NCBI GenBank assembly: GCA_022925895.1
Contig: JAKSYS010000203.1
Coordinates: 25,798-89,797, forward strand
Length of the DNA: 64,000 bases
Source of the DNA: Fragilaria crotonensis
Lineage: Eukaryota; Bacillariophyta; Fragilariophyceae; Fragilariales; Fragilariaceae
Direction: 5' to 3'
Made by a program: the position numbers and the translations under genes. Shown here in pieces: positions 1-64,000 of the stretch; the first letter of the stretch is position 1; each line of letters opens with the position of its first letter. Below the pieces are notes generated by a model, which was given only the letters and a program-made list of their open reading frames with translations, was not told the origin of the DNA and searched no databases.

Positions 1-262
1 ACAGACGGGCCATGATGAACATGGCATATCGATGTATTCACTTTGTGGCTATCAAACGAGGACCTACGTCCAAGGGAAGGAAGGAGAGCAACGGCGATCA
101 ATCGTCATAGCATCATTTTCAAGCTAGAGGGAACGATAGATGTTTCGGAGTAATGGAACAATTGTCATGTATGTTACTCCAACTGTAATTTTCGGGTTGT
201 AAACGTTGTTTTTCATACTGCAGCAAGGGCGTCCTAGCTAACCCTAAAGGCCGTCCCTACTT

Positions 263-1365
263 TTACCCAAAGATGCGTCTGAAGAATGACACAGGCTCTG
301 GAGTAGTGAAGCGAAGTTCCTTTTCCTCGCCCAGGTATCGATCAACCGTATCTCGAAAGGCGCCGGCAACTGGCTTGTCCTCGCTCAACAGAATAACTGG
401 GCTGCCGACGTTGGTACACGAAAGCACTTCTCTAGATTCTATCGAGGAGGTTCATCAGAAAGGTATGGAGAGGCGATGAATTACGAAATCGACATCGTTT
501 CCTCATATGTGTAGACCACACTAAACAACAAAAAGGACAAAACAAACGTACCTGGTATTACCCCGACAACCGGCAATCCCAATAATTCTTCTATATCAGC
601 TATCGACAACGCTTCTTCTGCTGCCGCGCGCGCTGGATCATAGCGATTGATGAGAAGCGACTGCTGTACAGGAAGACACTCGAGCTGTCCTAATTCCGCA
701 CGTCTCGACTTGCTGGCAATAAATCCGACCATTTTGTCTGCATCTCGACAAGAACTTAATTCTGGATTAACCACCAACACAGCATCATCGCAAAAGTACA
801 TGCTGTGTCTGGCACCACTCTCGATCCCCGCAGGACTGTCTAAAACAACATAATCAAAAGTGCTGCAGAGTTGAGCCAAAATCATTTCGACTCCTTCCAC
901 AGTGAGTGAATCCTTATCCCTCGTTTGACTTGCCGCCAACAAACTAAGATTTGGTTCTCGTTTGTCCTTGAGGAGTGCCTGGTGCAATTGACACTCTCCC
1001 AGCAAGACGTTGACAAAATCGAAGATAACACGCCGCTCACATCCCAAATGAATATCCAAATTCCGAAGGCCAATATCAAAATCGACCACACAAGTCTTGT
1101 GGCCCTTTTGGGCCAATCCCATGGAGAAGGATGCGGCGGCTGTCGTCTTCCCAACTCCTCCCTTTCCAGACGTCACGCAAACAATGCGACCTCGCTTCTG
1201 TTGTTCCGATGCCGGATTTTGGTCGCTGCGACGAGGATCAACGACCGAAGGATGGGACAAAACAAACGGATGCGACGAGGAGGACCGTTGGAGGGCGCGT
1301 CGACATGCTACCGAACACCAAGTAGACGAGGGGAGGCGGCGAGTGGGAAGCAAGGATATCATCAT
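263..1365 (-). CDS. minD: MinD-type septum-site ATPase, organelle-type, two exons
   Basis: Minus-strand join of 552..1365 and 263..438 gives 329 residues. The intron 439..551 has a GTACGT donor and a TAG acceptor, and phases match (814 nt then 176 nt). Without this splice the protein would lose its C-terminus. A deviant Walker A motif KGGVGKT lies at residues 68-74, followed by the Asp-rich switch segment and the DSPAG motif of the MinD/ParA family. The C-terminus ends in a short amphipathic stretch (SFFRRIFG), as in the MinD membrane-targeting helix. MinD positions the division site with MinE/FtsZ in bacteria and plastids. The first 58 residues are rich in Arg and Ser and poor in acidic residues, so they look like a transit peptide. 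I see no clear AF plastid motif, so mitochondrial targeting (MinD occurs in some stramenopile mitochondria) is as possible as plastid. Confidence 0.92.
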
Positions 1366-2864
1366 TCAAGGGCAATCACAATGTGTACATACATTCAGTT
1401 TGATTACATCTCACCGAGACTTCATGTGTATAGATTACAGATATTATGCATTACAAGCATGATGCATGGTATGGTACTATTCATATACTCCGTAGTACGT
1501 TTTGACGTATACTTGTAGTAGTACCTGATACGCATACAGTACATGCATACTACCAGTAGATCTGCTCGTCGGTCTCGAGTACTAATGGGATCTACGCTAG
1601 TAGATTAGAGAGCTACTGTAGTAGCTAGCGGTGTCGCTGTATGTATACGGGGTGGGTTTCTAACATGGAGCCCGTACAGCGTACATTCTCCCTTAACCAT
1701 ACGCAGTGGTACCAGTAATACTCTACTAGAGTTCCTGTACAACTGTACCAAAGTTTTTTTCGTACTACTCCAGTAGAATACTAGCATGTACGAAGACCTC
1801 GGAGTTGCGACAAGCGAAACAGGGCACGGCATGCTGGGAAGTCTCTTCCGTTTTTTTTAGTATGAGCAGATTGAGCATACGGAAAAGTGCAAAGTACCTG
1901 TAGCTTTATCGTTAGTCTCCGTACCAGGTATCCTAGCCATACCAACACGCTTGTAAATCTGGATGACATGTCATGACAATGACCTCACCCTGTCATACGG
2001 AAGATACGACACACGACACACATGTATGTAACATGTACAGCACATCACATACATCCTACGATAAATATGATACTCCGAGTATATGTCATGTGACCCTGGG
2101 CTCCATGGTCGGGGAGTGCACATGTTTTTATTTTACTGGAGTACAACTACTTGTACTTGTACTCCGAGTACCTACTACATGTACTACCGGTGTAGGGTGT
2201 TGTAGTAACATCTACAGTACCGCACACAACACACATGACATACTTGGAGCATGGTGCAAACACGGAGTACAGTACCAGTATCATCGTACGAGTACTTGTT
2301 TCTATTCTACCACAGTGAATGTGAGTGGATGAGGATGTTATGTCACCTCGCCAAAGATTTTTCTATTTCCAGCTCGAGAGGTAAATTTTTCGTAGTTGAG
2401 CATGCGCAAAAACTCTATTCCCGGAAACTTCGAGAGCATGTCTCGGTGTCCAGGTGCATTGGCGTGTTGTTCGCGCAGATTTTCACTGTGGCTCCGAGCG
2501 CGTAAATAAAACAGTGGTCCCACAAATAGCACCTTGCAATTGCACACGTTCCTTCGGCCCTCGTCCATGCTTGTGTACAGGCCGGTGCTTCCAGACTGTT
2601 ACAATCCGATCAAGGGAAGCACAAGTTCGAAACTACCACCCTGTTCCATCACTTCTTGTGATTCTGTGTTGAATCCAGATTCACTTTTCGTATTGGAACG
2701 TATACTCCGCGCTGCACTGTTGTAGTTTCCCACTGTTAATTCCATTGGGAATCTTAAGAAAATCCATCGGAAATCCGAAGATACCCGCACAAAATTGCAA
2801 GTGAGCGTGTGAAAGGAGCGGCGACCCTTTGGTTATAGAAACTACTCGAGTTGATCCCACAACC
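1366..2864. other. Intergenic spacer, GTAC-rich, no gene seen
   Basis: Between minD and the kinase gene both strands hold only short open frames without recognisable motifs. The sequence from about 1500 to 2300 is packed with GTAC-centred palindromes and TACTCCGTA/TACTTGTAC-like words, the same composition as most other spacers here. Minus-strand minD and the plus-strand kinase gene are divergent, so promoters of both should lie here, but I cannot place them. Confidence 0.6.
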
Positions 2865-4161
2865 ATGCAACACGCAGCTGGCACCCACCACGCATCCCTA
2901 ACATTCGACCAAGTCGCCTCGCACGGCGAAGCCTGTCGCCCACTCGACTTCCCTCCCCCCGTCGTCGCCCGCGGCGTCCGCGTCAACGCGCTTGTGGTGC
3001 ATCCCGCGTCAGGCAGCCGTCAAGTATGCTCCGGCGTTGTTCACCGTGAGGATCTGCAGGGATCTGCCTATTGGCCGCAGCGTCGATTGCAGGATGCTAT
3101 TTATGGAAGTGTCTGGGCGTGTCTGGTACTGCAACGCCATTCGGGCCCAGCAGCAGACGATGCTGCACGGGCGGCGGGAGTCGAGCCAGGAGCGGCAGAT
3201 GCGCCGATTGTGTGGGAAATTACGCCAAAACATGTGGCGATCAAAATGGTGGAGTGGGGACGAGTGCATCAAATGAGAGGACGACTGTTGGAAGACCCAG
3301 TTAAGGAAGTTGCGGCGTTGCAACTATTGGGGGAAATGGGGAGCAGTCCTCATGTTTTGAGCAGTACTGAAGTGCTGCAGGATGGAGACTTTCTGTATTC
3401 TGTCATGCCCTATTGTTCCGGAGGAGACTTGTTCGGTGTTGTGGTTCAGCATGCGGAAGAAAGCGGCGGCGATGGAGGTATGAGTGAGCCTGTCGCTCGA
3501 TATTGGTTTCGACAAATTTTGTTGGTACGTTCCTCTTCATACGTCACGCGGTAAAGGGATTGATTGTCTGATTTGCTCTAAAACCTTACCCACTATCTTT
3601 TAGGGTCTGATGCATCTACAATCCCTGGGTGTTTGTCATCGCGACTTATCGCTGGAAAACATACTCGTTGACGATGTCAAGTGTTTGATCATCGATATGG
3701 GCATGTGTTTGCGAGTCCCCTACGATACTGGTACCCCCGACAGCGAAATTGTTGATGTCACCCAAGGTTCCCGTCGACGACTACTGAAACCACAAGGAGT
3801 TTGTGGCAAACACAACTACATGTCTCCAGAGATCTATAACAATACGGAAAATTTTGATGGATTTGCGATCGATTTATGGGCGGCAGGAGTTACTCTGTAC
3901 ATCATGCTGACTGGCTTCCCTCCTTACGATCAAGCTTCGATGACAGATGCAAGGTTTGCTCTAATTGTCGGTGGACGGCTGGTGGAACAGTTGATAAGTT
4001 GGGACATTCATCTGTCTCCGGAAGCAGGTGATTTACTTCAACGGATGCTTCGCCTCCATCCACGAGATCGATTGACATTGGCCGAAACAATGGCGCATCC
4101 CTGGATTACTGATGGTCCGGTGGAAGGGCCAGCTCCCAGCGAAGCCAACGTTATCTATTAA
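2865..4161 (+). CDS. Serine/threonine protein kinase, two exons
   Basis: Exons 2865..3524 and 3604..4161 encode 405 residues. The intron 3525..3603 has a GTACGT donor and a TTTTAG acceptor. The start is the first in-frame ATG; the frame is open 12 codons further upstream but only from a TTG. Kinase landmarks in order: VAIK with the beta-3 lysine at residue 127, the catalytic loop HRDLSLEN at 232-239, DMG at 251-253 where most kinases have DFG, and SPE in place of APE, followed by the conserved IDLWAAGVTLYIMLTG block. The Lys, HRD Asp, Asn and metal-binding Asp are all present, so activity is expected. The glycine-rich loop is hard to see. The first 100 residues are family-unspecific and Ala/Pro rich. 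Subfamily (CAMK-like or other) and substrate are unknown. Confidence 0.88.
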
Positions 4162-5829
4162 CGAGGCAGAGCTGGACGAGAACACCAATGGATCCACATT
4201 CCACACGCAGCTGACGTTGCTGGGGAAGCGTCGCCCTTGGAGAACAAACCCACACGGAAATCCATGCTCGCAAGCAAGAGTTTGGCACGTGGGTCTTATT
4301 TTATCTACTCTACTCTAGAGTGTAAGGTTAATGTTTTACAGCAACACTCGCCTATGTTGGAATGGACCAATTATAGTTGCATCGCAGGTTGAAAAATGCT
4401 AAAACACAAGGGATAGAGCGAGATATAAAAACAACAACTATGTTTGCTCCAGGTCGCCACTCTGGAGTCACTTAATCGACACGTGTTGGCATCAGATTGC
4501 CATAAACTTGGACGAAATCGAGGCATCAGACGTTTGTCCAAAAACCACCATCAACAGGAGTCGAATCAGAGTATTGGAGGCAACGCGAAAACAAGGCATC
4601 TCCTGATTTCTTTTCAATCGCGCCGTACACTCTACGATGACATCAGCATCCTTGTCTTGGTGTTGCTCAGACTCACGTAGACCTGATAACAACATATGAG
4701 ACTACCCTCGTTCGCCACGCTACGGTAGACTTTGCTTGAGTTGAGAGAAAATAAAAGGTGTTTGCGTCAGATAAGGACCCAGTTCGAGATGGAATAATAA
4801 AACACGTGTGGGCTGTGATCGACGATTATTGTTCTTCCCAACCGGTAACAAGAGAGACCGCTCCTTCTCGCGAAAGAGCATACCGTCCCTCATGAACGCA
4901 TCCCTTTCGGGATGCGTTGATACGACCAAGATGGGTTCATGGTTGCTTGTTGTGATCAACGATTGCCACGTACCTATTTCATGAATGATTGACCATACCT
5001 AACCTTCAAGAATGCTACGCTCGGGGAGTAGTTGTTGTGTCGTTTGCGAAACAGCGAGAGTGAGAATAATGCGAGGCAATGACCGACGGGTTTGCTGCCG
5101 GAAAAACCCTACTGACGCCAAACCGCACGGATTCATAGGAGATTGTAGATTCAGATCCATCGCAGGAACATTGGATGGAATTGAAATCCCTATAAAGGCG
5201 AAAGCGGAAGGGAAGCCTTGCACCAACGAATCGGTGCCTGACGGCGTCACGTTTCATGACATGTGGGAGGTAGAGGCAACACCATTCCTTCAACTCCTGT
5301 CTATTGACATGGTACAGGTCACAGCGATTTGAGATGTGAGGCTTCACTCAGAGGCTTCATACATTCCTGTGATAAATGTGCGGACAAACTCAATTGGCGT
5401 GTATGATATATGCATTGGGTAGAGAACGTAGAACGGGACGGACGAATAACATATCTTCGGATGGTGCACAGACGCTGCTCCTGCCATTCACCCCGTCTCG
5501 GTGTTGGGGTTGTGATTAGTACTCGTACAGTAGAAAATAGAAAATATAGTACTACCTCTGGTATAAGCAGTTTTTGACAGTACTCCGTATGATATTCATA
5601 CACAGTACGACAACATTTCGTCCTATGTCTACAGTCGACAGTTTTCAGCATACCAGGTAATACAGTGCTCGACTAACTAAGATACACCGTACGCCTCCCT
5701 CTACCGGTAGTAGGAGTACAAACATAGTAGTACACCATACACTACTTGTAGTACCCTTCTTTACGACACCCACTGAGAGGTTTTGCTCACATCATTTTTC
5801 TATCCGGTCTCCACGTCCCCAACATTGAC
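4162..5829. other. Intergenic region with unassigned short ORFs
   Basis: This stretch of 1.67 kb lacks a confident gene. Open frames overlap on both strands between 4999 and 5347 (106 aa plus, 110 aa minus) and at 4492-4959 minus, but none shows a motif and opposing frames look equally good. From 5500 to 5800 the GTAC/TACTCC-type spacer composition returns. A small spliced minus-strand gene around 4720-5350 cannot be excluded. Confidence 0.4.
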
Positions 5830-7188
5830 ATGCCGTCGACTGTCATCGGTCCAATTCGAATGCGATCATCCCTTCAGGAGTTGTGGAAGAAACACCCTAA
5901 TGAGAATGGGTTTGACAAGATGAGGGCTGAGAAGGAACACCGGTTGTCAACAGCGGTCGTATCGATCAATCGATCTGTAGTGAAGTCAATCCTGAAACGT
6001 TGGCAACTTCCTGTCATTTTTGTCCTGTTGATCCTGCACTTATCCACCCTGGTGCGACGCCCAATAGAGATTTCTAATGCATCCTGTTCCTGTGACAACG
6101 AACGCAACCTACCGCTCAGATCGGACTCAACATCGCATCCAGCCAGATCTATCGTCTACAATGGCCCTCAAACAACCTGGACTCCTTGGGCACATGACTT
6201 TCCGTGTTTCCCAGACGAGCCTGACTGGCAATCCGTTACCGTGCAGCGAAGTCCTTCTGGAAGAGGACTTTTGTTTGTCCGTGAAATGAAGACGGCGTCG
6301 TCTACATTGTCGGGTGTTCTTTTGCGCCTTGCCCATCGACGGGGACTTGTCGTCAACAATAGCACTAGTAGCGGTGTTGAGACGATTCCCTGCCGACTCC
6401 GCATCTCTCATTCGAGCGCCCGCGAGATGGAATACTACAAACGAGATGTTGAAAAATCCTTCCTTCTTTCATTGTTGCGCGATCCAACAAAACGCGCCAT
6501 TAGCCACTATTTTCACTTCATTGTTTCCCAACAGAAACACGACCCTACAGATGAGAATTTTAAAGGCTATTTCTTACGAGAAAACAGCCCGTGGTCCAGT
6601 TACTACATCAAAGATTTAGCGATGAGAACCGAAGATTTGCCTGACGAGGATACTGACTCAAAGGACGATCTTAGCGTAAACCAGATCTTGAGCCAGTACA
6701 ACTTCATCGCCATTACTGAGCGGATGGAGGAGTCACTCATCGTGTTGAAACTGTTGCTTGGTTTGGAAATGGAGGATATTCTCTTCATGCCTGCGAAAAA
6801 GCATGGATCCTTCACGACAGGAGTGCCTCCTGAACGTCCATGCGTGTACATTGTTCCCCCTTTCCTGACACCCGGGATGCAGGAATTTTTCCAGTCGCAG
6901 TATTGGAAGAATTATACTCGCATCGATCAACGACTGTACGATGCTGCAGTGCAATCGCTGGACAATACGATTGAAGCCCTGGGGCGGCAGAAGGTACAAG
7001 AAGAGCTACTGGTATTCCGCCAAGCGCTTCAATACGCTCATCAGCGATGCGAGGAGCGCACTGTTTACAAATGTAATTCGAAAGGTGATTTCGTGGATAG
7101 CAATAGTACATGCTACATGTGGGATGTTGGATGTGGCTATGAATGCTTGAATGAAATCTCGATTACAAAGGATGTTCTGATGAAGTGA
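5830..7188 (+). CDS. Golgi-type membrane sulfotransferase
   Basis: A single exon of 452 residues. A basic N-terminus is followed by one hydrophobic segment at about residues 59-75, giving the type II topology of Golgi glycan sulfotransferases with a lumenal catalytic domain. The segment around residues 150-160 (REMKTASSTLSG) matches the 5'-phosphosulfate-binding loop that grips PAPS. The segment near 215-226 (LRDPTKRAISHYF) matches the 3'-phosphate-binding motif with its Arg and Ser. Cysteine-containing motifs lie near the C-terminus. The likely reaction is transfer of sulfate from PAPS to an extracellular polysaccharide or glycoprotein, plausible for a diatom that makes sulfated mucilage. 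The acceptor sugar cannot be read from the sequence. The gene has its own GTAC-rich upstream spacer. Confidence 0.78.
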   Translation: MPSTVIGPIRMRSSLQELWKKHPNENGFDKMRAEKEHRLSTAVVSINRSVVKSILKRWQLPVIFVLLILHLSTLVRRPIEISNASCSCDNERNLPLRSDSTSHPARSIVYNGPQTTWTPWAHDFPCFPDEPDWQSVTVQRSPSGRGLLFVREMKTASSTLSGVLLRLAHRRGLVVNNSTSSGVETIPCRLRISHSSAREMEYYKRDVEKSFLLSLLRDPTKRAISHYFHFIVSQQKHDPTDENFKGYFLRENSPWSSYYIKDLAMRTEDLPDEDTDSKDDLSVNQILSQYNFIAITERMEESLIVLKLLLGLEMEDILFMPAKKHGSFTTGVPPERPCVYIVPPFLTPGMQEFFQSQYWKNYTRIDQRLYDAAVQSLDNTIEALGRQKVQEELLVFRQALQYAHQRCEERTVYKCNSKGDFVDSNSTCYMWDVGCGYECLNEISITKDVLMK

Positions 7189-7407
7189 ATCATATTCATG
7201 CAGGGCTACAGATCATTCGCGTGAATATCATGTCGTCTGTTATTTGGCTCAAACCTTGCAATACAGCATGCGTTGCTGTCTGGTTGTGTGTATGCAATAT
7301 CCAAGGGAGAAGGCCGCCCATCTGTTCATAAGTTGCACTCAAGGAAGTTGCAATCAAAGCGTTTCTGATCATCTGTGATCTGTGAGGTGCGCTGATGCGG
7401 ATGCCTT

Positions 7408-7848
7408 TTATGTCAACTCTATGCTTGGGTGGACGGAACAAACATTCTGCACAATGGACGGCGGTGACCAGTGTGATCCCTCTTTCCATCGTGTGTCAAT
7501 TTGGGTAATCCCACGGAATTGGGCTTGATGAGGAGAATGAGTCATCTTGCTTTGCAACTGAGGCATCAAATTAAGGAAGCCAGCGATGTGCTCAGCAACG
7601 TTTCGCCAGGAAGCATTGAGACACATCGTCCACTTGCACTTTTTAATAGGCAGCGAATTCCTCGTACCCTTCAGCGCTTTCGAATCCTCTTTCCAACGCA
7701 TCGTTCTGGAAAAGTTGGCGGCTAAGCCCGGGCCCAGTGCATCAGTATACGGCGTCGTATGCGGATTGCCACTCAGCGCCTTCATGGTTGGCAAGTCTTC
7801 TTCCCTGCATCCTCTACAACAAGCATAGACGGTTGATAGTAGTCTCAT
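7408..7848 (-). CDS. Unassigned ORF, possibly part of a spliced gene
   Basis: An ATG-initiated minus-strand frame of 146 residues without recognised domain. A second minus-strand frame (7196..7489, 97 aa) overlaps its end, and plus-strand frames of 74 and 80 aa cover the same bases, so coding strand is not settled. The composition (basic, several Cys and Trp) is protein-like but gives no family. I see no clean splice that joins it to its neighbours. It may be coding, a decayed gene, or chance. Confidence 0.25.
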   Translation of the reverse strand: MRLLSTVYACCRGCREEDLPTMKALSGNPHTTPYTDALGPGLAANFSRTMRWKEDSKALKGTRNSLPIKKCKWTMCLNASWRNVAEHIAGFLNLMPQLQSKMTHSPHQAQFRGITQIDTRWKEGSHWSPPSIVQNVCSVHPSIELT

Positions 7849-7867
7849 GGTGCATGTTGTGTGCTCG

Positions 7868-8113
7868 TTACGGTGCTGGTGATCGCACTTGTCTGATTGT
7901 GCTAGTGTCTTGACACGATCTCAAGCATCGTGACAATAACTTTGCTATCCTTCCGTCTCTCAACAGCGAACCCATTCTAGCTTTTTTACAATTTCTGGAG
8001 AAATTTTCGATGCGCTCGATCTCTGACGTTGATAGTGTAGCATTCGCCCTTGATTCATGCGTTTCCACTTCTTCATGTGGAAAGCAAGCGATAGTCTCCT
8101 TCCTTTCCTGCAT
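7868..8113 (-). CDS. Unassigned small ORF, 81 aa
   Basis: A short ATG-initiated minus-strand frame starting 4 bases after the stop of the four-exon gene at 8118..8739. It is rich in Arg, Ser and Cys and has no recognised motif. A GTGCGA donor in its last codons could splice to sequence near 7810, which would change the C-terminus, but this is speculative. Listed because the region otherwise has no annotation. Confidence 0.2.
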   Translation of the reverse strand: MQERKETIACFPHEEVETHESRANATLSTSEIERIENFSRNCKKARMGSLLRDGRIAKLLSRCLRSCQDTSTIRQVRSPAP

Positions 8114-8117
8114 TCAG

Positions 8118-8739
8118 CTACGCGCTTGAGTACAGTGCCTTTTCAATCTCCTTCATGGACTTTAGTCTCTTGGCATACTCGTCAACTTCGTTCCACAGTG
8201 CACTGGCGTCCAGTGGCGGTGTCATTTCGATCAGATCGAGTCTTTCCACGATCAATCTGATATCTCTGTCCAAGAAACCTGTAATCTATACTGGCGTCTT
8301 AGCAAATTAGTCTGCCATCAGAGCTGTCAACGATACATGATTCCCGTTCGTCGCATTTACCTTCGAACTTCTTGGGGATGATGGCGGATGACCTCCCGCT
8401 GGTGTGGTATGGCGTCTTCTTCTTGAGTTTCGAGCTACTTATCCTTGGCTCGCAACTCCATCAGAATGAGAACCATGTTATAAAAGATGATGTTGAATTC
8501 ACAAATGCAGAGCGTACCTTCTCCGTGTCAACAGACAATGGATCCAAACTATACTGGAAGGTTTAAAGAAATTCTAAACCAGATAAAAATTAATGAGCTT
8601 TGTACATTTCGTTGTAATCGCCAAACAAAGGAGTTTCAAGACCATTGGCGGACACTCGCTCATCATTTGTCACGAACGGATCTTTCGTCTCCGAGGCATG
8701 ACGGTAATCCATCTGTCTGCGTTTTCGCTTTGTCGGCAT
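8118..8739 (-). CDS. Small four-exon gene of unknown function with a 36-nt micro-exon
   Basis: I assembled this model by splice signals and phase: exons 8606..8739, 8518..8553, 8361..8434 and 8118..8278 on the minus strand, 134 residues. The introns are 52, 83 and 82 nt. Donors read GTACAA, GTACGC and GTAAAT; acceptors end CCAG, GTAG and ACAG. The first exon begins MPTKRKRR, a basic patch that could serve as a nuclear signal. The last exon is strongly coding-like and amphipathic (FLDRDIRLIVERLDLI, then a Lys/Glu-rich helix). An alternative acceptor 5 bases downstream for exon 2 gives a different middle but breaks the last exon. I recognise no family. The ends are better supported than the middle. 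Confidence 0.45.
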
Positions 8740-8879
8740 CGCTTGGTGCCGGCACCATTATTAAACAGCTTCATGCTAGTGAAGCCCAAGTAAATTTGTA
8801 GTACCCACTATTCGGGTTAATCAGATTCCTTGTCGGCGCAATCACTCTAGACAGCGACCGAAGCTGTGCAAGGTAAACC

Positions 8880-9293
8880 TCATTTCAGAGCAGCGTTCAT
8901 GGTTTGAAACACAGGCTCCACGCACTGTTCATAGACCGATTGCGCCAATTCTACCTTGACCAGGTGGATTCCAGGAACCATGGCCTGCGCTAAAACTCGC
9001 TTTGTAGTTATAATCTTTCCACCCGTTGATCCAGAATAGAGCGCCGAATCCACCGTTCGTTCTTCGACGACTTGACTGAGGATCAAGTTCTTTCTGTGCC
9101 ATGCGGAGCAATATAGGATGAGTGAATTACGCTGCAGCACGGACTAAGGGGTCTTGTTACAGGCAGTCTGAACTTACAATCGATCGATACAAATAAGGGT
9201 TCCTGTCGCTGTCCTCCCATCTGCCAACGTACACTTGAGTGTCTGTCCCAAAAGGTTGCGAAGCGCCTGCTGATGAGGATTCGTTGTCCCCAT
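8880..9293 (-). CDS. NAA38: LSM-domain protein, NAA38/LSMD1-like
   Basis: Exons 9178..9293 and 8880..9093 (minus strand) encode 109 residues. The intron 9094..9177 runs from GTAAGT to CACAG, and phases match (116 nt, then 214 nt). The spliced protein reads as one Sm-like fold: an N-terminal helix, the Sm1 motif (CTLADGRTATGTLICIDR, then NLIL) and the Sm2-type strand RVLAQAMVPG followed by HLVKVE. The AMVPG variant is characteristic of NAA38 (LSMD1), the auxiliary subunit of the NatC N-terminal acetyltransferase, rather than spliceosomal Sm proteins. NatC acetylates nascent Met-hydrophobic N-termini on the ribosome. A loop of about 20 residues between Sm1 and Sm2 is normal for this family. The neighbour on the same strand ends 140 bases downstream. 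Confidence 0.8.
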
Positions 9294-9750
9294 TTTCTTT
9301 CGTATGCGATGTCAAAATGCTGAGTGTTCTCTAAAAATGATTTCTGATAATCTTTTGTACGGTAATACGACTACAGGTAGCCGGTACCAGGTATGATAGT
9401 ACTCAGACTCAGACTCACACTGCACCGTGCACCGCTCCTTTCCGAGCATCGTACTTGTACTACGGTAGAGTACAATGTACGCATACAATGTGTACCTTGT
9501 ACTTGTACTGAATGTACAATACTACGGCTCTTTTAGTTCAACGAGTACTGGTACTTGTACTGAAGAACTGGAGTACAACCATAGCTGCAACCTCCAACCT
9601 CCAACGAAAACCGGAAGATGCGTCCTGAGGCCCGTTCTTATCGAAAAATTCTTCATCCAAAATCTCGATCTTCATCCGACACGTCATTGACACATCAGCA
9701 AATGTCGCAGTTTTGCGAACCCGGAAATAATTTTCGATGAAGAAATGAAG

Positions 9751-9800
9751 GACCCATAACCTTCATCCTGCAGGGGTCCCGAGGATGAAGGTTATGGGTC
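9751..9800. repeat. Perfect hairpin, 18-bp arms
   Basis: GACCCATAACCTTCATCC at 9751-9768 is repeated as its exact reverse complement at 9783-9800 with a 14-base loop. It lies inside the inverted-repeat element and is followed by several TTCATC repeats. It could be a structural feature of the element or the remains of a nested insertion. Confidence 0.8.
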
Positions 9801-10038
9801 AAAATTGCACCTTCATCCTCTTCATCTCCTTCATCTCTTGACAGCAACATACACGTGTAATTTTAATAAGCTCTTTTAGCGACAGTAAAATTGGTCGCCA
9901 GTATTTATCGCACTATCGACGTCTGGATGTACGGTACTCGAACCTGCTATGCGTACCATTGCAGCGATGAAACGACTAACACAACGATGGCGCGCAAGTG
10001 CACAGGTGCCACACCGTTGTGACACCGATTCTTCTATC

Positions 10039-10160
10039 GGGTAAGGAATTGCAATTTCCTTACCCGTACCCGTACCCGTGGTCAGAATGCTCTACCCGTA
10101 CCAGCACCCTGTGATCCGCGGGTACGGGTACGGGTACGGGTACGCGGGTAAACCACGGGT
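10039..10160. repeat. Palindrome plus inverted (GGGTAC)n hexamer tracts
   Basis: A 27-base palindrome (GGGTAAGGAA ... TTCCTTACCC, 10039-10065) runs into CCCGTA hexamers. Fifty bases later, four GGGTAC copies follow in the opposite orientation (10124-10147). The tract can fold into a long stem with a short spacer. It lies inside the 9629-10376 element. Confidence 0.75.
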
Positions 10161-10768
10161 TGGGTACGAACCCGTGCATGGCTCTTCGTCTGCCTTGTGA
10201 AATGAAGTGTGCGCATGCGCGCAGAATTTTGATGAACAACCAAGATGAAGGGATGAAGGGCAGAAAAATCGATAAGAACAAAAATATCTTCATCGAGTTT
10301 GGTGGACTTGCTACGTCAGCAAGATGAAGATGAAGATGCAGATTTTGGGTGAAGAATTTTTCGATAAGAACCGGCCTGACGCGCGATGTGTCGCGCAACC
10401 TATGGGATGCACAAATGCGCCACAAATTTGTGCAAAACGTCAGTTTCTGGATCTTTCTACGGAGGGTACTCTCCGAAATCGATTGGACAAGACTCGGAGA
10501 CTCCCCGAACGTACTGTACTCTGGCCTCTGGCTCGCCATCTCCCAGTCTATCGCAAAACTCTTTAGGTACCGTCTGTGCCGTTCATTTTCAATCTATTTT
10601 AATCATCCTTCAAGTACTTGTTGTACAGTTGAGCACATTCACACACATATACTCAAGCAAACACACACAGTCAACACAAGAGCGAGAGCGAGAGACAGAA
10701 CAGAAGAGACCATTTGATCTCACCTTGTTTGTGGAAAGTTTAGTCGAGTTAGGTTTCAAACCTTCGTC

Positions 10769-11553
10769 ATGAGTGACATTCGGTGGGCCGATTCGTCCGA
10801 CGACGAAGATGACTTTGTCGATGATCATCCACAGACCGTGATCAACGAACCGTCAATAGCATCGATCTCACAGGTATGGCTTCGTCTGACTTCCCCATTT
10901 GCTTTCGCTTGGTAGACCCAGCGTATGTCGTATCGATTCTAACTCTGTTTTTGATTCAGATGAAGGAACCAATTCCTCAGGGAGAAGCGGTACAGGTCCC
11001 CAAGGGTCGTTTTCACATGGGCGACGACGAAGAACACGCTGATGATGAAGGCGAAGCTGCCGCGGACGACGACGAGGAAGAGCGACAACGTCGGTTAGCG
11101 GAGGCAAGAAAGAGGGCTGAGGAAAAGGAATTGAAAAAACAGAACAGCAAGAAACAGAATCTCAACGAGCAGCTGGATGATCTGGACGATATTCTAAATG
11201 AATTTGGTCTTGTTCCTAATAGTTCTGAGAAAGATGAACAGCTTGAGGACGAGGAAAATGACAATGGCGGACAGGCATCTGCCGGAGGAGCCAACAAGAG
11301 GCGAGGAAGGAAAAAGAAGAAGGGGAAGGCTCCTGGTGCTGAAGAGGAGAGTCTTGTCACGGATGTTGCTGTTGCCGCTCCAGCTGCCGCCGAAGTGGAT
11401 GTTGCTGCTGTCATGAGAGCCAAGACCAAGAAAAAGGAGAAGTCTCCCGCTGAGATTGCGGCAGCAACTGCTGCAAAGGAAGCCAATTTGAAGAAGGAGG
11501 CAGAAGCCAAGAAGAAGAAAAAGAAAAACAAAGAACCTTTCGTTATGAGATAA
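10769..11553 (+). CDS. Highly charged Asp/Glu- and Lys-rich protein of unknown function
   Basis: Exons 10769..10873 and 10960..11553 give 232 residues. The intron 10874..10959 has a CAG|GTATGG donor and a GATTCAG acceptor, and both exons are whole codons. The N-terminus is acidic with a WADSSDDEDD motif. The middle is a Glu/Arg/Lys-rich probable coiled coil (residues about 70-105), and the end is an Ala/Lys-rich tail closing in PFVMR. The WADSSDDED start loosely recalls eIF3j-like and ribosome-biogenesis proteins, but I see no conserved domain and assign no function. The 172-aa minus-strand frame over the same bases is Ser/Phe-rich antisense shadow. Confidence 0.7.
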
Positions 11554-12602
11554 GGCAGCGACGTGGATCTTTGGACTTGCGTATGCCGATGCTAACAAAA
11601 TGCTGGTGTGCGCCTTGACGTCCCACACATTGCAACCGATGCGAGTTCTATAGCGTAAAAGTAGTAGAACTATAGGAATCATCGTCCTCCATTGAAGGCT
11701 TGAGGCTCCTGGGATCATAGTGGAACACAACGCGAACACAATGTCTACGTACAAGGTACGAGTACTGCGTATTGCACTGTGTACGTCACCAAGAATCATA
11801 CATACAACCCATACATGATACTGTGGCAAACTACATGTAGTGACTGTGACAGTGGCAAGACGTTTCGGTTGAGGGTTGGGTTTACAGTTTACAGTTTGTC
11901 CAAGCTCCCGTCTGTCTTTCATCCATACAAATTCAGAACTACAGTATTGGTTATATATTATATACTACTAGTTATCCTACTATATTATAAATTAATTGTG
12001 TGCGTGTGTGCGTGCGTGCGTCCGTCTGTTACGGAGTATGACCACTCTGGGGTACTGGATCAAATGAATACTGTCTCATACTCGGAGTATGATATATGTC
12101 ATACATGCATACTGGAGTACTCCGTAAGCGATGTCGGTAAGATTTGCATATACGTAGTTGCGTCAGTGCGTGCGTCTGTTACGGAGTATGACCACTCTGG
12201 GGTACTGCACTACTTGCGTATAGTACTGAACTGTACAAACAGTACACACAACCGTGCACAACCCATACCGTACACGTATTCCAAAAGTCCGACCAATTGG
12301 GAGGTACCCACTAGTATACTATATATTGATTATTGATAGGTACAGTACAAATGTGCTACAGTACATGCAACTCGTGTCCAATGAACTAGACCAGTACAAG
12401 TACCAGGTACTTGTACCGGTGTAGGTTGACAAGGAAGTCCCACGCGCCATCAATCTCCACATCTCCACCATCGCAGGCAGGGAATGGGTGTGTGCTGGGG
12501 TGCGCTGGGGACTGGTTGATTTGCAGCTGTCAATTGTTCGCCATTAAGCAAGGGTATCATTCGCACCACGTTGATATCAGAAAGCAAAAAGCGCTGCTCG
12601 CA
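11554..12602. other. Intergenic spacer containing a 324-bp dispersed repeat
   Basis: No gene is supported. The centre is the repeat at 11973..12296, listed separately. The rest has the GTAC/TACTCC-rich spacer composition. The open frame of the aspartokinase extends to 12411, but without an ATG before 12603. Confidence 0.6.
11973..12296 (+). repeat. 324-bp dispersed repeat, copy 1
   Basis: From TATCCTAC to GACCAA this 324-bp unit appears identical by eye to the reverse complement of 41194..41517, 29 kb away. It contains a GTGCGTGC-rich stretch and two copies of a TTACGGAGTATGACCACTCT block. It has no coding motif; open frames through it at both sites are identical only because the DNA is. Confidence 0.9.
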
Positions 12603-15440
12603 ATGGATCTGGATTTTACAGAATCGAACAATGTTGGCTTTGATGGGAAGCAATGGGAAGTTCACAAGTTTGGAGGAACATCTGTGCAAAATGCGCAGTG
12701 TTATCTGAGTGCCGCTGCCATCGTGGAAGAACAAATCGGCATTACCAATAAGAATCCAATGCCCACAAGCACCTTAAACTTGGCGATAGTCGTGTCGGCC
12801 ATGGGTGGCAAACCCAAGACGACTGATCTGCTCCTCTCCACGGTCGAAGCGGCTGCGGTTCGCGATTCTGACCAAGTAGATGCCGCGATCGCGACGATTA
12901 CCGCCAAGCACGTGACATGCCTGGAACAACTTTTTTCGGACGAGACGACTCAGGCTCGCCTAAAGCAGCTCATTCTTAAGGATCTGGAGGACATTCGAGA
13001 CATTCTCAAGACTGTGGCACTTATGAAGTGGCAAGCATCTCGCATTTCGGAGTTGGTGTCCGGCTATGGCGAGGTTTGGAGTGCTCAGATCTTGGCTGCC
13101 CTTCTGCAACTTCGATCGGATGAGCGTGGTACAGAAGGCCAACCCTACTTCGCTTACCTCGATGCCAGACGAGTTATAACTATTGACGAGGAAGCGATCA
13201 AAGACGGAGCAGTTTGTTGGGATATCAGTGCAGCGAAGCTAAAGGAAGTATATGAGACCGAGACGTTTCCAGCAGGGAGAACTTTGAATTTTGTTATTAC
13301 AGGCTATGTTGCCTCCAACACCCATGGAGTTGCAACCACACTTCAACGCGATGGATCTGATTACAGTGCTTCAATTATGGGAAAGCTTTTGCAATCTCGT
13401 AATGTTACAATCTGGACCGATGTTGACGGCGTCCTCTCAGCCGACCCTCGCCGTGTGCCCAACGCTTTTGTAATTCCAGAAGTTTCCTATAATGAAGCCA
13501 TGGAATTGGCGTACTTCGGCGCTAAAGTCATTCACCCCAAAACAATGCAACCAGCCATCACAGCGAACCCGCCGATCCCCATCTACATTCGTAACACCTT
13601 CAACCCGTCTTTTCGAGGAACTCGTATCTACACATCCAGCACGACACACACCGACCGCGATCGCAGTGTATGCGGATTTAGTAGCATTGAGAACATGGCA
13701 TTGATCAATGTGGAAGGTTCAGGTCTGGTGGGCGTGCCAGGTGTTGCCAAAAGACTCTTTGGCACACTTGAGACTGTTGGAGTGAACGTTGTGCTTATTT
13801 CGCAAGCCTCCTCTGAGCATAGCATCACCTTCGCAACTGTCGAAAGTCAAGTACTCGTAGCCAAGGAAGCCATTGAAGAGGAATTTCACAAGGAGTTGAA
13901 GCAAGGCAGAATCTCACAAATTGAAGTGCAGGCGCCGTGCGCTATCATTGCAGCGGTTGGAGATGGCATGAAATTAGTCGCCGGAGTGTCCGGTCGTTTC
14001 TTTTCTGCCCTCGGAGACGCAAAGATCAACATCCTCGCCATTTCGCAGGGCTGTTCGGAACGAAACATTAGTGCCGTCGTCTTCACTCGAGAATCCACTC
14101 GTGCGCTCCGTGCTGTCCATGCTGCGTTTCGCCTTTCTCACACGACGGTTCGTGTCGGTGTTATCGGCATGGACGACGTGGGAGATTCTCTCTTGAAGCT
14201 TTTGCAGACACAGCGCGCCAAGTTGCGAGAGAAGTTCGAGGTCGACTTGCAGGTTTGTGCTGTCCTTGCAGATGGGTTCAGCTCAGATTTGGTGTGCTTG
14301 AAGCAAGACGAAGCTGGGTGCGCTGATTCCATCACCTCAGCAGCTTACACCTTGGTGACTGGTGAATTAGCAACGGGATCCAAGGTTGCTTTTCACAATG
14401 ATGCAGAATTCGCAAAGCGGGTGTCGGGAGGAATAAGTGCCGTCAAGGACGTTTTGATTCTGGAAGACTGCGCTCACCATGTCATTTTCGACTGCACGGG
14501 TGACAAGGAAGTCGCTTCAAAGCATGCTGAATGGTTGACGGCAGGTGTTAATGTTGCGACAGCGAACAACTGGGGCCTCGCCGGTCCGAAAGAACAGCGC
14601 GATGCCATCACTGCAGCTGAAACAGCCAACGGTAAGCTCTCCGCCAAGTATTTGCGGGAAGTCACAGTTGGAGGAGCCCTTCCAGTCATAAACACCGTGA
14701 GGAGTCTTCTGAACTCAGGCGATAGGATTCGCAGAATCGACGGAATCATCTCGGTGTCCATGTCATACATTCTGTTCCGCATCTCTCCACCACCCCAAGC
14801 CGACCGAAACAGTCAATTCGATGAACACATCAGCAACGGGGCCTTCACGGAAGAATCAGCTTATAACTCGGGCGAGGCATGCTCCTTTTCTCAAGCAATT
14901 AAAGAAGCTGTGGCCTTAGGCCTCATGGAAGACGATCCTGCGAAGGATCTTAATAACGAATACAGCGCCAGGTGCTTGATGATTTTGGCCAAAGAGCTTG
15001 GACTTGATCACAACACTTCCACCGAAGCCATTCAAGCTGCTTGTGAAAAGTTGGTCGAAGGGCCCGTCGACTATACCAACATTTCAGAGGAAGTGGACAA
15101 ATTGGTACAGGAGAAGGTTAATGCAGCGCACGAAAAGGGCTGCGTGCTACGTCAGATTGCAAGCGTGGACGTCGCTCAAGAGCTGATCGAAATCAAATTG
15201 ATGGAAGCTCCCAACAATCACATTTTCGCAGTCACTCCACCTAGCTGCGAGTGCGTGCGCTTCTTTACACAGAGGCATCTACGATATCCTTTGATCATCC
15301 AAGGACCGTCCGCTGGGGCAGATTCCACTGCTAGTGCTCTGCTCGCTGAGTTCTTGAGTCACATGCGCAGCAAGGTGGGTGTGCGCACAGGAGCCCTCTC
15401 CAGGCCCAACTCTGTCAGCCAACTTAAGACTCTAATCTAA
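12603..15440 (+). CDS. thrA: Bifunctional aspartokinase-homoserine dehydrogenase
   Basis: A single exon of 945 residues starting at the first in-frame ATG. The aspartokinase part begins with KFGGTSV (residues 22-28) and continues with the SDYSA and DVDGVLSADPR motifs that bind substrate and ATP. Tandem ACT-like regulatory segments follow (LINVEGSGLVGVPGVA, and a second near GRFFSALGDAKINI). The homoserine dehydrogenase part starts near residue 516 with the dinucleotide-binding VGVIGMDDVG and contains the catalytic VGGALPVINTVRSLL and DDPAKDL regions. The enzyme catalyses the first and third steps from aspartate to threonine and methionine. Length and order match plant and bacterial ThrA. I see no transit peptide from this ATG, so plastid import would need an upstream exon. 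Its stop overlaps the next gene's stop by 9 bases. Confidence 0.95.
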   Translation: MDLDFTESNNVGFDGKQWEVHKFGGTSVQNAQCYLSAAAIVEEQIGITNKNPMPTSTLNLAIVVSAMGGKPKTTDLLLSTVEAAAVRDSDQVDAAIATITAKHVTCLEQLFSDETTQARLKQLILKDLEDIRDILKTVALMKWQASRISELVSGYGEVWSAQILAALLQLRSDERGTEGQPYFAYLDARRVITIDEEAIKDGAVCWDISAAKLKEVYETETFPAGRTLNFVITGYVASNTHGVATTLQRDGSDYSASIMGKLLQSRNVTIWTDVDGVLSADPRRVPNAFVIPEVSYNEAMELAYFGAKVIHPKTMQPAITANPPIPIYIRNTFNPSFRGTRIYTSSTTHTDRDRSVCGFSSIENMALINVEGSGLVGVPGVAKRLFGTLETVGVNVVLISQASSEHSITFATVESQVLVAKEAIEEEFHKELKQGRISQIEVQAPCAIIAAVGDGMKLVAGVSGRFFSALGDAKINILAISQGCSERNISAVVFTRESTRALRAVHAAFRLSHTTVRVGVIGMDDVGDSLLKLLQTQRAKLREKFEVDLQVCAVLADGFSSDLVCLKQDEAGCADSITSAAYTLVTGELATGSKVAFHNDAEFAKRVSGGISAVKDVLILEDCAHHVIFDCTGDKEVASKHAEWLTAGVNVATANNWGLAGPKEQRDAITAAETANGKLSAKYLREVTVGGALPVINTVRSLLNSGDRIRRIDGIISVSMSYILFRISPPPQADRNSQFDEHISNGAFTEESAYNSGEACSFSQAIKEAVALGLMEDDPAKDLNNEYSARCLMILAKELGLDHNTSTEAIQAACEKLVEGPVDYTNISEEVDKLVQEKVNAAHEKGCVLRQIASVDVAQELIEIKLMEAPNNHIFAVTPPSCECVRFFTQRHLRYPLIIQGPSAGADSTASALLAEFLSHMRSKVGVRTGALSRPNSVSQLKTLI

Positions 15441-16241
15441 TAAGTCTGCGGTGGACTCGCCGCCTTTCTTCAACAATTCCATTCGTACCAGAAGTAGTAC
15501 TTCGGCAATTTGCATACTTTTCAATTCTTCTGTCCATTCAGTGTGTCGACACAGTGCTATGAATGAGATCGGGTCAAAGCCGCCTTGTTCAATCCATAAA
15601 GTCCTCGTTTTGCCTTCACCTGCAATTATTTCATGCTGCCTCTCCTTCTTGGCGACTAACAGGTGTTCCAGAGTGGGTGCAAGCTCGCGACAGAGATGAC
15701 AAAGCGCTTTGTGAACGGGATGCTCACCCAGACTATTGAAACGTTTTGGCCCACCCGCAACCCAATACTTGGCATTTTCCCACCCCACGTGCCCACCTTC
15801 ACCCTCCGCATCGCCTTCCAGTCGATGAAGTAAGGAATGAACCAAGTCGTCCTCATCTGAAAATGGATGTTCTTGGGTCCAATTCGTTTGTCCCCGATGT
15901 GTCGCAGCATATTCGGCCGCGTCCAAATTCGTCCAGTCAACACCCAGGAGAACTTCGTGAGCTGCATCGAACCTTTTTTGCAACAAGAGCTGCAGGGCAG
16001 TGAATGTCTTGGTACCCTTGAAGCGAGACGGCAATTTGCGCAGCGCAGAGCGTCCCGAGAAAATGGAATACTCCAGAGGACATGGTGCACTCGAGGAGAA
16101 TAGCTCCACAGCCTGCGGTGACAGTCCTTCAATAGTAGCATGCACAGACAACGGAAGCAAAGATTCCATTGCAACGACGGAGAAGGCATGCGGCGTTTGG
16201 ATGTGTAGACATAGGAAGATACAAATGAGGAGGACGATCAT
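15432..16241 (-). CDS. Conserved-looking protein with signal and plastid-type targeting motif
   Basis: A single exon of 269 residues on the minus strand. The N-terminus is a hydrophobic signal peptide (residues 1-19) followed by HAFS, close to the ASAF-type cleavage motif used for import into secondary plastids. The mature part has Trp/Asp-rich segments (VGWENAKYWVAGG, HPVHKALCHLCRELA) and no domain I can name. The gene is convergent with aspartokinase-homoserine dehydrogenase and the two coding regions overlap by 9 bases at their stops. Plastid location is inferred from the presequence only. Confidence 0.75.
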   Translation of the reverse strand: MIVLLICIFLCLHIQTPHAFSVVAMESLLPLSVHATIEGLSPQAVELFSSSAPCPLEYSIFSGRSALRKLPSRFKGTKTFTALQLLLQKRFDAAHEVLLGVDWTNLDAAEYAATHRGQTNWTQEHPFSDEDDLVHSLLHRLEGDAEGEGGHVGWENAKYWVAGGPKRFNSLGEHPVHKALCHLCRELAPTLEHLLVAKKERQHEIIAGEGKTRTLWIEQGGFDPISFIALCRHTEWTEELKSMQIAEVLLLVRMELLKKGGESTADLLD

Positions 16242-16389
16242 TGATCACTTCTTCTTGTGCACAGGCAACGTCTTATATGTAGCTAACAGCTGGATGTCTA
16301 ACCTATCCACTCGGAGTATCTTGAGTATCACGCTGAATACCTTCATTCATTATGTATGCATGATATATCGGAAGGCTGCGAACATCTTA

Positions 16390-16993
16390 GGCTCAATCTT
16401 AGCGTGGACACAGTGTTTTTTTTTTCGACACAAACGAAATAGTTTCTCCGAAAAAAATGATTTGTGTCTGTGTTTTTTGCCTTAGCGTGGACACAACCAG
16501 GACACAAACACAGTAAATTGGAGTTTGTGTCGGCGTTCGACACACGAGATTTGATGAAAAATACAATTGTGTCCCTGTTTTCGCGGACACAAACTCAAAT
16601 CTCGTGTGTCGAGCATTCGACACAAACTGAATTTTTAACCAATAGCATTAAGTCGTTCTAGTCAGAGAATTTAAATTCGAATAATATTTTCCTACGGTAT
16701 TCGAGTACTTCAGAGGAAACGACACAAAATGATTTTCTTAACCAATGGCATGAAGTCGTTCTAGTCAGAGATTTTCAGATTTGAATTATTTTCATCCTAC
16801 AGTACTTATGTACTCCAGTACTTGGGTAGACGATACAGATTCCGCTGTGTCGATGACAACACACTTTCAAATCTTTGGCCCGAAAATTCGCTAAGGCAAG
16901 CGACACGACCATCGAACCGTGTTCTGACATCAACAAATATTTTTTTAGTTTGTGTTCTCTTTCAACACACTGTGTCCTCGCTAAGATTGAGCC
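16390..16993. mobile_element. Non-autonomous inverted-repeat element with TTA target duplication
   Basis: The ends GGCTCAATCTTAGCG(T/A)GG and the reverse complement at the right match over about 27 bases with one mismatch. TTA flanks both sides (16387-16389, 16994-16996), the 3-bp TWA duplication typical of PIF/Harbinger elements. The 604-bp interior is rich in GACACAAA words and holds two diverged copies of a roughly 100-bp block (from about 16618 and 16718). No transposase is encoded. Confidence 0.8.
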
Positions 16994-17578
16994 TTAGTTG
17001 CGATGTCAGGATTCTGCGCGCACTATTACGCTCATCACTCAGCGTTGGTTGCTTGATACCGTACGGTTATACGTGTAACTGTTATTGCACTGCTGGGACG
17101 AATCAATTCCTACCGTAGAGCTGTACTCGAGGAATCCAAATGTCCGTACCATACTCCGGTACAGCTGAACTAGTGTATTACCACTAATACTACTGCATTT
17201 AAAAACGCAGTACTGGAGTACATGTACCTTGTACTTGTGCTATGGTACTACCTTAGCACTCCGACTATACGAATTGCTGGTTAGGAACATGTACGTGCGT
17301 ACAGCACTGGAGTACGGAGTACCTGCTACTGGATACTGGACTTACACAGTACTGGAGTACCAGATACGAGTATAGACTCGGGCGTAGTGGGGCTTTACAT
17401 CACAGCGTCATATATATTTTACTCGTACTGGTGTACCAGATCCCTAATTGACGCATGCGATCACCATCTTCGACGGTTCGCCTCCATGCTCACAGGAGTG
17501 TCATGTCAAATGTCAATTGCAAATATCATTAAGTGCACCCGATCGTGTCCTTACGGCCATTAGTTCTAGTTCATTAGT
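16994..17578. other. Intergenic spacer, extreme GTAC density
   Basis: No gene seen. I counted 14 GTAC tetramers between 17101 and 17400, where about one is expected by chance. The last 100 bases should hold the promoter of the TTD14-like gene. Confidence 0.7.
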
Positions 17579-18878
17579 ATGGAGGACTCATCCGAAGCCT
17601 TTCGCAACCTCGAAAAGTCGTCTACCGTTCCTTTCTATCGCGTTGTCTTGACGGGCGGACCGTGTGGTGGAAAAACAACTGCGTTGGCCCGTCTGTCGTC
17701 CTATCTTCGCGAACGCGGATTCGAAGTGACCATGGCTCCTGAGGCCTTTACTCTTCTTTACTCGAACGGCTTGCAATTGGAATACTTTGCGACAGAGGGT
17801 ATGGATTTGGTCATTCAAGCTGCTGTGCTGGACCTACAAGAAGCTATGGAGGATGGGATGGAAACGATATTGAAGGCCAGAGGGAAGCCAGCAGTTGTGC
17901 TGTGCGATCGAGGTGCGATGGATGGGGTTGCGTACATGGGGGCTGAGCGTTTTCACAAACTGTTGAAAAGTCGCAACAGGGAGGTAGCCGATGTCCGTGA
18001 AGGGCGATACAATGCTGTATTTCACATGGTTACGGCAGCTGATGGTGCCGAGCAGTTCTATACGCTCGAGAACAATGATGCGCGTAGCGAAACAGCTGAA
18101 GAAGCGATTGCAATGGACCAGAAAACTCAGCAAGCTTGGATAGGCCACCCTCGACTGTTGGTGTTGGATAATAGCACTGATTTTGAGGGGAAGATGCAGC
18201 GTTTGATTGAATCCATGGCCAAACTTGTAGGGTTACCAACCAATCTCAGTCGATCGTCAGCCAAATTCATACTTCGAGGGCCGCCTGACTTGTCGAAGTT
18301 TACGGTGGAATACCACATGTTTGAAGTGGAAAAGGTTTATCTTGTCAATCCAGAGCTGTCATCAATGTCGGATGTCTACGAGGATCAATACACTTTTATT
18401 CGGAAGCGCACGAATATCGGGAGGGATGGCCAACGAATCGGTGGACCTGTGTATGGTATAACTACAGTACAAAAGACGTATGACGGACAAATCGTTGAAA
18501 AGAAGCGCATCATGAACGGTCGGGAATATGCATCCTGTTTAAAGCAAAGGGATTTGTCAAGACATGTAGTCCGGCAGCAACGAATCTCATTTCTATACCT
18601 ACATCAATCGTTTAACATCCATGTAAGTTTGCAGGATTGGGACTAGATACTTTTTCCGTGATGGCGCGCCTCCTTGTTCTAACATTGTTTGTTCTCAGGT
18701 CTACGAGGAACCAATCAAAGATTTGTGGATTCTGCATGCTCAGGTGGAGACGGCGAACGAGGGAGAGCTGCAGGTAGACTTACCGCCATTTCTTGAGGTG
18801 ATGCGCCGAATCAAGAATACCAAGGAAGATGATTGCAAGTATGGTGCATTTGCGATTTCGTTGATTCATAAATCATAA
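17579..18878 (+). CDS. TTD14-like P-loop protein with CYTH-type C-terminal half
   Basis: Exons 17579..18622 and 18699..18878 encode 407 residues. The intron 18623..18698 has a GTAAGT donor and a CTCAG acceptor, and both exons are whole codons. The N-terminal half has a Walker A loop GGPCGGKT (residues 26-33) and an ATPase/kinase-like core with CDRGAMDG near residue 115. The C-terminal half (from about residue 235) is a beta-rich region with alternating charged residues (FEVEKVYLV, YTFIRKR, KKRIMNGREY) that fits the CYTH/triphosphate-tunnel fold. This two-domain layout matches TRPL translocation defect 14, a GTP- and phosphoinositide-binding protein in flies. In algae the role is unknown; nucleotide binding is well supported, the substrate is not. 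Confidence 0.8.
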
Positions 18879-19601
18879 AATATAGAATTCCATCTTTATG
18901 TTCGATGAAGGATGCTCCACCATGAACACTTGACGTTTCGTCATAACAAAACCTGATGCTGCGCCAACGAATCGAGACAGAAGGGACCAGCTACGAGTAG
19001 TTATTCATGGCATTCCTAGACTTCTCACACGTCACATCTGAACAGAGATGACGAGTTTTAGCGTGTGCATCTATATAAGGCATACCGCGAACACTACCGT
19101 ACTATTGCGAGCACTCCAGCTACAATATGTCATAAGTCGTAAGAGTGAATCGTGCATTCCAGCTTCAAAACCCAAACCCACGAACATCAGCCCTTACCGG
19201 TGAAGGACACTGGTACTATGTAGGAGTAGTGCCACGCACCGTGTTCGCCAGCATATACATATTATGTATACTGTATACAGCAGGACAGCTATACATATAT
19301 GAATACACATGACAAAGGTATCATACCAGGTATACACACAAGACGTATGACGTATGATGTACAATCTACATAATAATAGGATGTATACATCCACACATTC
19401 CTCTACTGGAAGGATACTAAATTCCGTTCTGTACGAGACAGATGCCATCCGTATGTTGGTGGTGGTCTCAACAAAGTTGTGTCCTGAAGATGGGTTGCGA
19501 CTTGCGACGTCAACGATAGCCATCGCAGTCCCAGCAGCTCGTTTTAATCATCGCAGAATTCTGGCGTGAGAGAAGCATAAAACTCATTCGAGTTAAGAAG
19601 A
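18879..19601. other. Intergenic spacer, nothing recognised
   Basis: A gap of 0.7 kb with only short, motif-free frames. An AT-rich stretch at 19240-19380 has ATACATAT-type words instead of the usual GTAC palindromes. Confidence 0.5.
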
Positions 19602-22600
19602 ATGAAAGGCCCTCAAGGAATACTCGCAGAAGCTATTGCGGTCGCGTTGGCTGACTTTTTCGTCATCGACCAGGAGGCGATGGAAACAAACTTGCTTGAC
19701 AATGCTGGAATTGTGCTTCACAACACGAAACTCAAACCTCAAGAAGTGCACCTTTCTCCTAGCATGAGCGCGCGAATTGAAGGCGTTGTCCAAAGCGTGG
19801 CATTTCAATGGCACTGGGGTCAAGACTCTGAGGAGAAGGGAGGCAGCCATTGGGTCAAAGATGTCAAATTGACCATTGCTGGGCTTAATTTTACTGTAGA
19901 ACTCTCGGATAGTACCACTTCGCCCGATCTGGAAGCGTCGACTGAAAATAACCCAAAACCAGAGCCGCTTCAGGAAGAAGTTGAAGCGACGGGATTCATG
20001 GCGTACGTGCAAGACCAAGTTCAGCGAATAATCGATACATTGGAATTGACTGTCACCGATTTGGAAATAAAAATACAGCTTCCCTCTGAAGAAGCACTTC
20101 TGATTGGTGGGACTGGCTTTAATCTTAAGTCGCTTGGAGTGATTCAGGGCGAACCCTTGAGGCAAGAACTTGAATTTGCCACACTATACTCAAGTGTTGT
20201 GCAAGTCGACGGTTCAACTTTCCCTCTTTTGGAACCTGTATCATACAGGGCACACTGCATTCGTTTGTTCGGAAAGCGCTTTTTGAGTGGGATTGAAAGG
20301 GGATTGAAGGTCGTAGGCGAATCCACCGATGAGGGCATCATTATCAACGTAGGTGCGGAACAGATCCAATTTCTCAATGAACTGGTAGGTTTGTTGCTAT
20401 CAATAAATCCTCCGGAAAATGAAGGAAGCTCAAAAGCTGGCAACGCTATGGTTGCCTCGAAAGTGGAATCAAAAGAAATTGTTGGTAGTGGCGAGCAGAG
20501 CTCACTCTTTGAGCTTCCCCTGTCAGCGATATCACTAGTGTTTCCAAACGACACCAAGCTTTCACTCTCAGGCCTGGTTGCCAAATATCAGATGGATGGC
20601 AGTATCATGAAAATTGAAGGTCACGAGGGAATCTTAGTAAGTGACTTTCCCGTCCTCAAGCTTGGTGCAACGTCATTGTGGTGTCTCGACATGGTCGCCT
20701 CTGAGTTCAACTTATGGAATCCAGATCACGACGAGAATGGCCACGATACAACGGTTGCTTTTTTTCACGTGCGAAACGATGAACTCCAATCAGTCAAAAA
20801 CGGGCTCGACGAAGTGTTGTCAATTTTCAATTCTCTGGAAGATGGTGCTGTTTTAGCCCTTGCAAACGACGACAAAGAGCCACTACCAGAACCACCAGGA
20901 GCCCCACAATGGATCCTTCAGCTTCAAGGTCGAATTGGACTTTTGTGGGAAGGCGATGGCGACGCTATTGACGCCGAATTCTTTGTTCGGGACGTTGTTG
21001 CCGTTTCGGAGCCCGCGTCAGTGTTGATTACATCTGTCGACCAGCTCTATATTCCTGGAATACTCAAATTGAGCAAGCCGATTGAAAACACGCGGATTAT
21101 CTTTGACGGCGCAGTCTTTGATATTCAGATCGGAGACATCGTCGCGACCCTTGAAGAAGCTGTATATGCACCACCGGTTGAAAAGCAGCCTTCGATCAAC
21201 GAATCGGAAAGCTTCGGAACTTGCGACTCGTCCGTATCAATGGCAGACTCATCGCACACATCGACTGCCCCTCCAAGCCCTTTTGTCATGCCATTTGGTG
21301 TTGTGGCATCACTCCACACAATAACTCTCTACAAACTCGACGGCCAAACAACGCACCTTTCGGTGATTGACACACGTCTGGCGCTTGGCCCACACCGGTC
21401 GCTATCACAACTGAGAGATCAAGACTTCGGAGGAATCCGACTTGCCTTGAAAATGGAAAGAATCGTCCTTGACCTGATCCTTGTTGAAAAGCCATGCATT
21501 TCCGCTGTCGTGTACCTCGAGGATTTAGATACCATCCCCACTTCTCCTTGCAAGCAAAAAGTGTCGCGGTTTCTGCTGGCTACACGGCTCTCGACTGGAA
21601 GCGATTGAGAGACTTTCGTGGTCCAAACACCAAGAAGAGAAAGCAAAAAGTCAAAAAACAGGCGCGCAACGAACCAAACAAGGCTATTAAGCTGCCATTC
21701 GCGCACGTCAAGCCCTTGAAGGTCAGCGTCGTGGTATCTAGCGATCTCGTCGGAGTCAAGGATTCCACTCTGCACTTCAACGCCTTCCAAGGAAAACGCA
21801 ACACCACTTCTGACGACCTCATTGGTTTCTACGCTTCTCGACTGATATCAAGGGTTCCCAATATCATCGTCAATGCCGAACTCTTTGGAACTGGTGTGGC
21901 TGATACTGTTGCCGGGTCCTATGGTGGTGCTACCGGTGCAGTTGCAATGAGTCACCTTGGGGTTGCAGCTGGTCCGCTGGGAGGAATTCTCGGGATTGCA
22001 GCCTTCGATGGAGTGCGAAACACAATCAAGGCAGGAAAGGAGAGTCGCGGAGCTGATGCTAATGACAAGTTTCAGTTGCTCGACCTCGCTCGAGGGCTGA
22101 AGTATGCAGCTGTCAGAGCAACGCGTGGTGGAGCGGCGAAACGTGGTAAAACCGACGACCAAAGAGGAGATCCTATTGACTGGGCTGTTGGAGCAACGAC
22201 CGACGTTGCGAAATACACATCGAAAAACAAGGCAAGGCTGGGGTCTGCAGGGGCTGGAACTGTCGGATTTATGTATGGCATGATGTTTGGCGGACCCATC
22301 GGGGCAGTCGTCGGAGCAGTCACGGCAACTGTAGTAGCAGGCAAGGCCATAGACAAGGTGGATACCCTCGCGAGGCGTTCCAGGCAATTAAAGCAACAGA
22401 GGAGAAAAGAAAAATTAGCAATTGAGGCGCTTGAAGTCAATGTTGCCGTTCCCCAGGCTGACGTCGACCTAGCTGCCCAAGGAGTGGAGTATACTCTCAC
22501 CGACCTACAGGACAGGGTGACGGCAGAGACAGAGGCAGCGAATTCGTTTGAGGTCAATCTTAGAGACAATCCGATTCCCGTTAGAGGCGTGTTATTGAAG

Positions 22601-22957
22601 CAACGAGAATTTTGTTTCTGGGATTGGCGAGCTCACTATTTCGTGCTTGACGAAGGTGAGCTCCAGTATTATCCGATATCCCTCACGCCACCACCGGATG
22701 CGATTCCAGAGGAAAGTGCCACGGAACATGAGGGAATATTATACATCGACACCAAAGAACCTCGGAAAGTGTTAAATGTCTCCGGACTTTCCGTCGAAGT
22801 TGACGACGGTCTGAGCAAACCAAACGAGCAATTGTTTGTGTTCACTGTTTCCTATACGGGAAGACGCGACGTACTGTGGGTTCTCGCAGCCGCTTCGCAG
22901 GAAACTAGAAATCGCTGGGTGACGCAGATCCAGCTGCATGTTGAAAACGAACTATAG
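19602..22957 (+). CDS. Chorein-N/VPS13-like lipid-transfer protein with C-terminal PH domain
   Basis: Two open frames (19602..21608 and 21494..22957) overlap and must be one gene. A 50-nt GT-AG intron at 21512..21561 restores phase and gives 1101 residues. The N-terminus resembles the chorein domain of VPS13/ATG2 bridge proteins (a start helix, then NAGIVLHNTKLKP). The middle is long and beta-rich. A Gly/Ala-rich segment (residues about 750-900) has repeated small-residue zippers that may insert into membrane. The C-terminus (about 970-1100) is a clear PH domain: GVLLKQ, then WDWRAHYFVLDEG and a final Trp-containing helix. The likely role is lipid transport at membrane contacts. The protein is much shorter than full VPS13. 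The intron is inferred; a real or artefactual frameshift is the alternative. The stop is 46 bases from the convergent neighbour. Confidence 0.75.
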
Positions 22958-23003
22958 TTTTAAGTAGTAAAGAGATTTCTTGACTTCGGAATAGAGGCGG
23001 CAA

Positions 23004-23827
23004 CTATTTCTTCACGTCCTTTTCTACAAACTCCACGTCAATCACCTCATTCTTCTTGAAATGATTCTTTCCTAGTCCAGAGCTTTTTGATGAAGACGCA
23101 AAGACGTTGCTATTCCTGAGTCCGTCAGCTGACTTATACAAGGGAATGTCCAAAACGCGTCCACCAACGTTGAGGTAGAGGCTTTCAATGACATCATCTG
23201 AAGCCACCATTGTCGCAACGCCAAGCTGGCGCGTACCTTGAACATGAAACGAAGCCTGGACTTGCGATGAACTTTTCCCGTTGATGCTCACGCTGGAAGA
23301 CGATTGCGAAAACGGTGGTTGCATTACGAGCGGTTCTCCTAGAGCCGACGTGGCTTCAGGATCCGATAGAATGTAGTCATGCGCAGTCTCAAGCAGGTCC
23401 TGGGTCTGCTGCTGCTGCTCCTGTATGACTGACGCAAGACCTGAAAAATAGGAGCCACAAGAGAGCCAAGCATGCGAACTGCCAAGGGTGCATCCTTGAG
23501 CACGGCGGTGATGCTGCTCTCGACGTCTTTCTTCAGTTCCTTGCGGGTAATTTCAGCCTTTCGTTCTTCTTCTGTTTGTGTCCAGCTTTTCGGTAGAATT
23601 GATTTGACTACCTTCTTAAGACCACCGAAGAAGCCTTCGTCACCTCGAGTCGACGAAAAGAGACGAGTCTGGGGTTGGAATGAAACTGGTTTGGCTTGTA
23701 CCAGCGGTTGGAGGGGTGAAAACGCGTAACCATTTGGCAGAGTTGAGCCCAAGGCTGCTGCAGCAGTCAGGAGCATAAGTTTCTTTGGACGGTGAGATAT
23801 CATCGTCAATGATCGTGCTCTTATCAT
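23004..23827 (-). CDS. Plastid-type Tim21/Coa1-like protein, frame broken at one site
   Basis: Two minus-strand frames (23339..23827 and 23004..23324) are one gene. The first ends in an unrelated reading after VAPIF, while the second frame is open from exactly that point. One missing base in the T5 run at 23444-23448 (A5 on the plus strand) explains the break; restored length would be about 274 residues. No GT-AG intron fits the phase. The presequence ends in GYAFSP, a typical ochrophyte plastid-import motif. A Lys/Glu-rich helix follows, then a C-terminal domain with a GEP start and alternating strands (QASFHVQGTRQLG, LYLNVGGRVLDI) resembling Tim21/Coa1. This is either a sequencing indel or a recent null; -1 slippage at ATTTTTC is less likely. 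Confidence 0.65.
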
Positions 23828-24351
23828 TTGTGTGGGTTCTCAACACTTTGTGTGCTCCACAACCTCTTCGTTCATATCACAGTGCAGAAATCTGGAGGGC
23901 TCCGGAGTTCGCATCTTCTCTTGTTGATGAATTGACACAACGAGACAACTGACGCCAACATCATGTGACTGCGACAATCCGAAGTACTGTACGGTAAGTA
24001 CGAGTACCTGGTTCGTGCGCACGGTAGACGGTACCAGTACTCCAGTACTGGGCAAAAAACAAAACCCTCCAGTGTCCAGTGTATATGTAGGACTTGACGT
24101 TTTTCTTACCCGTAGCGGTATGTTTGTATGCAGGTATTCTGCATATTCGGTTACTCCTTCTACTACGAGTACTAGACCTAGTAGCAAGTGGCAACGGTAG
24201 CCAAACGGCCGAACAAGCCACGCCTGAGCACGAGCAGTATATAATTGTGTGTAACAACTGATGCCAGTATCGGAGGTTGATCATTGTATGAAATCTTAAA
24301 AGTTATATTTATATATCAAACTTTCCGCCTGCCAAATAACAACCCATAATA
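23828..24351. other. Intergenic spacer upstream of the permuted tRNA
   Basis: No gene supported. GTAC-type words occupy 23985-24060. The 50 bases before the tRNA 3' half are AT-rich (TTATATTTATATATC at 24303-24317), which could act as an upstream element for RNA polymerase III. Confidence 0.5.
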
Positions 24352-24433
24352 TTCGAATGGTCACGTGTTCGACTCACGTTTGGTGCTAAGATAGCTTGCA
24401 CTAATAGCTCAGTGGTAGAGCGTTCGATTGCAG
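24352..24433 (+). tRNA. trnC-GCA: Circularly permuted tRNA-Cys(GCA) gene
   Basis: The 3' half (24352-24387) lies upstream of the 5' half (24398-24433), separated by 10 bases. Joined 5'-to-3' half they give a complete cloverleaf. Acceptor stem 24398-24404 pairs with 24380-24386 (six Watson-Crick pairs and one G-T). The D-arm is GCTC/GAGC, the anticodon stem TTCGA/TCGAA, the anticodon GCA is at 24430-24432, and the T-stem is ACGTG/CACGT with loop TTCGACT. The discriminator is T at 24387, as cysteine tRNAs require. T8, A14, GG, T33, TTC and A58 are all in place. Leader 24342-24351 and trailer 24434-24438 can form a relaxed bulge-helix-bulge with cleavage after position 37 and before 38. A T5 run at 24444-24448 is a polymerase III terminator. 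Confidence 0.9.
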
Positions 24434-24443
24434 AGGATGTTTC

Positions 24444-24448
24444 TTTTT
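24444..24448 (+). terminator. T5 polymerase III terminator of the permuted tRNA
   Basis: Five T residues 10 bases after the end of the 5' half. A short transcript covering leader, 3' half, linker and 5' half would end here. The same TTTCTTTTTC context recurs in the decayed downstream repeats. Confidence 0.55.
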
Positions 24449-24689
24449 CGCTTTTGCAGTTTGCATGTGTGAAATTGGCCGTGAGATAGTTTGCACTAAT
24501 AGCTCAGTGGTAGAGCGTTCGATTCAAGACGGTGTCTCTTCTTCTCCACTTTCACAGGTGTGAAGTTGGTGGTATAGGGTTCGATTGTAGAGGATATTTC
24601 TTTTTCACTCTTAAGAGCATTCGAGTGCAGAGGATGTTTCTTTTTCACTTTTGCAGGTGTGAAGTTGGCGGTGAGGTAGCCTGCACTAA

Positions 24690-25416
24690 GAGCATGTCTT
24701 ATCATGGGGTACAAAAATTCCATGGATGTACCTGGGGGTAGATCGATGTACCCTTCCAAAAACTTCACAAAATATGCAATTCTTATCGTGTGGTCTTGTA
24801 CACGATTTATTTTCCATATCCATACATTAATATATCCTATGTCGCTATGTCTTGTCTTGCGTGTACATATTGTAATCTACATACTGAATATTTTATATGC
24901 GTGTAATGACAATTCGAGTGATCCTTGTTGTTGTTGACGAAAGCCACGAAGGCAATGACGTCTGGAATGACGACACGGACTCGATGGCTGAGTTCGTGGC
25001 GAGCGTAGAAATGCTGGGAAGGCCTCTTCCTTGTGCGGGAGTTCGGGGCAAGTGTCGAAACAATGCAATGGCAGCATCTTGGCAAGTTGTTGGTGGAGTT
25101 GTTGCTGTTGGAGGCGCTGCCATGAGCCATTGTTGAGCAATTCTCACATGTTTTATCGTGTATGACAACACAAGGAACAGGTACGGAAATGTGGTGAAAC
25201 GTGACAAAAGGTCACTGCACATCACCACTGGAGTCTTGCAACAGTAGTGTACCTAGGTAGATGAGGGGGGGTCAGATTTTCAAAATCTGACCCAGGTACG
25301 TCAGGGGGGTACATCATCTGACCCCCCCCAATTCGATGTACCCCCCTTCATAAGAATTGCTTTTTTCGACGAAAATCGAAAATTCGGCGGGATGTACCCG
25401 ATGATAAGACATGCTC
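24690..25416. mobile_element. Harbinger-like MITE with TAA target duplication
   Basis: The terminal inverted repeat begins GAGCATGTCTTATCAT and matches for 24 bases with one mismatch. TAA flanks both sides (24687-24689 and 25417-25419), and removing the element rejoins a tRNA-Cys 5'-half repeat. The 727-bp interior has the palindromic core GGTCAGATTTTCAAAATCTGACC (two parts of at most 12 bases each side) near 25268-25290 and GCAATTCTTA motifs near both ends, shared with the element at 30516. No intact transposase; a 97-aa minus frame has no motif. Confidence 0.85.
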
Positions 25417-25540
25417 TAATAGCTTAGTGGTAGAGCGTTCGATTGCAGAGGGTGCTTATTCTCCACTTTTACAGGTGTGAAGTTGGTGGTGAGTTAGCTT
25501 GCACTTAAAGCTCAGTGTAGAGCGTTCGATTGCAGTCAGT

Positions 25541-25956
25541 GTTGATTTTAGATTTTTGCAGGTGTGCAGTTTTCCAAAATGTAGCAATTCACAGCGAACA
25601 AGGGGCGATCATCGCGATGCTTATGAGCATAATTTTGGAGTTCTTTACCATGAGTTCGACGTTCTCTGAACATAATTGTATGCAAGGTGTTCAGGTGTCA
25701 GATCCTCCAAATGCGGACTCGAATACGTACAACACTATCAACTACCAAACCCCCAACACAAACTGATGTCAACACATTCACCTAGGGATTACAAAATACA
25801 AAACTTGCTTCGAATTCGTCCTTTTGGGGAGGTGTCAGACTAGCGCGGGCTAGCTTTACGTAAGCTGCATCCGTTGTCCTTATCCCTGTTTCCCTTCAGC
25901 TAGGTAAGGTTGTAGGAGCCTCCGCAGGCATAGATTCCAACGGCGCCGCCACGCCA
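25541..25956. other. Spacer, nothing recognised
   Basis: It lies between the tRNA-derived array and the phosphatase gene. One 78-aa plus-strand frame (25530..25766) overlaps the array and has no motif. Confidence 0.5.
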
Positions 25957-26858
25957 CTATTTACCGAAAGAAAGAGGATTGAAGTTCTCAAACTCAACTA
26001 GTGCGGTCACTTTCCATACACCGCTTGGCTGCATACCACCATGTTTAGTCGCCAGAGAGGTCGACTTATGGTAGACGAACTGCAATAAGCGCATGCGCAT
26101 TAGGCACAGTGAAAGCAATCGGACGAGACAAGTGATGACGTACGTACATTCAGCTCCCAAACTTCGTCATACATATTCGATGGATAAGCTGTGGGGCAGC
26201 CATTCGCATTGGTGCAACCCATCACGTTGGCCAAGGTCGCGATATCAGAGTGTTTCCATGATGCCACCGCCATTTTCCCACACAGCTCGCCATTATCCAT
26301 GAGCTGGAACATTTTTGCAGCCAGGTCTGCAGTGTGATGAGTGTCATACGAAGCATCAATGTTGAGGTGAAACTCGGTTGCCATTGGCGTCAAGGTTTCA
26401 ATTTCTCGGAAGTTGTGTGTCGCGGGGTTGTTGCGTCCTGTTGGGTTTTCAGCAAAGAGAAACGACGGAACTGGCCATCTTGCTTTAGGACCGAAGAGAG
26501 ATACCAGGAAATCAGATCGCTCGAAGCCGACGGAGGAGCAATGTTCCCGAATGTTTTCTTTCTCGCAATGTCGCATCAGCAACACTGTTGCATTGCAGCC
26601 GTTGAGGACATTGCTCGATGTGTCGTGGAGAGCAGGTTGTATTACGACGGAGTTATTAGGTGCATGAGGTTCTTTCCCTTTTCGTGTCTTTATCCGTAAG
26701 GATCCAATTGAAAGTAGGGCGAAAATGCCGAGAAGGATGGCAGCGATGATAAGATACCATGGACGGCAACCAAGTCCGTTTGAACGACTAGGATTACCTT
26801 CGGCGATCGTTGATAGCAACAAGCGAGATTTTTCAGTAGAGCGTCGATCGCTCGACAT
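25957..26858 (-). CDS. Membrane-anchored histidine-phosphatase-like protein, two exons
   Basis: Exons 26148..26858 and 25957..26079 (minus strand) encode 277 residues. The intron 26080..26147 runs from GTACGT to TTGCAG. The start is the first in-frame ATG; the open frame upstream begins only at a GTG. One membrane segment at residues 35-54 follows a short cytosolic tail. The ectodomain has LLMRHCEKE with the RH pair at 96-97, resembling the RHG/RHxE catalytic site of the histidine phosphatase superfamily, and a later SWKHSDI with the likely second catalytic His. Splicing adds a C-terminal strand-rich exon (FVYHKSTSLATKHGG). The substrate is unknown. The RHC variant replaces the usual RHG but keeps Arg and His. 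Confidence 0.75.
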
Positions 26859-27693
26859 CGCTTCGCCAGGCAGAACAGGACAGTTAATTGGGAAAGAAAT
26901 GCTTTGGCCAAAAGTTGCGGTTTGAGTGCGCTTCACATAAAACGAACTACAAGTACATGTACAAGTCTACCGGTAGTTTGGGTTGACAGGTTTCCGATTA
27001 GAATGCAAGGAAATGACGTCAAGCCGTATGTCGTATGTACTATGTACCAATCAGCATCCGAATCGGATCCGTATGCATGTGTATTGTGTCTTGAGTATTG
27101 CGTATGCAGAATGCAGAATGCACTGGATGCATTCGTTTCGACTTCATCCATGGCTGGTAATCGAGTACTCCAGTATTCTGTAATACGAAGTACTCCAGTA
27201 CGAAGTAGTAGCAGTACTGTATGCATCGACCCTGACAGACAAATATGTATTGCGCATTACGTATTATTTTAGACTACAACACCAGTTCCAGTGTATGCGT
27301 CACACCCAGTTCCCAGTGTCCAGTACTTGGTACCTGGGGTATCGAGGAGTATTACAACAATGCGGACTCGGAATACGATGCGTCTCATAAACAAACCGTG
27401 AGGCCGTGAGAGACATAACGTTTGTTCCTACGGTAGTGACCATTAACTTCCACCTATGACAGGGTGGCAGTCACAAAACTGGTGATAATCTATCGGTAGA
27501 GTCAATCAACTTCTCAAATGTTGTGAATGAAACCACCATTACAATGACTTGGGGATAATAACAGTCTGTCCTAATCTAGCTAGATAGTTCCTTTGTACTG
27601 AAGTGCGACGAGTTGTTCTATACGTTCTCTCAAATTTACACCGACAGACTCGATTCGCCTTTCGCATCTCCATGAAATCTGAGTCTTCCCGTC
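26859..27693. other. Spacer with a CRE-containing repeat
   Basis: No gene seen. It contains the 28-bp CRE repeat at 26995..27022 and many GTAC/CCAGTA words. Confidence 0.5.
26995..27022 (+). repeat. 28-bp CRE-containing repeat, third copy
   Basis: Identical over 28 bases to the two inverted ends of the element at 48573..48726, including the palindrome TGACGTCA. The following sequence also shares GTACCAATCAGCAT with the interior of that element, so this is probably a truncated copy. Confidence 0.8.
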
Positions 27694-29599
27694 TTAGTGC
27701 GCTTTGAATTGAGCTTCTGTTACCCCAGCGCCCATGGCAGCTGTAGAGGAGACGCCACCGCTAGCTACATTGACCATGTTGTCAACAAGTTCAGCGCCTG
27801 ACCACCTCTGATGCGTCAAAAGCTCAACTTGCTGATCGCGTTCTCGACGCTGGATCGATTGGACATAGGCCAACATGCCTCGATCTCCGAAAGATCTTGC
27901 GAGTTCAGTTACGATAAGACCATTTGAATGAAATCCGGCAAGTGTGATAAACTGCCATGTATAGCCAAGACGACCTAGGTCGTCGTTAAAGGACGCCAAC
28001 TCATTGTCCGACATACCTGACGCATCCCAATTGAAGCTTGGGCTGAGATTGTAGGCCAGCATCTGATGGGGGAACATAGCCTATAATTGACAGAAGGTTA
28101 GAAGCTGCACGAAAAAAACAGACAACGATTGACAGAGACGTAGCACCTACCATAACACCTTCAGAGAACTTTCTGGCATCCGGAATGCCTGGAACGGCGG
28201 TCTCCATCCAAATGAGATCGGAGTATGGCGCATAGGCTCTGGCTCTTTGGATGCAGTATTCAATACCAGGCTTGATTTGGTAGTATCCCTCACGTACACG
28301 GCAAAGTTCCCAATCAAAGTAAACGGAATTTCTCTCACCAAAGATGGAATCGGCGACACGTCGGGCTTTGGCATTGCTGAGAGTATCGGGGTCAGTAGCC
28401 ATCCACTGATTGATCATGCGACGCTTGTCGTAGCTGCTGACACTTAGACTTTCGATCTTGGCAATAACTGCCTCGCCAAAGGTCATGAGCTTGGCTCTGA
28501 TTGCCCAGTTCTGTGTCACGCTATCAACATTACGCCCACCGGCACTGTCAGTGGCATCTTGGAGGGCTTCAACTCCTGGAACCGTGACTCCCAAGATGAA
28601 TGGATGATCCCGTCCGTCGATGTTGGAATCCAACAGTGTAGCAGCCTCTGCATCAGTTCGAGCTACAATTATTGTTCCAGTACCAAGAATATCACAGGCA
28701 AGGCGAGCAGCGACCAACCTATCAACATGTTCCTGCGTCGACACTAATACCTTGCCTGATGACTTGTTTGAGAAAATGAAGACTCCGAGATGCGGCAGGC
28801 GAGTGAGCACACGTACGTACCTCCCATATGCCCGCACTTCTTAGTTCCTGGCTTCTGATCTTCAAAGTGGATTCCAGCAGCGCCTGCCTCAACAAAGAGC
28901 TTCACAAGCTTCATGACAGCGCTCAATCCACCGTGCCCGGTGTCGCCATCTGCCACCACTGGAGTCAAATAGTCCACTTTGGGACCAGGATCAACACCAG
29001 CCAACAAAGCCTTGGTGCGCTCGTTGTGTTGACGACGATCGTGGTGCAGCTGAGCCCGCACCAACTGGTCAACCTTGTTTGGTACAGTGTTCATTGGATA
29101 GTCCGCAAAATCTGGCCCAGGTTCATTCGTGGTGGAGGCGGTCGATGAGCATTGCCAACCAGATACATAGATCGACGACAAATGAGGAGCCATCTGTACA
29201 ACCTGAACAGTGTCGAGCGCACCGAAGGTATGGCTGTAGCCCCCGACTCTCTGCAAGTTTCGAAGGAGGTTGTACAACTTATCGGCGGCCTGGGAGGCGT
29301 ACAAGGTCTTGGGAGAACGGAACAGCCCCCCACGCGCTTCTGGGGAAGGACGAAGGCAGGCGACATCCTTGGCTGGAAGAGAGAGAACGAGTTAGCGCAA
29401 ACCGGGAACAGACGAGAACTGTTCGCGTTTTATGCAACGCACCTGTAAATGGGCGTTTGGTGTGTCCCCATCGATGGGTGTTTGACCACCACTGTTCAAT
29501 ATCAGCGGTCTCCTGAATCATACGATCGTACTCCTCTTGGGTAGAGATGTCAGTCTTTGGAGGAAGACTGCGGAGGCCACGACTGATCTTGGCTCTCAT
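27694..29599 (-). CDS. ICL: Isocitrate lyase, four exons
   Basis: Minus-strand exons 29443..29599, 28821..29372, 28151..28755 and 27694..28080 join in phase to 566 residues. Introns are 70, 65 and 70 nt with GT-AG ends. The catalytic signature KKCGHMGG, with the active-site Cys, spans the end of exon 2 and its splice. Other conserved blocks are [27 protein letters not shown] and [10 protein letters not shown]. The enzyme splits isocitrate into glyoxylate and succinate in the glyoxylate cycle, which lets algae use acetyl units from fatty acids. The C-terminus ends KAH, not a peroxisomal SKL-type signal. The N-terminus has a few basic residues, so mitochondrial location is possible. Length fits eukaryotic ICL. 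A splice-like CACAG just before the start codon hints at a 5' UTR intron. Confidence 0.95.
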
Positions 29600-30515
29600 G
29601 TTGATTTCTTTGGTGGTGACCCTGTGAGAATCACAGATCGCAGACGAGTGAAATTGTGGAGGTGGGGCGAAAAAGACATTTTTCCGTGAGTGTCAGTGAC
29701 GCTGCGCAAATACGACCAGGCGTCAAGATATTTGTCATCGACGCTGCGCGGGATTGGGAACACCGGATCCGATGCCCACTGTCGAAATTTGTGACTGTAC
29801 GACAACCAAAACAGTAATCTGAGAATCTGAGTATCAGCCTGTCGTATGATAAGTCGAAACCAACCGTCCTCAACGAGAGGGCTTACTTTGGGCATCTATT
29901 CAATGTAGACATGGTTGGCTTGGAAAAAGAGATAGCTTGGCTTATTGTCAATATTGACGTCGCTCTGGATCAACATCATGGTCCGAAGTCAAAATGTGAA
30001 CCTGTGTAGGTCGTGCCCAATACCTGCGATCGGACAGACAAGAGGTCGATTTTTGGGACACCTGGTGGGGTGCCAAGGGTTGACACTCTCTGACTTGAAA
30101 GATACCTTTTGAGAAGGAAATAGCTATGATTTCATAGGAGCACCTGCAATACATACGTACTGGTGTACAACGCTATTAGTATACTACTGCATGCGTTTTT
30201 CACATTATAGATAGGGGTATGCAGTATGCATGTCATAGAGTAGTACAATTGTACTTGTACTTTACACAATACTCAATACTTGCACCTGGTACTGTAGTAC
30301 CTGGTACAGTACACTCCGATACGCTGGATGAAAAGAAGGGACAAGGGACTGATAAAGTACTCACTGCTCACTACTACTACTACTAGAGTAGAGAGTAGTG
30401 AGGAGTAAAATGGACTCACATCTCGGATAACACATCATCAGCATCACGAGATTTCGGCTTTGTGTTGCACGTCCAGGACGGTATTGGTACGAGTACTCGT
30501 ATTGTAGTCCTATTA
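29600..30515. other. Spacer upstream of isocitrate lyase
   Basis: A minus-strand frame (29596..29895, 99 aa) runs into the isocitrate lyase start region and is probably leader or intron sequence. From 30150 to 30400 the sequence is GTAC/TACTAC-rich. No gene is supported. Confidence 0.45.
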
Positions 30516-31188
30516 GAGCATCTCTTATGGAGGGGATAACTCAATCGTGTTTCACATAAAATTAAAAGCAATTCTTATGGGGGTACAAGAGTTTTGGGGT
30601 CAAATAATAGACTTTTTTATACCCAGGGTCAAATCTCCGAGATTTGACCCTGGGTATAAATATTTGACCCTGGGGTCAGTACTGTATCATTTACTTGATG
30701 GTAAAAATCAGTTTCTACGTGAATTTTAACACCATTGTTATACTAGATTGCTTGTCATCACCATTTCATTCCGTGTGAAACCAGTGACCAGGGTTCATGA
30801 CACCAAGAAGAGACCAGCACCGTCGACAGTTGTCGTAAAACGAGCTCTCCACGAGGGCAACACGACGAAGGCAACGACGATCTCGAATCCGTGCTGCTGG
30901 CAGTGTTGTTGGAGCAACAACGAGGCAAGCAAACATGCATGTGAGAACATCAATGTGTCGGTCAATCCACTTCAAGTAGATGCTGTGTAAAACTTGAAGG
31001 AAGTATTCTACCGTTAGAGTAGATGGTAGTACAGTATATGCTTAAAAGCGACAGTACCATACCCCAACGGTACCCGTACCACGGCTTTAACCATAAGAAT
31101 TGCGTTTTTTTACTTTTCGACAAAGGTCTAAATTTTACACCCGGGGTACATAATTTTGCTTTTACACCCCCCACCATAAGAGATGCTC
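30516..31188. mobile_element. Harbinger-like MITE with TTA target duplication
   Basis: The ends GAGCATCTCTTATGG and CCATAAGAGATGCTC are exact inverted repeats, flanked by TTA at 30513-30515 and 31189-31191. The 673-bp interior repeats the plan of the element at 24690: GCAATTCTTA near each end and a GGTCAAAT/ATTTGACC palindrome near 30630-30660. It also has a weakly similar core (CACGACGAAGGCAACGACG, compared with CACGAAGGCAATGACG). It encodes no transposase. The two belong to one family. Confidence 0.85.
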
Positions 31189-31661
31189 TTATAGGAGCTC
31201 GAAAAATCGGAGTACGAGGTTGCCACGATGTGCAAGGGTGGTGGCAGTCAGCCCACCGTGCGCAGGACGAGTACCACGAGATGCTTGTTCGCTTGATGGA
31301 AGAACGCTGACATGCAAACATCTGAAATGAGATCACACCTGCCAGACAGAGTCATGGGGATAAACTCTCTTGCTTGCAACTCGCAACCGCTACCGTGCCT
31401 CTACTCCAGTAGCAGATTTCCCCCCCAAGTGCGTTGTCGCCTCAGGATGAAATCGAGACCATGTGAAAGGCAGGGCTTGCAGGAAAGAGAGAAATCGATC
31501 TCGATAGCAGCATCGTGTGCATCGCATCGATAGCTGTACTGTGGTCAACGATCTTGTTCCTAGTCCTACCTACTGCTGCGTCGTCGCTGCTGATCGGAGC
31601 CCAATACTACTAGGAATTAAAGTCGCCTGCTGACGGTGGCTGCCAGCTGTGGATCCGACGT

Positions 31662-32282
31662 TTATTCGGTCTTTTCCTTGTTGGTAGCTCTGATTCCTCC
31701 GAGAATGGCTTTCAGCGCAACGATTGCGACAAGTAGGACAGTCAATGCCCTTCGGAGGGTTGTAACAGATTTTCGTTCCGTGAAAACGACATCGGGTTCA
31801 CCGAACACGTCATCCACAACTTTGGTGAACCACCGAGGTAAAACAAAGCCTTTGGTTTCGCGTGGGATTACAGGAGCGGGAGGAATGTCGTATGCAACGT
31901 CGCTCAGAAACCCACTACGGAGATACTCCACAATGTCCTCAGTCACAAAGCTCCTATTCGGGTCGACCTTGTAATACTTGTCTCCAACGATGTACACAAA
32001 CATGGGAGTGGTCGTAATTCCAAAGCGCTGCACCAGCCCCTTATTTGGATAATAGTCGATTCGTCCAATCCAGATATCTTCCTCACCATTACCCAACGCA
32101 GTGTCAATGGCTAGCAACGTATCAATCATACCGATGGAATCATGACAGCCAATACGCCAGAACTGAATGAAATGCTTGCCCGTCACGGTCATCTTCTCAA
32201 AGGTTCTATCATTGTATGCTTCAATGTCTGCAAGAGCCCCGATGAGACAAGAAAGAAGTGCTACAAGTCGCAAGGTCCACAT
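31662..32282 (-). CDS. Thioredoxin-fold membrane protein without CxxC
   Basis: 206 residues from the ATG at 32282. A signal peptide (residues 1-18, ending ALADI) is followed by a thioredoxin-like domain (FIQFWRIGCH, then the cis-Pro region ITTTPMFVYI) and a C-terminal hydrophobic helix (about 175-197). The layout is that of TMX/PDI-type ER membrane proteins, but the active-site position reads RIGCHDS with a single Cys, so dithiol oxidoreductase activity is not expected. A chaperone or scaffold role is more likely. A relative of the same build lies at 36892..37548 on the same strand, which suggests an old local duplication. Confidence 0.75.
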   Translation of the reverse strand: MWTLRLVALLSCLIGALADIEAYNDRTFEKMTVTGKHFIQFWRIGCHDSIGMIDTLLAIDTALGNGEEDIWIGRIDYYPNKGLVQRFGITTTPMFVYIVGDKYYKVDPNRSFVTEDIVEYLRSGFLSDVAYDIPPAPVIPRETKGFVLPRWFTKVVDDVFGEPDVVFTERKSVTTLRRALTVLLVAIVALKAILGGIRATNKEKTE

Positions 32283-32992
32283 GTTGTGATTGGATCGATT
32301 GAGAATTCCACGAAGTAGACTCAAAATTGTGCTCAAAAGCACGGCTGAGATTCTCGAGGTTCGTTTCTGGCCGTGTGCGCCACACGAATAGAAATACCAG
32401 CATGTACTCGGAGTGCTGGCATGATACACATGATACTCCATCTATCATACAGACTCGAGTATCATACATGAATGTGCAGTGCGCGTACTTAGAAATACGA
32501 ACGGCCGGCGTACTACCGGTAGCTATCATAGTACGTGAACCAGGTAGTACTTGTACCATGTACAAGTAAAGCATACTTGGTACCAATACTACGATGAACG
32601 TACGATACGAGATACGGAATACTCAGTGTACTAGGTACCGAGTACTACTACAGTTTACAAGTACTTGTACTTCACCATTGTATTAATAGATACTGGAGTA
32701 TGAGTATGTCATAGCAAGAGTGAGAGGGAGTGGCAATCGTTTGATATGTACCAGATATCATACCAGTATTACCGGTAGTATGGTACTACCGTATTACCTC
32801 GGAAATGCGACCGAGGTAGTACTTCTCTTATAGGATTCCACGAAATTCCGGATCTTGCACTACTGGTACTATGCACCATAGTTGGGGTACTTGAAGACGT
32901 TTTCGGTAGATTTATGTGGACCATACTCAGTCCAAACAATAGTACCAGCAGTTTGGGAACTGCGACTTTCGTTGCACTTGCAGTAAATTTAC
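32283..32992. other. Spacer, GTAC-rich
   Basis: No gene supported. A motif-free minus frame (32221..32586) extends from the neighbouring gene. The sequence from 32500 to 32830 is dominated by GTAC, GGTACC and CCGGTA words. Confidence 0.55.
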
Positions 32993-35074
32993 ATGTGGTA
33001 CATATGGAACGAATGCGACAAGTTTCGTAAGGTACCCTTTGGCTCATTTGTAATACTTGTCGATAGAATGGTTGACACCAAAACTCTGACAAAGTACAAA
33101 TGTATTCTTGCTTCGTTCATGTCTTTTCTCCACAATCGTCCTGTTGGAGGTGAGTATCATCGGGATCATGTTCATGCAATGGAGGTGTTAGCTGCTATAA
33201 CTCCGAATGATGTGCTGCGGTATATGAATTTGAAGACTTTTGGGACAACAGAACCTGCAGGAGATGCGAATCCCATTTCAGCACGAGCAAACTCCTTGGC
33301 AATGGACAAGAAAGCAATCTCGTATTTCATGCCTAATCGCGACATGTGGAGTGTGACAAGAACTGAAGGTAACCCTACCCGTAGTGCGCTCGTAAATGGT
33401 CTGATCAAGCGTGTCAAGAAGAAAGAGGCAAGGAAACAAGGGGTGGATTCGCAGACTCGACGGCCCATGCTTGGTCAGGAATTTGTTGTAATGCATGACC
33501 TTTTGAATCGTAATGTTTTGTCTGCAGGCCAGAGGGTGAAGGTGCACATGATGTATTCTGGAAAGGTATGGTATATCGGCGATGGTGAACTTCCAATTCC
33601 ATTTGATAGCTCGAGTTGATGACTCAACTCAACTTGTACTGGAGCATATTCGAGTCCACGATGCGTTTCCAAATGCATTGAAAACCAGATTGAACTGGTC
33701 CAAAAATGTGGACGATGAACGAGATGCACCATGGCAGATTGTGTTGGGGTCCCTGAATCCTGTATATTGTGTTTTGTGCTCACTCGCATTGTGGCTTGAA
33801 TTAAATTTGAAGTTGAATCCGACAGCAATGAATTCTCCATATGTTTTTTGCATCAGCGATGACGTACGTGTTCCAGATGGAGGACTGAAGACAAAGGCAA
33901 TGATACAATCTTTATTTACACGTATGTTCAGACGCCAGGAATTCAAGGGGGAGGAGAATGGTGACGGTGAATTGTCTATGCTGAAGTCACAGCATTCGAA
34001 AGTATGCTGCGACATTTGCCCGACGATGTGGGGTCACTAAAGACGAGAAAGATATCAGAGGTAGATGGAAAGGAACAGGTAGAGTATCCGATGTCTATGA
34101 TGATGTTGAGCTTCCATTTCCCGATGCGAAGGTTGCTGAGAAGTTGTGTGGTGGCGGTCCTTGCTTTTATGTGCCTGACCAGACACTTGACGCGACTATG
34201 ATGAACACATTCGTTCTGAGTCGAGTCGTTCCAAATATCAGGAAGCGACTCCCAGAATCGGCGTGTCTTGTACTTGGTAAGGCGTTGTTGTGGTTGATTT
34301 GCTCTCCGCTTGCTGATGAGTACGTTCCGGGTGATTTCAAACGTGACGTTCTTTCGGAATGGGAACATGTTCGCGGGGCAGATGTTGATCCTGAAATGAA
34401 TCCAATCAAGAAGATGGCGGTGACGGTGTCAGGCGATCACGGAGCAGTCTTCATTGATATGGTTGGGGCAATTGATGTGGATGGAGTAGCTGGACAGCCT
34501 GCGCTTGGGACGAATGTGACAATGCGAAATCAATTGTTGGGTATGCAGTCGGGTTTGTTGTCCCTACGACAAGACAATGTGGAGTTAAAGACAGCGGTCA
34601 ATCGAATTCAATTGAATCTGGAGCGGTGTTTTGGCATTTTGAATGGAAATGTGAGGCGAATTGCATTGCAACCTGCGAGGCGACGGACTGCTGGTGGGGA
34701 GAGAGGCGAGGGCGAAGCAGGAGCGGAGGAGGTGCCTGAAAGAGCTGCTGCGAACGACCTCGCAATGATGGCGACGCTGATGCCGACGCCCAGAAGTCTT
34801 CACGACCTCTGGCAAGAGTATCATCATGGAGTCGGTGGGAGGAAAGCAGCTAGACTGTTCTCCTACACTGAGCGAGGTCGCTCAAAGCATCGGTACAGCC
34901 GCGCAAGGTTGTGTGGGACTTGGTATCAAGATTGATTCGCATGGGGATACTGCAGAGACCGCCATAGACAAGATTTATGCTGTCTATGGTGGTCAGACTT
35001 CAGTGACCAACATCATTAATGGGCTGAAGAGGGATAAGAAGGATGGGACTCTGAATCCCAACTTTAGAATTTAG
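32993..35074 (+). pseudogene. Degraded Crypton-like tyrosine-recombinase element
   Basis: Pieces of one protein are read from several frames: 32993..33619, 33582..34040, 34144..34935 and 34826..35074. In order they show a DNA-binding N-terminal part (NPTRSALVNGLIKRVKKKEA), an Arg box (LIARVDD), an HxxR box (HSIRK, readable near 33992 only after a frame change) and KDIRGRWKG. The end resembles the GCR1_C-type DNA-binding domain (LWQEYHHGVGGRKAA, then ERGR and IDKIYAVYGG). This set matches Crypton-type tyrosine recombinases common in diatoms. At least four frame changes separate the blocks, so it is inactive as read. I see no clear terminal repeats, as expected for Cryptons. It lies between two related thioredoxin-fold genes. 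Confidence 0.75.
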
Positions 35075-35459
35075 CTCGCCGTAGTATGTTTTCTACTGTA
35101 CTAGTACGATACGAAGCTTTTTCTTACCATTTATACGTACTGTCGTACGCCGGAATCCTCCATTTTAGCACGGCGACAGCACGGAGTTTTTTCTACTTGG
35201 TGAATATACGAAGCCCTACATGGTTGCTTTATTTGTTTCATGAATTTTAGGTACATCCGTAGTACTCGTAGTACCATTCGCAAACAGGGATTCGCCAGCT
35301 TCGAACGATTGACAGGCACAGACAACGTTACTGGTTATTCCATCCTCACCGCATTCACTCCCGCATCTCCCATCCCAACTCGTCTGAACACTTTTGTTGC
35401 GAAGGAGGTCAAGTTGTCTTAGTTGTCTGTATCTTGAGTAATTTCAAGTTGTTGCAAAG
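35075..35459. other. Short spacer
   Basis: About 385 bases between the Crypton remnant and the folate-receptor-like gene. It may hide an upstream exon carrying the signal peptide of that gene (the frame at 35240..35422 is open), but no convincing splice was found. Confidence 0.4.
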
Positions 35460-36275
35460 ATGGCAGGGAGCCAGACGTGCGCTGGTTACATGTATACCGA
35501 CGACAACGGCACCATCACATACAGCGCAAACGAGCCTCCTAAAGCGGTTCCTTGTGCGAACCAAACTCTAAACGGCTGGGGACCTCCTCAGCATCAGACG
35601 CTGTCTTGTTGTGATGAAGGCGCGCGGTTTGCCTCTCAAGTTGGATTTGTAGGCGGGTTCAGCAATATGCCTTATTTTCTCCCCGGAAAGGGAGAGCTTG
35701 ATTCAGACTTTGCTGGTGATGACAGGTACAACGTGCAATGCGCTCCTTTCATCGACAACTTGAAGGCGACTGTTTGTGATCCCAATCAGGGCTATTACGT
35801 GCGAAAGGACCCCGCCACCAACCAAACTGTGCTTCGAATATGCCAAAAGTCATGTGACCTGGTCTTTCAACAGTGCCAATATCTCCTTCCGAATGTCAAC
35901 GCAACTGCCCGTATCGTCAATGGAACACAACTTTGTCGCGCAGCCTGGGGGACTATTTTTTTCCAAGGAGCTGCCTGTCGTTTTTCGGATTATAATCTTA
36001 GCCGCGGATTTCTTTGCGTTGCTCAAGTTCACATTCAAGTTGTGGAAAATGATTGCTTGAGCATCATAACGCCGTCAAGAGACGACATTGAAAGCTACAA
36101 ATATAATGGGTATCCAATCGACGCGTGTGTTCTACCTGAGAATATCACCGATACGCAGCTGGGTGTTGTAATCGGAGTCAGTGCCTTGGCGGGGATAGCG
36201 ATGGTCATTGCTCTCTTTTTGTATTGCTGGATAAGGCGACGTCGCAAAGAAGAAGAGTTTGCTGACAATATATGA
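35460..36275 (+). CDS. Folate-receptor-like Cys-rich membrane protein
   Basis: 271 residues. A Cys-rich ectodomain (about 14 Cys, with CAPFIDNLKATVCDPNQGYY and ICQKSCDLVFQQC) matches the spacing of the folate receptor/riboflavin-binding family. One membrane helix follows at about residues 239-262, and then a short basic tail. Several NxT/S sites fit an extracellular domain. The model starts at MAGSQT and has no signal peptide, although topology demands one; an in-frame stop lies a few codons upstream, so an unseen 5' exon is likely. The ligand is unknown. Animal relatives are GPI-anchored; a transmembrane version is unlike them. Confidence 0.7.
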   Translation: MAGSQTCAGYMYTDDNGTITYSANEPPKAVPCANQTLNGWGPPQHQTLSCCDEGARFASQVGFVGGFSNMPYFLPGKGELDSDFAGDDRYNVQCAPFIDNLKATVCDPNQGYYVRKDPATNQTVLRICQKSCDLVFQQCQYLLPNVNATARIVNGTQLCRAAWGTIFFQGAACRFSDYNLSRGFLCVAQVHIQVVENDCLSIITPSRDDIESYKYNGYPIDACVLPENITDTQLGVVIGVSALAGIAMVIALFLYCWIRRRRKEEEFADNI

Positions 36276-36891
36276 CAGAACGATGCCTGCATACCCACAC
36301 CCCCGTACCTGGTACCAGATACACTAGTACCCATGAATAAATCGCTCGATGTATCACATCAATACATGCTCACATGACGACGATCATAATCGATTCAGAA
36401 CTGATTTAGAGGAAAGTGCCTATAATACTCAACACCCAGCGAGCCTACACCAAAACAATGCATCTCTTGCTACAGCCCCTTCGTTTCATCGATACTTGGC
36501 GTAGACCGTTAGGGTACCGGATGTAGTTATGAGTAATTACAACAATGTTGCATCACCTCGAGTCGATTCAAATGTATTTAGACACGGGTGGGCACAACGA
36601 AAATCTAAATCTAATCCATGCATCAGGTCTCTTCAAAGACACTACACGTACACCTTCGGCGCCGCAAAAATGCGACATGAGCGTTGATCCTTTCCGTCCC
36701 GCAAGTCGATCTCAACATCTCTGGGGTTGATGACGATCACGAGATTGCAACTTGTGCACGCACCCCCAAGAAAATAATCAATTTCCTGCTGCCACGACAC
36801 TGTCCACTCGAATCTAAAACGCTAACTCGGGTGGGTACCACCGCGACGGGGAACTTACAAATTATTGTCGATACGACATCGTCAAGTGATG
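36276..36891. other. Spacer, nothing recognised
   Basis: Only motif-free short frames (61-77 aa) on the plus strand. It separates the folate-receptor-like gene from the convergent thioredoxin-fold gene. Confidence 0.5.
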
Positions 36892-37548
36892 CTAGTCTAC
36901 CTTTTCAAGTTTGGTAGAGGTCGCTTTTTTCCCGGGAAAGACAATTCTCAAAAGCACTACGAAAAGGGCACCTACGACTCCTCCGATCAACATCAATGCG
37001 ACGGCCGCATTCTTTCGATATTTCGCAATGTGATCCATATCCTCCAGTACGACCGATACGAATCGAGATGAGTTCCTCCATACTTTTTGAACAAATTCCA
37101 TCCAACCATCCCAAAACGTCGGTGGTGGGGGTACGACCGACCCCACTATACTCTGGTACCGCGTTTCTACAAAGGACAGCATGGCTTGAACCGCGCCATC
37201 GCCGGATATTGGGCCTCGGTAGGTGCACATGCGGTTCTTGACAAAGTAGAGGTGGGTGGGATAAAAGCGAATCCCCAAGCGTTGCGAGAGCTTGCGATTT
37301 TCTAGAACGTTCACAATGCCAACGTGAATTCCGTCCGAAACGATGGATGCAAGGTCCTGAAGCACCGGGTCGCGAGAGATTTTAGATGTGGTGAACATAA
37401 CAAACCATTTACCATTGGTTTGGCCAGAAGATGCTCTCGTCAGACGCTCAAAGTTGGACTCGTCAAGCTGTATTACTGCGGACGACAAAACCAGGGGCGA
37501 GGAACAGAGGAGAAGAATTACAAGACGGGTTACCATGGTTATTGTCAT
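36892..37548 (-). CDS. Thioredoxin-fold membrane protein without CxxC, second copy
   Basis: 218 residues from the ATG at 37548; the upstream frame has only a TTG start. A signal peptide (LVILLLCSSPLVLSSA) is followed by a thioredoxin-like domain (KWFVMFTTSKISRD at the active-site position, RLGIRFYPTHLYFV at the cis-Pro position), a C-terminal membrane helix (AAVALMLIGGVVGALFVVL) and a Lys-rich tail. The active-site cysteines are gone entirely. Domain order matches the protein at 31662..32282, though sequence identity looks low. Both are probably non-catalytic ER proteins. Confidence 0.75.
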   Translation of the reverse strand: MTITMVTRLVILLLCSSPLVLSSAVIQLDESNFERLTRASSGQTNGKWFVMFTTSKISRDPVLQDLASIVSDGIHVGIVNVLENRKLSQRLGIRFYPTHLYFVKNRMCTYRGPISGDGAVQAMLSFVETRYQSIVGSVVPPPPTFWDGWMEFVQKVWRNSSRFVSVVLEDMDHIAKYRKNAAVALMLIGGVVGALFVVLLRIVFPGKKATSTKLEKVD

Positions 37549-37632
37549 CGCACTGCTCCCGCGTCCCTTAGCAAGCCTCTTGTTGTCACGACGACTTGTG
37601 TGTGATACGGTCTCACGGTATAGGATGCGCAA

Positions 37633-38087
37633 TGGCCGGATCGATTTTTTTCGTGGACGACCCTGTGGAAGGGCCCCCAGCCATTGCCTCTAGTGGTATA
37701 CGGGAGTACTGTCGTCTACTAACTACTGGTACGGTGCGGGGCTCAAGATTTGTAGGCAGTACAGTACTCCAGTACTTGTACCGGTATTCTTCTTCTTCTT
37801 CATTTGCAAGCATGGATCTCTGTGATCGGGGCATAAACGGTGTCTTTTCTGTAGGTACAATATTCAGTACCTTGTACAAGTACTCGTACCTCGTCGAAAT
37901 TGTGAGACGCGGCAGGGCAGGCTGCACGTTGTGAATTGACGTTACCTGTCAACTGACTTTGTGCTTTCGTATGCTCTTGAACAAAGGAAATGGGTCCGCA
38001 ATCTTCACTATTTCTTACATTCCCATCACAAACTGTGCCATGTCAGTCGTCGATTCTGTATAGCGACTTCTTTATCTGCTCTATAGT
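37633..38087. other. Divergent-promoter spacer
   Basis: It separates the thioredoxin-fold gene (minus) from the radical-SAM-like gene (plus). GTAC words occur at 37740-37890. The 15-mer TACATTCCCATCACA at 38016-38030 recurs inside the next coding region at 38136-38150. Confidence 0.5.
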
Positions 38088-38804
38088 ATGATAATCAAAG
38101 CCCCCTTCTATACCTATGCCCTAGGTCGAACGCTCTACATTCCCATCACATGTCGTAGCAACTCGCGAACTTTGCCCGAGACGCGTGGCCCCGGATTCAC
38201 TCTGTCATCGCACACGGTGGCCGCCCTTTGTCGATTTCGCGATCTTGAATGCCAAAATCAAAGGTGGTCGTATTGGTGTAACTGGCTTGACACGCAAGAC
38301 ATAAACCAACATCTACCGGAAGCGTTGGTGAAGGTTGTTGCTATTGACTACAATCCGTCAATAGAAATCATCCTCAAGGATGAGATTCAAGGCCAAATGG
38401 AACGATCGGAGTGGACAGAGCTTAGATTGGGCGGCGAGGGCGAACCGACATTGAATCTGTCAGCTGTGGAATATTTATCCCGAGAGTTTAGTGACAAGAT
38501 TACCATGACAGTGATGACTAATGGCTTGACAGATTGTGCCTCCTCCCTAAAAGAATGGGGAATCTCGGGGGTGAGTGTGGCGTTTCCCACAAGCGATCCA
38601 AATCAATACCTTACACTTATGGATCCGCTGGTCGATAATGGGCATGAGCGAGTTTGTTCCTTCGTTCTCAGTGCTTTGGCCTGTGATTTGCAAGTGGAAC
38701 TTACTGCCATCGATCGGCCTGATGTCAATCAGGTCAAGACTCAAGAGTTGGCAAGGCGCTTGGGTGTTGAGACCGAGATACGATGGAGACCTTACTTCCC
38801 GTGA
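38088..38804 (+). CDS. Radical-SAM-like barrel protein lacking visible Fe-S cysteines
   Basis: 238 residues, single exon. The middle (LRLGGEGEPTLNL, then MTVMTNG and VSVAFPTSDPNQY) carries the GGEPTL-type SAM-binding region and strand pattern of radical SAM enzymes, closest in feel to the TatD-linked subgroup. The N-terminal position where CxxxCxxC should bind the 4Fe-4S cluster reads YIPITCRSNSRTLPETRG, with only one Cys. Either the enzyme has lost its cluster, or an upstream exon supplies it. A 15-base duplicate of the sequence coding YIPIT lies 120 bases upstream. I would not assign a reaction. Confidence 0.6.
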   Translation: MIIKAPFYTYALGRTLYIPITCRSNSRTLPETRGPGFTLSSHTVAALCRFRDLECQNQRWSYWCNWLDTQDINQHLPEALVKVVAIDYNPSIEIILKDEIQGQMERSEWTELRLGGEGEPTLNLSAVEYLSREFSDKITMTVMTNGLTDCASSLKEWGISGVSVAFPTSDPNQYLTLMDPLVDNGHERVCSFVLSALACDLQVELTAIDRPDVNQVKTQELARRLGVETEIRWRPYFP

Positions 38805-39077
38805 ATGGCGATGGTTCGATCCATATGAAAGGAGAGATTTGGTCAGTGATTGCTCATGATCCAACGGTTCATGCAAAAAGTCATGACCTGAGGACTGAGG
38901 CGGCCGCTCAAGCGAATATTTGAAGGCAGTTTATGCCATTGGCAATTCGTTTTCGTGACATTTCTAGTCTGATATGCTGTACATTGTACCATAGGAGTGG
39001 TGCATGTCAAAGCGCAAGGCGAACTTCAACTAAATGCCTAGCAATATTTCTTTGGTCAAGAGATGTAAACCATACGT

Positions 39078-40674
39078 CTAAACTACTTCACGGTCTTTTG
39101 GCTTGATCTCCGGGGCCTCAGGTCCCATAATGGTCTGCATGATCTTTCCTGTCACGATGTATGGGTCAGCATTGGATGACGGTCTGCGGTCCTCAAAGTA
39201 TCCCTTGCCCTCAGCCTCGGTATCACGTCCAATACGAATGGAGGCGCCGCGATTTGCAACACCGTACGAGAAAGTATCCATAGAAGCTGTTTCGTGCTTT
39301 CCGGTCAAACGCAGTTCGTTGCCCTCTCCGTAAACAGCAATGTGTTCAGCGTGCTTGGCCCCAAGCTTGTAGATGGCCTTCTTAATAACCTCGAGACCAC
39401 CCTCTTCGCGCATGGCCTTGGTGGAAACGTTAGTGTGCATGCCAGCACCATTCCAATCTCCCTGAACAATGGGCTTAGGATGAAGAGTGCAGTAGACCTG
39501 GAAATCCTCGCACACGCGCTGGAGGATATACCTTGACATCATGAGCTGATCCGCTGCGTCGATTCCAACACAAGGTCCGACTTGGTATTCCTGTTGTCCA
39601 GGCATGACTTCTCCGTTAACACCTGAGATCTCGATACCCGCGTACAGACAGGCTTGGTATAGGGAGTCAGTGATGGCACGTCCAAAGTTATTCTCTGGAC
39701 CAACGGAGCAGTAGTATGGTCCTTGAGGGCGACTTGGCATACCGCCCTCTGGCCAGCCAAGAGGAGTTTTTGTGTCCATGTTGAACAGAGTGAACTCTTG
39801 CTCACATCCGAACCAGATCTGTTCGTCGTCGTGACCTTGGAAGGCCTTCACAGCTAGCAGTATTACATGAAAAAAAAGAGAAAAGGTGAGATTCGCCTTG
39901 TGATCCAGGACATTTTTCGACAACAGGAAACTTTCGCGAATTTTGTCGTTAGTTCCAATCGTGTATCGCTTGCTGCACGCCGAAACAAAAGTGGACTGTT
40001 GTCTGACAGTAAAACTCCAGAACAGTAAAACCACTCCGAAGTCCTTGGCATACGTGAAGATGGACTGCCGGGGACGATGCACCGAAGATCGAGGATGAGA
40101 TGTGATTTGGTAGGGGAATCGACTTACCAACAGCACGGTTGTTCGTTGGGAGTGGCTCGCCAGCAGGAGTGTACGTATCGCACATGACGAGGATATTGTT
40201 CAAACCATCGGAACGAGGGCGGAAAGGATCCTTGAAGATGCGCTGTGGCCTGATGAAGTGACAATGGTATGAGGAATCAATAAATGTCAGCAGACGGCAT
40301 GGAGAACCTGCAACTTACTTGAGGATTACTTCAGAGTCGTCACCAGGGGCTTGGCCGGTGGATGATCCGTCGAAGTTCCACTTAGGAAGGGAATCAACAT
40401 CCTTTCCCTTGGAAGCAGGAAGGGTGCGGGTCTTGGATCTAGTGTTACCGTCCGCATCAACCCAGACATACTCTGCTAGGATCTTGTCATCAGGAAAGCC
40501 AAGGCTTTGGTATTTTGCAATAACTGCTGGGTCAAGCGACGATTGACCAGTTTTTGGCGTTAGGATTCCAGCCATTTCGATGGCGGTGGCTCGGCGGGAA
40601 AAGGTGGCAGCAGGGGCAAAAGAGGAGACGCCGCCGATAGCGGCAAGCACCAGTACTGCTGTTGAGAATTTCAT
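39078..40674 (-). CDS. GSII: Glutamine synthetase II, plastid-targeted, three exons
   Basis: Minus-strand exons 40319..40674, 40128..40249 and 39078..39853 join in phase to 417 residues. The introns are 69 and 274 nt, the latter the longest in this window. The presequence has a signal peptide ending VSSFAPA, the AF-type motif for secondary plastid import. Catalytic blocks of eukaryotic GSII follow: [51 protein letters not shown], and [10 protein letters not shown] with the Glu- and ammonium-site residues. It makes glutamine from glutamate, ammonium and ATP, the entry step of nitrogen assimilation. In diatoms the plastid GSII works with GOGAT on nitrate-derived ammonium. Confidence 0.96.
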
Positions 40675-42317
40675 GTTGGCAGTTGTTTGTGAGAAGGTGA
40701 GTCAAATGCGAAATGCCAGATTTTTGGAAATGTGGGATCAGGCTGGTTCGCGATCTTTTGCATTCTCGGGTATTAAAGGTGATAAGGGCGGAATATCACG
40801 TTTTCGTCTCTTTGCACATCAAGGAAGTCGAGTTTTCAGTACATTATTCACGCATTTTTGTAGCACAGTGAGAAGTGTACTCTGTGGCTACAATTGATTG
40901 ACGTCAGTCGATCTGCGATCACTATATGCATATACTAGTGGGTACTTGTACTGTACCTCACATTTGATCGGAGTGTCTACTACAGGAAACTGGACGTACA
41001 GTACCCCCAACCTGGTCGTACTCCGTACCACTACTTTTACTGTTACTGTTTACTTTCAGTACTCAACCCTGGCGAAGTGAAAAAATTCAGACAGTATTCA
41101 TTTGATCCAGTACCCCAGAGTGGTCATACTCCGTAACAGACGGACGCACGCACGCACACACGCACACAATTAATTTATAATATAGTAGGATAGTTGGTCG
41201 GACTTTTGGAATACGTGTACGGTATGGGTTGTGCACGGTTGTGTGTACTGTTTGTACAGTTCAGTACTATACGCAAGTAGTGCAGTACCCCAGAGTGGTC
41301 ATACTCCGTAACAGACGCACGCACTGACGCAACTACGTATATGCAAATCTTACCGACATCGCTTACGGAGTACTCCAGTATGCATGTATGACATATATCA
41401 TACTCCGAGTATGAGACAGTATTCATTTGATCCAGTACCCCAGAGTGGTCATACTCCGTAACAGACGGACGCACGCACGCACACACGCACACAATTAATT
41501 TATAATATAGTAGGATATGCATAAAACCAAATGGTTCCTTGCCCTGATGAGGGAACAAGCTGACGTCATCGGCATCGGTCGATCCGTATAGCCCGTATTC
41601 ATACTACAGTACATGTATGATACGGGGCTGCTGTACAGTACCTGGTACCAGGTACAGTATGCATATGCATACACACGGAGAATTCATTTGAAGCATCATC
41701 GTACAAGTACAAGTACATGTAGTCGTACATACTGCATAGCTGCGCATAATAGGACAAATAAAGAAGGTGTAAAACGAAATACTGGAAGCTACGCAGCGGT
41801 CGGAGTATCGGTAGATTCTGTGTTGTCCTAAACGCTACCAGGTACCAGCTACCAGGTATTGGAGTTCTGGTACTGGTACATGAACATACTAGCAAACCAC
41901 GTCGCACAGCAGTAATAGCAGTACTAACCACTATGTAATGCACCACCCTTTTACTGACTATGACATACTTACCTTCCGGTATGCAAACTTCTACAACTAG
42001 TACACTAGTAGGAGTACTATCTACTGTACTGAGTTGTAATGACAATGACTACTGACTTCTTGCAGTACTGGTACTAAAGAAGACTGGTACTTGTATGTCA
42101 TATTCGTACCCAGTACAAGAGAGGGAGGAGTTTGGAGCGAGCTTCGATTTGTCAACGGAGAGTGCCTACACGTCGTGTGCTGGCAGCTGGCTTGAGGCAT
42201 GTTCATGTTGGGCGCGTACTTGAGTATTTGAGTCACAAGTCGCAACTCAGTTCGGACCAGCCGATCGACAGCGGGTGATTCAAACTGTAATAAAGTCGCG
42301 CTTGGTTCAGTTCCGCC
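40675..42317. other. Spacer with the inverted 324-bp repeat
   Basis: No gene seen. It contains the repeat block at 41089..41517. From 41600 to 42060 it is GTAC/GGTACC-rich. The frame at 42021..42521 minus is antisense to the AP-3 sigma gene. Confidence 0.55.
41089..41517 (-). repeat. 324-bp dispersed repeat, copy 2 plus partial tandem copy
   Basis: Positions 41194..41517 are the reverse complement of 11973..12296 with no difference I could see. Directly adjacent, 41089..41192 repeats about the first 104 bases of the unit, so this locus holds roughly 1.3 tandem units. Identity over 324 bases of otherwise fast-evolving spacer means a recent copy event. Confidence 0.9.
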
Positions 42318-42860
42318 ATGATCAAGGGTATCCTCATAGTCAACAACCAGGGCAAGCCGCGACTTGTCAAATTTTACCAGTCTGTCACATCTGAGGAGAA
42401 GCAACAATCTGTCATTCGACGAGTCTTTCAACAAGTTGCGCAACGACCCGATAGTTTCTGCAATTACTTGGAGGGTTCGATACCCGAGTGGGGTGAAAAC
42501 ATCAAGCTCATCTACCGACATTACGCAACCTTATACTTTGTATTTGCTGTTGACTCTCAAGAATCTGATTTGGGAATATTAGACTTGATTCAAGTCTTCG
42601 TTGAGGCGCTCGACAAGTGCTTTGAGAATGTTTGTGAATTGGATCTGATTTTTCACTCGGATCGGGTACATTACATCCTGGACGAAGTGGTCATGGGTGG
42701 GATGGTGCTGGAAACCAATATCAACCAGATTCTACAAGCAATAAAGGATCAAGGCAAGATGCACACGGATTCCTTGACAAAAGTGGACGCGGGCGACTCT
42801 GCCAGTGCAATTCGAGAACGATTAGGTGGTGACGTCTCAAAGTGGACGTATAACTGGTAG
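42318..42860 (+). CDS. AP3S: AP-3 complex sigma subunit
   Basis: 180 residues, single exon. The clathrin-adaptor small-subunit fold starts at MIKGILIVNNQGKPRLVKFYQ-type sequence (residues 1-20) and continues with YRHYATLYFVFAVD, then ESDLGILDLIQVFVEALDKCF and LDEVVMGGMV. The IVNNQGKPR start is typical of AP-3 rather than AP-1, -2 or -4 sigma chains. It is one of four subunits of the AP-3 coat that sorts cargo from endosomes or Golgi to vacuole-like compartments. A C-terminal extension of about 25 residues is normal. Its stop lies 52 bases from the stop of the convergent TMBIM gene. Confidence 0.92.
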   Translation: MIKGILIVNNQGKPRLVKFYQSVTSEEKQQSVIRRVFQQVAQRPDSFCNYLEGSIPEWGENIKLIYRHYATLYFVFAVDSQESDLGILDLIQVFVEALDKCFENVCELDLIFHSDRVHYILDEVVMGGMVLETNINQILQAIKDQGKMHTDSLTKVDAGDSASAIRERLGGDVSKWTYNW

Positions 42861-42912
42861 CTGCTACAGTAAACAAGCTTAGTTGCTGGAACGCATTCAG
42901 GATTGTGTTTCA

Positions 42913-43948
42913 TTACTTTCTTTGATCTTCTCCAATCAGTCGCAAGATATAGATGAACATGTTGATAATGTCATTGTACAGTGACATGGCGCCGAATACG
43001 TAATCCTTCTCGTTCATTTGGTACTTGCTGTACTTGCCCGCCACAATGAGTTTGGTGTGGTAGGCTAGGTAGAACGAGAATAGTACTGCACCGGCGAACG
43101 ACATCCACGCGTCTCGCATCGGCAAAAACCCGGCCGGAATGATCCCGTACTGCTCTAATAGATTGATCAAGATGAACATGAGGAATATCATTCCTGCCGA
43201 TGAAAGGCCTGCACCCCATTGAGAAAGATCATACTTGGAGTTCTTGTTCAAAATGGTATACGCCGACACGGTAGTGGCTGCAACAGCCGTCGCTCCCATG
43301 GCCGCGAGCACAGCTGAAAACTGGTAAAAGCTGGAAATGAAACCCACTGCGACCGATTCACCCAGTGTGAAAAGCGCAAGTAACTGCCATTTCATGGGAG
43401 CCTCCCGACGGGCTCGGACAGAACCGCAAACCAAAAACCAGGCGATTGATGATATGCCTAAAGAAAGAAGAGGAACAAAAGATCCAGCTTGTCTCATCCA
43501 AGCACCAACCTGAGGGTTCATTCCAAAGAACAGTACTGATAAGGCTGTGACAAGTAATTGACCGGATAATATCGCATAGACTCGAGCTATAGCATAGAAC
43601 GGGGGCAAATGAGTCGGATACATTTCATCAACGAGCTCGTATGACAACGCGTCATGGCGGCTTACCAATGAATGTGTTGCGATCCTCTCTAGTCAAGAAG
43701 GCGTTGATCATGTTCTTTGTTTCCTGGTTCTCGTCGTCATCCTTGGTGAGATCCTCTACGATTGGATAAAGCCGTTGGTGTTGTTGCCGTTGCGACTGGC
43801 TTCCAGGTTTGCGAACCCCCATGGGACCAAACAACCGAGGCCCTCCGCCACGTTGACCTAACTGAGGGGATTCGGCATGGCATGACTGCAGGGATAGGAC
43901 CACAGTGAACAACAGCGCTATGCAAGGAATGCGAAGGATGAAATTCAT
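42913..43948 (-). CDS. Bax-inhibitor-1 (TMBIM/GHITM) family membrane protein, two exons
   Basis: Exons 43666..43948 and 42913..43586 (minus strand) encode 318 residues. The 79-nt intron 43587..43665 runs from GTAAGC to TATAG. The splice creates FIARVYAILSGQLLVTAL, the family signature at the first helix, which neither exon shows alone. A signal or targeting sequence (residues 1-25, ending SCHA) precedes a Gln/Arg-rich linker. Seven hydrophobic segments follow, with the second half (YDLSQWGAGL, MSLYNDIINMF) and an Asp in the pore-helix position. BI-1 proteins tune calcium leak and cell-death sensitivity. Whether this one is in ER, Golgi or mitochondria cannot be decided. Confidence 0.85.
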
Positions 43949-44616
43949 AGTACTGTCTTGTTACAAAAGGAAGTATTCAGCAGAGTTGATGGTCGATTGT
44001 TGAATGTTTACGCTGACCCTCGCTGATGCATCTGTGTGAAAGTCAAAACGTATATGGTAGGGAGTTGTATACTTGGATTGTCTTTTATGAAAAATGAATA
44101 GAGAGATGTCGAAAGCAAAAAAGAAAGAAAAAAGCTCGGATCTCTCGGATGATTGACACCTATCGGTTTGCTCGGGAACCTAGCCAATCCCTATTCAGAC
44201 AGGATGAATCAATTGAGTTGGAGGCGTTTGGCGGAAGTAGGAAGGGCGATGGCTAAATTTATCGAGTTTCTGGTCCAAGTTATACAAGTACTATGTAGTA
44301 GAGCTAGTAGTACTCCGGTTATCTCGAGAAATGATTGCGCCAGAATTCCGACGGTTAGACACAAGAAAATGACGATGACATCACTCAATTTCATAGGAAC
44401 AAGCCGTGACACCAGCGCTACAAGCGCTACCGTGAGCTGGATTTGTTCACAGAATTTTTTTTGCCGCATCACTTCACTCTTGACATCGCATTTCGCTTTC
44501 GGCGTCTGAAATTTTCACCACATTTCGACACTTTCGAAACATCTCATCTCATATCGCAGGTTTGAATTGCTACAACGGCGCTAGGGCATCGCAGCGAAAA
44601 AGAACACTCGTTGAAA
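43949..44616. other. Spacer, no clear gene
   Basis: A hydrophobic 87-aa minus-strand frame (44209..44472) is the only item of note; it lacks motif support and overlaps a plus-strand frame of similar length. Confidence 0.4.
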
Positions 44617-45550
44617 ATGCCACTCTCACCAGTCCCCCCCTCTCTCCGCGACATTTGCCGACGACTTTCAAGCGACGACGATGATCTCACATCCTTGGAT
44701 CTTGCCGGTTGCAACATTGGAAATGCCGGGGCCGTTGCCTTGGGCAGATCACTTGAACACAATACGAATCTCGAGTCCCTCTCATTGAGTTACAATCTCA
44801 TCTCACCAGTTGGTGCGGTGCCTCTCTTGTCACAAGGTGCGACAAGAGTCCGCAAGCTCGATCTTCGGTACAACTCCATCGGAGATGACGGAGCTGACGC
44901 TATTGCACGAGTTTTACCAAAGAATCCAAATTTGCAGAACTTGACGCTTCGCAACAACTATATTGGACCCGTGGGAGCGGCCACTATAGCTGAGGCATTG
45001 GAGACGAATGAGACGGTCGAACATCTGGATTTGAGCACAAATGCCATTGGGAAAGCTGGTGCGGCGGCAATTTCCAAGATGCTGCAGAAGAACAAAACTC
45101 TGCGGTGCCTTTGCTTGTGGTCCAATCGCTTCGATGCCGACGAATTCAACAGATTGCGTTGGGACTGAGGTACAATACCACCTTGAGGTACTCAATCTCG
45201 GAGGAAATGAGATTGGCGATGTCGGGGCCAAAGCGCTCGCTGATGTGCTTCGCTACAATACCACCCTGCGAAGTTTGCACATGGCAAACGCTCAAATTGG
45301 TCGGAATGGAGCGTTGGCACTGGCGCGTGTACTCACCACGAACACCAAGCTACGGATCGTCGACATTCTTCACAACCCAATCGGTTTAGAAGGAGCGGCG
45401 GCATTTCGCAGCGTCCTGAAGTTCAACCGAACGATCCAAGAGTTGAGACTCGATTATCAGTTTACTGCGGTGGAGCATTTTGCTTCAAGGGCGTTAATGC
45501 TGAGATTACAATATACCTCAAACTCAATAAGAACGGAAGGGCACAAATGA
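44617..45550 (+). CDS. Leucine-rich-repeat (RNI/NOD-type) protein, two frame breaks
   Basis: From the ATG at 44617 about nine ribonuclease-inhibitor-type repeats of 28 residues are readable (pattern LxLxxNxIGxxGAxAIAxxLxxN), ending near 45480. The first frame stops at 45168; the pattern continues in the next frame (IQQIALGLRYNTTL, from about 45145) and then in a third (VLNLGGNEIGDVGA, from about 45186). Each change equals one missing base, so two single-base deletions restore one protein of about 310 residues. No intron fits. Such proteins are abundant in diatoms and often mediate protein binding; no partner can be named. The breaks may be sequencing errors or real loss. Confidence 0.65.
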
Positions 45551-45889
45551 CAAACGTTAGATTGCCTTGGGGTTCATGGCCCAATATTTTGGCGAAAGTC
45601 AACGTTGAAACGGATATGATGTACTTGACGCTGCAGGAAAAGCCAGATCTGATACAACGAGAATGACTTGAATGACATGATGCAGAGAGTGCTCACATGA
45701 TGAGGGATGGGCGCCCGCAGCGATACCCACAAATATTCCAATTGATAGCTTAGAATTATCCTTCGCCCCACGCGTTACTCATCTTTCAATCGACAGCTAA
45801 AAATTATCCTTCGCCGAACGCGCTATTCATACACATTCCAATTGTCACCTTGGAATTCTTCGTTATAGTTGCTTTTCATTCGTTCGAAC
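45551..45889. other. Spacer, nothing recognised
   Basis: It contains two similar 26-base blocks (AAATTATCCTTCGCC-type, near 45752 and 45798), a short local duplication. No gene. Confidence 0.5.
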
Positions 45890-46690
45890 TCAAGATAACG
45901 AAGCACTTCGCTTCTTTTTTGTCTTCGTTTCTTTGCTTTCTTTGCCTTCTTTGCTTCCTTTCTTGGACTTCTTCTTTTTCTTCTTCCCTTTGGGACTTTT
46001 TGAAGCATCTATTTCTTTTACAGCTTCCATTACATTTCCCCCTTCAGAATGCCGTATCGCATCGTAGTTCCATGAGGGTTCGAAATCGTTGCCAAAGGTG
46101 GCAGCATCGTTCGTCCCAGCATGAACAGACTGTGATTCATCGTTTGCTAGTTTTCTTCTATCGCCAAACTGGTCGAATGGATCTTCATTACGTGACACAT
46201 CAGATGGACGTGCTCTTCGTTGAGTCACGTGCAGAGCTGCAGGAGCTGATTGTATCGAGTTGTCCGATGATCGTTCCAGCGCACGAGGACGCTTCTGCGT
46301 TTTGTTCATAGCTGCCGCCTTCTCTCCAAGATGATCAGAATTTTTAACCAATTCATCCCAGATTGCCTTTCGTTGAGCTTCCGCTGCCATGTGTTCCTTC
46401 GTCAGCTGTGCAGCCTTGACCGACGGTCGTCGCTGAAAACTGAAGGCTCGTTTGCACTTGCGCCCGGCGGATTCAATGACCTCCTCCAATTTCGTGGATG
46501 TGCTTAAATTGGTAACCGTGGTACGACGTTGATTCTTTAACCTGAGAATGGATCGAACCGCCCTACTGATTTCGCTTCTGGGGACATTCCAAACGTTCTC
46601 CAACAGATCCTCACGTTCTTCGCGTGTCAAAACCAATTCCATTTGACTCCTTCGAGAAGGTCGAGCTTGTTCGAACGCATCGACAGACAT
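45890..46690 (-). CDS. Basic protein of unknown function with Lys-rich tail
   Basis: 266 residues, single exon, minus strand. The N-terminus (LTREEREDLLENVWNVPRSEI, read in two parts) and the RRTTVTNLSTSTKLEEVIESA region look folded and helical. A long polar middle with Asp/Asn/Arg follows, and the last 35 residues are dominated by Lys/Ser/Glu (KKKKKKSKKG). No known domain. Basic clusters would fit nuclear or nucleolar location. The poly-Lys tail makes the antisense strand open (153 aa) but that is a shadow. Confidence 0.65.
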   Translation of the reverse strand: MSVDAFEQARPSRRSQMELVLTREEREDLLENVWNVPRSEISRAVRSILRLKNQRRTTVTNLSTSTKLEEVIESAGRKCKRAFSFQRRPSVKAAQLTKEHMAAEAQRKAIWDELVKNSDHLGEKAAAMNKTQKRPRALERSSDNSIQSAPAALHVTQRRARPSDVSRNEDPFDQFGDRRKLANDESQSVHAGTNDAATFGNDFEPSWNYDAIRHSEGGNVMEAVKEIDASKSPKGKKKKKKSKKGSKEGKESKETKTKKKRSASLS

Positions 46691-47514
46691 GCGGCGCGGT
46701 GGGAATGATAGATCCAGTTAATACTAATGTTTTATGTAAAGAGAGGATGCGATTGAGAAGACTCACAGTCATTCGAAAGTTTCATGTCGAAACATGTAGT
46801 ATCAACTCACCTTAAGGGGGTCCTGAGCTCACGCTTGGATTGTCTCCAACTGTTACTTCATATTGACGAACGTTCACGTCTCTCAAACAATACTCTTCGG
46901 CGCTCTATTTGATGCGCCCCAGCTTGACCGGAGAGAGTCGCGGTGTGTTTTCACAGTTAAAGTGGATTTCAGAGGATGACGAAAGCCGGCCTGTAGAGAC
47001 TGAGGCCCCTCCGTCGGTGGCTCTTCGATCATTACATTGCCAGGTACAGAGTTTGTTGGTAATGACTGCGACTGCCAACCTAGTTCGTTTGCCATGATGA
47101 GGTTTACAATGCTAAACCCTCCTGGCAAACTTTAGAGCATCTCTCTTATGGCCTTTATCTTATCTCTTGATAATCGTATGTAGCTGGTGTATTGGACACA
47201 TGTGTTTTTGAGTTGGGGGGACATAGGAGGGACACATAGGGACATCGCATCCTACGTCAGACATTCCACACAAACTAATAAAGTATGAATACTCAGTACT
47301 TGTACTCCGTACAGTACAACGTCTATGACGTACGTGTCCTACTGTCCTACTACAGTACATGAGAGACGAGAGATGAGACTCTAGAGCTACTTGTACCTGG
47401 TACCTGGTACATCGTACCTGTACTAGCTATGCATAGTAGAGAGTAGGTCAACAAACATTCTGCACTCCGAGTGACGTGCTCGAGCAGAATTGCGATGACA
47501 TGGGGTCTCACAAA
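46691..47514. other. Spacer with a solitary MITE end
   Basis: Positions 47135-47151 (GAGCATCTCTCTTATGG) match the terminal repeat of the 30516 element with a 2-base insertion, after TTTA. No opposing end was found. Small overlapping frames at 46883..47128 (both strands) have no motif. GTAC words are dense at 47290-47440. Confidence 0.5.
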
Positions 47515-48347
47515 TTACAACATTTGCTTGACAAGATAATCAATCTCTTGACCACGATCGCCATACACTCGCCCTTCCTTGTCATTCAATTTTTGAGTCT
47601 GAAACCTTGTCTTCGGAACAGCAAGACGGAACGGCCACAGAAAGTTGGCCGCTGTGTCAAAGGCTTCACCAGCCTCGTACAATTCGTGCACCAAATCTTC
47701 GACGCAAATGATTCCGGACGTTTCACCTAATGCAGTTTCGATGATAGTATTGTCTGACAATGGAATTCTCTCCTTGTTAACACGACCATGTCCTCTCCTG
47801 TTAATGAGATCCGAAACCATCTCCTTGGAAGGTGTGCCATACATAACCCACGGCTCGACAAGGTGTAAGAGCTTGCGATTTTTCTCGTCGTACTTCAAAA
47901 CACGCCCTCATATTTATCATGGAGCTTTAGTTTCCACAACACAGTCTTGACTCTTTTCGAAATGCCCGTACTGTCCCGAATTCGCACCACAAAAACCATA
48001 TTAGCTCCGACAGAGTTGTTTTGATACTGGATTTCAGTCTCGTCCCCGTTTGGTTCCTCCACACGCTTAGTGTCCACTAACTTCTTATTCGAGGCTCGCT
48101 TTTGCATTCCCTTCTTGAGAACACGATTGAATCGAATCTCGTGATTCTTTCGCGATGTGGCCTGGGCAAGGAAACGTTCTGGTTTTTTAACATAGAATTT
48201 GCCCGATTTTGAGAATTTCTTGTTGTTGTTGACCACTTGTGCTTCTCGGCGGGCCTTGATGTCATCCAAGTCATGGCGCCTCTTCAACAGCGTCTCGGGA
48301 ACGAGCTGAAGATCCTTGTTCTTGTCCGTGTCCTTGTTCGCTGCCAT
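47515..48347 (-). CDS. RPL7: 60S ribosomal protein L7 (uL30), single-base frame break
   Basis: From the ATG at 48347 (upstream codons have no ATG) the N-terminal basic extension (VPETLLKRRHDLDDI) and the uL30 core start (FVVRIRDSTGISKRVKTVL) are read. The frame then stops at 47895. The other frame continues at once with LHLVEPWVMYGTPS, NRRGHGRVNKERIPLSDN and GIICVEDLVHELYEAG, then NFLWPF, the conserved second half. One base missing in the G3 run (CCC at 47905-47907 on the plus strand) accounts for it; restored length would be about 277 residues, slightly longer than usual. RPL7 is an essential structural protein of the large subunit. A sequencing indel is the simplest explanation; a processed or dying copy is the alternative. 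Confidence 0.85.
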
Positions 48348-48572
48348 GGTGGTAACTTGCAGTGCAGATTGCAAATTGTCGTACAGCTTGATGTTTGATG
48401 CACGATGAACGATGAGGGTCTGAATGATCCCTGCCTGCCGGCACTGGAAATGGGACGTTCTTTTGGTTGGCTCTGCACAATGTTTCAGGTTCTTCTGGAG
48501 TGAACAGGTGTTGAGCCGAAAATGGGTGTACGATGCAGTACTACTACCAGTAGACTACTCCAGTTCGGGATC

Positions 48573-48726
48573 CGATTAGAATGCAAGGAAATGACGTCAA
48601 CGCGTACCAATCAGCATGCTCTCCCTATGGTACTGTCTTACTGGAGTACTGTATGACTGTAGGTACTACATGAAAGGTTTAGTACTGTGACGTCACACTT
48701 GACGTCATTTCCTTGCATTCTAATCG
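48573..48726. mobile_element. Small element with perfect 28-bp inverted ends containing a CRE
   Basis: CGATTAGAATGCAAGG followed by AAATGACGTCAA (48573-48600) is repeated exactly in inverted orientation at 48699-48726. The 154-bp unit encodes nothing. Each end carries the palindromic bZIP/CREB site TGACGTCA; a further TGACGTCA overlaps 48688-48695. A third copy of the end lies at 26995..27022. No clear target duplication. Confidence 0.75.
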
Positions 48727-50379
48727 AAACCTGTATGGCATATAACATACACGAAGACTCGAAGTACTCCAGTACAAAATTCCAGTACCTGGTTTACTCA
48801 CCCTACGACGCACTACGAACGAGGCAATACCGGTATGCATACATACAATACGAGAAGTGCGGTTACGGACACTTTTCGAATATAGCAATTGTTTTTATTT
48901 GTATATTCGTACTATGGTATTCACAATCCAGACTCCAGACACCCTCGAGCAGTTTCCGTTGTTTTATCAATAGCGACCACAGTAAAACTCGAACAGCAGA
49001 ACTTGTTCTACAATTTTTGATCTTTGTCTCAGTCAGTAGTGCTCTTTGACATTCCTCTTCCACAATTCTGGTGGTGTCACGGCCGGAGTAAGAACATCAT
49101 TCATCATTTGTTCATAATTCCTGTGCTGACTGCACTGACTCATACTCCCATTATGGGTGGAGGACAAAACTATGAATAATGATGCAACAGATTCCAAACT
49201 ATGAATGATGGCTGATGCAACAGATTCCTTCCTTGTCAGAAGCAACACAGCATTGCCTACTACTGCTCTTTGCTGGTGGCTGGCACTGCAGACAAGAACG
49301 ACAAGGTGCAAATCACCCTCAACACTGCGCCTACAATGCATAGTAGTACTCATGATCTCATGATGAGCGAGCTGCTCCAAGAAGTCCTAGACTTCTTACC
49401 AGCAACAAGACAAACAAGCAGCAACAACAAAATGCAGCAAGTATGCTAGAGCAATAAACTGGTGGTCTATCTCCCTTGCTTGCTTCCAATATCATGGAGA
49501 TTAAGCTGCTTGCAAGCACCTCATGATGGTGTGACAGCTTGCTGACATTTTTGAATACTGCACAATATCCTGTACATAGCATACAAACTAGACCAGTCAC
49601 TCCTCAGCAAGGAAGCGTTTTCTGCAAGGAAGAAGGACAGCTTTTGGATTTGTTGGGCTCAACAAAACTTCTGACTTAATCGAGGCAGGAGCTTGTTGTA
49701 CAACAACAGCATTGCCCCCTTGAAGCAAGGTAATTCTCTGCAGAATGACAATTTCCAATGCAGGATTGATGAATCACTGTGTGTAGCACTGAAAGCAAAA
49801 GTAGCTTGTCATGATACTAGCTTCGCTCTCGCAGATGAGTTAGCTGCACAACGAGCGAAGCCCACCATTCGTGCACAATGACAATCTTTTGATGACCTCG
49901 TCGAAAGAGTGCTTTCTGTTATCCATTTCTTGGAGAAGAATATTGCAGATGACCACCAGGCCTTTTTTGATCGGCTTTGCGAGTGCATAATCTCCAAAGT
50001 TGGGGAGGCTGCTGTATCTCAGTCGCGAGAATGGCTTGATTCCTGTTTGCATGACTATGAAGAAACGTCAACGACGAAAAACTCAAAAGAGGATGAGGAC
50101 ACAATGCGCAACCAATGCATTGAGAGGCTTTTTATGTGGGGAACTTTAAGTTGCAGTGATGCTTCGTTTCATGGCCGGCACTAGTAGTTACCTCGATCTT
50201 CTCCTCATTTTTGGAATCTGTACTTCTTGTTCCATCTACAAGGTACTCCCACAAAGCGAATGGCTGGATAGTGGCAACGTCTGAATTTCCTTTGTTGAAG
50301 GGGACAATTGCAAAAGATGAAGCAGCTCTGTAAACTGTTGCTGACGACTTTTCTTCAGCAAGCGGTGGAACCTTTACAA
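48727..50379. other. Decayed sequence upstream of the transposase fossil
   Basis: The frames at 49693..50184 (plus) are separated by stops and may be the N-terminal part of the decayed transposase. The minus-strand frames 49033..49380 and 50132..50425 show no motif. No intact gene seen. Confidence 0.4.
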
Positions 50380-50935
50380 GCTGCATTGGTGGGGCTTTTG
50401 ATGGCATTGCTGTCAAAACCAACAATTTGCTACTATCCTGGGGATTGCTTAGTATGCCACAAGGGCTTGTATGCTCTCAATTTTCGGGTAATCTGTGACA
50501 AGTGTCCTAGGTGAGTGACTTGGATGAGTACCAGGCACAAGACTTCAACACAGCACTCCACTGCTTTTATTGAAACACAATTGTACAAAGGTTCTAGCAG
50601 CAAATTCGAATTGGCTCGAGGACAAAGGTTACTTCTTTGTTGGCAATTCTGCAAATCCATTGATGGGTCATTTATTGGTTCCATATTATGATGCAATGGC
50701 TGGGTCTCCTGTGGACGCATTCAATTTTTGGCTTTGAAACAGCCGAATTCAGATTGAATGTTCATTTGGTGAATTGTCATGCAATGGTTAATCCTGTGGA
50801 GGAAGTTACTTTTTGACATTGATGACATTGGTAGAATGATCACTGCAGCAACTCTCCTTCAGAACCTTTTGGTTGCTGAAAGGGAATCCGATGTCAGCAT
50901 CAATGCTGAAGGTGCTAATTATTTTCTAAACTTCT
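50380..50935 (+). pseudogene. Fossil PIF/Harbinger-type DDE transposase
   Basis: Three blocks of a DDE_Tnp_4-like nuclease are readable in order. FDGIAVK has the first Asp at 50400-50402; ALNFRVICDK has the second Asp at 50497-50499; RIQIECSFGEL has the Glu at 50756-50758. Between the last two lie TWMSTRHKTSTQHS and GNSANPLMGHLLVPYY, the usual inter-catalytic signature, and the helix MITAATLLQNLLVAERE follows. Frames change between the blocks and an in-frame TGA lies at 50735-50737, so it is dead. Similar elements would supply transposase for the TWA-flanked MITEs here. Decayed flanking sequence extends to roughly 49600 and 51350. Confidence 0.7.
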
Positions 50936-52089
50936 CGTTGATGGCGGAACAAGATGAATGTGCTGCAGTGTTCACAGCTGTATTCCCACCAGCAGTGGTA
51001 AGGGTGCTTGTGCTGTATCCATTTGTTTTGTGAATGCAGCATGGGTATGTTTTGTGTCCTTGTTGTGAGAAGGAGCTGAAAATCTTTATTCTGTTAGTTG
51101 GCAGAAGAGAACAAGCCATCAGGTGCACATGTTATGCGATCCTGCGTGTCAACTTTTGAGGACTTTCCATTCATCATCAAAACTCAGCCGCAACAAGGGC
51201 GTGCAAAGGGTGCGGTTGCAACTGATTTTTGTGGATCATGCTGCAATGGAAAGAACAGGCCTAGCTAAGGGGTACCAGGTAATAGTAGTAGATAGATTGA
51301 TTTCTACTCGTCCTTGTATATTAAGTGAAGTGGACCTCTGCGTTTGATGCTAGTAGTGTGATGACAACTGTTCAGGATCATCATCACTGTGATTGTCAAC
51401 AAGAAGAACAATACTCTTCAGCCTTGTTGCTTATTGTCTCCACTCCTTCTTTGTTTAGGAATCTTAATCCCCTTGGGGGCTTTGTTTAATAATTCCAGAG
51501 CCAAATGGGAGAAAGAAATTCCCAATGGCATTGAACTACACTACTAGCTACTGGTAGTAGAATGCCGGCTTCTAATAGATGTGGTTCTGTAACTGTTGCA
51601 ATTTCTGTTACTAGTGTACAAGATCCAAGTACCGGTAGTTGTACTACAGTTCTACAGTACTACTAGCTGGTGCTGTATAATCATACGTCTAATACATCTA
51701 AAATATTTATACATGAAACAAGGACCTTGACGGTCACGAAGAAAAGAAATTTAGCTGTTTTCTGTTTTCGCTCTGATTTGAAGCCGTTGCGTTAAATCCT
51801 GGGCCTTTGTGAACCAGAGGTGATTTAGTTCGCAACGTCATCTCTTGGCAGCCTTCCTGAAAAAATGTCAATCTGATTCACGTGATTCAACTGTTGTTTC
51901 AATTTTCTGCTAAGTATCATACCGGTACCTACAGTTGTACGGGAGTACTACTACAGTAGTGTAAAGTGTGAAGAGTTCACCGAAATCCCTGTTAGTGTAG
52001 TACTCCAGTACAATTGTACTTCTACGAGAGTACTCGGAGCTCGGAGTACTAGTAGTGTATGTCATACAAGTATGTACTGTATGCACTAC
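50936..52089. other. Spacer before the LTR retrotransposon
   Basis: Motif-free short frames follow the transposase fossil to about 51350, then GTAC/CTAGTA-rich spacer from 51590 onward. No gene supported. Confidence 0.5.
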
Positions 52090-52094
52090 CTATG
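52090..52094. repeat. Target-site duplication CTATG, left copy
   Basis: CTATG directly precedes the TG of the left LTR and recurs at 63996-64000 directly after the CA of the right LTR. A 5-bp duplication is the copia-type size and marks an intact single insertion. Confidence 0.9.
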
Positions 52095-52998
52095 TGATAG
52101 ATTCTGCGTGCGAGCGCGGAGTGGAGGCCAGACCATGGTTAAATCGGGCGCACGCCAGACCGGGGTCGCAGGCAGGTGGTGACGTCACGGTGACGGTATC
52201 GGTCGCTACAGTACGAACGTTGGCCGGTGCTACGGTTTCAGGACTACTGGATGCTACGCTAGCGGCAGAGGAAGCGGGAGTGCTAGTAGCAAACGCGACA
52301 GTATACGCGTGGGAGTCTACTGGACGGGTATACTGAGCTACGGTATGACTAGGCGTAACTACAGTACATGTAGACGTAGACACAGTGCTAGTAGGCGAAG
52401 CAACTGTGCTAGTATCTGTAGGTACGATGCAAGTAGATGGTGCTACGTTGCGCGTAGGTGACACTACAGTATGTGGACGTGGGTGGAGTCCTACGGTGAC
52501 GTCGGTAGCCAAGTGGGTACTAGTACACTGGCTATCGCTACAGGGGGACTGAACCGTGACGACGGCGGGTAAAAAGTCGTCATGGTCAGTTACGCTGCTA
52601 CGAAAATTGTACATTGTTAAAATCGGGGGCCGGCTAAATATATTTACAGTGGTAGACAAATTTGTGAGAAAATCGTTGATCACAAGTGAGTGATCAACTT
52701 CGTTTGATGAGTGTTTCTGAGGAACACTCAGGAACACAAATGAAACGGTGCACGTCTGAAGAGTGCACGTCTGAAAAGGTGTACGTCTGAAGAGGTCGTA
52801 CGAGGCCGAGCGTTGGGCGAGAAAATGGTCGTTTATGCAACGAACGACATGAATTTGATCGTTGCAATTTTGGAGTGGGATATGATTCCCGTACGACAGT
52901 AACGATACGACGTATACTGTTTACTAGCCTAATGTGAAGTGTCGTACTGAATAATGTAGATAGTAAAAATACGTAGGAGCGGTACTAAAAGTCTGTCA
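52095..52998 (-). repeat. 3' LTR (904 bp)
   Basis: Left-hand LTR in window order. It contains GGTGACGTCACGG near 52180 (a CRE palindrome), a degenerate 30-bp-periodic stretch from about 52200 to 52490, and three copies of a CACGTCTGAA-type decamer at 52750-52790. A 174-codon frame from the ATG at 52614 crosses the periodic stretch. Confidence 0.93.
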
Positions 52999-53006
52999 CC
53001 CCTCTT
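52999..53006 (-). other. Polypurine tract
   Basis: On the element's strand AAGAGGGG lies directly before the 3' LTR, the expected primer site for plus-strand DNA synthesis. Confidence 0.75.
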
Positions 53007-53009
53007 GAA

Positions 53010-53627
53010 TCAGATCTCCGTAGAAATTGGTGATGGAGAAAGTAGGTGATCAGGGAGTTTGCAAAAGATTTTGTCAAGGTGAGGATCAATCTTGGAGGAT
53101 GTCTGAGTTTTGGTTAGGATGTCAGCAAGTTGAGAGTCACAAGGGATCCAATAGAGTTGATGAGTACCATCTTGTTGGCCTTGGCGGACAAAGTGAAAGC
53201 GTCTTTCAATGTGGCGAGTTTTGCGAGTTAGTTTGCCATTCTTGGCAATTTGAACAGTTGCTTCATTGTCAATCATAAGGACAGATGGGATTGTAGGTAA
53301 GCGTTGGGATGATTCGCGCCATTGTTTAGTGCCAAGGTATGTCATATCATATAAAAGCATTCTGATGTGGGCAGTAGCCATAGTTGCAGAACAGGCTGCC
53401 ATGTATTCAGCTTCAGAGGTTGACATTGCAATTGGGGTAGGCATTGTTGAGTTGGCTTCAATGAGGGCACCATTGTGAAAGATCATGTATCCAACAGTTG
53501 ATCTGCCAGTGTCAGGGCAATCTTGCCAGCTGGCATCAGAGAAGACAGTCAGGTCAGAGTATGGAATGCTGTGTTGGGCACAGATACTATAGATTGGGTT
53601 AGAGGTGCCATCAGGATAGAATTTCAA
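53010..53627 (-). CDS. Copia RNase H region
   Basis: 205 codons. The RNase H fold is shown by SDASWQDCPDTGRSTVGYMI, MSTSEAEYMAACSAT and the final IERRFHFVRQ and ADILTKT motifs that close copia polyproteins. The catalytic Asp, Glu and Asp are present. It is the last domain of the polyprotein; upstream frame is broken between here and the reverse transcriptase segment. Confidence 0.88.
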   Translation of the reverse strand: MKFYPDGTSNPIYSICAQHSIPYSDLTVFSDASWQDCPDTGRSTVGYMIFHNGALIEANSTMPTPIAMSTSEAEYMAACSATMATAHIRMLLYDMTYLGTKQWRESSQRLPTIPSVLMIDNEATVQIAKNGKLTRKTRHIERRFHFVRQGQQDGTHQLYWIPCDSQLADILTKTQTSSKIDPHLDKIFCKLPDHLLSPSPISTEI

Positions 53628-53814
53628 AGCATAGCTGGGTCGGCGTCTGAGATAGCCAAATAACCAGATAAGGGCGCGGAAGTCAAGTTCACCGGGGCAG
53701 ATGCAGGCTTTGCAAGTTTGCAGACTGCAAAAGGATATCGGCGTGTGTTATATGCTAGATAAAGTAGGGTGCATACGGCTGAGCGAAACGGGAGGCGGGA
53801 ATGTCTTTTCTCAA

Positions 53815-54333
53815 TTATAGACTTGTCATGATCGGTGACAGGACGGTTATCTTTGGTGAAGACGTAATCGGGTGGGAAGGGAGTTTCGCGTTCAGGGAAT
53901 TCGAATCTGGGTCATAACGTTGGAGAGCGTTTAAGACATAACGGTGTTGGTCTAGAGTGTAAGTGGAATCTTTGTGGCGGTGGATGCGCATTTGCAGGAA
54001 CCATTGTGCAGGACCAAGGAATTTCACGTCAAAGCGGTTGCGGACGGAATCTTCGAAAGATTTCTCGATGGAATCGTTGCTTCCAACATAAAGCATGTCA
54101 TCGACGAAGAATAGGAGGCGAAGCCATTGGTTATGTTTATCATAGTAAACAAAATAGGATGGTTCTGCTTGGGATTGAATGAATCCTTGAGAGTATAGCC
54201 ATTCAGAGAATTCAATGTTCCAATATTTGCCTGAGTAGACAAGACCATAGATTCCTTTGTCAAGAAGAAGTGGGACTCCAAAGTATTTGGCATATTCTGG
54301 GAAGTGGTAAGCAAGGTAAAGTGGCAGGATCAC
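53815..54333 (-). CDS. Copia reverse transcriptase, C-terminal part
   Basis: 172 codons with the copia thumb and palm motifs: DKGIYGLVYSGKYWN, SQAEPSYFVYYDK and the catalytic FFVDDMLYVG (the family usually has YVDDM; Tyr is replaced by Phe). The preceding finger region lies in other frames between 54330 and 54900. Broken by indels as assembled. Confidence 0.88.
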   Translation of the reverse strand: MILPLYLAYHFPEYAKYFGVPLLLDKGIYGLVYSGKYWNIEFSEWLYSQGFIQSQAEPSYFVYYDKHNQWLRLLFFVDDMLYVGSNDSIEKSFEDSVRNRFDVKFLGPAQWFLQMRIHRHKDSTYTLDQHRYVLNALQRYDPDSNSLNAKLPSHPITSSPKITVLSPIMTSL

Positions 54334-54689
54334 AAAGTGACGTCCAATAACTTTGGCTTGAAGATAGGCTCCAATGAAGTCAGCACCTTTAAGGATGCGG
54401 CGGAAAGCACAGGTTTTGGATATGAGGAGCTTGACCCCTCTTGAAGATGCACAGGGTGACCATGTGTCTTCAAAAGGTTGAGGATCTCAATTGGGATAGT
54501 GTTAGACTTATTAACTTTCTTGGTGTTCTCTTCTCTTTGTTTAAGTAGTTGCTGGTACTTTGCTTTTGTTTTCTTGATTCTTCTTTTCCATGTCGCCGCG
54601 GGCAACAAGGCGGGCTTTGAGTTTGTCAAGTTTGCCAGATGCTGTTTGCTTTGCTTTGAGCACAAGTTTAACTGGGATAATCAATTCAT

Positions 54690-55691
54690 CTACATGGGTT
54701 TCTGGCCAAGGATGAAGGTACCATGATCAATGAGGTTCTTGATTTCCATTTTGATTGCATGAAGCCAGGCAGAGCGGATGTCATCATCAAGTTTGAGGAC
54801 AGCTTGAAAGGATTGGGGTTCTGGCAAGTATTTATCAACAGGATCATCATTTTCTGTGGATGAGTCAGCAGAGGCATCAAGGGCAAGCATAGCAGTGTGG
54901 ATAGGGTCAATGGATGGTGGTGATTCAGCACATTCTTGGAAGTAAAGTGTCATCTCTTTCTGAAGGGGTGTGTGTCTCTTCTGGTGATGAGTGAGGTTGA
55001 GCAATTGAGGTGCAGGTGGTGTTGGACCAGGTTGTAGATCATCATCATCAGTGTCATCATCATTGTCAATAGTCTCAGTAGGAGGGGGGTGCTTATCATT
55101 GTTAGTGGGTTCTTCAATGAAGGAAGAGGGATTGATTCCAAGGTTGGCAACAGATCCAGTTTGGTGAATGATGGTGGGTTCAGAATTCTCAACATTTTCA
55201 AGTCCATTAGGGTCCATGTGGGAGCGGATGGGAATGGCTCCAGCAAAGGGTTTGGAGTCAAAAGCAAGGGCAGAGCTGAAATCTTCATCAAAATAAGCGT
55301 CACGGGTTGTGATAATTCGTTGAGGATGGTCTGGGGAATAGACAAGCCAGCCAGCAGAGTTTTCAGGGAATCCAATAAAGTTCCACGGGATGCGTTGGAG
55401 CTGTTGTTTATAAGTGATTAACTTGTTTCGAAAGGTCGGTTCGTAACGTTTGAAATAGACTGGGCATCCAATACGCGGAAGTTGATGAGGCTGGGTTTTC
55501 GCCATAACTATAGTGGAAGGGAGTTGTAGGATTTCCATCTTGATCAGTAACATTCTTTGCAGGGCAAGCATTGACAATTTGGACTGCATAGGCATGAGCA
55601 TGGTGAAAGAAGGCACCTCCAAGTCTGGCAGTGTTGAGCAGAGTGTTTGCAATGTTGTGGACTTCTCTCCATTTGGCTTCACAAATTCCAT
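54690..55691 (-). CDS. Copia integrase C-terminal region and RT start
   Basis: 333 codons. The companion frame 55408..55695 carries the integrase end (ANTLLNTARLGGAFF, NACPAKNVTDQDGNP), and this frame carries the variable linker and the RT start (SAWLHAIKMEIKNLIDHGTF). The two frames together are one reading interrupted by a one-base shift near 55430. The linker is Pro/Asp-rich. Confidence 0.8.
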   Translation of the reverse strand: MEFVKPNGEKSTTLQTLCSTLPDLEVPSFTMLMPMQSKLSMLALQRMLLIKMEILQLPSTIVMAKTQPHQLPRIGCPVYFKRYEPTFRNKLITYKQQLQRIPWNFIGFPENSAGWLVYSPDHPQRIITTRDAYFDEDFSSALAFDSKPFAGAIPIRSHMDPNGLENVENSEPTIIHQTGSVANLGINPSSFIEEPTNNDKHPPPTETIDNDDDTDDDDLQPGPTPPAPQLLNLTHHQKRHTPLQKEMTLYFQECAESPPSIDPIHTAMLALDASADSSTENDDPVDKYLPEPQSFQAVLKLDDDIRSAWLHAIKMEIKNLIDHGTFILGQKPM

Positions 55692-55902
55692 TCATTTCTT
55701 GATGTTCAGGGGCTGCAGCTTCAACTTTGATTCCAAGATTGGTGCAAGTTGAGATGAATTTGGCGAAGTAAATGCTGTTCCAGCATCAGTGCGGATAAAG
55801 CGGACAGATTGGGTGCGTCCAAGAAGTTCTGATTGTGTGAGCCAAGATTGCAGTGCAGTGAGAATGGATAAGTGCTTTCAGTGGGTAGTCCAATCCAACC
55901 AG

Positions 55903-57351
55903 TTAGTTTGCCAGGGTTGTCACAATGAAAAGGTAAGCAGAATAGTTAGTGCTAGTTGTCAGGCCAAAGCGGAATGGGTTTCTTAGAAGGTCAAGGTGAA
56001 GTTGATGGAATGGTTCTGAACCTTGGCGGAGTGGGACTTTGCTTCTGGCGCGTTTTTGGCTGATTGAAATTCTGATTGGCCAAGTTTGAGTGTCAGTGGC
56101 TGGTGACAAAATGTGATCATTCCAAACATGGTGAAGGGATCCAGTCATAAGATTGCGGAAATTACGATGTGCAAGGCGACGGGATGTGATCTCAAGTGGC
56201 AAGGTTGCAGTGGGTTGGTCTGGGTTTGGATTGGTTGAAGTGTCCAAGTGTTGCTCAAAAGTGATGGCAGGTGAGTTTGAAGTGTCATCAGAAGTTGTGT
56301 TGGGTTGGGAAGTCATGGAGAAAGCTTGTTCAGAGGGTAGCTCTTGAAGGATGGTTGGCCATGTGTATGTTGAGTTGTTGGGAAAACGGATTGTGGTTGC
56401 TCTGTTCTGGATGATGACTGTGAAGTTTTGGGTGGCAGAAATGGCAGTCAGGGAAAGCAGACGGTGGCTAAGACCTTCAATGTAGTAAACATCAGCAAGA
56501 CCAAGGATAGCTTTCTGTCCTTCTGTGGTTGTAAAGAAACAGTCAGTTGTGCCTTTGAAAGTGGATATCTTGGTGGTTCCATCAGCAAGGGAAACAGGTA
56601 CATGGCAGGGTTCAACATCATGGAGATCACTGAAGACAGGAGTGTAGTGACTTGTGGCACCACTGTCAGGGAGCCAATTATCAAGATCTGGTGGTCCAAA
56701 GCGCTGATATGCAGACATGGGATCATCTGGAAAGTATTCAATTGCATCAGTGCTGGGAGGTGAGTGTGACATGGAGGGTACAAAATCATTGTCAGTCAAA
56801 GATGGGTTGATTTCCATTTGAGGCAAGTTGGTATCAGGCCAGATTGTTGGTGGTCCATTGTTAAAAACAGGGTTGTTGTTTGATGAGGCAAGGAAGGCTT
56901 GATGGTAATGAGTTGTTTCAGCAGGAGGTGAAGATGAATCAGTGACAAAATAAGCTCTGTGATTTCTGGGAGCAGTGTTCTCATTATTGGTTGGTGATCT
57001 TGGGTTTCCTCCATTTCTGTTATTGGTGTTCTGAGGTCTGTTGGTTGCAGTTGGGCATTGTCTTGCATAGTGACCAGTTCTTCCACAATTGTTGCAAACA
57101 ATGTTGGTAGCATTATTGGGTGAAGGATTTTGCCGAAATGGGGTGGAATTGCTCTGCGGTCGACGTTGGTTATTGGAATTTGATGAGGTTGGTCGCAAGG
57201 GCGGTCGGTTGCCATGATTCGATCTAGGTGGCGGAGCGTTGCGACGATTGTTTTGGTGATTGTTCGGACGGTTTGAATGCTGATTTTGGTTGCTCTGGGG
57301 TCTGATTGGTGGCCGATTGCTGCTGCTGTTTTGTTGGGTATAAGGTCGCAA
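55903..57351 (-). CDS. Copia gag zinc knuckle, protease and integrase N-terminus
   Basis: 482 codons starting in an Asn/Arg/Pro-rich RNA-binding stretch. In order: the CX2CX4HX4C knuckle (CNNCGRTGHYARQC), the aspartic protease site (LPDSGATSHYTP), the GAG-pre-integrase HxxxH region (RRLAHRNFRNLM) and the start of the integrase core (FHQLHLDLLRNPF, with the first catalytic Asp). No ATG at the frame start, so it continues from gag upstream by frame change. Confidence 0.88.
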   Translation of the reverse strand: MRPYTQQNSSSNRPPIRPQSNQNQHSNRPNNHQNNRRNAPPPRSNHGNRPPLRPTSSNSNNQRRPQSNSTPFRQNPSPNNATNIVCNNCGRTGHYARQCPTATNRPQNTNNRNGGNPRSPTNNENTAPRNHRAYFVTDSSSPPAETTHYHQAFLASSNNNPVFNNGPPTIWPDTNLPQMEINPSLTDNDFVPSMSHSPPSTDAIEYFPDDPMSAYQRFGPPDLDNWLPDSGATSHYTPVFSDLHDVEPCHVPVSLADGTTKISTFKGTTDCFFTTTEGQKAILGLADVYYIEGLSHRLLSLTAISATQNFTVIIQNRATTIRFPNNSTYTWPTILQELPSEQAFSMTSQPNTTSDDTSNSPAITFEQHLDTSTNPNPDQPTATLPLEITSRRLAHRNFRNLMTGSLHHVWNDHILSPATDTQTWPIRISISQKRARSKVPLRQGSEPFHQLHLDLLRNPFRFGLTTSTNYSAYLFIVTTLAN

Positions 57352-57484
57352 AATTGAGCTGAGAGCTTGATGTTGTCGCGGGTGAATTGTTTCTGGAAAG
57401 TCGGACGATGGGTAGGACGATGGAATTGTTGACGGGCAGCATTGGCATGTTGGTTATAATTGCGTTGATTTTGTGATGGCAAAG

Positions 57485-58966
57485 TTAGGCCACGGATTCG
57501 TCAATATTCAAAAGATGGCTTTCAAGTTCGGACGGGCAATTCTTCATCGTTAAGTTCGGCTCTGCGGAGGTCGGCATCAAAACGTTGGTAAGAGGCAGCA
57601 TAAAAATGGTGATTACTTCCACCGCGAATGGCTCTTTAATAAGATCTGCGTCAGTATTGGGAATGCCGGCGTGGTAGCAATCGCGCGTCAAAACTCGGAT
57701 GCGATTCAAATAGGAGGTTGCAACTTCATTGTGGCCTTGTTTGATTGAATAAAAGGCTTCTCTTGTGCGTTCAACATGATCTGGAGTAAGCGGGGCACAA
57801 TGTCGGCGGAGAGTAAAGATTGCAGTTCTGGCATCTGGTGGGCCATCAATAATGTGTTTCTGGCAAGGGTCACAAACATGTGTAAAGATTAGGTTGTAAA
57901 TTGCAGTGCCAATGAAGGGATGGGAGTAGGAAATCTGTTTGGGCCAAAGATCAAAGACTTGGCGTGTCCAGGGAGAGATGTTACAAACGATGCGGAGGTT
58001 ATCCATGAAGGCATTGAATTGTCGGCGTCGGGCGACAAGATCGGTTGGATAAGAAAGTTTGCGGAGATTGGCATTTTTGGCATATTTCAAAAGGGTTTTA
58101 GTTAAATCTTCAATGGGTGGATAAGTGAAGTCAGTTCTGGTTGAAGAAGTTAGTGCATCTGGGGATTGCAAAGGGATCTGAGGAGGGTCATCCTGTTGGT
58201 CTTCATTGTCTTCATCATCAGTAAAGAATGTTTCATGAATTGGAGGATAGGCAAAAGTTGGATGTTTTGCAGGTTTGTCCTTTGCTGCAGGTTTGGAGGG
58301 GTTGTCTGTCTTTGGTGAAGAGGATGTTTCAATTTGGGTGTCTGGTTGCACAGATTTTGGTGACAGAATTTGTGTTACAGTTCGTGAAAGGCGTTTCAAA
58401 GGGTTTTCGGCAGGTGTGTCAATTTCTTGAGCTTGGACGTCAGAAGATGGCTGATTTGCATCAATATTTGGCGTTTCGTGTCGGGAAATGTCAGTTTCGG
58501 AAGAATTGTCAGAAGTATCTGGATCTGCAGTTTCTGGTTCAATTTCAGGGGGATTTTCTTCTTGAAGAGACGATCTACGGGTGCGGACAACCATAAGGGC
58601 TGTGTGTTCACAAAAAGATGATTCTTGTTTGTCCAATTGAAATCTTACTACATTACAATTACTGCTGTCCATTCTTGTAGCATTTACACCAATGTGTCTG
58701 TACAGGCAAGAAGGATCAGGTAAGTTGCAAGTAGTAACCTGGTTGTTAAAGAGACTAGTGTTCACACCAGACTCACCAGGGGGGTTGCTCAAGATATTGG
58801 GTTCAGAGTCTTTGATGAAGGGATATTCAGGATGATTGTGTTGTTGCCAATAGTATGAAAATGGATTGTGAGTGATTTGAGACAATGGGTTGTTGAGGGC
58901 ATTCTCAAGGTGTGGGAGAGCCCAGGATCCATAAACATCGGTGGATCCACGTTTTGTAGTAATCAC
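57485..58966 (-). CDS. Gag (UBN2-like) ORF
   Basis: 493 codons from a GTG that overlaps the stop of the previous ORF by 4 bases. The first 270 codons are acidic and Ser/Pro-rich; the second part is a helical capsid-like region (RRRQFNAFMDNLRIV, EAFYSIKQGHNEVATSYLNRI, LESHLLNIDES). A stretch of about 40 codons near 57540-57640 is read in a shifted frame (RAIRGGSNHHFYAASYQRF is in the alternate frame). It packages element RNA. Confidence 0.75.
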   Translation of the reverse strand: MITTKRGSTDVYGSWALPHLENALNNPLSQITHNPFSYYWQQHNHPEYPFIKDSEPNILSNPPGESGVNTSLFNNQVTTCNLPDPSCLYRHIGVNATRMDSSNCNVVRFQLDKQESSFCEHTALMVVRTRRSSLQEENPPEIEPETADPDTSDNSSETDISRHETPNIDANQPSSDVQAQEIDTPAENPLKRLSRTVTQILSPKSVQPDTQIETSSSPKTDNPSKPAAKDKPAKHPTFAYPPIHETFFTDDEDNEDQQDDPPQIPLQSPDALTSSTRTDFTYPPIEDLTKTLLKYAKNANLRKLSYPTDLVARRRQFNAFMDNLRIVCNISPWTRQVFDLWPKQISYSHPFIGTAIYNLIFTHVCDPCQKHIIDGPPDARTAIFTLRRHCAPLTPDHVERTREAFYSIKQGHNEVATSYLNRIRVLTRDCYHAGIPNTDADLIKEPFAVEVITIFMLPLTNVLMPTSAEPNLTMKNCPSELESHLLNIDESVA

Positions 58967-61083
58967 TTGGATGAGGCGAGTTGCAGAGACAAGGGAATGG
59001 TTTTGGGATCATCAATGACATGATAAACAGGGTTTGGTTGGCGCCAAAGTTGGCTAGGATTGTTGGGGCAAGTCCAGGGATTGGCAGCATAACAGGTGTT
59101 CATTGGAATGCAAGCTTGGTCATTGAAAAGCTGTTGGACTGTTGTTGTTGTGTAAGGTTTGATGGTCCCATTGTGTTGGTGAAAGATGATTGGTTTGTTC
59201 TCCTTGTTGTAGATAATAGGGAAAATATGAGCACTGGGCAATGGGATAGGAAGCTCAGTTGGGGAGCCTGAAGTGTAAGAAGGAGTTGGTTGATGCTCTT
59301 GGATGTTGCCTTGGTAGATAAGGACTTTGGTTGGCAAGGGTGTTTGAGGTAGGACACATTGAGGGTCAGTGACATTGATGTTGGGAACAACTCTGAACAT
59401 GGTGTATTCATGATCTGGCAGGAAATCAATGGAATGGTTGATGGTATCTGTCTTGATGGGGTCAAAGTTGGACTTAAGGGTTGCATAATCACAGTTTCCA
59501 ATTGGGATGGTGAAGTTCTGAAGATCATTGGAAGTGAGCGGACGGCAGATGACAAAATTGACGGCAATAGCAGTGGCTTTTGAATCCATGATTGATAACT
59601 GTTCAGGTGTGGGTAATGTGGCCATTGGGAAGGCTGAGCAATTGTGATTCATGAGTAGATCAACAGGAGGAAGGGAACCAATGCAGATGTTTGAGGGTTG
59701 CAAATGTAAGTCATCTCCAGTTGTGAGTTTGGCAGTCAAAGTTGCATGTTGGCGAAGTGTTGCTGAGATTAAGACACGGGCAACATGGGAAGCAGATGGA
59801 GATATTCCAGTTGTAGGTTCTCCAAAACCGTTGACAAGCGGTGAATGAGTGAATGCAATGAGGGATGCAGAGTCCAAATGTGTAGGAGTTTGAATATGGC
59901 GAGTCCTGGTGCTGTCCAAAGTGATATCATAGGGACTGGGAGACAGTTGCTGATCTTGGAAGAATTTGATAACGAATCGCGGGACATCTCTGAAGTTACT
60001 TCGGTTCGGGAAAAGTCGTAGAGCGGTCGCAAACGTTGGGATATTGCGAATGATATCAGCAAGTTCAGGAGGTTGGTGAGGGCATGAAGATGTTTGTCCC
60101 TGAATATAAAGGTGGATGAGGTACATCATTTTGAAGGCATAAAGGATGGATAGGGAGCATTCATGTCCAAAGGATCCAGGTTCATAGTCACTCAAAAGGG
60201 ATACAAATAATGATGGGGTGCCATTGGTGAGTTGAGATCTGTGCTCAGAAGAAAGATTGTCCATGACCAAATTGGTTGTTCTGTTGAAAGTGTGTTGGAT
60301 GCATTGAATGAATTCCTCTTGATTGGGGTCTTTGTCAGATCCAGCAATTAAAATGGGATAAAGGTTGCACATCAGGTGGCGAAGATGTTCGGTCGTCAAG
60401 TCGCGAATGCATTGTTTGGTGACTGGATTTGACTGAATATAACGTAGGCAGAAGCTTGCAGCTGTGATACTTGAATCAACACATGTTGGAAGGTTGCACA
60501 TGGTGATTGGCCCATTGATGTCATCTTGAAGAGTTGCATCAGCATAGAAAAGAAGTGAGGCATGTGGATTGGTTCTGGAATCCAAATCAGAATGGTGTTG
60601 CAAGAAGGGGACATGATGGATTGGGTCCAAGACATTGTCTTCAGGGCAAGGGATGTGCAGTTTGTCAAGGCGATATGGAAGCTCCAAAGTTTCATCATCA
60701 TCAGATAGGTCAAGAAATGCTGTGATTCCAGTTGATGTGGAAAGGCAATCAAAGGTACTGTCATGGCTGCTGCTCAAATTGGAAAACAAGGGACTGAAAA
60801 GTTCTGAATTGAGACTGATTGCTGGAGATGGTGGTGCATCAAGATTCCTAGGTCCAGAGGTGTTGAAGGTTTTCAAATAATTGTCTCCAGATGGTTGTGT
60901 TCTGTTTCTGCTTGAGGGGGTTGAAGGGGTCTCAGTTTCATCATCATCAATTGAAATGGTGAATGGGATTGCAGCATTGATAGGTGGCTTGACATAAAAG
61001 GGTTGGCAACATTGATGGAGTTGCAAATTGCTTGGACTTGGTTGGGGTTGAGGCCTTGCTGGTCTTGGAATATTTTTCGTCAT
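58963..61083 (-). CDS. Retrotransposon extra ORF, 706 aa, unknown function
   Basis: An intact 706-codon ATG frame between the PIP-box ORF and gag, the longest frame in the element. The first 100 residues are Pro/Ser-rich and disordered. Residues about 150-480 look globular and helical (SITAASFCLRYIQSNPVTKQ, LRHLMCNLYPILIAGSDKD, LYAFKMMYLIHLYIQ). The rest is Thr/Pro-rich with short hydrophobic strands. I recognise no envelope, methyltransferase or protease signature and see no membrane anchor. It could be an enlarged N-terminal gag domain or a captured host gene. Confidence 0.75.
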   Translation of the reverse strand: MTKNIPRPARPQPQPSPSNLQLHQCCQPFYVKPPINAAIPFTISIDDDETETPSTPSSRNRTQPSGDNYLKTFNTSGPRNLDAPPSPAISLNSELFSPLFSNLSSSHDSTFDCLSTSTGITAFLDLSDDDETLELPYRLDKLHIPCPEDNVLDPIHHVPFLQHHSDLDSRTNPHASLLFYADATLQDDINGPITMCNLPTCVDSSITAASFCLRYIQSNPVTKQCIRDLTTEHLRHLMCNLYPILIAGSDKDPNQEEFIQCIQHTFNRTTNLVMDNLSSEHRSQLTNGTPSLFVSLLSDYEPGSFGHECSLSILYAFKMMYLIHLYIQGQTSSCPHQPPELADIIRNIPTFATALRLFPNRSNFRDVPRFVIKFFQDQQLSPSPYDITLDSTRTRHIQTPTHLDSASLIAFTHSPLVNGFGEPTTGISPSASHVARVLISATLRQHATLTAKLTTGDDLHLQPSNICIGSLPPVDLLMNHNCSAFPMATLPTPEQLSIMDSKATAIAVNFVICRPLTSNDLQNFTIPIGNCDYATLKSNFDPIKTDTINHSIDFLPDHEYTMFRVVPNINVTDPQCVLPQTPLPTKVLIYQGNIQEHQPTPSYTSGSPTELPIPLPSAHIFPIIYNKENKPIIFHQHNGTIKPYTTTTVQQLFNDQACIPMNTCYAANPWTCPNNPSQLWRQPNPVYHVIDDPKTIPLSLQLASSK

Positions 61084-61236
61084 TTTACATTTTTGGTAGC
61101 TTTTCTGGTTGTCATCCTGTCCATGAGAGTTAGGGAATCCAAAGTTTTAACTGTGAAGGAATCTGGGATAAATGAGCTGGTGTCTGTGCTGTCATCATTG
61201 TCTGAGGAATCTGGGACTGAGTAGGAGAGTTTTGAA

Positions 61237-61521
61237 TCATTGGGAGTGCATCAAGTTGTTTTGAGATTCCTTTGTCGCCGTTGCTTTGTTCTTCAACTTC
61301 AACGTCAGCGGGAACTTTTGTGCTTTGGTGGGCAGTGTCTGATCGCGAACGGAAAGGCATAATTGTTTGGGACACGGGCAGTAGATGGAGAAGACACTTG
61401 AAGCATTAACTACGTCACTATCGTCGTCGTCATCGTCATCCATATCGTCATCGCGATAAATGTTGGTCGTGGAGCGCGCTGGAATGTCGTCAGACGCGTC
61501 AGTCATTTCGTCATCGTCCAC
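61237..61521 (-). CDS. Acidic continuation of the PIP-box ORF (frame-shifted piece)
   Basis: Short frame with DDDDMDD-type acidic runs and Ser/Thr-rich ends; with 61130..61375 and 61503..62051 it bridges the PIP-box ORF and the 706-aa ORF in shifted frames. Probably one long protein interrupted by indels. Confidence 0.45.
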   Translation of the reverse strand: MDDDEMTDASDDIPARSTTNIYRDDDMDDDDDDDSDVVNASSVFSIYCPCPKQLCLSVRDQTLPTKAQKFPLTLKLKNKATATKESQNNLMHSQ

Positions 61522-61842
61522 GGGATCGCCGTTGTAATTAGGAACACGAGCATGGCCGTTAGGTTGGTCACGAATTGGACGTTGGTAATTAGGAGAGGGA
61601 CGTCAGAAGGCGGGGTTGGCGCGCGGACGGATAGGCGTGGGTAGGATTTCAAAACCGGTCGGACGCAAGATGACGTTTGCGTTATGGGGAAAAATATGGA
61701 CGGACGGGCTGCCAAATGTCGCAGCTGCAGTACTGAAAGAGATCTGTACGATCGTCGTAGAAAGGTCATTGGCAGTTCGGCGAGGGGTCCAATGTGTCCC
61801 AAGTCCAGGACTCTTGGGAGCTGATGGTGCGAATCACCACGA

Positions 61843-63006
61843 TCATGGTCGTGGTCGGAAATTGGGAAATGGGGTTCGCCATGGGGTCGTTTGAGCGGCG
61901 ATATCTCCGGATTGGTCGCTCCGATTTTCGTAAGTGGGAGCTCTTTTTGCAGGTCTTGGAGCGCCGGAGGAGTTTCTGACTTTACTTTTTGTCGTGTGAA
62001 GGTCCGAACGCCCAACGAAATTGATTTGTTGACTTCCACATTCACGAACATATTGGCGGGTTTTATAACGAATCTCTGGTTGTTTTTGCGTCTGAAAACG
62101 CATCCTTTTCAGGGAAGCATCAGGGGAAGAGGCAGGGACGTCTGAGTCATCGAATTGTCGCTTCCTGGTGGATTTTGGGCGGGTGGGGGCTGGAATCTTG
62201 CGGTCGTCGTCACTGCGAACGCTGTAGTCGTCATCTTGGTCGTCGTCGTCGACGTCGCTTTCGTCGAATAAGTCTGTCTGGGGTTGGTAGCTGCGAATAG
62301 GGGAAGGATGGTGAGTGCCCTGCATGTCTGGTGTGTACTCCTCTTTGATTCTCATGACTTTATGAGTGTTTGAGCGCTCTGCAGTCGCGCTATCGATGGC
62401 CTCGGCGTTGCTAGCCGCTTCATCGTTGTCGTCGTCGTCGGTTTCGGTGGCCCTGGTAGAATAATTGCGCCCAATAGGAGTAGTAAGGATGCCCTGGATG
62501 TATGGATGAGTCTTTTGGTTGTAGTTGGTGGCGCGGGAAGACTTGTTGTTGCGCTCGGAGTTGGCGTGTTCGATGGCCTCGGCGATGACGGCCGCTTCAT
62601 CGGTGTCGGATTCGTAGGTAGTGTTTGCAGCAGGTTTAGGAAGCTTCTTCTTTTTCATTGTAGTTTGTTGATTGCCCAGTTTGGCTCTCTTAGAGCGAGT
62701 TAGATAGAGGGTGGGATGGGTGGGCGTAGCGGCAGGAATGTTGACATCTGCGCTCATGACGACTGGAGGCTCCGTTTCGGAGGCAAGAAAGGGGGACGAG
62801 TCCTTCTTCTTCGACTTCTTGTCGGCTTTCGTAAGGTTGAAGCGAATGGTGGGCATGGTGGTTGGGGCTGAAATGCTGCTGAAAGGGCTGGGGCTGCTGT
62901 TAACTAAGTTCTTAAATATTTGTGTGCACTTTGAATCTGGGGGAGCTCTGTTGAAAAATTCTGTTATTTTCAGTTGCTTCAGATCTGACAGTTTAGATGG
63001 AAGCAT
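61843..63006 (-). CDS. Retrotransposon 5' ORF with PIP box, 387 aa
   Basis: ATG frame that begins 95 bases inside the 5' LTR boundary. Residues 11-18 read QLKITEFF, an exact PCNA-interacting-protein box (Q-x-x-I-x-x-F-F), flanked by Lys and Asn. Basic clusters (KADKKSKKKD, MKKKKLPK) could be nuclear signals. Two related acidic repeats follow (around residues 130-185 and 190-245: DEAAVIAEAIEHANSER against DEAASNAEAIDSATAER). The remainder is disordered and Arg/Asp-rich. No enzymatic domain. A role in bringing element DNA or integration complex to replicating chromatin is inferred, not shown. Confidence 0.75.
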   Translation of the reverse strand: MLPSKLSDLKQLKITEFFNRAPPDSKCTQIFKNLVNSSPSPFSSISAPTTMPTIRFNLTKADKKSKKKDSSPFLASETEPPVVMSADVNIPAATPTHPTLYLTRSKRAKLGNQQTTMKKKKLPKPAANTTYESDTDEAAVIAEAIEHANSERNNKSSRATNYNQKTHPYIQGILTTPIGRNYSTRATETDDDDNDEAASNAEAIDSATAERSNTHKVMRIKEEYTPDMQGTHHPSPIRSYQPQTDLFDESDVDDDDQDDDYSVRSDDDRKIPAPTRPKSTRKRQFDDSDVPASSPDASLKRMRFQTQKQPEIRYKTRQYVRECGSQQINFVGRSDLHTTKSKVRNSSGAPRPAKRAPTYENRSDQSGDIAAQTTPWRTPFPNFRPRP

Positions 63007-63082
63007 AACTGAATTCCTGAGCCTAACTAACCTGAAGGTATCAGAGTTAAAAGGGCAGAGGACGCCTGCCTAAGTCGGTTGA

Positions 63083-63100
63083 TTCTAGGCGAGTGAACCA
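63083..63100 (-). other. Primer-binding site
   Basis: Directly inside the 5' LTR the element strand reads TGGTTCACTCGCCTAGAA. TGG complements the CCA tail of a tRNA, so the primer would be a tRNA ending in GGCGAGTGAACCA. It does not match the permuted tRNA-Cys of this window. Confidence 0.75.
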
Positions 63101-63995
63101 TGATAGATTCTGCGTGCGAGCGCGAGTGGAGGCCAGACCATGGTTAAATCGGGCGCACGCCAGACCGGGGTCGCAGGCAGGTGGTGACGTCACGGTGACG
63201 GTATCGGTCGCTACAGTACGAACGTTGGCCGGTGCTACGGTTTCAGGACTACTGGATGCTACGCTAGCGGCAGAGGAAGCGGGAGTGCTAGTAGCAAACG
63301 CGACGGTATACGCGTGGGAGTCTACTGGACGGGTATACTGAGCTACGGTATGACTAGGCGTAACTACAGTACATGTAGACGTAGACACAGTGCTAGTAGG
63401 CGAAGCAACTGTGCTAGTATCTGTAGGTACGATGCAAGTAGATGGTGCTACGTTGCGCGTAGGTGACACTACAGTATGTGGACGGGTGGAGTCCTACGGT
63501 GACGTCGGTAGCCAAGTGGGTACTAGTACACTGGCTATCGCTACAGGGGTGAACCGTGACGACGGCGGGTAAAAAGTCGTCATGGTCAGTTACGCTGCTA
63601 CGAAAATTGTACATTGTTAAAATCGGGGGCCGGCTAAATATATTTACAGTGGTAGACAAATTTGAGAGAAAATCGTTGATCACAAGTGAGTGATCAACTT
63701 CGTTTGATGAGTGTTTCTGAGGAACACTCAGGAACACAAATGAAACGGTGCACGTCTGAAGAGTGCACGTCTGAAAAGGTGTACGTCTGAAGAGGTCGTA
63801 CGAGGCCGAGCGTTGGGCGAGAAAATGATCGTTTATGCAATGAACGACATGAATTTGATCGTTGCAATTTTGAGTGGGATATGATTCCCGTACGACAGTA
63901 ACGATACGACGTATACTGTTTACTAGCCTAATGTGAAGTGTCGTACTGAATATGTAGACAGTAAAAATACGTAGGAGCGGTACTAAAGTCTGTCA
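63101..63995 (-). repeat. 5' LTR (895 bp)
   Basis: Right-hand LTR. By eye it differs from the left copy at about a dozen sites, roughly half of them single-base indels in G, A or C runs, which break the LTR-internal frame here. Transcription of the element should start inside this LTR. Confidence 0.93.
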
Positions 63996-64000
63996 CTATG
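63996..64000. repeat. Target-site duplication CTATG, right copy
   Basis: Last five bases of the window, identical to 52090-52094. Confidence 0.88.

Follow-up and report, generated by a model that had tools for sequence, protein, structure and literature searches.

A review of permuted tRNA genes, in the part of it available to us, counted 34 of them as of 2014, in C. merolae, four prasinophytes, the B. natans nucleomorph and Thermofilum, and placed such genes just in red and green algae, a green-derived nucleomorph and archaea, with intervening sequences of 1-74 bp (PMC3978253). In 2025, nuclear permuted tRNA genes were also described in the green alga Auxenochlorella, where, according to the accessible text, an ordinary tRNA finder had overlooked them, as it does at the locus presented here (PMC12636532). 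In this work, we describe a locus of the diatom Fragilaria crotonensis that is a real permuted tRNA gene and adds a new branch of eukaryotes to a known kind of gene. We consider it very probable that the locus is a functional nuclear tRNA-Cys(GCA) gene in circularly permuted form, and probably the sole cytosolic tRNA-Cys gene of this organism.

The locus occupies positions 24352-24433 on the plus strand of the window (the whole stretch of DNA analysed, 64,000 nucleotides), and all the features given below lie on the same strand. In accordance with the order read in an earlier note on this DNA, the tRNA-Cys 3' half (24352-24387, 36 nt, positions 38-73 with U73), delimited by a permuted-model match and ARAGORN, precedes the 5' half (24398-24433, 36 nt, positions 1-37 with the anticodon GCA), and a linker of 10 nt (24388-24397) leads from the tRNA 3' end to the 5' end. 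ARAGORN identified the rejoined halves as tRNA-Cys(gca), whether the junction was taken as 37/38 or 38/39. All 21 stem pairs are present (acceptor 7/7, including one G-U, D 4/4, anticodon 5/5 and T 5/5, the T stem by eye), and the 12 pairs that join the separated halves are all intact. The rejoined molecule carries U8, G18G19, R15:Y48, U33, U54U55C56 and U73 (partly by eye), so that the full cloverleaf with conserved bases, the GCA anticodon and the U73 announced in the earlier note were all recovered. Its variable loop ends in GGTC, an ending that we take to be shared by human, Arabidopsis and yeast tRNA-Cys. When the window was scanned as it stands, ARAGORN reported 0 tRNAs and Rfam at gathering scores likewise none, which is what is expected if the gene is permuted. 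An ordinary or intron-containing tRNA gene was discarded because the sole close copy of the 3' half found in the genome sits upstream of all the 5'-half copies found, and a split, trans-spliced gene because the halves are only 10 nt apart and the linker contains no T4 run.

To score the locus, we used a covariance model of 13 of the 28 ordinary nuclear tRNAs examined in the same genome, permuted at 37/38 with a linker of ten N and with the target excluded. Against the 64-kb window, this model matched 24352-24433 over its full length with 73.5 bits (E 1.9e-22), which rules out a chance origin. The next matches (22.4, 20.4 and 11.1 bits) all contain extra 5' halves, and the fifth (7.9 bits, E 3.6) is noise. 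Among 26 chosen loci, the model also gave 62.5 bits to an element of Paenibacillus and 58.5 and 58.6 bits to the join of two adjacent ordinary tRNA-Trp genes. The permuted model is therefore not specific for tRNA genes, and function must be argued from other evidence. The tRNA-Trp(cca) genes in question form a pair 73 bases apart on each of two haplotype-like contigs (L033 and L034, on C256 and C560); tandem pairs of this kind are a proposed source of permuted tRNA genes.

The surroundings of the two halves contain candidate signals for transcription by RNA polymerase III. Upstream of the 3' half lies a TATA-like AT-rich stretch (24303-24317). The AT-rich region spans -60 to -36 here, whereas the AT peak averaged over the 28 ordinary tRNA genes falls at -35 to -21, a comparison of one gene with a mean; the more distant position may make space for the leader required by the splice structure. 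With box sequences judged against what we take to be the consensus, a B-box GTTCGACTC (24367-24375) stands upstream of an A-box TAGCTCAGTGG (24405-24415). A T5 run (24444-24448) starts 11 nt past the 5' half and is a likely RNA polymerase III terminator: the first run of at least four T was found at +4 to +16 in all 28 ordinary nuclear tRNA genes examined, which are not all independent since some are one gene on two haplotype-like contigs, and such a run occurs within 16 bases at 7.3% of places picked at random in the window. The signals, with T5 past the 5' half and none in the linker, fit a single permuted transcript.

The earlier note had also proposed that leader and trailer form a relaxed bulge-helix-bulge. 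The pairs are present as it described: the leader part CCCATAATA (24343-24351) could occupy three of four helix positions and form two G-C pairs with the trailer (24434-24443), whose first three bases, AGG, would contribute to the second bulge and to the G-C pairs. The positions are U32-A, U33-A, G34-U and the mismatch C35xA, followed by the two G-C pairs. Yet the structure falls short of a perfect bulge-helix-bulge, an equally good one arises in 3.5% of random flank pairs, and as an argument for a permuted gene it speaks weakly. The predicted folding energy of the precursor is ordinary (z -0.57), and its minimum-energy fold shows just three of the D-stem pairs. A cut exactly at 37/38, as previously stated, is compatible with the sequence, but the exact base is not fixed by it: an A at 24434 directly follows the 5' half, so that with the junction at 38/39 the loop would again read TTGCAGA.

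Downstream of the gene, the 5' half recurs in several altered forms. Copy B (24493-24528), recognized by sequence comparison, lacks a 3' half of its own and has two changed anticodon bases, and it retains its 16 testable pairs. Remnants of more 5'-half sequence form copy C (24580-24630). Copy D (24683-25448) has two changes and is divided into a left piece (24683-24689) and a right piece (25417-25448) by a MITE-like DNA element (24690-25416) with 16-bp terminal inverted repeats and a TAA duplication. In copy E (25501-25535), U8 is changed and one D-loop G is lost. Relatives of the MITE-like element occur on other contigs, with 97% identity over most of the length on contig C372, and the 9-kb surroundings of the locus match the assembly at full length in a single place. 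The copies, none of which has its own 3' half, share the end of the linker and the trailer, from which we infer that a unit of linker, 5' half and trailer was copied after the gene was already permuted. Such altered 5'-half copies next to the gene would be a record of how a permuted locus grows.

These copies also allow the gene to be compared with its own duplicates. The 5' half of the gene has no private change relative to the copies. At positions where B and D have the same base, it departs from them at 0 of 32 sites, compared with 8 of 38 for the trailer (p 0.006). With B and E, or with D and E, the counts are 0 of 31 and 4 of 25 in each case (p 0.034), and they shrink to 0 of 29 versus 3 of 23, given without a p value, when all three copies have to agree. 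The comparisons overlap in their data, rely on a single MAFFT alignment from which columns with gaps were removed, and cover the branch between the gene and the common ancestor of the copies rather than the gene alone. On these counts, the 5' half appears to have been under constraint while the trailer diverged, which we count in favour of a working gene.

If the gene works, whether the cell relies on it turns on the presence of an ordinary tRNA-Cys gene in the nucleus. The assembly searched comprises 62.1 Mb in 881 contigs. Matches of the rejoined tRNA used as a DNA query were confined to the contig of the locus; this query missed a tRNA-Ala(tgc) gene (L036) with about 22 bases in common and so finds close copies only. 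A pattern of D arm and anticodon with up to two mismatches gave 137 matches in the assembly, 100 of them listed, against 154 for the backward control. Those with at most one mismatch are four: two members of the array, a plastid tRNA-Gly (L054) and a locus on contig C750 (L053), in which neither tRNA search found a tRNA. A second pattern, from anticodon to T loop with one mismatch, gave 40 matches, listed in full, against 44 for the control. The nuclear tRNA-Trp pair was among them on its two contigs, so this pattern is able to find tRNAs. ARAGORN and a tRNA-Cys model, run on 30 of the 137 and 30 of the 40 loci, revealed 0 ordinary nuclear tRNA-Cys genes; the first-pattern matches outside the 30 scanned (70 listed and 37 more) all have two mismatches, and 10 of the second pattern lie outside the scan.

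Two further patterns were run. A longer one gave 5224 matches against 4689 for the control, and among the matches listed the 15 exact ones have no pairing anticodon stem (by eye). The other gave 46, all of them listed, against 9. Two of these belong to the array. Another 20 were scanned within segments of 111-121 bases, a length that would not accommodate a long intron, and none scored, although a tRNA-Phe control did; the remaining 24 were judged solely by their letters, and several are repeats of scanned ones. An Rfam tRNA search of the assembly scored 63 of 2258 candidates and recovered nuclear genes for ten amino acids, a sample that is uninformative on the absence of an isotype. The single ordinary tRNA-Cys(gca) gene that we saw (C880, 459-530) lies on a contig that is mitochondrial by its genes (partly by eye). 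On the same contig, six tRNA-Lys(ttt) genes with equal scores follow one another at about 69.5-75.7 kb, at intervals of about 1.0-1.4 kb. According to the earlier note, ordinary tRNA-Cys genes elsewhere would speak against its reading; none was found for the nucleus in these non-exhaustive searches of the 62-Mb assembly. Dependence of the cell on the permuted gene for its tRNA-Cys is likely.

The genome has candidates for part of the machinery that such a gene would need. Two genes encode proteins with the catalytic domain of the splicing endonuclease (PF01974; 56.7 and 29.6 bits, cut-off 27), and both proteins have, by eye, Tyr, His and Lys at what we take to be the active-site positions. Among ligases, a search of the genome with the RtcB profile gave no match, with control matches in 9 of 14 genomes, and the PF09511 profile gave none either, though its control was silent too. 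Trl1-type ligases are stated for diatoms in the accessible part of a review (PMC4090602). Maturation could then proceed as follows. RNA polymerase III would produce one transcript of leader, 3' half, linker, 5' half and trailer that stops at T5, and the halves would fold into a structure whose acceptor stem is closed by the linker and whose anticodon stem lies at the transcript ends. By analogy with Cyanidioschyzon, tRNA-splicing endonuclease, recognizing the relaxed bulge-helix-bulge of leader CCCATAATA and trailer AGG, would remove leader and trailer at the anticodon loop, at about 37/38; a ligase would close this loop and thereby circularise the tRNA-Cys precursor; RNase P and RNase Z would then excise the linker, and CCA would be added.

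The same parts could also be processed in another order. If linker removal by RNase P and RNase Z came first and splicing of the halves second, the tRNA would be made without a circle; the linker sits exactly between the tRNA 3' and 5' ends, and the sequence is compatible with either order. For Cyanidioschyzon, however, a circular RNA intermediate was reportedly published by Soma in 2007, and we regard the linear route as highly improbable. The locus could, moreover, be a dead relic, with its two halves left over from the inner parts of two tRNA-Cys genes once arranged in tandem, and with the working gene elsewhere or absent from the assembly. The neighbouring ordinary tRNA-Trp genes, when joined, reach their 58.5 and 58.6 bits with the same permuted model, and the 5'-half copies that adjoin the locus are altered. 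Such a relic would nevertheless have kept 12 of 12 inter-half pairs, a 5' half without private change next to a trailer that differs, and a terminator in place, and the non-exhaustive searches of the 62-Mb assembly found no ordinary nuclear tRNA-Cys gene. We consider a relic unlikely.

Another reading takes the locus for a Y-RNA-like small RNA of the YrlA kind rather than for a tRNA gene. YrlA is a bacterial Y-RNA-like RNA that, like our locus, is tRNA-like with the T arm ahead of the D arm, and Rfam matches it to 24333-24450 with 33.2 bits (E 6.9e-5), more than it gives to the Paenibacillus element (30.0 bits), which stands about 300 bases from a Ro60-like ORF. Both scores, however, are below the family cut-off of 69, and the TROVE profile (PF05731, Ro60) has 0 matches in the diatom genome, with control matches in 1 of 14 genomes, that of Deinobacterium. 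The locus has the features of tRNA-Cys, namely U33 followed by GCA as anticodon, U73 and a variable loop with GGTC, and its T5 run resembles those of ordinary tRNA genes. Since the Paenibacillus element obtains 62.5 bits with the permuted model as well as its YrlA score, neither score separates permuted tRNA genes from Y RNAs; the Y RNA was rejected on the cysteine anticodon, U73 and the fact that no Ro60 was found, and its probability is in our view very small indeed. The Paenibacillus piri element itself (L113, 3288-3362, minus strand) is YrlA-like with a permuted-tRNA-like fold, its Ro60-like ORF was recognized by eye, and ARAGORN found no tRNA in it. Scans for the same order of parts gave none in virus contigs and, in prokaryote genomes, this element only.

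The permuted tRNA-Cys gene is carried by a genome whose protein neighbours bear out the previous description of it as diatom-like. About 9 kb from the locus lies a diatom-type aspartokinase/homoserine dehydrogenase gene (12411-15440), whose nearest named relative among the 120 of 7977 proteins listed is a distant one, Nitzschia inconspicua with 62% identity; the ten organism-labelled relatives among these 120 are presumably all diatoms. Mitochondrial L14 is likewise distant, with 69% identity to Psammoneis japonica, and the two best chains in the protein-neighbour comparison are, we assume, diatom photosystems. Contamination by a green alga was rejected in view of this diatom-type gene on the contig and of the relatives of the MITE-like element on other contigs, which also argue against contamination. 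The end of the contig (window 52000-64000) contains a Copia-like retrotransposon, with a Pol beta-barrel domain and a zinc knuckle, and a strong GC skew.

With a permuted tRNA-Cys gene as the preferred reading, the balance tips slightly towards a diatom nucleus that relies wholly on tRNA circularisation for all cytosolic cysteine codons. If this is true, the same design in prasinophytes would point either to transfer of a permuted tRNA gene between green algae and diatoms or to tRNA-Cys being driven repeatedly to the permuted form. The locus also suggests that an essential tRNA gene of a diatom can escape ordinary tRNA finders. In the literature searched (titles and abstract openings, with few subscription papers), we found no permuted tRNA gene from a diatom or other stramenopile, and within these bounds this would be the first in a stramenopile.

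Compared with the known systems, the locus follows established designs in most respects. Another published permuted set, in the part of the source available, has the 3' half first, a TATA-like sequence upstream, a T stretch after the 5' half and a linker free of signals, a pattern found here with a linker of 10 nt; unlike our single locus, that set comprises 11 genes with junctions at several positions, none of them for Cys, and their expression and aminoacylation were shown (PMC3978253). The prasinophytes, which the earlier note had rightly named as carriers of permuted tRNA genes, come closer still: the accessible text reports permuted Cys(GCA) genes in O. lucimarinus, O. tauri and M. pusilla, with a 37/38 junction and without an extra intron, as read for the diatom gene; their linkers measure 26, 38 and 12 bp, that of the diatom 10 (PMC3978253). 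In Ostreococcus lucimarinus, the same source places an additional 5' half downstream of the permuted Cys(GCA) gene, as at our locus (PMC3978253). The novelty of the diatom gene is lowered by two points that the earlier note did not mention, the shared Cys(GCA) isotype and junction and the extra 5' half. The occurrence of permuted tRNA-Cys in both groups raises the question of descent or transfer versus convergence. Unlike the prasinophyte genes, with which it was compared by description, the gene reported here belongs to a stramenopile and is accompanied by several copies of its 5' half, one of them split by a MITE-like element.
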